DNA of 33,614 nt from Actinomycetota bacterium (GTDB taxonomy: Bacteria; Actinomycetota; Acidimicrobiia; Acidimicrobiales; CADCSY01): the NCBI GenBank assembly GCA_004366205.1, contig SIRW01000067.1, positions 1-33,614 of the forward strand, given 5' to 3'. The notes beneath the pieces are model-generated. The model was not told the DNA's origin, searched no databases, and was given only the letters and a program-made list of their open reading frames with translations. Below are positions 1 to 33,614 of this stretch, piece after piece; the first letter of the stretch is position 1, and each line of letters starts with the position of its first letter. Both the position numbers and the translations under genes were made by a program.

Positions 1-114
1 CCGAAGGACGGCCTGCGGGGGTTCTTCTGGCCCCGACAGCGCTACGACAACGAGGCCCACATGGCGGCCGTGGCGCGCCGCATCAGGTCGACGCTGGCGC
101 CACCGGCGCCGTAG
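1..114 (+). CDS. C-terminal end of an unidentified protein (partial)
   Basis: The frame is open from the left edge and ends in TAG at 112-114, giving the last 37 residues of a protein that begins outside the window. The visible peptide is rich in Arg and Ala (it includes GLRGFFWPRQRYDNEAH) and ends in a Pro/Ala tail. No family can be recognised from so short a piece. It converges on the next gene, and the two coding ends overlap by about 32 bases (83-114). That overlap is unusual and may mean that one of the two ends is not real. Confidence 0.45.
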   Translation, partial: PKDGLRGFFWPRQRYDNEAHMAAVARRIRSTLAPPAP

Positions 115-613
115 GCCTCGCCGGTGCCGCGACCCCGAACAGCTCGAGGCACGGCCCGAGCCCTTCGATGACGATGTCGTCGCGGCGCCGCGCCCCGAGC
201 CCGGCGAACGCGAGGTGGAGGATGGCGGCCCGCATCTCGGTGCCGATGCCGCGGCCCTGATGGCGCTGACCGATCCACGAGCCCGTGGCGCCCACGCCGA
301 GCCGGGCGAAGTCCTTCGCCCCCAGGCCCTGGACCCCGACCACCTCGCCGTCCACCACGATCACGGGCTCGAACCGCCACGACTCCGGGCGCCACTCCGC
401 CCGCTGCCGCCAGTGCCACTGCAGCACGCCCCGCTCGCGCTCGGGCGACGGCAGCAGGGACCACCCGACGCTGAAAGGCAGGAAGGCAGGGTCGTGGACG
501 CCCTCAGCGGCCACGCGGGCGAGGGCGACGAGGTCGTCGTCGCCCGGGTAGCGGAGCTCCAGCCGGGGTGTGCGGACCCGCAGGTCGAACAGCGGCCAGT
601 ACGGATGCGCCAT
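83..613 (-). CDS. GNAT family N-acetyltransferase, probably with an aberrant C-terminus
   Basis: Predicted acetyl-CoA-dependent N-acetyltransferase of the RimJ/RimL-like GNAT type, 176 residues. The N-terminus has the usual opening strand (LRVRTPRLELRYPGDDDL, about residues 11-28). The acetyl-CoA-binding motif A is clear (QRHQGRGIGTEM, 116-127), followed by helix AAILHLAFAGLGA. From about residue 141 the expected family ending (an Asn-x-x-Ser helix and a LGY motif) is missing and an unrelated Arg/Pro/Ala tail follows. The tail overlaps the end of the convergent gene at the left edge. ATG at 613 was chosen because the acetyltransferase homology starts there; upstream codons are low-complexity Arg/Ala. 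The gene could be a degraded copy or hold a frameshift. The acceptor substrate is unknown. Confidence 0.7.
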   Translation of the reverse strand: MAHPYWPLFDLRVRTPRLELRYPGDDDLVALARVAAEGVHDPAFLPFSVGWSLLPSPERERGVLQWHWRQRAEWRPESWRFEPVIVVDGEVVGVQGLGAKDFARLGVGATGSWIGQRHQGRGIGTEMRAAILHLAFAGLGARRRDDIVIEGLGPCLELFGVAAPARPTAPVAPAST

Positions 614-723
614 GCCGCAGTGTGCGGCCCGTGCCGGACCCGGACCAGTGATTTCCCCCCGGGCGGGCGCGCCGCGCGCCGCTGCGGCCGTCCGGCGGTG
701 CCGGCGCCAGGCAGACCGGTGCC

Positions 724-729
724 TATCGT
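724..729 (+). promoter_or_regulatory. Candidate -10 box (TATCGT), leaderless-type
   Basis: TATCGT lies 6 nt before the ATG at 736, the spacing expected when transcription starts at or next to the start codon. No Shine-Dalgarno sequence is present and no convincing -35 hexamer was seen. Confidence 0.45.
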
Positions 730-735
730 GGCGCC

Positions 736-1287
736 ATGACCGTCCCCGCGCCGCCCGGCGGGGCGCCGGGCCCGGCGGGGCCGGCGCCCTCGACCGTGCC
801 ACCCGCGCCCGAGGGCCCGCAGCGCCTGGATCCTCGCCAGAAGCAGGTGTGGCGCCTGCAACGGGCGATCGGCGCGGGGGTGGCGGCGTTGCAGGTCGGG
901 GTGGTGGAGGTGATCCTGCGGGCCCGGGACGTCGACCTGCCCGTGCCGCCGGCCGGGGTCCCCGCCGCGGTGCTGGTGGCCGGACTGGTGCTGGCGTGGA
1001 TCTGGCCGCACCTGCTGTACGAGCGGTGGCGCTACGAGATCGCCGACGTCGCCCTCGAGCTCCGCCACGGCGTGCTGACCCGCACGCACTCGGCGATCCC
1101 GTACTTCCGGGTCCAGCACGTCGACATCACCCGAGGCCCGCTCGAGCGCCTGCTCGGCCTCTCCACGCTCGTGGTGCACACGGCCTCGGCGGCCACCGAC
1201 GCCACCATCCCCGGCATCTCCGTGCACGCCGCCGACTCGCTCCGCGACGTGATCCTGGCCCGCACCGGTGGGGGCGATGCCGTCTGA
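736..1287 (+). CDS. PH domain-containing membrane protein (YdbS-like)
   Basis: A 183-residue protein with a Pro-rich cytoplasmic N-terminus (about residues 1-32), two hydrophobic segments (about 50-65 and 73-96), then one bacterial PH (bPH2) domain. The domain carries the typical pattern RYEIADVALELRHGVLTRTH followed by IPYFRVQHVDITRGPLERLLGL. Paired small and large bPH2 membrane proteins (YdbS/YdbT type) are widespread in Firmicutes and Actinobacteria; their molecular role is poorly known and usually linked to the cell envelope. The stop codon overlaps the start of the next gene, so the two are probably co-translated and may form a complex. The start is supported by the TATCGT box 6 nt upstream. 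Confidence 0.85.
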   Translation: MTVPAPPGGAPGPAGPAPSTVPPAPEGPQRLDPRQKQVWRLQRAIGAGVAALQVGVVEVILRARDVDLPVPPAGVPAAVLVAGLVLAWIWPHLLYERWRYEIADVALELRHGVLTRTHSAIPYFRVQHVDITRGPLERLLGLSTLVVHTASAATDATIPGISVHAADSLRDVILARTGGGDAV

Positions 1288-2914
1288 TCCGCCCCCCGGG
1301 TGGCCGCCGCCGGGTCCGCCGGAGCCCCCGCGGGACGGTGAGCCGGGTGCCGGCGGGCCCCGGCGGCTGCACCCGGCGACACCCCTGTACGGGATGCTCT
1401 CGGCGTTCGGCCGGCTGGGGGTGGTGGTGGCCTTCGTGCTGTTGACCGGCGGGCTGGCCGCCCTGCCCCTGCTGGTGATCCTGGCGGGCGTCTTCGTGCA
1501 CCGCTACGTCGCCTGGACGCGGTTCAGCTACCACCTCGACGGAACCACGCTGCGGATCGACGAGGGCGTCATCAGCCGTTCCCAGCGCGTCGTGCCGTGC
1601 GAGCGCATCCAGAAGGTCGACCTGGTGCAGAACCTGTTCCACCGGATGGGCGGGGTCGCCGTGCTCCGGGTCGAGACCGCCGGCGGGCCCGGTGGTGCCG
1701 AGGTCGACCTGGCCGTGCTCGGGCGCGCCGACGCTGAGCAGCTGCGGGCCCGTCTGCTCGCCGCCAAGGCGACCGCCCGCGCTGCCGGCGGGGGATCGAC
1801 GGCCCCGGACGCGCCCGGCCAGGCGCCGTCGTCACGGTGGTCGCCACCTCCGCCGGCCCCGTCGTCCGGGTGGGCCGCCTCGGTGCCGCCGCCGGCGCCG
1901 CTCGACGCCGGTTGGGCCGAGGAGCCCGAGCAGGTGCTGCTGCGCATCGGGCCGGCCCGCCTCGCCCTGGCGGGCGTGACCGGTGCCCAGCTGGCGGTGA
2001 TGTTCGCCGTCGTGGGCTGGCTCGCCCAGCTGCTGCGCGACGTGCCGCCCCAGCTTCTCGAGGACCTCGACCCCACCACGGTGCAGCCGCCGAGCGAGGT
2101 CGTCATCGTCGCCGGGGTCCTCGTGCTGATCCTGCTGTGGATCGGCCTGGCCGCCGGCGCGAGCATCGTCACCGACGCCGGCTACACCCTCGCCCTCGCC
2201 GGCGACGAGGTCCGGGTCCGGCGCGGGCTGTTCGAGCAGCGCGAGGCCACGATCCCACTCGGCCGGGTGCAGGTGGTGCGGGTCCAGCGGTCGATCCTGC
2301 GGCGGGGGATCGGCATGGCGGCGCTGCGGATCCAGAGCGCCAGCGACGGGGGCAAGGGCGCCCGCGTCACCGTGCCGATCGTGGCGCTCGGCGAGGTCCC
2401 CCGCCTGCTCGACGCCCTGCTGCCCGGAGGCGGACCCTCGGGACCCGTCGCCCCGTCGGCCGCCGACCGCCGGCCGGCGTTGGCTCGGCCCCCCCGGGCC
2501 GCCCGGCAGCGGGCGATCGTGCGCCGGGTCCTGCCCACCCTGGCCGTCGCCGGTCCGCTCGCCGTGGCCACCCGCCCGTGGGGCCTGCTCGGCCTCCTCG
2601 CCGTGGCGCCGGCCGCGGCGCTCGGCGTCGCCTACTACCGCTCGCTGGGCCACGCCCGCCTGCCCGACCACGTGGTGGCGCGGGCCGGGGTGCTGGTGGA
2701 GGAGACCGCGGTCGTGCCCGTCGCCAAGACCCAGAGCACCCGCGTCCGGTCCACCTGGTTCCAGCGCCGGCGGGGTCTGGCGACCCTCTACGTCGACGTG
2801 GCTGGCCCCGGCCCGACCCCCGCCGTGCGCGACGAGGCCGGCGCCACCGCCGAGGCGCTGCTGCGCAGCGTGGTCGAGGACGAGCGCGTCATCGCCCACG
2901 ACCCGCTCCGGTAG
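1277..2914 (+). CDS. PH domain-containing membrane protein with three bPH2 repeats (YdbT-like)
   Basis: A 545-residue membrane protein. After a Pro-rich N-terminus there is a pair of hydrophobic segments and a first bPH2 domain (FSYHLDGTTLRIDEGVISRS, then VVPCERIQKVDLVQNLFHRM). A Pro/Ser/Ala linker, further membrane segments and a second domain follow (YTLALAGDEVRVRRGLFEQR, then IPLGRVQVVRVQRSILRRG). A last hydrophobic hairpin precedes a third, weaker domain (PDHVVARAGVLVEETAVVP, then RSTWFQRRRGLATLYVDVAG). ATG at 1277 is preferred over the GTG at 1268 because a G-rich ribosome-binding site (GGTGGGGG) precedes it. The start overlaps the upstream stop by 11 nt, indicating translational coupling. 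The biochemical function is unknown; membrane or envelope scaffolding is a family-level guess. Confidence 0.85.
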   Translation: MPSDPPPGWPPPGPPEPPRDGEPGAGGPRRLHPATPLYGMLSAFGRLGVVVAFVLLTGGLAALPLLVILAGVFVHRYVAWTRFSYHLDGTTLRIDEGVISRSQRVVPCERIQKVDLVQNLFHRMGGVAVLRVETAGGPGGAEVDLAVLGRADAEQLRARLLAAKATARAAGGGSTAPDAPGQAPSSRWSPPPPAPSSGWAASVPPPAPLDAGWAEEPEQVLLRIGPARLALAGVTGAQLAVMFAVVGWLAQLLRDVPPQLLEDLDPTTVQPPSEVVIVAGVLVLILLWIGLAAGASIVTDAGYTLALAGDEVRVRRGLFEQREATIPLGRVQVVRVQRSILRRGIGMAALRIQSASDGGKGARVTVPIVALGEVPRLLDALLPGGGPSGPVAPSAADRRPALARPPRAARQRAIVRRVLPTLAVAGPLAVATRPWGLLGLLAVAPAAALGVAYYRSLGHARLPDHVVARAGVLVEETAVVPVAKTQSTRVRSTWFQRRRGLATLYVDVAGPGPTPAVRDEAGATAEALLRSVVEDERVIAHDPLR

Positions 2915-2926
2915 GGTCGCCGCCCG

Positions 2927-3106
2927 ATGCCCCCCTTCGCCGCCCTCGCCCTGGTGCTCGCCCAGGAGACCACCACGACGGAGGTGCCCCGCGCCGTGGG
3001 CGACCCGTGGCCGGCCTGGGTGATGCTGATCATCTTCTTCGCGACCATCGCCGTGGTCGTCGGCGGCGGACTGGTCTTCCGCCACCTCGCTCGACGCTCG
3101 GGCTGA
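2927..3106 (+). CDS. Small single-pass membrane protein
   Basis: A 59-residue open frame starting 12 nt after the YdbT-like gene. It has a short hydrophobic N-terminus (MPPFAALALVLAQ), a Thr/Glu-rich stretch, and one clear transmembrane helix at about residues 32-52 (VMLIIFFATIAVVVGGGLVF). It ends in a basic cytoplasmic tail (RHLARRSG). Third-position GC is high, as in its neighbours. The position suggests co-transcription with the two PH proteins and perhaps a subunit role in the same membrane complex. No known family is recognised. TAGGGT, formed partly by the upstream stop codon, lies 9 nt before the ATG and could provide an internal promoter. Confidence 0.6.
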   Translation: MPPFAALALVLAQETTTTEVPRAVGDPWPAWVMLIIFFATIAVVVGGGLVFRHLARRSG

Positions 3107-3183
3107 GGCCCTTGGAGGAAGCCCAGCACTGCCGTGGGAGATCCGAAGCGCGGCGCGCTCCCGGGAGCGGCCCGCCACTTTGT

Positions 3184-3218
3184 GGACCCTGAACGTCGAC
3201 ATGCGACGTCGAGGGTCC
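3184..3218. terminator. Interrupted palindrome between convergent genes
   Basis: Arms GGACCCT (3184-3190) and AGGGTCC (3212-3218) enclose a second stem ACGTCG (3193-3198) with CGACGT (3204-3209). A 2x2 mismatch separates the stems and the loop is ACATG. The hairpin sits in the 170-bp gap between the small membrane protein (+) and the P450 (-), where a bidirectional terminator is expected. There is no T-run on either strand, so an operator or a repeat element is also possible. Confidence 0.5.
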
Positions 3219-3276
3219 TGAAAGCGTGGGGGTCGAGGACCGCCCCGACGGGCCGTTCTCCGACGGGTTGGCGAAG

Positions 3277-4509
3277 TCAGCCGAGCGTGACGGGGATGGC
3301 CTCGCGGCCGCGCAGGTTGATGCGACCGTTGGTGGGGGTGTCGCCCGCGAGCTCGAGGTCGGGGAAGCGGCGGATGAGGGTGCCGATGGCGACCTGCCCC
3401 TCGATGCGCGCGAGGTGCGCGCCGAGGCAGTGGTGGACGCCGCCGCCGAACGACACGTGCCCGCCGGCGTCGGTCCGGTCGACCCGCAGCTGCTCGGCGT
3501 CGTCGCCCCAGTGCTCGGGATCGCGGTTGGCCGAGCCCAGGCAGCCCAGCACGAGCGTGCCCGCCTCGAGCCGGTGACCGCCGTACTCGACGTCCTCGAG
3601 CAGGATGCGACGCGTCATCTGCACGGGGCTGTCGTACCGCAACAGCTCGTCGACGGCGGTGGCGTCGAGGCCGGGATCGTCCCGGAGGCGCTCGAGCTGG
3701 GCCCGGTCCCGCACGAGGGCCAGCGTGCCGTTGCCGATGAGGTTCACGGTCGTCTCGTGGCCGGCGATGAACAGCAGCGCGACCTGGTCGCTGAGCTCCT
3801 CGGCGGAGAGCACGTCGCCGTCGTCCTCGGCGTCGAGGAGCGCGGTCAGCAGGTCGTCGGCCCGGTTCGTCCGCTTCCACTCGATCGCCTCGTCGATGAA
3901 GGCGCGCATGCGGATGCCGGCCTCCGCGATGGTCTTGATCATCTCGGGATCGAAGACCGGGTCGAGGTTGCGCACGACCAGCGACGACCACTGCCGCAGC
4001 TGGTCGCGGTCGGAGTCGGGCATGCCGAGCATGTCGGAGATGACCTGGAAGGGGAGGGGGAAGGCCAGGTCGGCGATGACGTCCACCTCACCCCGCTCGG
4101 CCGCGGCGTCGAGGTAGCCGTCGACCAGCTGCTGGATGCGAGGCCGCAGGCCCTCCATGACCTTCGGCGTGAACGCCTTGGCCACCAGGCGGCGCAGGCG
4201 GGTGTGGTCGGGCGGGTCGAGGTTGAGGATCGAGCGCGGCCGCCGCCGCTCGGCGCCGGGGAGCTCGGCGAGCACCTGCTGCTCGATCTGCTCGATCAGC
4301 GCGGCCATGGGGCCGGGGTTGGCGTTGCGCTCCTCGACGCTGTGGCGCCCGCGCACGAGGTCGACGACGTCGGCGTAGCGGAACAGCATCCACGCGCCCA
4401 GCGGGCTCTGGTGGACGGGATCCTGCTCGCGCAGCGCCCGGTACTGGGCGTAGGGATCCTCGAGGAACCCGGGGTCGAACGGGTTGAACTGCACGGCGGT
4501 GTCGGTCAC
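3277..4509 (-). CDS. Cytochrome P450 (bacterial class I type)
   Basis: A 410-residue soluble cytochrome P450, a haem-thiolate monooxygenase that takes electrons from a ferredoxin and its reductase. All diagnostic motifs are present: the I-helix oxygen-activation motif AGHETT (about 249-254), the K-helix ExxR (ELLR, 288-291), and the haem loop FGGGVHHCLG (354-363) with Cys361 as the iron ligand. Length matches typical bacterial P450s, with no membrane anchor and no fused reductase. GTG at 4509 was chosen because GGGGGGAGG lies 5 nt upstream and the usual N-terminus (FNPFDPGFLEDPYAQYRALR) follows at once. The substrate cannot be inferred. No ferredoxin gene lies next to it, so redox partners must be encoded elsewhere. 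Confidence 0.95.
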   Translation of the reverse strand: MTDTAVQFNPFDPGFLEDPYAQYRALREQDPVHQSPLGAWMLFRYADVVDLVRGRHSVEERNANPGPMAALIEQIEQQVLAELPGAERRRPRSILNLDPPDHTRLRRLVAKAFTPKVMEGLRPRIQQLVDGYLDAAAERGEVDVIADLAFPLPFQVISDMLGMPDSDRDQLRQWSSLVVRNLDPVFDPEMIKTIAEAGIRMRAFIDEAIEWKRTNRADDLLTALLDAEDDGDVLSAEELSDQVALLFIAGHETTVNLIGNGTLALVRDRAQLERLRDDPGLDATAVDELLRYDSPVQMTRRILLEDVEYGGHRLEAGTLVLGCLGSANRDPEHWGDDAEQLRVDRTDAGGHVSFGGGVHHCLGAHLARIEGQVAIGTLIRRFPDLELAGDTPTNGRINLRGREAIPVTLG

Positions 4510-4633
4510 GGAGGCCTCCCCCCTCGGCTCCCGGCGATCATTGCACCGCCCGTGCAGCATGGTCGAGAGCCAGGTGTCACAAGGGTCTGCGCGGTGGTGC
4601 GCCTCCGAAACCCTTGCGGGACGCGGGAGATCC

Positions 4634-4663
4634 TTGACCTGCGGGGCGTTGTCGGCTTCTATG
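4634..4663 (+). promoter_or_regulatory. Candidate promoter of the HU gene
   Basis: TTGACC (4634-4639) is a good -35 hexamer. About 17-18 nt later comes a TA-containing stretch, TTCTATG (4657-4663), that could act as the -10 region. It lies about 50-75 nt before the HU start, leaving a short leader that contains the AGGAGG ribosome-binding site. Confidence 0.4.
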
Positions 4664-4698
4664 CGCGTGGGCGAACGGCCCACTGAGACCCCGACGCC

Positions 4699-4704
4699 AG
4701 GAGG
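4699..4704 (+). promoter_or_regulatory. Ribosome-binding site AGGAGG of the HU gene
   Basis: A perfect AGGAGG stands 5 nt before the GTG at 4710. It decides the start: the in-frame GTG at 4704 overlaps the site itself and cannot use it. Confidence 0.75.
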
Positions 4705-4709
4705 TGGCG

Positions 4710-5111
4710 GTGAACAAGTCCGAGCTCGTCGACGAGGTCGCCTCGCAAGCCGGTGTGAGCAAAGCCGATGCGGAGAAGGTCCTCTCGTCCTACTTCGACA
4801 CGGTGAAGGCGCAGGCCAAGAAGGGCGGCAAGGTGGCGTGGCCGGGCTTCGGCTCGTTCTCGACCACCAAGCGCAAGGCCCGCACCGGGCGGAACCCGCA
4901 GACGGGTGCCGCCGTGAAGATCCCGGCCTCCACGGCCATGAAGTTCACGCCCAGCTCGACGCTGAAGGACTTCCTCAACAGCCGCGGTGCGGCCAAGAAG
5001 GCGGCGGCCAAGAAGTCGGCGGCCAAGAAGGGCGCGGCGAAGAAGTCGACGGCCAAGAAGGGCGCCGCCAAGAAGAAGAGCGCGGCCAAGAAGGCGACGA
5101 AGCGCCGGTAG
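4710..5111 (+). CDS. hup: HU family DNA-binding protein with Lys/Ala-rich C-terminal tail
   Basis: A 133-residue nucleoid-associated protein. Residues 1-90 are a standard HU fold: the opening [20 protein letters not shown], the beta-arm region with [23 protein letters not shown], and the closing [12 protein letters not shown]. Residues from about 93 form a low-complexity basic tail of AAKK-type repeats, resembling the histone-H1-like tails of actinobacterial HupB/Hlp proteins, which add DNA compaction and are sites of lysine modification. GTG at 4710 gives the canonical HU N-terminus and is preceded by AGGAGG. The gene is single, divergent from the P450, and ends in a strong GC hairpin at 5128-5160. 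High expression is expected from its family role. Confidence 0.95.
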
Positions 5112-5127
5112 GCGCGCCCAGCCGCGA

Positions 5128-5160
5128 GCGATCGGGGGGCCTGCGGGCCCCCCGCTTCGC
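5128..5160. terminator. Bidirectional GC-rich terminator hairpin
   Basis: GGGGGGCC (5134-5141) pairs with GGCCCCCC (5146-5153) around a TGCG loop, and an outer GCGA/TCGC pair (5128-5131 with 5157-5160) extends it. It lies between the HU stop (+) and the transporter stop (-), so it can serve both transcripts. There is no long T-run, as is common in high-GC actinobacteria. Confidence 0.7.
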
Positions 5161-5168
5161 GCCCGGGC

Positions 5169-8100
5169 TCAGCCGGTGCCCGGCGCGTCCGGTGCGGGGG
5201 CGCGGCCGAGGTACGACTCGACGACCTCGGGGTGGGCGAGCACGGCCGCCGGGGCGCCCTCGGTGATCACCCGCCCGGTGTCGAGCGCGACGAGCCGGTC
5301 GGCCAGGCCGGTCACCAGGGGCATGTCGTGCTCGATCACGAGGATCGAGCAGTCCAGGTGGTCGCGGATGTCCCGCAGGATCGGACCCAGGGCCTCGGTC
5401 TCGCGCTGCGCGATGCCCGAGGACGGCTCGTCGAGGAGCAGGACCCGGGGACGGGTCGCGAGCTGGATGGCGAGGTCGACCATGCGACGCACGCCGGTCG
5501 ACAGCTCGGAGACGAACTTGTCGCCGTAGTGGTCCAGGCGCAGCAGCCCGAGGATGTCCTCGGCCCGTCGCCGCACCTTGGCCTCGGAGTCGGCGACGAC
5601 GGGCAGGTGCAGGACCGCCGGGAGCACCGCGCGCACCTCGACCTCGGCCTCGCACGCGGTGGCCACCGCCTCTCGCACGGTCATGGACGGCCACAGCCGG
5701 GCGTTCTGGAAGGAGCGGCCCAGGCCCAGCCCGGCCCGCAGGTGGGGGGCGAGGTGGGTCACGTCCCGGCCGTGCAGCACAACCCGGCCGCCGTCGGCGG
5801 CCTGGAAGCCCGAGATCAGGTCGAACACCGTCGTCTTGCCCGCGCCGTTGGGGCCGATCAGGCCGAGGATCTCGCCCTGGTGCAGTCGGAACGACACGCC
5901 GTCCACGGCGACCACGCCGCCGTAGCGCTTCGTGAGCCCGACGACCTCGAGGGCGACCTGCCGCTCGCCCACCGGGCTGGTGCCGCGACCGCCGGCGGGC
6001 GCTGCTCCCGAGCGCTGGGTCCGGCCGTTCCCGCGGTGGCCCGCGTCGATGCCGGGGCCGGCCTCCGCGCGCGGTGCGTCCGTCGATGCGGAGCCGGCCA
6101 CGCCGGCGCGAGCGGCTCCTTCCAGGAACATCGAGCGCAACAGGTCCTGGCGCTCCAGCAGGTCGGCGGTGGAGCCGTCGAAGCGGATCTCGCCCTTCTC
6201 CATGAACACGGCCCGATGGGCGAGGCGCAGGGCGGCGTGCACCGACTGCTCGACCAGCACGATGGCCGTGCCGTTGGCGTGGATGGCGGGCAGGATCTCG
6301 AGCAGCTGCTCGACGACGGTGGGCGCCAGCCCGAGCGACAGCTCGTCGATCAGGAGCAGCTTGGGCCGGGCGATGAAGGCCTGGGCGAGGCTGAGCATCT
6401 GCTGCTCGCCGCCGGAGAGCGAGCCTGCGGGAAGCTCCCACCGGCGCCGCAGGACGGGGAAGTACCCGAGCACGGTCTCGGTGGCCCGCTTCACGTGCTC
6501 GGGGTCGCGGCGCTCGGTCCAGGCCGCCAGCCGCAGGTGCTCGGCGACGCTGAGCGACGGGAAGATGCCGCGCTCGCCCGGCACCTGGGTGATGCCCAGG
6601 CGGGCGCCCTGCACCGAGTCGGTGGCGGTGACGTCGCGGCCGTCGAAGATGACCACGCCCCGGTCGCGGACCACGAGCCCCGAGATCGCCTTCAGCAGCG
6701 TCGACTTCCCCGCTCCGTTGGTGCCGAGCAGGGCCACGATCTCGCCGTCGCGGACCTCGAAGTCGACGTCGAACAGCACCTGGGTCTGGCCGTAGGACAC
6801 GTCGAGGCCCCGCACCACGAGCAGCTTGGGGTCGCCCGACAGCCGGGCCCGGCGCACCTCGGCCATGGCCACGGTGCCCTTGGTGGCCCGGTCGATGTCA
6901 CCGACGATGAACTTCCCGGAGGTGGCGATCATGTAGGCGCCGAGCAGCTGCACGGGGATGAGCAGCAGCATGGCGGGGCGCAGGCCCCAGCTGTCGGCGA
7001 AGCCCCCGACGATCGGCGCGGCGGCCAGCGCGGGGATGATGAAGAAGTTGCCGACGCTGAAGCCCAGCGAGCGCACCCGGGGCGGGACGACGAGCGAGGT
7101 GACGGCGGCGATGGCGGGGGCCAGCGACGACCGCACGCCGGCGAGCACGATCTGGCTGCCGATGGCCAGGACCAGGTTGCGGGCGGCGATGAGCAGCAGC
7201 AGCGAGCCGGCCGAGAGGGCGGTGAGGATGCCGGTGAAGTACGCCAGCAGCGCGGGGTTGCGGCGCATGAGACGGGTGGCGATGGGGATGCCGACGAGGT
7301 AGCCGACGATCTGGGCGGGCTCGGCCAGGGCCGAGATGAAGCCGCGCTGCACCTCGTTGAGGCCGAACTCCTGCTCGTAGAACAGCTGGATCATGGGGGA
7401 GAGGCCCACGATGGCGATGGCGACGACCGGCAGCGAGACCCACACGCGCCGCATGGCCCGGACGCCCCACAGCACCCGGACGGCCTCGGAGAAGGTGGCG
7501 GGCTGCTCCTCGGTGTCGACGGTCTCGTCGTCGGCGCCGACGGCGCGCCGCTCCTGACCGCCCCGCACCGGCTCGCGCAGGCGCAGCGCCAGCAGGACGA
7601 ACACGAAGGTGGGGATCGCCAGCAGGATGAACGGCGCCCGCCAGCCCAGGAAGTAGGCGATGGCACCGGCCGCGAGCGGCCCGATGAACTGGCCGACCGA
7701 GTTGGCGGCCCGGTGCACGCCGTAGACCGCGGGCCGCACCGTGGGCGGGTACCAGTCGGCCAGCAGGCTGTTGTGCGTCGAGCCGTTCACCGCCCGGCCC
7801 AGCCCGGCGCCGGTGCGGGCGACGCCGAGGAGCCCGACGTTGGGCGCCAGGCCGGTGAAGACCGAGAAGCCGCCCCAGGCGGCGGCGCCGGCGACCGAGA
7901 TCTTGATGCGGTTCCAGCGGTCGGCGAGGTGCGAGAGCGGCACCTCGAGGAACAGCACGGCGAGGGCGACCAGGGAGCTGAGCAGCAGCACGCCCTGGAT
8001 GCTGAGCTCGAAGTGGTCCCGGATGTTGGGGATCAGGATCGTGAACGCCTCGCGGTCGAGCTCGTCCACGGCGTTGAGCCCGAACAGCACGACGAGCGGG

Positions 8101-8228
8101 TAGACGGCCTTGCCGCCGGTGATCCGGCGCAGGTCCCAGCGGCCGTAGGTGGGCTCCGCGAAGAGCGGCTCGATGATGGCCTGCTCCTCGGGGGTTGGCT
8201 GGTGGGGGTCGTGGGTGCCGTCGCTCAC
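5169..8228 (-). CDS. MFS transporter fused to two branched-chain-type ABC ATPases (MFS-LivF-LivG)
   Basis: A 1019-residue three-module fusion. Residues about 40-440 are a 12-helix major facilitator domain with the inter-helix motif SHLADRWNR (99-107). Residues about 468-700 are a LivF-type ATPase: Walker A GTNGAGKST (502-510), signature LSGGEQQ (604-610), Walker B LLLIDELS (624-631), and VEQ in place of the switch His, as is normal in LivF. After a Gly/Ala/Arg linker, residues about 757-1008 are a LivG-type ATPase: Walker A GPNGAGKTT (792-800), signature LSTGVRR (909-915), Walker B LLLDEPS (930-936) and switch His967. GTG at 8228 overlaps the permease stop (GTGA). With the upstream permease and binding protein it should complete an importer of hydrophobic amino-acid or amide-type solutes. 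What the MFS part moves is unknown. Confidence 0.9.
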   Translation of the reverse strand: MSDGTHDPHQPTPEEQAIIEPLFAEPTYGRWDLRRITGGKAVYPLVVLFGLNAVDELDREAFTILIPNIRDHFELSIQGVLLLSSLVALAVLFLEVPLSHLADRWNRIKISVAGAAAWGGFSVFTGLAPNVGLLGVARTGAGLGRAVNGSTHNSLLADWYPPTVRPAVYGVHRAANSVGQFIGPLAAGAIAYFLGWRAPFILLAIPTFVFVLLALRLREPVRGGQERRAVGADDETVDTEEQPATFSEAVRVLWGVRAMRRVWVSLPVVAIAIVGLSPMIQLFYEQEFGLNEVQRGFISALAEPAQIVGYLVGIPIATRLMRRNPALLAYFTGILTALSAGSLLLLIAARNLVLAIGSQIVLAGVRSSLAPAIAAVTSLVVPPRVRSLGFSVGNFFIIPALAAAPIVGGFADSWGLRPAMLLLIPVQLLGAYMIATSGKFIVGDIDRATKGTVAMAEVRRARLSGDPKLLVVRGLDVSYGQTQVLFDVDFEVRDGEIVALLGTNGAGKSTLLKAISGLVVRDRGVVIFDGRDVTATDSVQGARLGITQVPGERGIFPSLSVAEHLRLAAWTERRDPEHVKRATETVLGYFPVLRRRWELPAGSLSGGEQQMLSLAQAFIARPKLLLIDELSLGLAPTVVEQLLEILPAIHANGTAIVLVEQSVHAALRLAHRAVFMEKGEIRFDGSTADLLERQDLLRSMFLEGAARAGVAGSASTDAPRAEAGPGIDAGHRGNGRTQRSGAAPAGGRGTSPVGERQVALEVVGLTKRYGGVVAVDGVSFRLHQGEILGLIGPNGAGKTTVFDLISGFQAADGGRVVLHGRDVTHLAPHLRAGLGLGRSFQNARLWPSMTVREAVATACEAEVEVRAVLPAVLHLPVVADSEAKVRRRAEDILGLLRLDHYGDKFVSELSTGVRRMVDLAIQLATRPRVLLLDEPSSGIAQRETEALGPILRDIRDHLDCSILVIEHDMPLVTGLADRLVALDTGRVITEGAPAAVLAHPEVVESYLGRAPAPDAPGTG

Positions 8229-10405
8229 GGCCTCCCTCCCGGGTCGGTGGGCACGGGACCGCCCGACGCCGTGGCCGCGCCGCGCGTGCTGGCGGTCAGC
8301 AGCGCCTCGGCCTCGGCGGCGTCGAGCGCTCCCGGTTCACCCGCAACGGCGAGGCCCGACGGGATCGGCTTGGCGCTCTCCACCCGTTCGCCGGCGAGGC
8401 TCGCCACGACGATGCCGCGGCGCCTGGCTACGACGCGCAGGTAGCGGTCGCGCAGGTCGTACACGAGGCCGCCCAGGCCCTCGGGCAGGAGGAGCAGCAG
8501 GAGCAGCACGCCCACCCCGCCGGCCACGAGCTCCCAGCCGCCGTACAGGAAGAACTCAGCGCCCCGGATGTAGATGGCGCCCATGACGGCGCCGGGAAGC
8601 GAGCCCAGACCGCCGATCACGACCATCGAGAACAGCAACAGGCTCGTCTCGGGAGCGAAGGCGTCACCGTGCAGGCCTTTCTGGTTGACGACGTAGATGG
8701 CGCCGGCGAACCCAGCGATGGCGCCGGACACGGCAAAGGCCGTCAGCTTGAGGCGGGTGGCGTCGAGCGCCACGGCCTGGGCGGCCAGCTCGTTGTCGCG
8801 AACGGCCACGATGGCCCGGCCGGTGCGGCTCGACCGCAACCCCTTGACGGCGGCCAGCACCAGCAGCAGGCCGGCGAGGGCGAGGAAGTACATGCTGCGC
8901 TCGGTCTCGAGGGGGATGCGCCCGAGCAGCGACGGTCGCTCGATGCGGCGCTCGATGAACCACGGCACGTACCGGTGCTGGAGGAAGAACGTGTGGGACG
9001 TGACGGCGAAGGCCAGCGTCGTCACCGCGAGGAACGGGCCCCGGACCCGCAGGGCGGGCAGGCCGAGCACGACGGCGATGACGCCGGCGACGGCCATGCC
9101 CGCCAGCGTCGCCAGCAGGACGTCCCAGTCGTGCCGGCCGTACAGCACCGCGGTGGTGGCGCCGCCGAAGCCGACGAGCGCGAACTGGCCGAGGCTGATG
9201 TGGCCCGCCCAGCCCGTCAGCACGAACAGCGACACGGCGACGATGGCGTACACCAGCACGATGGCGGCGGCGCCGGTCTCGCTGGGACTGGCCACGAACG
9301 GCAGGCCCAGCGCCGCCACGAGCAGCAGCGCCTTGAGCCCGCCGAACCCGACGCGCACCTCGGGCAGGTGGCGCAGCTCGGCCGGCGTCGGCCGCACCTC
9401 GCGGAACGCCCGCCACGAGGTGATGCCGGTCTCGGCGACCCGGGAGAACAGGTCCCGCTGGGTGAGCAGGGCGCCGAGGATGACGAGGATCAGCATCCCG
9501 TCGACGATCGTGGTGTTCGACCAGTTCCAGACGACGGTCTCCTGGAACACGCCCAGGGCCACGGCGGCCAGCGCGGCGCGGGGCAGGCTCTCCATGCGGG
9601 CGAGCACGGCGGCCGCCAGGGTGAACAGCAGCAGCGAGCTGCCCCCGCCGGACACGCCGGCGAAGGAGGTGAAGCCGACGATCGGGATGCGCAGCAGCAC
9701 GGCCAGCGCCGACAGCACCGCGGCGGTGGCCCACACCATCGTCGAGAGCGCCGGCACGGGGATGCCCAGCAGGCCCGCCCGGTCGGCGTTGTCGGCCGCC
9801 GCCCGGATGCCGGCGCCGTAGTCCGTGTAGCGCAGGAAGGCGGCGATGCCGGCCATGACCAGCGGCACGAGCACGATCGCCAGCCCGTGGTTGGCGTTGA
9901 AGATCACCGGGAACGCGGTGAAGCGGGCCTCGACGGGGACGGCGAAGCGGCCCGTGGCCGGGCCGCTGAACAGCATGGGGATGATCATCGACGCGCCCGC
10001 CAGCACCTGGGCGAGGGCGATCGTGGCGACGGCGACGATCAGGCGCGGCGCGTTGCGGAACCGGCGCATGATCGTGGCGTCGACGACGGCGCCGAGCACG
10101 GCCGCCATGGCCAGGCCCGCGGCCACCGCCGCGAAGAAGTTCCAGTGCCAGTGCACGACGAACACGATCGCCAGCACGGCGGCGACGCTGCCGAACTCGG
10201 CCTGGGCGAAGTTGATGACCCGGTTGGCACGGTAGACCAGCACCAGGCCGATGGCGTTCAGGGCGTACAGCGAGCCGAAGACGACGCCGAGCACCACGAT
10301 CCCCGCCGGCAGGCCGCGTGGCAGCAGCCCGTCGGCCACCAACCAGGCCGGCACGACCGCCACCGCCGCGGCCAGGCCGCGCCAGGCGCTTCGCACGCTG
10401 CGCAC
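8225..10405 (-). CDS. Branched-chain amino acid type ABC permease, LivH-LivM fusion
   Basis: A 726-residue integral membrane protein joining both permease subunits of a branched-chain-type ABC importer. The LivH half (about 30-320) shows RANRVINFAQAEFG (59-72) and the ATPase-contact loop GIRAAADNADRAGLLGIP (199-216). The LivM half (about 355-655) shows GWAGHISLGQFALVGFG (398-414), LPALRVRGPFLAVTTLAFA (449-467) and the contact loop GRAIVAVRDNELAAQAVALD (529-548). A cytoplasmic tail of about 70 residues ends the protein. GTG at 10405 follows the binding-protein stop by 18 nt, with a G-rich ribosome-binding site in the gap. The stop overlaps the next start by 4 nt, implying tightly coupled synthesis with the ATPase fusion. 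Confidence 0.93.
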   Translation of the reverse strand: MRSVRSAWRGLAAAVAVVPAWLVADGLLPRGLPAGIVVLGVVFGSLYALNAIGLVLVYRANRVINFAQAEFGSVAAVLAIVFVVHWHWNFFAAVAAGLAMAAVLGAVVDATIMRRFRNAPRLIVAVATIALAQVLAGASMIIPMLFSGPATGRFAVPVEARFTAFPVIFNANHGLAIVLVPLVMAGIAAFLRYTDYGAGIRAAADNADRAGLLGIPVPALSTMVWATAAVLSALAVLLRIPIVGFTSFAGVSGGGSSLLLFTLAAAVLARMESLPRAALAAVALGVFQETVVWNWSNTTIVDGMLILVILGALLTQRDLFSRVAETGITSWRAFREVRPTPAELRHLPEVRVGFGGLKALLLVAALGLPFVASPSETGAAAIVLVYAIVAVSLFVLTGWAGHISLGQFALVGFGGATTAVLYGRHDWDVLLATLAGMAVAGVIAVVLGLPALRVRGPFLAVTTLAFAVTSHTFFLQHRYVPWFIERRIERPSLLGRIPLETERSMYFLALAGLLLVLAAVKGLRSSRTGRAIVAVRDNELAAQAVALDATRLKLTAFAVSGAIAGFAGAIYVVNQKGLHGDAFAPETSLLLFSMVVIGGLGSLPGAVMGAIYIRGAEFFLYGGWELVAGGVGVLLLLLLLPEGLGGLVYDLRDRYLRVVARRRGIVVASLAGERVESAKPIPSGLAVAGEPGALDAAEAEALLTASTRGAATASGGPVPTDPGGRP

Positions 10406-10423
10406 GCCGGGCTCCGCCCCTGC

Positions 10424-12109
10424 TCAGCCCCGGTCGCGGTCGGGGTAGACCGGCGGGTCCTCCTCGGGCCACTCGCCGTTCGTGAAGCGGCGCCCGTCGT
10501 AGGTGGCGATCCACCGCCCTCGCAGCGACTGGTCGTGCTCGTTCGGTGCCGGCGGAGCGTTGCCGTCCCAGTAGACCTCGCGCGAGTCGATCACGCCGGT
10601 GTGGCTGTTCGCCCAGCTCCACCGCCCCACCGGGTAGTCCGGGGCGCCCATCTCGGGCAGGGACCGCACGCCCGCCGCCATGTTCTCCGGCGTCAGGTCG
10701 GGCCCGGCCGCCTGCAGGAAGTTGAAGATCTGGACGTAGGTGTAGAACGACCCGGTGGTGCCCGGTGGGATGTCGTCGCCGCCGTGGAGCTGGGCGTAGA
10801 GGTTCCCCGGCTCGGTGCCCGGGCCGTAGATCATCTCGGTGGCGTTCAGGTGGCTGATGCCGAACATGTGCCCGTCGGCGTGACGCTGGTCGTAGGAGCG
10901 GCCGAAGTTGTCGGTGTCCATGCCGGCGGTGCCGATGATGACCCACTCGGGGAAGTACTCCTGCTCGGTCGCCGAGCTGGTGAGCATGCCGATCGAGATG
11001 GGGTCGGCCGCCAGCACGACCGTGGTCACGCCCTCGGCCTTCCACTGCACGACGGCGCGGGCGGCCTGCTCGGCGAAGCGGGAGATGTCGAGCGCGTAGC
11101 GGACCACGAGCCCCTGCTCGACGCCGTACTCCTCGCGCATGATCTGGCCGGTCAGCTCGTTGCAGTGCACGTACTGCTCGTTGTCGGGGCTGTAGCTGCC
11201 GAACACCCGGGTCCGGGTGCGCAGCGCGGGATCGCCGGCGTGGACGGCGGGTCTGCCGTGCAGGCGCTTGGCCACGTACTCGGCGACCTGGGCGGCGATG
11301 TACTCGCAGTTCATCGTCGTGTTCCACACGTAGGGGTGCAGGTCCGCGTACCAGCTCTCGGGGTAGTAGGCGCCGCCGCCGAACACCACCAGGCCCCGCT
11401 CCGCCGCGCACTCGGAGAACACGGCGCTGCCGCCAACGACGCCGTAGGCGCCGAGCTCCTCGACGATGAGCGTGGCGTCCTGGCAGGCGCCTTCGCGGCC
11501 CTGGCCGAGGGCCTCAGCGGTGGCGTTCCCGAAGCGGGACTCGTAGGTCACGAGCTCGACCCGCCGGCCGTAGAGCTCGTAGGTGTCGTTCATGTGCTCG
11601 ATGAAGCGGTCGCGGATGGCCTGGCTGACCTCGCTGGTGGCGAAGCCCGCCGCCTCAAGCTCGCGGTCGAGCGCCTCGGAGTTCGCCGTCGCCGGGAACT
11701 CGCGGACCACGATGCGGATGGTGTCGGCGGTGACGCCCCGGTAGGTCGCCCCGCCGTTGTCGCCGTCGAACTCGGGGAGGCAGGGCGGCCCGTAGGCGGT
11801 GAAGTCGACCTGAGGCACGCCGGGCTCGCAGTCGACGCCCGTGCGGGTGGTCCCCGTGCCGTGGACCAGGTCGCCCGACGCGGGACGCCAGTCGCCGCCG
11901 GCGGCGGGCGCCTCGGTGGGCTCGGCGTCCGGGCCGGTGGCCTCCTCGTCGCCGTCGTCACCGTCGAGCGCCGGCAACACGACGAGCACGCCGACGATCA
12001 CGATGGCCACGGCGTAGACGACGCCGTAGCGCTTGAGGTGGCGGGGCAGGCCCCCGCGGTCGCCGGCCTCCGCCTGCGCCGCACCGGCGTCGGAGTGCTG
12101 CTCGGCCAT
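10424..12109 (-). CDS. Membrane-anchored solute-binding protein of a branched-chain-type ABC importer
   Basis: A 561-residue type I periplasmic binding-fold protein, first gene of the transporter operon. A cytoplasmic N-terminus of about 27 residues is followed by one transmembrane helix (about 28-48, VVYAVAIVIVGVLVVLPAL). An acidic, Pro/Ala-rich extracellular linker leads to the ligand domain. There is no lipobox Cys after the helix, so it is probably held by an uncleaved anchor rather than as a lipoprotein. The binding domain shows the family order: TADTIRIVV, a first lobe with YGVVGGSAVFSECAAERG, then VTTVVLAADPISIGML and EWVIIGTAGMDTDNFGRS. Paired Cys residues (for example in FSECAAE and MNCEYI) could form disulfides outside the cell. 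GGGGGG lies 7 nt before the ATG. The ligand is unknown. Confidence 0.88.
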   Translation of the reverse strand: MAEQHSDAGAAQAEAGDRGGLPRHLKRYGVVYAVAIVIVGVLVVLPALDGDDGDEEATGPDAEPTEAPAAGGDWRPASGDLVHGTGTTRTGVDCEPGVPQVDFTAYGPPCLPEFDGDNGGATYRGVTADTIRIVVREFPATANSEALDRELEAAGFATSEVSQAIRDRFIEHMNDTYELYGRRVELVTYESRFGNATAEALGQGREGACQDATLIVEELGAYGVVGGSAVFSECAAERGLVVFGGGAYYPESWYADLHPYVWNTTMNCEYIAAQVAEYVAKRLHGRPAVHAGDPALRTRTRVFGSYSPDNEQYVHCNELTGQIMREEYGVEQGLVVRYALDISRFAEQAARAVVQWKAEGVTTVVLAADPISIGMLTSSATEQEYFPEWVIIGTAGMDTDNFGRSYDQRHADGHMFGISHLNATEMIYGPGTEPGNLYAQLHGGDDIPPGTTGSFYTYVQIFNFLQAAGPDLTPENMAAGVRSLPEMGAPDYPVGRWSWANSHTGVIDSREVYWDGNAPPAPNEHDQSLRGRWIATYDGRRFTNGEWPEEDPPVYPDRDRG

Positions 12110-12139
12110 TGCGTGTCCCCCCTTGGGCGTGTTGTGGGT

Positions 12140-12155
12140 GCGTGCCGCGGCACGC
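12140..12155. promoter_or_regulatory. 16-bp perfect palindrome before the transporter operon
   Basis: GCGTGCCGCGGCACGC is fully self-complementary and lies 31-46 nt upstream of the binding-protein ATG, probably downstream of the promoter. It could be a repressor operator or a leader-RNA hairpin. GC-rich palindromes can arise by chance in such DNA, so the role is uncertain. Confidence 0.4.
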
Positions 12156-12306
12156 GTGCTGCGACTGCCACGGTGGGCAGCGACCCCCCCGGGTCCCTGC
12201 CACGATAACCAGTCGTTCGCCTGCCGAACAGTCAGTCGGCAGGGGGTCGCCGGCTGTGAGCCCTCCGGGCGCGATCCGGCGACGGTCCCCCGGCGAAAAA
12301 GGCCAA

Positions 12307-12341
12307 GGGCTGAGGCACGCCCCCCCGACGTGCCTCAGCCC
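12307..12341 (-). terminator. Rho-independent terminator of the PIG-L operon
   Basis: Perfect 13-bp arms GGGCTGAGGCACG (12307-12319) and CGTGCCTCAGCCC (12329-12341) enclose a 9-nt loop. On the minus strand the stem is followed by TTGGCCTTTTT, a T-rich tail, so it is oriented to end transcripts leaving the PIG-L gene. It lies 115 nt after that stop codon and insulates the transporter operon. Confidence 0.8.
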
Positions 12342-12455
12342 GCTAGCACTCCCTCGCCGCTGCCAGCCCGAGAGCGGCGCTGCGAGGCACCCACCATGGT
12401 GACCGACCCTCCCGCCCCGTGTCAACGGTCACGTCCCGGAGCGCCGCGGTGGTGA

Positions 12456-13175
12456 TCAGAGGCGGTCGATGCGCTTGAACGCCTCGCCCGCGGCCACACC
12501 GACCGCCCGGCCGATCTCGGCCAGCCGCTCGCTGATCCGGCGGTGGAAGCGCTGGACCTGGTCCTCGGCGTCGGGGTCGTCGATCTGGTGCGTGGACCGG
12601 AACTGCGATCGGTGCTCGAGCAGGGCCGCCACCTTGGCGTCGACGTGCCCGGTCACGTCCTCGACGTGGTCGGGCTCGTCGGCCTCCCAGAGCAGCAGCG
12701 CGCTCGGGCGGTGGTGGGCCAGCTGCTGCTCGGGGAAGAAGTGGGGGTCGCGTGCGGCGACGATCCCGTCCACGGCGAGGAAGCCGGCGTGGCGATGGTC
12801 GGGATGCAGTCGGTAGCGCTTCCACGGGTCATGTCCGAGCACGACGTCGGGTCGCAGCGCCCGGATCCAGTACGCCACCTCCCAACGCTGGCGGACCCCG
12901 GACTCGAGCTCCCCGTCGGGCCAGCCCAGGAAGACGACCTCGCCCGTGGCGCCGAGGGCGCGGGCGGCGGCTCGCTGCTCGTCCTGGCGGGTGGCGACGA
13001 GGCGGGCGACGTCTTCGTCGGGGTCCCAGGACCCCTTCGAGCCGTCGGTGCACACGAGCAGGTGGGCGACGCATCCCGCCGCCGCCCACTTGGCGAGCGT
13101 GGCCCCGCAGCCGAACTCCACGTCGTCGGGGTGGGCGGCGATGGCCAGGGCGCGCCCGGGGGTGGGCAGGTTCAT
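12456..13175 (-). CDS. PIG-L family deacetylase (LmbE-like)
   Basis: A 239-residue zinc-dependent deacetylase that removes acetyl groups from N-acetylglucosamine-type or similar substrates. The zinc and catalytic motif AHPDDVEFGCGATL (14-27) and the second motif HPDHRHAG (124-131) are intact, and length is normal for the family. Actinobacterial relatives include MshB and Mca of mycothiol metabolism, but the sequence does not allow a specific assignment. ATG at 13175 forms an ATGA overlap with the cofC stop, so the two are translationally coupled. Codons upstream of it encode only low-complexity Arg/Pro. It is the last gene of a probable four-gene operon ending at the terminator at 12307-12341. 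Confidence 0.92.
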   Translation of the reverse strand: MNLPTPGRALAIAAHPDDVEFGCGATLAKWAAAGCVAHLLVCTDGSKGSWDPDEDVARLVATRQDEQRAAARALGATGEVVFLGWPDGELESGVRQRWEVAYWIRALRPDVVLGHDPWKRYRLHPDHRHAGFLAVDGIVAARDPHFFPEQQLAHHRPSALLLWEADEPDHVEDVTGHVDAKVAALLEHRSQFRSTHQIDDPDAEDQVQRFHRRISERLAEIGRAVGVAAGEAFKRIDRL

Positions 13176-13834
13176 CTGCACGAGGGTCCTCCCGTGGTGG
13201 GGGTGGCGGCGAGGTCGGAGCCGTCCGGTAGGCGGAGGTCGTCCGGGAGGTCGACGTCCCAGCCGAGGCTGGGGTCCTCGACCACCCGGACCGCCAGCCC
13301 GAGGCGCTCGGCCTCGGCCCGGTGGCGGGAAAACGACCGGGCGCCGTAGCAGAACCGGAAGCCCGCGGCGGCGGGCACGGCCAGCACGTTCGTGCCGTCG
13401 TGGTGACGGTCGGGCACGAGCGTGACCGGGCCGAAGCCCGGGTACCGGCCGGGCCGGCCGCCGGCCGCCGGCTCGCCCCCGGCGAGCCACGTCAGGTCCC
13501 GGGCGAGGGGGAGGTCGGCGTGGGCGACGATCACCCGCCCGGCACCGGCGGCCGCCAGGCGGCGGACCCCCTCGCTGACCGCGCCGTTCAACCCCAGACC
13601 GGGGGTCCACAGGACCCGCGCACCCTTGGTCTCGGCCCACCGGGCGACGGCGGGGTCGTCGCAGACGACGGCGGTGGGGAGCGGCCCGGCGGCCGCCAGC
13701 ACGCCCTCGCCCATGCGGCGCGCCAGCTGGGCGCGGGCCTCACCGGCCAGCGCCGGGGCCAGGCGGACCTTGGCGAGGTGGAAGGCCTTCACGGGCACGA
13801 GCACGGCCGTGCCCGGCGGTGGGGGCGGCGGCAC
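13172..13834 (-). CDS. cofC: 2-phospho-L-lactate / phosphoenolpyruvate guanylyltransferase (CofC/FbiD)
   Basis: A 220-residue nucleotidyltransferase of coenzyme F420 synthesis. It activates a phospho-three-carbon acid (phosphoenolpyruvate in mycobacterial FbiD, 2-phospholactate in archaeal CofC) with GTP. The N-terminal signature VLVPVKAFHLAKVRLAPAL (about 11-29) is typical, as are GLGLNGAVSEGVRRLAAAG and the HADLPLARDLTW segment. The C-terminus carries DGTNVLAVPA and SLGWDVDLPDDL, both conserved in the family. GTG at 13834 was chosen: it follows the upstream stop by 2 nt and gives the normal length. The stop overlaps the PIG-L start. Other F420 genes (fbiA, fbiB, fbiC) are not in the window. 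Confidence 0.92.
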   Translation of the reverse strand: MPPPPPPGTAVLVPVKAFHLAKVRLAPALAGEARAQLARRMGEGVLAAAGPLPTAVVCDDPAVARWAETKGARVLWTPGLGLNGAVSEGVRRLAAAGAGRVIVAHADLPLARDLTWLAGGEPAAGGRPGRYPGFGPVTLVPDRHHDGTNVLAVPAAAGFRFCYGARSFSRHRAEAERLGLAVRVVEDPSLGWDVDLPDDLRLPDGSDLAATPTTGGPSCR

Positions 13835-13836
13835 GG

Positions 13837-14142
13837 TCAGTCCAGGACCTCGAACGTGCGGGTGACGGGCTCCTGGCGCAGGAGGCGGCGGATGTTGACC
13901 TGGGCGGCCAGGGCCTCGGGGTCCTCGACGCCTCGCTCGAGCTGCTCGAGCGAGGCCCAGCGGGACAGGGCGCACCCCTCGACGAGGCCGCCCACGTTGG
14001 GGTGGACGTTCACGAGCAGGTCGATCGACTCGCACCCGTCCATCCGCTCGAAGACCGGCTTCACCTCCTCGCGGAACAGGCGTCGCACCTCGTCCACGTC
14101 GGCGGGGTCGACGGCGCTCTGCAGCAACCGCACGTAGGCCAT
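13837..14142 (-). CDS. ABM-like dimeric alpha/beta-barrel protein
   Basis: A 101-residue protein that looks like a ferredoxin-like dimeric alpha/beta barrel of the antibiotic biosynthesis monooxygenase (ABM) group. An opening strand (MAYVRLLQSAVDP) is followed by a helix (DEVRRLFREEVKPVFERM), the strand CESIDLLVNV, and ALSRWASLEQLERG, in the order expected for that fold. Such proteins range from haem-degrading and quinone-forming monooxygenases to non-enzymatic stress proteins, so no reaction is assigned. GGGAGGGG lies 8 nt before the ATG. The next gene, cofC, starts 2 nt after the stop, so a link with F420-dependent chemistry is possible but inferred from position only. Confidence 0.7.
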   Translation of the reverse strand: MAYVRLLQSAVDPADVDEVRRLFREEVKPVFERMDGCESIDLLVNVHPNVGGLVEGCALSRWASLEQLERGVEDPEALAAQVNIRRLLRQEPVTRTFEVLD

Positions 14143-14184
14143 GTCAGCGTCCCCTCCCGCTGGCCGGTCGTGAGCGTCGGGGCA

Positions 14185-15042
14185 TCAGCCCCACCCCGCC
14201 CGCTCGAACATGCCCGCCAGGTGCGGGCTCGTGGTCAGGCGCATCGTCGTGCGGTCGAGCACGGCCCCGAGGCGCTCACCGGTGCCCGGGTACTTGAGCG
14301 TCACCCGGATCTCGGCATCGCTGAGCTCGATGACGTTGAACGACGGCCGGGTGTAGCCCCGGAGCCGGTACGACGACACCGTGCCGGAGTTGACCACGAG
14401 CATGCCGTTCACCAGCCAGACGTGGGGCACGTGCTTGTGGCCGCTCAGCACGAGGTGGACGTCGAGCTCGTGCAGCAGCGTGAGCACGTCGCCCGCGTCC
14501 CACGTGGTGTTGCGCTCGCGCCCGGTTCCGGGCACCGGGACCAGGTGGTGGTGCAGGGCGTAGACCCGCAGGTCGGCGTGGCCGTCGAACTGGGCGCGCA
14601 GCCATCCGTAGCGCTCGCGGCCGATCTCGCCCTCGGCCAGGTCGGGCTTGGTCGAGTCCATGGCGACGAGCCGCACCCGCAGGGGCCGGTCGCCGCTCGC
14701 CGTCCAGCCCCCCTCGAGCAGCATCTGGCGGTCGCCCTTGCCCGGCAGCTCCCCCAGGCCGAACAGGTCGTGGAAGTGCAGGTAGCCGACGTTCTTGGCG
14801 TCGTGGTTCCCGGGGATGACGATGGTCGTGAGGCCGGCGTCGAAGAGCGGCTCGAGGTAGCGCTCGGCGTCGCGGAACTCGTGGGCGTAGCCCTCCGAGG
14901 TGAGGTCCCCGCCGACGACGACGGCGTCGGGCGCCAGGGCGATCGTCTCCTTCACGGCCGTCTGCAGCAGCTCTCCGTCGAAGTACGGCGAGCCGCAGTG
15001 CAGGTCGGACAGCTGGGCGATCACGAAGGAGTCCCGGCGCAT
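14185..15042 (-). CDS. Metallophosphoesterase, calcineurin-like
   Basis: A 285-residue phosphoesterase with the full set of metal-binding motifs in order: SDLHCG (12-17), VVGGDLTSEG, PGNHDAKN, HHHLVPVPG and SGHKHVPH. These ligate a two-metal centre used to hydrolyse phosphomonoesters or diesters. The layout resembles Icc/CpdA-like and 3',5'-cyclic-nucleotide phosphodiesterase relatives, but the substrate is not fixed by sequence. No signal peptide is present, so it acts in the cytoplasm. The start lies only 28 bp from the divergent gpsA start. The next gene on the same strand begins 42 nt after its stop, so it may head the ABM-cofC-PIG-L operon. Confidence 0.9.
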   Translation of the reverse strand: MRRDSFVIAQLSDLHCGSPYFDGELLQTAVKETIALAPDAVVVGGDLTSEGYAHEFRDAERYLEPLFDAGLTTIVIPGNHDAKNVGYLHFHDLFGLGELPGKGDRQMLLEGGWTASGDRPLRVRLVAMDSTKPDLAEGEIGRERYGWLRAQFDGHADLRVYALHHHLVPVPGTGRERNTTWDAGDVLTLLHELDVHLVLSGHKHVPHVWLVNGMLVVNSGTVSSYRLRGYTRPSFNVIELSDAEIRVTLKYPGTGERLGAVLDRTTMRLTTSPHLAGMFERAGWG

Positions 15043-15051
15043 CAGCCTCGG

Positions 15052-15061
15052 AGTCTAGGTT
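15052..15061. promoter_or_regulatory. Overlapping divergent -10 boxes for the phosphoesterase and gpsA
   Basis: The 28-bp gap between the two divergent starts contains AGTCTAGGTT. On the plus strand TAGGTT (15056-15061) lies 9 nt before the gpsA ATG. On the minus strand TAGACT (15057-15052) lies 9 nt before the phosphoesterase ATG. The two boxes share the central TA, so only one polymerase could bind at a time. Confidence 0.5.
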
Positions 15062-15070
15062 TGGGGCCCG

Positions 15071-16081
15071 ATGGCCATTCGTGTCGCGGTGATCGGCGCC
15101 GGGTCGTGGGGCACCACGGTCGCCGCCATCGCGTGCCGCAACGCCCCGACCGTGCTGTGGGCCCGCCGGGCCGAGCTGGCCGAGGAGATCCAGCGGGAGC
15201 ACGTGAACAGCCAGTACCTGCCGGGCTGCCCCCTGCCCCCGGCGCTGGCGGCCACGGCGTCGCTGGAGGAGGCCGTGGCCGGCGCCGACGTGGTGGTCAT
15301 GGGCGTGCCGTCGCACGGCTTCCGCAGCGTCCTCGAGGGCGTCGCCGACCACATCCGGCCATGGGTCCCGGTCGTCAGCCTCAGCAAGGGCCTCGAGCAG
15401 GGGACGATGCTGCGGATGACGCAGGTCGTCAACGAGCTGCTGCCCGACCACCCCGCCGGCGTCCTCACCGGCCCGAACCTGGCCAAGGAGATCATCGCCG
15501 GCCAGCCGACCGCGTCGGTGGTGGCCATGGCCGACGAGCGCATCGCCGACGCGCTCCAGGCGTGCTTCAGCACCGACACCCTGCGCATCTACACCAACCC
15601 CGACATCACCGGCTGCGAGATCGCCGGGTCGCTCAAGAACGTCATGGCCATCGCCGCGGGCATGGCCGACGGCATGGGATTCGGCGACAACACCCGGGCC
15701 ACGCTCATCACCCGCGGCCTGGCTGAGCTGACCCGGCTCGGGGTGGCGCTCGGCGGTGACCCGCTCACGTTCTCGGGCCTGGCGGGCATGGGTGATCTCG
15801 TCGCCACCTGCATCTCCCGCCAGAGCCGCAACCGCCACGTCGGCGAGGAGCTGGGCCGGGGCCGGCCCCTGCAGGAGATCGTCGACGAGATGAACATGGT
15901 CGCCGAGGGCGTCAAGACGTCGCGGGTCGTGCTCGAGCTGGCCGACCGTCACGGCGTCGAGATGCCCATCGCCGAGCAGGTGGCGGCGGTCTGCCACGAG
16001 GGCCGCTCGGCCAAGGAGGCGCTCGTCGCCCTGATGGCGCGCGAGGCCAAGCCCGAGATGCACGGCCTCCGGCACCGCTGA
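15071..16081 (+). CDS. gpsA: NAD(P)H-dependent glycerol-3-phosphate dehydrogenase
   Basis: A 336-residue GpsA that reduces dihydroxyacetone phosphate to sn-glycerol 3-phosphate, the backbone for phospholipid synthesis. The N-terminal Rossmann motif GAGSWGT (9-15) is clear. Further conserved segments are GPNLAKEI (134-141), GSLKNVMAIAAGMADG with the catalytic Lys189, GDNTRATLITRGLAE (205-219), and GLAGMGDLVATC then SRNRHVGEELG. Length is normal. The frame ends 2 nt before the GTG of the next gene, so the glycosidase downstream is probably co-transcribed. The ATG is 9 nt after a -10-like TAGGTT, with almost no leader and no clear ribosome-binding site. Confidence 0.97.
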   Translation: MAIRVAVIGAGSWGTTVAAIACRNAPTVLWARRAELAEEIQREHVNSQYLPGCPLPPALAATASLEEAVAGADVVVMGVPSHGFRSVLEGVADHIRPWVPVVSLSKGLEQGTMLRMTQVVNELLPDHPAGVLTGPNLAKEIIAGQPTASVVAMADERIADALQACFSTDTLRIYTNPDITGCEIAGSLKNVMAIAAGMADGMGFGDNTRATLITRGLAELTRLGVALGGDPLTFSGLAGMGDLVATCISRQSRNRHVGEELGRGRPLQEIVDEMNMVAEGVKTSRVVLELADRHGVEMPIAEQVAAVCHEGRSAKEALVALMAREAKPEMHGLRHR

Positions 16082-16083
16082 CC

Positions 16084-18441
16084 GTGGGGGTCCGCTCGTT
16101 CCTCTTGCGGCGCGCCATGGGCCGCCTGCGCATCACCGACGACATCGTCCGGCACCTGTCGACGTTCCAGCGCCTCGGCGAGACCATCGAGGTGCAGCTC
16201 CCCGGCGAGCTGCTGCCGGTCGGCGCCCGCACGGTCTTTAGGGCCCTGCGGACCCGGGCCGCCGCCCAGATCGGCGAGGAGTGGCTGTGGCCGCACTGGC
16301 TCGAGCGCCAGCTCGACCCGGGCTCGCCCGCCTTCGTGCCCCGGGGGCACCTGCCGTTCCTCACGAACCTGACGGCCCGCAACTGGACGGCGATCGGCAA
16401 CGTGAGCTCCCCGTGGGAGGCCGTCGTCGACCCCCGCGGCCTCGTCACGCCCTGGTACGACGGCTGGTCGCTCGACTGGTGGGTGGGCGCCGAGGACCGC
16501 TGGCACCTGCCGTCTCGGGAGGTGGCGGTCCGCCAGCGGCTGGTGCACGCCACGCCCGTCGTCGAGACGGCCATGCGCGTGCCCGGTGGCGACGTCGTGC
16601 ACCGGGCCTACGCCGTGAGCGGCCCGAGCGAGCTGGTGGTGGTGGAGGTAGAGAACCAGACGCCGGTGCCGGTCGCCCTGGCGCTGGCGGTGCGGCCCTA
16701 CAACCCCGAGGGCCTGGCGGTGATCGAGCGCATCGAGCTGCACGACGGCCACGTCGTCACGGTCGACGGCCGGGTCGCGCTCGTGCTGCCGGAGCGCACG
16801 GCCCGCATGACGGCGAGCACCTTCCACGACGGGGACTCGCTGCACGCCGTCGTCGCCGGCGACGCCGGGACCTCGTTGCCGGACGTGCGGTGCGAGGCCG
16901 GCCTGGCCCAGGCGGCCTTCATCGTGCCGCTGCCGCACCGCCAGACCGTGCGGGCGATCGTGCCGCTGCGCGCCGAGCGTCGCACCCGCCGGCGGGGCCT
17001 CACCCGCCGGCGGGTGGCCCGCGGGCCCGACCTGCCCCGGGCGCTGCCCACCGCCGCCCAGGTGGCGAGCGGCTGGCGAACCCACGGCGAGCGGGGGGTG
17101 CGCCTCGAGCTGCCCGACACCCGCCTCGCCGAGGCGGTCGACGCCAACCGGCGGTACCTGCTGCTGTTCCACGACGGTGCCGACATCACCCCCGGCCCGC
17201 TCACCTACCACCGGTTCTGGTTCCGCGACGCCGCCTACCTGCTCGCCGCCATGGGCCGCTACGGCCTGCACGACGAGGTCGCTCAGGTGCTGCGAACCTG
17301 GCCGGAGCGCCAGCACGTCGACGGCTTCTTCTTCAGCCAGCGCCAGGAGTGGGACTCCAACGGCGCCGCGCTGTGGTCGCTCGCCGAGCACTGGCGCCTC
17401 ACCCGCGACACCGACCTGGTGGCGGGCATGACCCACTCCATCGCCAAGGGAGCCCACTGGATCGAGCGCAAGCGCCGGTCGAAGCGCCGCCGGCGCGACC
17501 CGGCGCTGGCGGGGCTGCTGCCCGCCAGCATCTCCGCCGAGCACCTCGGGCCCTTCGACTACTTCTACTGGGACGACTTCTGGTGCCTGAAGGGCATGGA
17601 GGACGCCGCCACGCTGCTGCGGGTCGCTGGCGCCCGCGAGTCCGCCGCCGAGGTGGCCACCGAGGCCGCCGCCTTCCGGCGCGACCTCGACGCCTCGCTG
17701 GCCCTCGTCGCCGAGCGGCTCGGCACCCCGGCGATCCCGGCGGGGCCGCGCCGGCGCATCGACCCCGGCGTGGTGGGATCGCTCGTGGCGTGCCACCCGC
17801 TGGGGCTCATGGCACCCGACGACCCCCGCATCATGGCGACGGCCGACGTGCTGCGGGGGCGGTTCACCCGGGGCCCTGCCTTCTACCAGGCGATCAGCCA
17901 CACGGGCCTCGGCACCTACCTCACGCTGCAGCTGGCGTTCGTGGAGCTCGAGGCGGGCGACCGCCGCGCCCTCGAGCGGCTGCGCTGGCTGCTCGACGCC
18001 GCCACCGACACGTGGACGTGGCCCGAGGCCATCCACCCCCAGCTCGGGGGCGGCTGCATGGGCGACGGCCACCACGGCTGGGCGGCCGCCGACTTCCTGT
18101 CGTTCGTGCGGACCCTGCTCGTGCGCGAGACCGGTGACGGCGGCGTGGCGCTGTGCTCGCTGCTGCCCGACGGCTGGGAGGGCCAGGGCCTCGAGGTGCA
18201 CCACGCCCCGACCCACGCCGGTCGCCTGTCGTACGCGCTGCGCTGGCACGGTGAGCGCCCCGCGCTGTTGTGGGAGCTCGACCCCCACCCCGACGCCGGC
18301 GCGGTGACGATCACCGCGCCCGGCCTCGACCCCACCTGGTCCAGCACCGACGCCCGCGGCGAGGCCCTGCTCGCCCCCTACGCGCCCCCGTCCCCCGGGT
18401 CGCGCCCATCCGAGCCACCCGACGCCGGCTCCTTCGCCTGA
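16084..18441 (+). CDS. Six-hairpin glycosidase (glycogen-debranching / GH15-like)
   Basis: A 785-residue protein with an N-terminal beta-rich domain (about 1-300) and a C-terminal (alpha/alpha)6 barrel (about 335-720), the plan of six-hairpin glycosidases. The barrel shows LTYHRFWFRDAAYLLAAMGR, the substrate-site stretch FFSQRQEWDSNGAALWSL, then DYFYWDDFWCLKGMEDA and AIHPQLGGGCMGDGHHGWAA. These acidic and aromatic clusters are where catalysis and sugar binding occur in relatives. An Arg-rich stretch between the domains (RRTRRRGLTRRRVARG) is probably a linker. No signal peptide is present. Substrate is uncertain: an alpha-glucan or a mannose-containing glycan, the latter hinted at by the convergent GH38 gene. 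GTG at 16084 is used, 2 nt after gpsA. Confidence 0.8.
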   Translation: MGVRSFLLRRAMGRLRITDDIVRHLSTFQRLGETIEVQLPGELLPVGARTVFRALRTRAAAQIGEEWLWPHWLERQLDPGSPAFVPRGHLPFLTNLTARNWTAIGNVSSPWEAVVDPRGLVTPWYDGWSLDWWVGAEDRWHLPSREVAVRQRLVHATPVVETAMRVPGGDVVHRAYAVSGPSELVVVEVENQTPVPVALALAVRPYNPEGLAVIERIELHDGHVVTVDGRVALVLPERTARMTASTFHDGDSLHAVVAGDAGTSLPDVRCEAGLAQAAFIVPLPHRQTVRAIVPLRAERRTRRRGLTRRRVARGPDLPRALPTAAQVASGWRTHGERGVRLELPDTRLAEAVDANRRYLLLFHDGADITPGPLTYHRFWFRDAAYLLAAMGRYGLHDEVAQVLRTWPERQHVDGFFFSQRQEWDSNGAALWSLAEHWRLTRDTDLVAGMTHSIAKGAHWIERKRRSKRRRRDPALAGLLPASISAEHLGPFDYFYWDDFWCLKGMEDAATLLRVAGARESAAEVATEAAAFRRDLDASLALVAERLGTPAIPAGPRRRIDPGVVGSLVACHPLGLMAPDDPRIMATADVLRGRFTRGPAFYQAISHTGLGTYLTLQLAFVELEAGDRRALERLRWLLDAATDTWTWPEAIHPQLGGGCMGDGHHGWAAADFLSFVRTLLVRETGDGGVALCSLLPDGWEGQGLEVHHAPTHAGRLSYALRWHGERPALLWELDPHPDAGAVTITAPGLDPTWSSTDARGEALLAPYAPPSPGSRPSEPPDAGSFA

Positions 18442-18455
18442 CCCTGGCGCTCCCC

Positions 18456-18505
18456 GTTCTGGGGGGCGCTGGTCTCGCGCCCGTGAGACAGGAGCCCCCC
18501 AGAAC
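18456..18505. terminator. Strong two-part terminator hairpin between convergent glycosidase genes
   Basis: GTTCTGGGGGGC (18456-18467) pairs perfectly with GCCCCCCAGAAC (18494-18505). Inside it GTCTC (18472-18476) pairs with GAGAC (18485-18489), separated from the outer stem by a symmetric 4x4 internal loop. The gap lies between two convergent genes and the structure can stop transcription from either side. Confidence 0.75.
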
Positions 18506-18527
18506 CGGTGCGTGAGGCCGGGGCGGC

Positions 18528-21200
18528 TCAGGTGTCGGTGAGGCGGGCCGTGGCGAAGGCCCAGGGGCCCAGCTCGAAGGAGCCCTCGAAGGGCTCGAGG
18601 GGCCGGTCGCGCAGGTCGACCAGCCAGCCCCGGCGACCCTCGATGCGCACCGTGGCCGCCTCGTCGGTCGGGTTGAACACCCGCACCTCGAGGCCGCCGG
18701 GCCGGCGCCGGAGAGCGGAGACCTCGGCGCCCTCGACCGACAGCATCGACCCGCGCTCGGGAGCCGTGCCCAGCCCGGCCGCCCGCACGACGTCGAGGGG
18801 CAGGAACACGTCGTCGACGAGGGCGTAGGGGTCGGGGGCGGTGGCGCCGTCGCGGGCGACGTGCACCGCCCAGCGCAGCTCGTGAGGGCCGAGCACCTGC
18901 GAGCCCCGGGTGGGCAGCGGCGGGCCGGCCGGCAGCGGGCGCATGGTCATCTCGACCCGGCTGAGCATGGCCGTGGCCCGCAGCAGGGTGAGCGCCAGGT
19001 GGGTGGCCTCGCCGACCTCGGCGGCGGGGCCGTCGGGATGGACGAGCTCGTACTCGAGCAGGCCCTCGTGCAGCACGGTCAGGCCGCCCGCCTGCACGAA
19101 CCGCCGCGACGGGTATGTCGGCAGCGGCTTCTCGGTGGGGCCGCCCTCGTGCTCGAGGCCCCGCTCGACCACCGCGAAGGCGCACTCGGCCCGCGACGCC
19201 GTCGCCGGGGCGGGCAGCGGCAGCCAGGTCCGCAGGCGGTGGTCCTCGCAGGTGTTGTCGAGCGCCGTCGTGACCCGCACGACCTCCTCGCCGGCGCGCA
19301 GCTCGATGGTCGTGGTCACCTCCACGACGCGCTCGCCGCTGCGGGCTCGCTCGGAGAACACGATGCGGTGCGGCCACCGGTAGGTGCGCCGCACCCGGAG
19401 CCGTCCCCGCACCGGCCCCGACTCCAGCACCTCGACGGCGACGGCCTCAGGTGCGTCCACGACCGTCTGGTGCTCGGGGGGCGACCAGTTGTAGGTGTCG
19501 CCCACGTCGCCGTCGTCGACCAGCCGGTCGAAGCCGGTCAGCCCGTCGACGGCGAACGTGCCGTCGGCCGGGTCGACCTCGACGGTCACGAGCCCGTTCG
19601 CGAGCCCGTGGTCGCCCACGGCCCTCACCGGCTCGACGTCGAGCTCGGCGGGCTCCCAGCGGGCCCAACCGTAGGCGGGCACGGGTCCGGCGCGGGCGAC
19701 CACCTTGCGGTGCGGCGGCTGCACCATGCGGATGCGGAACGGCTGGTCGGGGCGCTCCGACGCCAGCGCCGCCACCTCGGCCTTGACCTCCTCGACCAGC
19801 ACGTGGTCGCGCAGGCGGTAGTCGGCGTGCAGGGTGATGTCGACGCCGTCCTCGCCGGGCTCGACGTCGACGGCGTTGATGTAGGTGGTGTCGTCGAACT
19901 GCTGGCTGCGGATCTGGGTGAGCAGGCCGGCCAGGTCCGAGCCCGTCACCGTCATCTCCCACACGTCGGAGGCCCGCTCCGAGAGGAGCTGGGCGCCGGG
20001 GATCGGTCCGGACCCCGGGACGATCAGCTCGACCACCCCGGCCCGCTCGCGCTGGGTGCTGTTCACCAGCGTGGGGCCCTCGTGGGCCATGACGGCGGCG
20101 ACCATGTCCAGCGCCCGGGCCGCGAGCCCGTCGGCGATGTGGCGGGCCTCGTTGAAGCGGTGCAGCACGGCGTCGACGGTGTCGTCGACCGAGCAGGCGC
20201 AGATCGAGTCGTGGGCGGCGTTGCGGATCACCTGCAGCCACGCCTCGCGCAGGAGGGCCTCGGGCCAGCGCTCGGCGGGGAGGAACAGGGCGCACAGGGG
20301 CTCGGTGCGGTCCTCCAGGGCCCGCTCGACCCGGGCGGCGGCCTGCTTCACGTCCACCCGGTTCGACGCCACGCCCATGAGCACCGGGGTGCGGGCACCG
20401 GAGCGCAGCTCGCCCTTCCACCGGGGGAGCCCCTCGGTCGGCGCCCGGCACACGTAGTCGGCGAGCGGCATGACCACGAGGTGGTAGTCGTCCTGGATCT
20501 CGTTGGCCTCGGCCACGACCCGTCCCAACCACGGCTGGGGCACCTGGTGGTCGGTGCCGTTCATCCAGAGGATCCCGTCGAGCAGCATGTGGCCGACCTC
20601 GTCCTCGAACGCCGCCACCCGGCGGATGAGGTCCTTGGCGTCGTCGGGCAGCGACGCCCCGTTCCCGTAGCCGAGGGGGAGGTACTCGGCCCGCACGGTC
20701 GAGCCGTCGGGGGCCTCCCACCAGAAGCCGGTCCGGTCGATCTCCTCGGGCACGCCCCGCCACACCACGGCGTGCTCGAACCCGCCCTGGCGCAGGATCT
20801 GGGGCATCTGGGCGACGTGGCCGAACATGTCCGGCAGGTAGCCGACCTCCATGGCCCCGCCGAAGGCCGCCGCCCGCTCGAGGCCAAGCTGCAGGTCGCG
20901 CACGATCGTCTCGGCCGAGACGAGGAACTCGTCCATGAGGATGTACCAGGGCCCCATCGCCAGGCGCCCGGAAGCGGCCAGGCGGCGCATGGTGTCCTCG
21001 GCCTCGGGCTGCACGGCCAGGTAGTCGTCGACCACCGCCATCTGCCCGTCGAGCAGGAAGTGGGCGTAGGAGGGGTCGGCCTCCAGGCGGGGCAGCAGCT
21101 CGTCGAGCAGGTCGACGAGGCGGAGGCGGAAGGTCTGGAACGGCGAGTACCACTCGCGGTCCCAGTGGGTGTGGGGGACGATCGCCACGGTGCGGGCCAT
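18528..21200 (-). CDS. GH38 alpha-mannosidase
   Basis: An 890-residue glycoside hydrolase family 38 enzyme. The zinc-binding start HTHWDREWY (10-18) and the nucleophile segment GYLPDMFGH (120-128, Asp124) are intact. A later zinc-site motif NAAHDSICACSVDDTVD and the middle helical region (ILRQGGFEHAVVWRG) also fit. The rest is the long beta-sandwich C-terminal half of the family. Such enzymes release alpha-linked mannose, in bacteria for glycan turnover. No signal peptide is seen, so it is probably cytoplasmic. The ATG lies 6 nt after a minus-strand TACGGT box and has no ribosome-binding site. It converges on the six-hairpin glycosidase, and the two may serve the same glycan pathway. Confidence 0.95.
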   Translation of the reverse strand: MARTVAIVPHTHWDREWYSPFQTFRLRLVDLLDELLPRLEADPSYAHFLLDGQMAVVDDYLAVQPEAEDTMRRLAASGRLAMGPWYILMDEFLVSAETIVRDLQLGLERAAAFGGAMEVGYLPDMFGHVAQMPQILRQGGFEHAVVWRGVPEEIDRTGFWWEAPDGSTVRAEYLPLGYGNGASLPDDAKDLIRRVAAFEDEVGHMLLDGILWMNGTDHQVPQPWLGRVVAEANEIQDDYHLVVMPLADYVCRAPTEGLPRWKGELRSGARTPVLMGVASNRVDVKQAAARVERALEDRTEPLCALFLPAERWPEALLREAWLQVIRNAAHDSICACSVDDTVDAVLHRFNEARHIADGLAARALDMVAAVMAHEGPTLVNSTQRERAGVVELIVPGSGPIPGAQLLSERASDVWEMTVTGSDLAGLLTQIRSQQFDDTTYINAVDVEPGEDGVDITLHADYRLRDHVLVEEVKAEVAALASERPDQPFRIRMVQPPHRKVVARAGPVPAYGWARWEPAELDVEPVRAVGDHGLANGLVTVEVDPADGTFAVDGLTGFDRLVDDGDVGDTYNWSPPEHQTVVDAPEAVAVEVLESGPVRGRLRVRRTYRWPHRIVFSERARSGERVVEVTTTIELRAGEEVVRVTTALDNTCEDHRLRTWLPLPAPATASRAECAFAVVERGLEHEGGPTEKPLPTYPSRRFVQAGGLTVLHEGLLEYELVHPDGPAAEVGEATHLALTLLRATAMLSRVEMTMRPLPAGPPLPTRGSQVLGPHELRWAVHVARDGATAPDPYALVDDVFLPLDVVRAAGLGTAPERGSMLSVEGAEVSALRRRPGGLEVRVFNPTDEAATVRIEGRRGWLVDLRDRPLEPFEGSFELGPWAFATARLTDT

Positions 21201-21206
21201 GCGTCA

Positions 21207-21212
21207 ACCGTA
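21207..21212 (-). promoter_or_regulatory. Candidate -10 box (TACGGT) of the alpha-mannosidase, leaderless-type
   Basis: On the minus strand TACGGT ends 6 nt before the ATG at 21200 and no Shine-Dalgarno sequence lies in between. Confidence 0.5.
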
Positions 21213-21261
21213 CGCCCCCCGGCTCCGAGGCGCGGGCGGCCCGCCTGCGGGCTGCCCGGCC

Positions 21262-21267
21262 TAGCCT
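21262..21267 (+). promoter_or_regulatory. Candidate -10 box (TAGCCT) of the RpiB-like gene
   Basis: TAGCCT lies 6 nt before the GTG at 21274. The spacer GGAGGG also resembles a ribosome-binding site, so the start could be read from a leaderless or a leadered transcript. Confidence 0.45.
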
Positions 21268-21273
21268 GGAGGG

Positions 21274-21702
21274 GTGCGGATCGCCCTGGGCACCGACGAG
21301 CACACGCCGCTGATCGACGTGATCCGCGAGCGCCTGGTCGAGCTCGGCCACGACGTGGAGGTGGTGGCCGACGAGGACCCGTGGCCCGACGTCGGACGCC
21401 GGGTGGGCGAATCGGTCGCGACCGGCGCGGCCGACCGGGGCGTGGTCTGCTGCTGGACGGGGACGGGCGTGTCGATCGCCGCCAACAAGGTCCCCGGGGT
21501 GCGGGCGGCGCTGTGCACCGACGCCGAGACGGCCCGGGGCGCCCGCCGCTGGAACGACGCCAACGTGCTGGCGCTGGGCCTGCGGCTCACCTCCCCCGAG
21601 GTCGCCCGCGAGGTGCTGGAGGCCTTCCTCGCCGCCGAGCCCGACGACGGCGAGGCGGCGACGATCGCCCGGGTCGAACCGGCCGCTGACGCCGGCGCGT
21701 GA
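21274..21702 (+). CDS. RpiB/LacA/LacB-family sugar-phosphate isomerase
   Basis: A 142-residue protein of the ribose-5-phosphate isomerase B fold, which interconverts aldose and ketose phosphates. The strand-loop CCWTGTGVSIAANKVPGVRA (about 53-72) matches the family's CGTGxGxSIAANK signature, but Trp replaces the first Gly after the catalytic Cys. The N-terminal loop reads GTDEHTPL rather than the usual SDHAG. WNDANVLALGLR is conserved. These changes suggest a subgroup whose substrate may differ from ribose 5-phosphate. The start is GTG, 6 nt after TAGCCT. It is divergent from the alpha-mannosidase with a 73-bp gap and is followed closely by the GYD gene. Confidence 0.85.
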   Translation: MRIALGTDEHTPLIDVIRERLVELGHDVEVVADEDPWPDVGRRVGESVATGAADRGVVCCWTGTGVSIAANKVPGVRAALCTDAETARGARRWNDANVLALGLRLTSPEVAREVLEAFLAAEPDDGEAATIARVEPAADAGA

Positions 21703-21709
21703 CGGCCGG

Positions 21710-21715
21710 TACGAT
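21710..21715 (+). promoter_or_regulatory. Candidate leaderless promoter -10 (TACGAT) of the GYD gene
   Basis: TACGAT lies 7 nt before the ATG at 21723. CTGACG (21686-21691) is an acceptable -35 with an 18-nt spacer. No ribosome-binding site precedes the ATG, which supports a leaderless start inside an apparent operon. Confidence 0.5.
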
Positions 21716-21722
21716 CGTTCGC

Positions 21723-22016
21723 ATGCCGCGCTACGTCATGCTCACGACGCTGGGGCCCGACGGGTCCGCCCGCCTTTGCGAGAACCCCGAGCGGCTCCGT
21801 GAGGTGAACACCGAGCTCGAGGCCCTCGGGGTCACCGTCCTCGAGCAGTACGCCCTGCTCGGTCAGTACGACTTCCTGAACGTCCTCGACGCCCCCGACG
21901 AGGTCACGATGGCCAAGGTGGCCACCATCCTCGGCTCGCGAGGCACGGTCAAGACCCTCACGCTCACGGCGATCCCGGTCGAGGACTTCATCGACCGGAT
22001 GCGCAACGAACCGTAG
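21723..22016 (+). CDS. GYD domain-containing protein
   Basis: A 97-residue protein of the GYD family, a small ferredoxin-like fold: MPRYVMLTTLGPDGSARL opens it, and GVTVLEQYALLGQYDFLNVLDAPDE carries the Gly-Tyr-Asp-like core (here GQYD). It ends with VKTLTLTAIPVEDF. No enzymatic activity is established for the family. An alternative GTG at 21699 overlaps the upstream stop (GTGA) and would add 8 residues; the ATG is preferred because family homology begins there and a -10-like box sits 7 nt upstream. Its end lies 6 nt from the end of the convergent small gene. Confidence 0.85.
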   Translation: MPRYVMLTTLGPDGSARLCENPERLREVNTELEALGVTVLEQYALLGQYDFLNVLDAPDEVTMAKVATILGSRGTVKTLTLTAIPVEDFIDRMRNEP

Positions 22017-22022
22017 CGGCGC

Positions 22023-22289
22023 TCAGTACCACCACATGGCGCGGCGCCGGCGCCGCTCGGCGCGCACGGCGTCGGCGGGGAACACGGCGGGTAGCACCTC
22101 GCCGTCGGACCGGCGCCGCACCGTGTAGCCGCCGTCGACGGCTTCGGCCACCTCGAACCCCGACACCCACTCCTCGTCGAACCGGCGGCGCACCTCGACG
22201 CGGTCGCCCACGGCGATCCCTTCGCCGGTGGGCTGACCCCCGGGCGTCGCCCCGTTGGCGGTCGGCTGGTCGGTCAGCACGTCGGTCAT
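22023..22289 (-). CDS. Small hypothetical protein with a Tudor/SH3-like barrel
   Basis: An 88-residue protein. The first 25 residues are Thr/Gly-rich and probably disordered. Residues about 26-77 look like a small beta barrel of the Tudor/agenet/SH3 kind: IAVGDRVEVRRRFDEEWVSG, then EVAEAVDGGYTVRRRSDG, then VLPAVFPADAVRA. A basic, aromatic tail follows (RRRRRAMWWY). The start is well supported by AGGAGAGG (22293-22300 on the minus strand) just before the ATG. It is divergent from selD. The basic patches would suit nucleic-acid binding, but this is speculation and no named family is recognised with confidence. Confidence 0.7.
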   Translation of the reverse strand: MTDVLTDQPTANGATPGGQPTGEGIAVGDRVEVRRRFDEEWVSGFEVAEAVDGGYTVRRRSDGEVLPAVFPADAVRAERRRRRAMWWY

Positions 22290-22402
22290 GTGCCTCTCCT
22301 GGCCTGCATCGGTGTCCCCGTCCCCCATGGGAGTTCGCTCCTGCTCGGCGTCGTTCCTGCCTGCGCCCCCTGCCGCCAGCACCGCGTTACCCCGTTCCCC
22401 CC

Positions 22403-22408
22403 TACCCT
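22403..22408 (+). promoter_or_regulatory. Candidate -10 box (TACCCT) of selD, leaderless-type
   Basis: TACCCT lies 7 nt before the ATG at 22416 and no ribosome-binding site is present between them. Confidence 0.5.
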
Positions 22409-22415
22409 GACGCAC

Positions 22416-23429
22416 ATGAGCGCACCTGTCACGGGGGTTCGTCTGACCGAGTGGACCTCGTGCGGGGGGTGCGCCGCCAAGTGGGGGGCGAGCCTGCTGG
22501 CCGAGCTGGTGGCGGAGCTCCCCCCGGGGCCCGACGCCGAGCTGCTCGTCGGGCTCGCCCCGTCGGACGACGCGGCCGTCTACCGGGTCGCACCCGACCT
22601 CGCCCTGGTGCTGACGACCGACTTCTTCCCACCGCTGGTGGACGATCCCGGCGACTTCGGCGCCATCGCCGCCGCCAACGCGTGCAGCGACGTGTTCGCC
22701 ATGGGGGCCCGCGTGGTCCTGGCCCTCAACGTGGCCGCGTTCCCCGAGGCCCTTCCCCGCGACGCCGTCGCCGCCATCCTCGACGCGGCCGCCACGGTCG
22801 TCGGCGAGGCGGGCGGCACCGTCGCCGGGGGCCACACGATCCGCTCGGAGGAGCCGATCTTCGGCCTGGCCGTCCAGGGCCTCGTGCACCCCGCCCGGGT
22901 GTTCACCAAGGCCGGGGCCCGTCCAGGCGACGTGCTCGTGCTGTCCAAGCCGCTCGGCACCGGGCTCGTGCTGGCCGGGGGGAGCGACGCCGACCGGGCA
23001 GCCGCGATCGCCGGGATGCGAAAGCTGAACCGGGGCGCGGCCGAGTCGCTCGCCGCCCTTGGCGACCGCGTGCACGCCGTCACCGACGTCACCGGGTTCG
23101 GGCTCGCCGGCCACGGCTGGGAGATCGCCGAGCGGTCGGGCGTCGCCGTGGTCCTCGACGCCGGCGCCCTGCCCGCCTACCCCGGGGCCGTGGCGGTGGC
23201 CGGCGCCGGCGTCCGCACCGGCGGTGACGCCCGCAACCGCGACTACGTCGCCGGGCACGTCGACAGCACCGCCGGGCCCGTGGCCGAGGCCCTCGCCTTC
23301 GACCCGCAGACCTCCGGTGGGCTGCTCGCCGCCGTCACCCCCGACGCCGCCGAACGCCTCGCCGGCGCCGGGTTCGTGCCCGTCGGCGGCGTCGAGCCCG
23401 GCCCCCCCGCCCTCCGCCTGGCCGGGTAA
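22416..23429 (+). CDS. selD: Selenide, water dikinase (selenophosphate synthetase)
   Basis: A 337-residue SelD, which makes selenophosphate from selenide and ATP for selenocysteine and selenouridine. The N-terminal active-site motif is TSCGGCAAKWG (14-24), with the catalytic Cys19 and Lys22 in the C-x-x-K arrangement; the enzyme uses Cys, not selenocysteine. The PurM-like ATP-binding fold follows with LAPSDDAAVYR, LTTDFFPPLVDDP, AAANACSDVFAMGA and TVAGGHTI, then DVTGFGLAGHG and DPQTSGGLL. ATG at 22416 gives the family N-terminus. No selA, selB, selenouridine synthase or tRNA-Sec gene is in the window, so the end use of selenium is open. Confidence 0.95.
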   Translation: MSAPVTGVRLTEWTSCGGCAAKWGASLLAELVAELPPGPDAELLVGLAPSDDAAVYRVAPDLALVLTTDFFPPLVDDPGDFGAIAAANACSDVFAMGARVVLALNVAAFPEALPRDAVAAILDAAATVVGEAGGTVAGGHTIRSEEPIFGLAVQGLVHPARVFTKAGARPGDVLVLSKPLGTGLVLAGGSDADRAAAIAGMRKLNRGAAESLAALGDRVHAVTDVTGFGLAGHGWEIAERSGVAVVLDAGALPAYPGAVAVAGAGVRTGGDARNRDYVAGHVDSTAGPVAEALAFDPQTSGGLLAAVTPDAAERLAGAGFVPVGGVEPGPPALRLAG

Positions 23430-23453
23430 CCGGGCCCCGCCGGCCGGGCGCTC

Positions 23454-23459
23454 TACAGT
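23454..23459 (+). promoter_or_regulatory. Candidate -10 box (TACAGT) of rnhB
   Basis: TACAGT lies 8 nt before the ATG at 23468, within the 38-bp gap after selD. No clear -35 box or ribosome-binding site is seen. Confidence 0.4.
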
Positions 23460-23467
23460 CGCGGGCG

Positions 23468-24178
23468 ATGCCGGCGACGACGGTCCCGACACTGCGGCGG
23501 GCGCTCAGGGCCAAGAGCCCGGGTCTCACCGTCGAGCGCGAGCTGTGGGCGAGCGGGCACGAGGTCGTCGTCGGCGTCGACGAGGTCGGGCGGGGTGCGT
23601 GGGCGGGACCGATCAGCGTCGGCGCCGCCGTGCTGCCGCGCGACCGGCGCGTCTACAAGGTGCGCGACTCCAAGCTGCTGACCGAGGCCGAGCGCGAGGC
23701 GCTCTACGACCGGGTGGCGGGCTGGTGCGTGGCGTGGGCGGTCGGCCACGCCAGCCAGGCCGAGTGCGACGAGCTCGGCATGTCCGAGGCGCAACGGCTC
23801 GCGGCGCGGCGCGCCGTCGAGGGACTCGGCGTCACGCCCGACCGGGTGCTGGTCGACGGCCGCTGGGACTTCGTCGCCGGCGGCACGGCGACCCGGATCG
23901 TCAAGGGCGACGCCACCTGCCTGTCGATCGCGGCGGCGTCGATCCTGGCCAAGGTCACCCGGGACCGGCTCATGCGGGCCGAGGCGGAGCACTTCCCCGC
24001 CTACGACTTCGACCGCAACAAGGGGTACCCGTGCCCCCGCCACAAGGCGGCGCTGGCGGCGCTGGGGCCCACGGCGATCCACCGCAGGTCGTGGGTCTTC
24101 ATGGACCACCTGCCCTGGTCGGGCTGCGTCCGGGTGGTGCCGCCCGCGCTGGCGGCCCAGGGGGTGCTCGACCTGTAG
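23468..24178 (+). CDS. rnhB: Ribonuclease HII
   Basis: A 236-residue RNase HII that cuts the RNA strand of RNA-DNA hybrids and removes misincorporated ribonucleotides from DNA. All four catalytic acids are in place: Asp38 and Glu39 in GVDEVGRGAWAGP, Asp130 in LVDGRWDF, and Asp148 in KGDATCLSIAAASILAKVTRD. The RNKGYPCPRH segment is also conserved. The protein has about 30 extra N-terminal residues before the catalytic core, with no recognised domain. It follows selD by 38 nt on the same strand. Confidence 0.96.
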   Translation: MPATTVPTLRRALRAKSPGLTVERELWASGHEVVVGVDEVGRGAWAGPISVGAAVLPRDRRVYKVRDSKLLTEAEREALYDRVAGWCVAWAVGHASQAECDELGMSEAQRLAARRAVEGLGVTPDRVLVDGRWDFVAGGTATRIVKGDATCLSIAAASILAKVTRDRLMRAEAEHFPAYDFDRNKGYPCPRHKAALAALGPTAIHRRSWVFMDHLPWSGCVRVVPPALAAQGVLDL

Positions 24179-24225
24179 CACCGGCGGGGGGTTGGGCAGC
24201 GGCGCCCGACGGGTACGCGTCGCCC

Positions 24226-24432
24226 ATGACGCACCACGAGCACGACAAGCCCGACCAGGAGCGCCTCGACGAGCTGCAGGACCGCATCGATGAGGTCCGC
24301 GACGACATGAAGGGGATGCCGGGGGTGGAGGAAGGGGACCCGGCGTACCCGCTCGTGGACGAGGACCCGAAGTTCGTCGGCACCGGCGAGGCGTCCGACA
24401 TCGACGACCAGACGATCGCACCCCCCGGCTGA
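24226..24432 (+). CDS. Small acidic protein, hypothetical
   Basis: A 68-residue, very acidic and hydrophilic protein with no membrane segment. An N-terminal amphipathic, possibly coiled-coil helix (QERLDELQDRIDEVRDDM, about 11-28) is followed by a Gly/Pro/Asp-rich tail ending IDDQTIAPPG. Short acidic proteins of this kind are common next to housekeeping genes in actinobacteria, without known function. It starts 47 nt after rnhB. Its stop codon lies inside the terminator hairpin that separates it from the convergent dehydrogenase. Confidence 0.6.
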   Translation: MTHHEHDKPDQERLDELQDRIDEVRDDMKGMPGVEEGDPAYPLVDEDPKFVGTGEASDIDDQTIAPPG

Positions 24433-24462
24433 GCGCAGGGTCGCCCGTAGGCGACGGCGCTC
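24431..24462. terminator. Bidirectional terminator hairpin overlapping two stop codons
   Basis: GAGCGC (24431-24436) pairs with GCGCTC (24457-24462), and GTCGCC (24440-24445) pairs with GGCGAC (24450-24455) around a CGTA loop, with an asymmetric AGG/G internal loop. It fills the whole gap between two convergent genes and includes bases of both stop codons. Confidence 0.65.
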
Positions 24463-25507
24463 AGGCGAGGTGGGCGCGGGTGACGTCGGCGACGGTGGGG
24501 GTGCCGAGGAGGGTCATCGCCGTGACGAGCTCGCGCTGCAGCATCCCGAGCACGCGCGCGACGCCGCTGGCTCCCTCCAGGGCCAGCCCGTAGAGGACCG
24601 GGCGGCCCACGAACACGCACCGGGCGCCGAGGGCGAGGGCCGCCAGCACGTCGGTGCCGCGCCGGACCCCGCTGTCGAGGTAGACCTCGGCGCGGCCGTC
24701 GACCGCGTCGACGACCTCCTCGAGGACGTCGAGGCTGGCGGGCGTGCGGTCGAGCTGACGGCCCCCGTGGTTGGACACCCACACGGCCGCCGCGCCGTGC
24801 TCGACGGCCAGGGCGGCGTCCTCACCCGTGAGCACGCCCTTCACGACCAGCGGCAGCGGCGCTGACCGCTCCCGGATCCGCGCCAGGCCGGCCCAGGTGT
24901 CCTGTGACCGGTGCAGGCCCGCGCCGGCCCCGTCCCCGTAGCGGGCGAACGTCCCGAAGCGCCCGGGCTCGGTGGGCCAGACGTACCCCCCACGCACCTC
25001 GCGGTCGCGCTGGCCGACGACGGGCAGGTCGACCGTCAACACCAGCGCGCCGAACCCGGCGGAGACCGCCCGCTCGATGACATCATCGGTGACGGCCGGG
25101 TCGGTGTGCGTGTACAGCTGGAACCACGCCGGGCCGTCGACGGCGGCGGCGACCTCCTCGAGCGCCAGCGACGACAGCGTCGACAGGCAGAACAGGGCGC
25201 CCACCTGGCCCGCGCCGCGGGCGGTCTCGGCCTCGGCGCCCGGGTGGGCGAGGCCGTGCTGGGCGGTGGGCGCCACCCCGACCGGCATCGGCACCCGTGT
25301 GCCCAGCACGCTGGTCGCGGGGTCGACGGCGGTGACGTCGACGAGGACCCGGGGCCGGAGGGACCGGCGCGCGAAGGCCGCCTCGTTGTCGCGCAGGGTG
25401 TGCTCGTCGCCGGCCCCGCTCGCGATGTAGGCGAAGGCGGCGGGGTCGAGCACCGCCTCGGCGAGGGGTTCGAGGTCGCGCAGGCTCACGGCCCGGTCGA
25501 GGCTCAC
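24461..25507 (-). CDS. FMN-dependent alpha-hydroxy acid dehydrogenase/oxidase
   Basis: A 348-residue TIM-barrel flavoprotein of the glycolate oxidase, lactate dehydrogenase (LldD) and lactate monooxygenase family, which oxidises 2-hydroxy acids to 2-oxo acids. Visible features are MPVGVAPTAQHGLAHPG near the FMN site, LTVDLPVVGQRDREVRGGY, the FMN-contacting Lys223 (LVVKGVLTGEDA), and the catalytic motif SNHGGRQLD with His247 and Arg250. DSGVRRGTDVLAALALGA then binds the FMN phosphate. The N-terminus lacks a membrane insertion loop, so it is soluble. The electron acceptor cannot be told. GTG at 25507 lies 6 nt after a minus-strand TAGGCT box. Confidence 0.93.
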   Translation of the reverse strand: MSLDRAVSLRDLEPLAEAVLDPAAFAYIASGAGDEHTLRDNEAAFARRSLRPRVLVDVTAVDPATSVLGTRVPMPVGVAPTAQHGLAHPGAEAETARGAGQVGALFCLSTLSSLALEEVAAAVDGPAWFQLYTHTDPAVTDDVIERAVSAGFGALVLTVDLPVVGQRDREVRGGYVWPTEPGRFGTFARYGDGAGAGLHRSQDTWAGLARIRERSAPLPLVVKGVLTGEDAALAVEHGAAAVWVSNHGGRQLDRTPASLDVLEEVVDAVDGRAEVYLDSGVRRGTDVLAALALGARCVFVGRPVLYGLALEGASGVARVLGMLQRELVTAMTLLGTPTVADVTRAHLA

Positions 25508-25513
25508 CCTGGG

Positions 25514-25519
25514 AGCCTA
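25514..25519 (-). promoter_or_regulatory. Candidate -10 box (TAGGCT) of the FMN dehydrogenase, leaderless-type
   Basis: On the minus strand TAGGCT ends 6 nt before the GTG at 25507. It lies in the 29-bp gap after the TIGR00300 gene, so the dehydrogenase may be transcribed on its own. Confidence 0.45.
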
Positions 25520-25536
25520 CGACCCGGCTCCGGGGG

Positions 25537-26751
25537 TCAGCCGAGCAGCGCGTCGGTGAGGTCGCGCACGAACAGCCCGACGTCGGTGACGATGCCGAGC
25601 GCCTGGTGGCTGCCGCGATCGGCGAGCTTGGTGACGACGGCGGGGTTGATGTCGACGCAGTAGGTCTCGACCCCGGCAGGCAGCAGGTTGCCGGTGGCGA
25701 TGGCGTGGAGGGTGGACGCCAGCATCAGGGCGACGGCCACGCCCGCCACGTGGGCGCGCATGGCGTCGGCGGCCGCGACCACGTCGGTGATCACGTCCGG
25801 CAGGGGCCCGTCGTCGCGGATCGAGCCGCCGAGCACGAACGGCACCCCGGCCCGTACGCACTCGTACAGGACGCCGCCCGTCACGTAGCCCGCGTCCACG
25901 GCCGCGGCGATGGACCCGTGCCGGCGCACCTCGTTGATGACCCGCAGGTGGTTGCTGTGGCCGTGCTCGGTCGGTACGCCCCGCTCGACCGACACGCCCA
26001 GGCTCGTGCCCAGCACGTCGGCCTCGATGTCGTGCACGGCGAACCCGTTGCCGGCGAAGAGCACGTCGACCCACCCGGCCCGGACGAGGCGGGCGACCTC
26101 GGGGGCGGCGCCTGTGTGCACGACCGCCGGACCGCACACGGCCAGGATCCGCCCGCCGCGCCCGCGGGCGGCGCGCACCCGGGCCGCCACCTCCTCGACG
26201 AGGAGCCCCTTGGGCTTCTCGGAGGAGACCTCGGAGCGCATGAACTCGAACGGGTTCTGGCCGCGGGGCCGTTCGGGGGCGGTCACGCGCACCCCGTCGT
26301 GGCCCACGACGACGAGGTCCCCGGCGCGGACGCGGTGCATGGGTGCGGTCGCCACCGTGCCCGCCGCCGGATCGACCACGAGCGCGCAGTCCATCTCCGG
26401 GTTCTCGACGGCGACCCACCGCCCGGCGACCCGCACCTGCGTGGGCAGGTTCGTGGTGGCGTGGAAGCCGGCGGGGAGCACGCCGTCACGGTCGGCGGCC
26501 ACGAGGGCGGCGTCGCGGTCGGTCACCCGGTTGGCGCCGTGCACCTGCAGCTCGTCGAGCAGCCGCTCGAGGGCGCGCTCGTCGTCGGCGGTCACCTCGA
26601 CCACCGCCCGGCTCGTGTCGGTGTTGGTCCGGCCGATGTCGACCTCCACGAGCCGGTAGTCCGCCCCGGCGTCGAGGACGGCGTCGAGGACCCGGGCCAG
26701 GATCAGCGAGTCGATGATGTGCCCCTCGATCTCGACCAGCTCGCTCGCCAC
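25537..26751 (-). CDS. TIGR00300-family (LOR/SDH-type) protein, ornithine cyclodeaminase-like
   Basis: A 404-residue protein of the TIGR00300 group, related to the C-terminal part of cyanobacterial AgrE/ArgZ and to archaeal ornithine cyclodeaminases. Residues about 1-95 form a regulatory-type domain (ELVEIEGHIIDSLILARVLD, then YRLVEVDIGRTNTDTS). A middle beta domain contains PMHRVRAGDLVVVGHDGVRV. From about 190 comes the Rossmann-like part with ILAVCGPAVVHTGAAPEVAR, DVLFAGNGFAVHDIEADVLG, GVPTEHGHSNHLRVINEVRR and GLFVRDLTDALLG at the end. Conversion of ornithine to proline plus ammonia is the activity known for archaeal relatives; here it is an inference. GTG at 26751 gives the family N-terminus and lies 7 nt after a TACCCT box. 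Confidence 0.85.
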   Translation of the reverse strand: MASELVEIEGHIIDSLILARVLDAVLDAGADYRLVEVDIGRTNTDTSRAVVEVTADDERALERLLDELQVHGANRVTDRDAALVAADRDGVLPAGFHATTNLPTQVRVAGRWVAVENPEMDCALVVDPAAGTVATAPMHRVRAGDLVVVGHDGVRVTAPERPRGQNPFEFMRSEVSSEKPKGLLVEEVAARVRAARGRGGRILAVCGPAVVHTGAAPEVARLVRAGWVDVLFAGNGFAVHDIEADVLGTSLGVSVERGVPTEHGHSNHLRVINEVRRHGSIAAAVDAGYVTGGVLYECVRAGVPFVLGGSIRDDGPLPDVITDVVAAADAMRAHVAGVAVALMLASTLHAIATGNLLPAGVETYCVDINPAVVTKLADRGSHQALGIVTDVGLFVRDLTDALLG

Positions 26752-26758
26752 GACTCCG

Positions 26759-26764
26759 AGGGTA
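26759..26764 (-). promoter_or_regulatory. Candidate -10 box (TACCCT) of the TIGR00300 gene, leaderless-type
   Basis: On the minus strand TACCCT ends 7 nt before the GTG at 26751. The 43-bp divergent gap also holds TAGGCT (26779-26784), a possible -10 for the Nfu-like gene 10 nt before its ATG. Confidence 0.45.
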
Positions 26765-26794
26765 GAGGCGGACGCGGGTAGGCTGCGGCCCGTC

Positions 26795-27151
26795 ATGGGC
26801 CAGCCGATCACCGTCGTGGAGAAGCCGACCAGCCGACCCGGCGTGGTGCGCTTCGAGACCAACCGGGTCCTCACCGGCATGGAGCACCTGCGCTACGTCG
26901 CCGGTCAACCTGTGGTCGGGAACCGCCCCCCCGACGAGCTGGCCCGGCGCATCTTCGCCCGGGGCGGCGTCGACGCCATCCACGTCTACGGCAACGTGAT
27001 CACCGTCGATCTGGCCAAGGGTGGGACCACCGCCGGGATCGCCGAGCTCATCCGGGACCTCTACATCTACTACGTGCCCGGGGTCGAGCCGCCGTCGTTC
27101 GAGGAGGAGCCCGACGACGCCCCGGCCGAGGAGCCCGCCCCCTCCGGGTAG
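26795..27151 (+). CDS. Nfu/NifU N-terminal-domain protein
   Basis: A 118-residue protein matching the Nfu N-terminal domain: RPGVVRFETNRVLTGMEHLR corresponds to the family's opening strand, and ARRIFARGGVDAIHVYGNVITVDLA to the core where eukaryotic and bacterial Nfu proteins have gV..V....ITV. The C-terminal CxxC iron-sulfur-binding domain of full Nfu scaffolds is absent, replaced by an acidic Pro/Ala tail. It therefore cannot hold a cluster in the usual way and may act as an accessory or a protein-protein module. The ATG at 26795 follows a short divergent promoter region shared with the TIGR00300 gene. The next gene starts 9 nt after its stop. Confidence 0.78.
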   Translation: MGQPITVVEKPTSRPGVVRFETNRVLTGMEHLRYVAGQPVVGNRPPDELARRIFARGGVDAIHVYGNVITVDLAKGGTTAGIAELIRDLYIYYVPGVEPPSFEEEPDDAPAEEPAPSG

Positions 27152-27160
27152 GCCCCCTTC

Positions 27161-28405
27161 ATGACGGCTGGCCACTGGGACGCCGTCCTCACCAGCCTCG
27201 ACGACGCGGCCGCCCTCTCGGGCGTCGATCCCGCCATCCACGCCGTGCTGCGCGTGCCCGAGCGCGTCCTCGAGGTCGCCGTCCCGGTGCGCATGGACGA
27301 CGGCAGCGTCGAGGTGTTCGCCGGGTGGCGGGTCCACCACAACACCACCCGCGGGCCGGGCAAGGGGGGCATTCGCTTCCACCCCGACATCGACGCGGAG
27401 GAGGTGTCGGCGCTGGCGGCGGCGATGACGTTCAAGACGGCGATCTGCGGGTTGCCCTTCGGCGGGGCCAAGGGCGGGGTGCGCTGCGACCCCTCGAAGC
27501 TCTCGCTGACCGAGCTCGAGCGGCTGACCCGCCGGTACACCTGGGAGATCCTGCCCCTGCTCGGCCCTGACAAGGACGTTCCCGCCCCCGACGTGAACAC
27601 CGACGACCGGGTGATGGCCTGGTTGATGGACACCGTGTCGCTGGCGCACGGCCAGCTGGTCACCACGTCGGTCACGGGCAAGCCACTCGCCCTGGGCGGC
27701 ACCGTCGGGCACGCCGGAGCCACCTCCAGCGGCGTGCTCGCCTGCGTCCGGTCCGCCTTCACCGAGCTCGAGCTGCCGATCGCCGGCAGCCGAGCCGCGG
27801 TCCAGGGGTTCGGCAAGGTCGGTGGCCCGCTCGTGTTCCTCCTCCAGTCGGCCGGCATGCGCGTGGTGGCGGTCAGCGACGTGCGCGGCGCCGTGTACAA
27901 CCCCGGCGGGCTCGACGCCTTCGATCTCGCCGACCACCATCGGGCGACGGGGACCGTGGCGGGGTTCCCGGGGGGCGAGGCCATCGATCCCGAGGAGCTG
28001 TTCGCCGTGGAGGCCGAGCTGCTCGTGCCCGCCGCCCTGGCCGGCGCCATCGACGAGGCGACCGCGGAGCGCCTCGGCGCCCGGGTGGTCGTGGAGGCGG
28101 CCAACGGGCCCACCACCACGCGGGCCGACGACGTCCTCGGCCGTCGGGGGATCGTGGTGGTGCCCGACATCCTCGCCAACGCCGGGGGCGTCACCACCTC
28201 GTACTTCGAGTGGGCCCAGAACCGGCAGGGCTACGCGTGGGACGAGGAGCTCGTCGCCGAGCGGCTGCGGCGAACGATGGACGGGGCGTTCCGTTCGGTG
28301 TGGGCCCGGGCCGAGGCGCTCGGCGTGTCGCTGCGGCGCGCCGCCTACGCACTCGCGGTCGAGCGCATGGCCGAGGCCATCACCGCCCGGGGCATCTTCC
28401 CGTAG
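27161..28405 (+). CDS. Glutamate/leucine-type amino acid dehydrogenase
   Basis: A 414-residue Glu/Leu/Phe/Val dehydrogenase, which reversibly deaminates an L-amino acid to the 2-oxo acid with NAD(P). Key segments are NTTRGPGKGGIRFHP (61-75) with a substrate-binding Lys, MTFKTAICGLPFGGAKGG (89-106) with the catalytic Lys104, and PAPDVNTDDRVMAW. The nucleotide-binding GFGKVG (216-221) is followed by Asp240 at the end of the second strand, favouring NAD. VVEAANGPTT and VPDILANAGGV are also conserved. Length matches the hexameric class. It follows the Nfu-like gene by 9 nt with no strong ribosome-binding site, so expression probably depends on that transcript. Confidence 0.95.
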   Translation: MTAGHWDAVLTSLDDAAALSGVDPAIHAVLRVPERVLEVAVPVRMDDGSVEVFAGWRVHHNTTRGPGKGGIRFHPDIDAEEVSALAAAMTFKTAICGLPFGGAKGGVRCDPSKLSLTELERLTRRYTWEILPLLGPDKDVPAPDVNTDDRVMAWLMDTVSLAHGQLVTTSVTGKPLALGGTVGHAGATSSGVLACVRSAFTELELPIAGSRAAVQGFGKVGGPLVFLLQSAGMRVVAVSDVRGAVYNPGGLDAFDLADHHRATGTVAGFPGGEAIDPEELFAVEAELLVPAALAGAIDEATAERLGARVVVEAANGPTTTRADDVLGRRGIVVVPDILANAGGVTTSYFEWAQNRQGYAWDEELVAERLRRTMDGAFRSVWARAEALGVSLRRAAYALAVERMAEAITARGIFP

Positions 28406-28411
28406 CGGCAG

Positions 28412-29071
28412 GTGACCGTGCGGGCGGTGGTGTTCGACTTCGACGGGCTCCTCTGCGACACAGAGACGCTGCACTACGCCACCTGGCGGGAGCTGTTCGC
28501 CGACCACGGCGTCGAGCTCGCCCTCGAGTGGTGGCAGCAGCTCGTCGGGACCGTCGGCGGTCCGTCGCTGTTCGACCACCTCGAGGCCCTGGTGGGGGAG
28601 CCCGTCGACCGGGAGGCCCTGGGGCGCGAGGGGCGGGCCCGGTTCCATGCCCTGGTCGACGCCGCGCCGGTGTGCGACGGGGTGGAAGCATGGCTCGACG
28701 AGGCCGCCGAGCTCGGCCTCGCCGTGGGTCTCGCGACCAGCTCGGGCCGGGCGTGGACGGCGCGGCACCTGCCCCGCCTGGGGCTCGCCCACCGCTTCGA
28801 CGTCGTGTGCACCCGGGACGACGTGGCCGCGGTCAAGCCGGCACCGGATCTGTACCTGGCCGCCACCGCGGGGCTGGGCGTGGCGCCGGACGCGGCGGTG
28901 GCGGTCGAGGACTCCCTCAACGGCGTGCGGGCCGCGGCCGCGGCGGGCATGGCGTGCGTGGCGGTCCCGAACGACATCACCCGCAGCCTCGACCTCTCCG
29001 CCGCCGACCTGGTGCTCGACTCGCTCGCCTCGCACCGGCTCGTCGACGTGCTCGGCCAGCTCAGCCGCTGA
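28412..29071 (+). CDS. HAD-superfamily hydrolase (beta-phosphoglucomutase-like)
   Basis: A 219-residue HAD phosphatase/phosphomutase. Motif I is VVFDFDGLLCDTE, with the nucleophile Asp and the acid/base Asp two residues later. Motif II is LATSSGRAW, motif III VKPAPDLYLAA and motif IV VAVEDSLNGVRAA. A helical cap of the beta-phosphoglucomutase type lies between motifs I and II. Members dephosphorylate sugar phosphates or other small metabolites, or isomerise them; the substrate is not predictable. GTG at 28412 is used; an in-frame GTG at 28418 would begin right at RAVVFDFDG and is equally possible. It starts 6 nt after the dehydrogenase stop. Confidence 0.92.
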   Translation: MTVRAVVFDFDGLLCDTETLHYATWRELFADHGVELALEWWQQLVGTVGGPSLFDHLEALVGEPVDREALGREGRARFHALVDAAPVCDGVEAWLDEAAELGLAVGLATSSGRAWTARHLPRLGLAHRFDVVCTRDDVAAVKPAPDLYLAATAGLGVAPDAAVAVEDSLNGVRAAAAAGMACVAVPNDITRSLDLSAADLVLDSLASHRLVDVLGQLSR

Positions 29072-29095
29072 GGCCCGAGCGTCGCTGGCTGGGGC

Positions 29096-29125
29096 TTGAC
29101 CCGGTACGAACAGCCGTTCGATACT
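29096..29125 (+). promoter_or_regulatory. SOS promoter of imuA'-imuB: -35 TTGACC, -10 GATACT
   Basis: TTGACC (29096-29101) and GATACT (29120-29125) are separated by 18 nt. The -10 box ends 6 nt before the ATG at 29132, so the transcript is predicted to be leaderless. A LexA box lies within the spacer and reaches the -10 box, where a bound repressor would block polymerase. Confidence 0.7.
29106..29121. promoter_or_regulatory. LexA (SOS) box
   Basis: ACGAAC-AGCC-GTTCGA differs at one position from the actinobacterial SOS consensus TCGAAC-N4-GTTCGA. It overlaps the first two bases of the -10 box and fits the DNA-damage role of the two genes that follow. The match is direct sequence evidence; binding by LexA is inferred. 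Confidence 0.85.
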
Positions 29126-29131
29126 GGGTGG

Positions 29132-30001
29132 ATGCGCCGCCCACCCGAGGCTCCGCCCCGCATCGTCGGGCAGCCGGCACGGCAGGAGCGGACCGTGGGC
29201 GGGCGTCCGCCGCGGCCGGGGCGGCCCGGCGTCGACCTGACGGCGCTGCGGGAGCGCACCCGTCCGGTCACCCTGGCCGGTGAGCACGCCCTGCCGGTGG
29301 CGCCTGCGCTCGGGCCGCTCGTGCCCGGGGGCCGGTTGCGCCGGGGCACCACCGTGGCGGTGACGGCCGCCCCGGCGGTCGGTGGAGGTCCCGGCCGGGG
29401 GCGGGCCGCCGCTGGCGGCGGTGCAGGTGCGACCGGCGCACGGGGCGTCACGACCCTGGCGCTGGCCCTGGCGGGTGACGCGGCCACCGCGGGCTCGTGG
29501 GTCGGGGTGCTGGGCCTGCCCGACCTGGGCGTGGAGGCGGCGCTGGCGGCCGGGCTGGCCCCCGACCGGCTGGTGGTGGTCGACGCTCCTCCGGCGGCGT
29601 GGGCCACGGCGGCGGCCGCGCTGGTCGACGCCCTCGACGTGGTGCTCGTGGGCCCGCCGGGTCGGATGCGGGCGGCCGACGCCCGGCGGATCCTGACCCG
29701 TGCCCGCGAGCGGGGGGCGGTGACGGTGGTGGTCGGGGCCGCCGGCCTGGGCGGGCAGGCCGCCGACGTCGCCCTCACGGTGACGGGCAGCACCTGGTAC
29801 GGCATCGACGGCGGGCACGGTCACCTGCGCGCCCGTCGTGTCGAGGTGGTGGCCGGGGGACGGGGCGCGGCGGCGCTGGAGCGCCGGGTCGCCCTGTGGC
29901 TGCCTGGTCCTGACGGGCAGGTCGCGCTGGCGATCGCCGAGGACACCGACCGCCGGCACCAGCAGGAGACGGCCCCCGGCAGGTTGCGGCAGGTCGGCTG
30001 A
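29132..30001 (+). CDS. imuA': ImuA' -type mutasome protein (RecA-like)
   Basis: A 289-residue protein of the actinobacterial ImuA' group, a RecA-related partner of ImuB in translesion mutagenesis. It has the family N-terminus (VDLTALRERTRPVTLAGEHALPV, about 34-56) and the start of the RecA-like fold (GGRLRRGTTVAVTA, 67-79). There is a degenerate P-loop region GAGATGARGVTTLALALAG (97-115), then GSWVGVLGLPDLGVEAA and GLAPDRLVVVDAPP (141-154). A Gly/Arg/Ala-rich insertion (about 83-103) loosens the P-loop, so ATP use is doubtful. The ATG at 29132 lies 6 nt after the -10 box. The stop shares one base with the imuB start (TGATG). Confidence 0.85.
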   Translation: MRRPPEAPPRIVGQPARQERTVGGRPPRPGRPGVDLTALRERTRPVTLAGEHALPVAPALGPLVPGGRLRRGTTVAVTAAPAVGGGPGRGRAAAGGGAGATGARGVTTLALALAGDAATAGSWVGVLGLPDLGVEAALAAGLAPDRLVVVDAPPAAWATAAAALVDALDVVLVGPPGRMRAADARRILTRARERGAVTVVVGAAGLGGQAADVALTVTGSTWYGIDGGHGHLRARRVEVVAGGRGAAALERRVALWLPGPDGQVALAIAEDTDRRHQQETAPGRLRQVG

Positions 30002-31917
30002 TGGCGCCAGGTGCCCGACGAACGGGGTGGGGGCCGGGGCAGGGGCGGCAGGCGGCGGCTCGATCCGGTGGGCCTGAGGTGGCGCCGGGCGTGCGGACCC
30101 TGGTGGTGTGGTGCCCCGACTGGCCGGTGGTGGCCGCCGGTGTGGCGGCGGGCGAGGCCGCCGCCGTGGTGCATGCCAACCGGGTCGTCGCCGCCTCGGC
30201 GGCAGCCCGGGCCGAGGGCGTCGCCCGGGGGCTGCGCCGGCGGGAGGCCCAGGGGCGGTGCCCCGGCCTCACCGTGCTCGCTTCCGATCCGCTTCGTGCC
30301 GCCCGGGCCTTCGAGCCGGTGGCGGCGGCCGTGGCCACCCTCACCCCCCGGGTCGAGATCGTGCGCCCCGGCCTGCTGGCGTTCCCCACCCGCGGCCCCT
30401 CCCGCTACTTCGGCGGCGACGAGGCGCTGGCCACGCGGGTGATCGCCGTCGTCGACGGCGCCCTGGACGCCCAGGGCCTCGCCAGCGCCTGCCGGGTGGG
30501 CGTGGCCGACGGCCCGTTCGCCGCCACCCTCGCCGCCCGGGCCACCCTCGACCCCGGGGTCGGTGGCGGTGCCGGTGCCGGGGGCGGTGCCAGTGGCGGT
30601 GGCGCCGCCCGCACGCTCGTCGTGGCGCCGGGCGCCACCCCCATGTTCCTCGCCCCGCTCCCCGTCACCGCCCTCGGCAGCGCGCTCGACGGCGGCACCG
30701 ACGGCAGCGGGCTGGTGAGCCTGCTGCGCCGGCTGGGGATCACCACGCTGGGTGCCCTCGCCGCCCTGCCGGCTGCCGACGTCCTCGCCCGTTTCGGCCC
30801 CATGGGTGCGCGCGCCCACCGGCTCGCTCGGGGCGAGGACGAGCGTCCGCCGGCCGTCCGGGAGGTGCCGCCCGACCTCATGGTGGCGGCTGAGCTCGAC
30901 CCGCCGGCCGAACGGGTCGATGCCGCTGCCTTCGTGGCCAAGACCCTGGCCGACGACCTGCACGAGCGGCTGACCGCCCGGGGTCTGGCCTGCGCCCGGG
31001 TGCTGGTCGAGGCCGAGACCGAGCACGGCGAAGGGCTGTCACGGCTGTGGCGGCACGAGGGTGCGCTCACCAGCCGGGCGCTGGCCGAACGGGTGCGCTG
31101 GCAGCTCGAGGGCTGGCTCACCGGCCCCGTCGGCGGGTCGGGCTGGGCGGGGCGGCCCAGCGGTGGGATCACTCTGCTGCGGCTCGTGCCCGACGAGGTG
31201 ACGGCCGCGCGGGGCCGCCAGCTCGGCTTCTGGGGTGGTGCCACCGAGGCGGCCGAGCGCGCCGCTCGGGCCGTCGCCCGCCTCGAGGGACTCCTGGGCC
31301 CCGACGCCGTGCGGATCCCCCGGCCCCGGGGCGGCCGGGGCCCCGGTGAGGGCGTCGTGCTCGTCCCCTGGTCCACCGCCGAGCCCCTCCCCCCACACAC
31401 ACCGACTCCTTCCGCGGCGCGTTTTATCGATTCACCCACCGAATCGTCCACCGAATCGTCCACCGAATCGTCCACCGAATCGTCCACCGAATCGGTCACC
31501 GAATCGGTCACCGAATCGATAAAACGCGCCGCGGGGGGAGTGGGTGCAGGGGTCGGTGGCGGGCTGGGGTGCCGGGGCGGGTGGATGGCGGTGCCGTGGC
31601 CGGGGCGGTTGCCGCCGCCGGCGCCGGCGGTCGTCCACCGCGATCCACCGGCGGCCGAGGTGGTCGACGCCGCCGGGCGACCCGTCGGGGTCACCGGCCG
31701 GGGTGAGGTGACCGCTCCGCCCGCTCGGGTGTCGATCGGTGGGGCGGCGTGGATCGACGTCGCCGACTGGGCCGGCCCCTGGCCTGCCGACGAGCGGTGG
31801 TGGGACCCGCCCGCCCACCGCCGCCGGGCCCGGGTGCAGGTGGTGACGGCGTCGGGCGTCGCCCACCTCCTCGCCCGGGAGGCCGGTCGTTGGCGGGTCG
31901 AGGCGACCTACGACTGA
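30001..31917 (+). CDS. imuB: ImuB: catalytically inactive Y-family polymerase with in-frame repeat insertion
   Basis: A 638-residue Y-family polymerase homologue of the ImuA'/ImuB/DnaE2 mutasome. The palm begins VRTLVVWCPDWPVVAAGVA, where active enzymes have D-x-D; the later catalytic SxDE motif is missing (VEIVRPGLLAFPTRG), so it should not polymerise DNA. Helix-hairpin-helix (LRRLGITTLGALAALPAADV) and little-finger regions follow, and the typical ImuB C-terminus (VADWAGPWPADERWWDPPAHRR, here in two parts) ends it. Two low-complexity insertions are visible: Gly/Ala at about 187-202, and the palindromic repeat element at about 471-512, which adds repeated TESS/TESV. ATG at 30001 shares a base with the imuA' stop; GTG at 30091 is an alternative. 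Its last 10 nt overlap the convergent kinase gene. Confidence 0.9.
   Translation: MAPGARRTGWGPGQGRQAAARSGGPEVAPGVRTLVVWCPDWPVVAAGVAAGEAAAVVHANRVVAASAAARAEGVARGLRRREAQGRCPGLTVLASDPLRAARAFEPVAAAVATLTPRVEIVRPGLLAFPTRGPSRYFGGDEALATRVIAVVDGALDAQGLASACRVGVADGPFAATLAARATLDPGVGGGAGAGGGASGGGAARTLVVAPGATPMFLAPLPVTALGSALDGGTDGSGLVSLLRRLGITTLGALAALPAADVLARFGPMGARAHRLARGEDERPPAVREVPPDLMVAAELDPPAERVDAAAFVAKTLADDLHERLTARGLACARVLVEAETEHGEGLSRLWRHEGALTSRALAERVRWQLEGWLTGPVGGSGWAGRPSGGITLLRLVPDEVTAARGRQLGFWGGATEAAERAARAVARLEGLLGPDAVRIPRPRGGRGPGEGVVLVPWSTAEPLPPHTPTPSAARFIDSPTESSTESSTESSTESSTESVTESVTESIKRAAGGVGAGVGGGLGCRGGWMAVPWPGRLPPPAPAVVHRDPPAAEVVDAAGRPVGVTGRGEVTAPPARVSIGGAAWIDVADWAGPWPADERWWDPPAHRRRARVQVVTASGVAHLLAREAGRWRVEATYD
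31406..31540. repeat. Palindromic element with 22-bp perfect inverted repeats around 12-bp tandem repeats, inside imuB
   Basis: Arms 31412-31433 and 31513-31534 are perfect reverse complements (core GCGCGTTTTATCGATTC). The pairing extends outward through CTCC (31406-31409) and GGAG (31537-31540), with two T/G positions between that would be G-U pairs in RNA. The 79 bp between the arms are ACCCACC plus six 12-bp units (31441-31512): four GAATCGTCCACC and two GAATCGGTCACC. The right arm itself opens with GAATCG, the start of the unit. The arms include TTTTAT/ATAAAA, unlike the surrounding very GC-rich DNA. The reading frame of imuB stays open, and both strands encode similar peptides of the form ARFIDS...SIKRAA. 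Confidence 0.95.
31441..31512 (+). repeat. Six tandem 12-bp repeats (GAATCGTCCACC / GAATCGGTCACC)
   Basis: Four identical GAATCGTCCACC copies (31441-31488) and two GAATCGGTCACC copies (31489-31512), back to back. Because 12 is a multiple of 3, copy number can change without breaking imuB; each copy adds four residues (Thr-Glu-Ser-Ser or Thr-Glu-Ser-Val in phase). Confidence 0.97.
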
Positions 31918-33383
31918 GCGCCCTCGCCCGCCTGCTCGCCGAACACGAGCGGGTCGAGCTCGTCCCAGTCCACCGTCGCCTCGAGGCCGGCCAGCACCGA
32001 GTTCAACCCCGCCGTGATCCGCCCCAGGAACACCATGTCGGCTGGCAGGTCGAGCTGGCGGGCCGTGCCCAGGCTGCCGAGCTTCACCTCGAGCAGGTCG
32101 TTCACCTGCGAGGCCGCCCACGCCCGGGTGTAGGTGAACGGCTGCGGCGCCGTGCGGGGCTCGTAGGCCCGCTTGTACCAGTCGAGCACCAAGCTCCGGT
32201 CGACGCCCCGCAGCCCCCGCAGCAGCCCGGCGTCGAGGACCGCCTGGAGGATGGTGTCGTCGTCACCCGTGCGGGCGGCATCGGCCAGGGCCCGCATCAG
32301 GCGTACCCGCTCGGCATCGAAGCGCTTCACGCACCCGAAGTCGAGGAACGTGACCGTGCCGTCCTCGTGGAACAGGTAGTTGCCCGGGTGCGGGTCGGCG
32401 TTGAAGACGTGGTGCCGGTACAGCGAGCCGAACACGAACAGGGCGATCGCCTCACCCCAGCGGTTTCGCAGCTCCACGGGCTGCTGCACAGCCGCCGACC
32501 AGCGCATGGCGTCGACGTACTCCATCGTGAGCACCCGCTCGGCCGACAGCTCGGGCACCACGGCCGGCACGTTGATGCGGGGCTCACCGGCCCACAGCTC
32601 GGCGAACATGGCCTGGTTCTCCGCCTCGATGCGATAGTCGAGCTCCTCGCCGATGCGATCGCGGATCTCCTCGACCACGGCCCGGGCGTCGACCTTGGGC
32701 ACGAGGCCGCCCAAGGCCCGCTGCACGAGCGTGACGACGAGCGAGATCAGCGCGCTGTTCGCCAGGTCGGCCTCGATGGCCTCGGCGACGCCTGGGTACT
32801 GGACCTTGACGACGAGCTCCAGCTCGTCGCCGGCGCCGTCGTCCAAACGGGCGAGGTGGACCTGACCGATCGACGCCGCCGCGATGGGCTCGGGGGAGAA
32901 CCAGTCGAAGACCGCCTCGGGTGGGGCGCCGAGCTCGGCGGTCACCACGTCCCGGACGAGCTCGAGCGGCATCGGCGGCGCGTCGGCCTGCAGCGCGGCG
33001 AGGGCGGTCCGGTACTGCTCGGGCACGAGGTCCACGTCGACGAAGCTGAGCAGCTGGCCCACCTTCATGACCGCGCCCTTCATGTCGCCCATCACGGCGG
33101 CTGTCCGCTCCGCAGCGGCGACCAGGCGCTCGTCGAGCAGGGCGTCGCGAGCCGTAGCGTCACGGTTGGCGAAGGCCCGGGCCTGGGCCGCCGCCGTGCT
33201 GGCCGCCGTCCGCAGCGCCAGGGCCGCCGGCACGGTCGTGCGTCGCACCCGGCCGGTCGGCAGCAGCCCGCTTCCGCGCCCCGCGCCCTGAGCGCGCCGG
33301 GTCCGCCCACCGCGTCGGTGGGCGCCGCCTTGCGCGCCTTCCTCGCCCCCCGCCCGGCGCCCGGACACCTCGTCGCGGCTCAC
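31908..33383 (-). CDS. ABC1/UbiB (AarF)-family atypical kinase
   Basis: A 491-residue member of the ABC1/ADCK/UbiB family of atypical kinase-like ATPases, linked in other organisms to quinone and lipid metabolism. The family's hallmark sequences are in order: KxGQ motif (MKVGQLLSFVDVD), the Ala-rich loop (IAAASIGQVHLA), the ATP-site Lys strand (LELVVKVQYPGV), EELDYRIEAENQ, the catalytic NADPHPGNYLF and metal-binding LDFGCVKRF. GTG at 33383 is an estimate: frame and coding bias hold to there, the first 50 residues are basic and low-complexity, and no ribosome-binding site is visible. The gene ends inside the convergent imuB tail (10-nt overlap). Substrate and partner are unknown. Confidence 0.9.
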   Translation of the reverse strand: MSRDEVSGRRAGGEEGAQGGAHRRGGRTRRAQGAGRGSGLLPTGRVRRTTVPAALALRTAASTAAAQARAFANRDATARDALLDERLVAAAERTAAVMGDMKGAVMKVGQLLSFVDVDLVPEQYRTALAALQADAPPMPLELVRDVVTAELGAPPEAVFDWFSPEPIAAASIGQVHLARLDDGAGDELELVVKVQYPGVAEAIEADLANSALISLVVTLVQRALGGLVPKVDARAVVEEIRDRIGEELDYRIEAENQAMFAELWAGEPRINVPAVVPELSAERVLTMEYVDAMRWSAAVQQPVELRNRWGEAIALFVFGSLYRHHVFNADPHPGNYLFHEDGTVTFLDFGCVKRFDAERVRLMRALADAARTGDDDTILQAVLDAGLLRGLRGVDRSLVLDWYKRAYEPRTAPQPFTYTRAWAASQVNDLLEVKLGSLGTARQLDLPADMVFLGRITAGLNSVLAGLEATVDWDELDPLVFGEQAGEGAQS

Positions 33384-33424
33384 CCGGTCACTCTGGCGCA
33401 CGCGGCGGGGGGGGACGAAACGGC

Positions 33425-33461
33425 GGGGAGGGGGTTGCACGGCGGACACAACCCCCACCCC
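33425..33461. repeat. Inverted repeat upstream of the ABC1 kinase gene
   Basis: GGGGAGGGGGTTG (33425-33437) pairs with CAACCCCCACCCC (33449-33461) at 12 of 13 positions around an 11-nt loop. It lies 42 bp upstream of the kinase start, in a gap with no convincing gene, and could be an operator or the terminator of a neighbouring transcript. No T-run follows it. Confidence 0.4.
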
Positions 33462-33543
33462 GAGCGTGCTCCTCGCAGGCTCGGCCGTCAATCGCCAATT
33501 CCCTCGCCCGGCGACCGCCGCCTCCGTAGCATCGGCCGACGCC

Positions 33544-33614
33544 ATGCCCGATCCGGCTCCGGCGTCCCCGCGCCTCGCACCACCCACCGGCCCGCGCCCC
33601 GCCCCCCGGCTGCT
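33544..33614 (+). CDS. Possible start of a gene running off the right edge (partial)
   Basis: An ATG at 33544 opens a frame that stays open to the window edge and gives about 23 residues rich in Pro, Ala and Arg (MPDPAPASPRLAPPTGPRP). A -10-like TAGCAT lies 11 nt before it. The composition resembles the disordered N-termini of other proteins in this window, but the piece is too short to identify and it may not be a gene. Confidence 0.3.
   Translation, partial: MPDPAPASPRLAPPTGPRPAPRL

Follow-up and report, generated by a model that had tools for sequence, protein, structure and literature searches.

We found that the palindromic repeat inside the imuB coding sequence is one of at least 14 copies of a repeat family spread over the 3.44-Mb genome, which is probably a dispersed DNA element, specific to this lineage, non-autonomous and able to form a hairpin, that works in the manner of the Rickettsia palindromic elements (RPEs) and has an interior of 12-bp tandem units. 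The copies are dispersed and built alike, those in genes reside in frame, their arrays have grown locally, and orthologues in relatives have empty sites. Eight copies carry two caps (C38, C50, C51b, C52a, C52b, C63, which is the imuB copy, C98 and C108), four carry one (C34, C51a, C76 and C93a) and two carry none (C93b and C7), the capless ones being recovered through array searches.

Structure of the imuB copy and of the family

The imuB copy lies in the window, i.e., the whole 33,614-nt stretch of DNA analysed here, within a 638-aa ORF for a Y-family polymerase-like protein (30001..31917, plus strand), in a variable linker 5' of the conserved PWPGRLP motif and the C-terminal domain. Its left arm or 5' cap (31412..31433, plus strand) is one half of a perfect 22-nt inverted repeat, CCGCGGCGCGTTTTATCGATTC, whose core GCGCGTTTTATCGATTC is common to copies genome-wide, and the right arm or 3' cap (31513..31534, minus strand) is its exact reverse complement, as a previous reading made from the sequence only had claimed. 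Between the arms lies a 79-nt array of 12-bp units of the form CGAATCG-NNNAC (31434..31512, plus strand), with the spacers CCCAC, TCCAC (four times) and GTCAC (twice) and with eight CGAWTCG heptamers within the arms; the earlier count of exactly six units has to be corrected to 6.6 for this interior, while TRF reports 6.9 copies with a 97% match. The core element of 113 nt (31417..31529, plus strand), in canonical orientation and sense to imuB, folds into a single hairpin (RNA mfe -51.7, z -8.0). Translated in the frame of the 638-aa ORF, with which it is in phase, the array reads ARFIDSPTES(STES)4..ESIKRAA (insert peptide ARFIDSPTESSTESSTESSTESSTESVTESVTESIKRAA), and the minus strand is open across it with the similar peptide ARFIDSVTDS..ESIKRAA, both of which the sequence-only reading had recognised. 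The adjoining C-rich left flank (31367..31416, GC skew -0.57) and G-rich right flank (31530..31579, GC skew +0.57) are partly extra linker in comparison with orthologues, and once they are counted an imperfect inverted repeat reaches about 59 nt per side. In an AlphaFold model of ImuB (19 sequences), confident domains lie on either side of the insert and residues 463-540, comprising the insert and its flanks, have a pLDDT below 50. The insert is thereby predicted to be disordered, in keeping with a passenger loop located in the linker 5' of PWPGRLP, and its peptide is most likely carried as a passenger without being a functional part of ImuB.

The sequence-only reading had anticipated that a genome search with the arm and the 12-bp unit might return dispersed copies, and such copies were indeed found, both in other genes and between genes. 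With up to three mismatches allowed, the 18-nt arm has 20 matches in the genome, compared with none for a reversed-pattern control and 0.00 expected from shuffles of the window, and all 20 cap sites adjoin a CGAWTCG array at exact 12-bp spacing. Exact 17-nt arms are expected about 2e-5 times genome-wide from base composition, and the occurrence of the arm is thus far beyond chance. The 14 copies, each shorter than 165 bp, are located on 11 contigs and have unique flanks.

The canonical form of the element is GCGCGTTTTAT-CGATTCA-CCCAC-[CGAATCG-NNNAC]n-CGAATCG-ATAAAACGCGC, in which the caps are an inverted 11-bp pair (GCGCGTTTTAT/ATAAAACGCGC) and the inverted match extends over 17-22 bp in eight copies. 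When oriented, all eight two-cap copies start with GCGCGTTTTAT-CGAWTC[A/G]-C[C/A]CAC and end with GAATCGATAAAACGCGC; their first heptamer is CGATTCA, CGAATCA or CGATTCG and their first spacer CCCAC (CACAC in C38), and the later spacers comprise five bases, mostly NNNAC. This conserved first unit and common reading order make the element polarised although its ends are inverted. The unit heptamer CGAWTCG is a near-palindrome conserved at all three codon positions, with Ser codons that are always TCG or TCA, and across 113 heptamers the 12-bp register is never broken by an indel, even in intergenic copies. Moreover, spacers are more alike within arrays (0.644) than between them (0.584), a difference reached by none of 2000 shuffles, and several arrays (C38, C76, C98) show a 24-bp alternation, which together show growth of the arrays by local duplication of whole units in blocks of 12 or 24 bp.

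Each of the eight two-cap cores forms a single long hairpin (z -5.7 to -11.6), the folds of partial copies are less distinctive, and the GC content of the element (57%) is well below the background of 74-75%. The cores measure 113, 125, 137 or 161 nt, always 2 modulo 3, so that residence in frame calls for an additional base (modulo 3) upon insertion; in all three of imuB, lipBA and aftD, GCN completes the codon that follows CGC, yielding ARF..KRA. On the sense strand, the caps are free of stop codons in two of three phases.

Furthermore, the left flank is C-rich and the right flank G-rich in eight out of eight two-cap copies, with a skew difference that random positions match in 0 to 0.7% of cases. 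The mean skew of -0.63/+0.63 at the element fades over approximately 160 bp to the left and 100 bp to the right, and some of the flanking sequence in imuB and aftD is additional in comparison with orthologues. Pairing of flank with flank beyond composition was not significant. The skew might belong to the element, reflect a preference at insertion or have been left by later mutation; such flanks are atypical of MITEs and count against our preferred reading of a dispersed DNA element.

Residence in genes and empty sites in relatives

Nine of the 14 copies reside in genes, all nine with the reading frame kept, and five are intergenic, located between co-directional neighbours and in at least one case between an apparently divergent pair. 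The two-cap copies in genes are found in the linkers of imuB and of a fused lipB-lipA ORF (lipBA) and in a loop of an AftD-like GT-C arabinofuranosyltransferase (aftD), the remaining five being the intergenic ones. The other genic copies are hosted by fabH, at a variable turn (by alignment to PDB 8vd9); by homogentisate 1,2-dioxygenase (hgd, named by sequence and orthologue, the fragment having no Pfam match); by an ECF sigma factor, where regions 2 and 4 lie on either side; by an alpha/beta hydrolase, at its C-terminus; by a TlpA-like lipoprotein, in its N-terminal linker (C51a); and by a ThpR-like phosphodiesterase, at its N-terminus. The inserts examined in this respect (imuB, fabH and the sigma factor) sit at tolerant, surface or unstructured positions. 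Eight of the nine genic copies are in the phase where GAW TCG encodes Glu/Asp-Ser, the sigma factor reading Arg-Ile-Gly-Asp; at least eight of nine in one phase, given two open phases, has a P of 0.02. Every copy that has lost at least one cap lies in a gene (6/6, versus 3/8 of the two-cap copies; Fisher p 0.03), and this confinement of cap loss to genes fits trimming by selection there.

Several host loci show features of their own. LipB and LipA are a single fused ORF in most family genomes (L179; family loci L180-L207). The TlpA/AhpC-like lipoprotein that hosts C51a (L140:2463-3095, minus strand; G000 contig C51) has an in-frame TGA exactly where the first Cys of its CxxC motif is expected (SPY-TGA-TTC), the domain being otherwise intact, possibly reflecting a selenoprotein or a nonsense mutation; the RNA fold 3' of this TGA was no better than shuffles. 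One array unit contains an ATG (GATTCGATGACC, at L146:6860-6979 in a minus-strand gene), so that translation of the ThpR-like gene could start within the element. Additional homogentisate dioxygenase fragments, one of them 93% identical, lie at contig ends (G000:C40:2-220 and G000:C97:2-139), perhaps owing to a split gene or to strain variation in the assembly.

An alignment of imuB orthologues had been proposed as a check by the sequence-only reading, and the insert proved to be missing from the orthologues of the same family (18 orthologues aligned). Likewise, fabH orthologues in 11 family genomes lack the insert, at which solved FabH (PDB 8vd9) shows a 15-residue gap; relatives have VVLDAVEGPGQLLGWDLG at this site and the host genome has VVVESVGDSVGDSVGDSVGDSVGREGLLAWDLG. 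The hgd orthologue of one relative and the family orthologues of lipBA and aftD are without insert as well. The closest genomes compared belong to other genera, so that gain of the insert is a parsimony argument, and the fact that linkers vary anyway counts against reading the empty sites as insertion.

Elsewhere, we detected no copy of the element in 11 other family genomes, and only isolated low-complexity or chance matches in 197 genomes of the order, where array matches (G016, G058, G063, G136 and G150) were set aside as single low-complexity coding stretches or chance. Among 394 genomes of the class, the only matches outside the host genome carried three mismatches and are read as chance. 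Exact arm matches on GTDB contigs (25) and viral contigs (22) were lone arms in unrelated taxa with no unit adjoining and were likewise dismissed as chance; the phages scanned contained no copy. A BLAST search with a synthetic array returned no match, the query probably being masked as low complexity. Overall, a lineage-specific element is the best reading of these scans, the collections of which may omit near neighbours of the host genome. In Cupriavidus metallidurans (NC_007974.2:698473-698523; L260:1502-1551) we noted that a NifQ-like gene carries, in frame at its 3' end, four tandem copies of a 12-bp repeat, CGAATCAGCCAT/CGAATCGGTCAT, that closely resembles the unit and has no caps. E/D-S peptides are encoded on both strands of this array, which might be either a convergence or a distant relative.

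Origin of the copies and competing explanations

We propose that the copies descend from one ancestral element, which would have moved as DNA, probably via its hairpin form and with the help of an enzyme acting in trans. After insertion, the array would lengthen locally in 12-bp (four-codon) steps that leave the frame unshifted. Because the units equal four codons and the caps can be read through in two sense phases, copies in flexible linkers would be tolerated and expressed, as a Thr/Glu/Ser-rich disordered peptide, and in genic copies the caps would be trimmed later. The sequence-only reading had also considered a MITE, of which the terminal inverted repeats and the dispersal stand; but inspection of the C-rich/G-rich flanks yielded no clear target-site duplication, and none of the 20 cap sites borders a transposase-sized element in this assembly of 119 contigs. 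A more far-reaching idea, which we regard as tentative and rather doubtful, is that mobile inverted caps together with a frame-keeping 12-bp array constitute a new coding transposable element, a fold-back minisatellite. If this were true, it would enter genes whose loops then lengthen or shorten by four residues, and the switch from C to G skew would be a mark of insertion or of hairpin-driven DNA repair.

It appears unlikely that the arrays are functional DNA sites, in which CGAWTCG dyads are kept by selection as targets of a regulator or a chromosome-organising protein specific to the lineage. The conservation of the heptamer at its codon positions, the exact register in intergenic copies, the perfect caps and the strong hairpins would all agree with such a role, but young copies account for the conservation equally well, the hosts and positions seem unconnected, the former ranging from repair, lipoylation, fatty acid synthesis and tyrosine breakdown to a sigma factor, and the copies lie in coding regions as well as in co-directional and divergent gaps with no shared neighbour. 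It is more improbable still that the arrays arose in place by slippage of native Thr/Ser/acidic linker codons and resemble each other by convergence. Native sequence near the fabH and hgd arrays is indeed unit-like (VVLDAVEG, AAEEVT), and T/D/S-rich coding arrays also exist at the G063 locus and in the Cupriavidus nifQ-like gene; however, slippage cannot account for identical AT-rich 11-bp inverted caps at eight places, five of them intergenic, nor a polarity and first unit common to the copies, nor the other phase in the sigma factor (RIGD), and the intergenic two-cap copies contradict it, leaving it applicable only to the two capless arrays.

We ascribe a similarly low, or even slightly lower, probability to an element acting at the RNA level, in which the hairpin, copied between genes for this purpose, would terminate or attenuate transcription or stabilise the mRNA. 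Although the hairpins are strong and single and the intergenic copies lie between genes, there is no T-run 3' of the stem and no Rfam match, C38 is located between apparently divergent genes, and full hairpins occur inside imuB, aftD and lipBA; a terminator in particular was rejected in view of the missing T-run and the varied gene orientations. Finally, it is hardly conceivable that the insert is native imuB sequence or an artefact of assembly: the linker does vary in all imuB orthologues, yet these lack the insert and 14 short copies are dispersed over 11 contigs with unique flanks, each below 165 bp.

Comparison with known systems

Rickettsia palindromic elements have been described as 100-150 bp repeats in pre-existing ORFs whose frame stays intact (PMC3767692), and a review treats them as fusions in frame that contribute conserved peptides (PMC10969869). 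For Wolbachia and Methanocaldococcus jannaschii, palindromic insertions that keep the frame of unrelated genes are mentioned as cited work in PMC2996958, which also describes the PARCEL unit of 25 residues (75 nt), amphipathic and located in dedicated ORFs. RPE-1 to RPE-3 and others are, like the element reported here with its cores of 113-161 nt, palindromic, dispersed and in frame in genes, and the resemblance suggested by the sequence-only reading therefore holds for the mode of working (dispersed, nine out of nine genic copies in frame). In contrast to RPEs, the element has a 12-bp tandem interior, a length varying by 12 and a polarity, and it resides in a high-GC bacterium that, judging from its GC content and relatives, belongs to another phylum and, from its GC and gene content, is probably an actinobacterium, whereas the RPE host is an intracellular alphaproteobacterium; the likeness is one of description. 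The palindromes of Wolbachia and M. jannaschii, from other organisms and compared by description, are in frame as well, and none of them is known to us to contain a 12-bp array.

PARCEL repeats are also translated tandem repeats with dyad symmetry, but the unit found here measures 12 nt (four residues) instead of 75 nt, is hydrophilic and capped, and is located in housekeeping genes. MITEs and REPINs share the short dispersed inverted repeats, for which a tandem interior is unusual, and the canonical ends carry no GTAG or CGTC tag as in REP/REPIN sequences. The foldback elements of Drosophila, eukaryotic and much longer, have inverted ends associated with short tandem repeats and are alike in anatomy only. 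In the literature, mainly that outside subscription journals, we found no account of the element sequence or of a 12-bp version. To our knowledge, in-frame palindromic elements are known from Rickettsia, Wolbachia and one archaeon, with a mode of movement that is not settled. In this respect, the two-cap, one-cap and capless stages together with the empty sites would allow insertion, array growth and cap loss to be told apart, and the family would illustrate how short DNA repeats can provide core enzymes such as FabH, LipB-LipA and ImuB with disordered peptide. It would represent a second independent in-frame palindromic system, in a bacterium of presumably another phylum than that of the RPEs.
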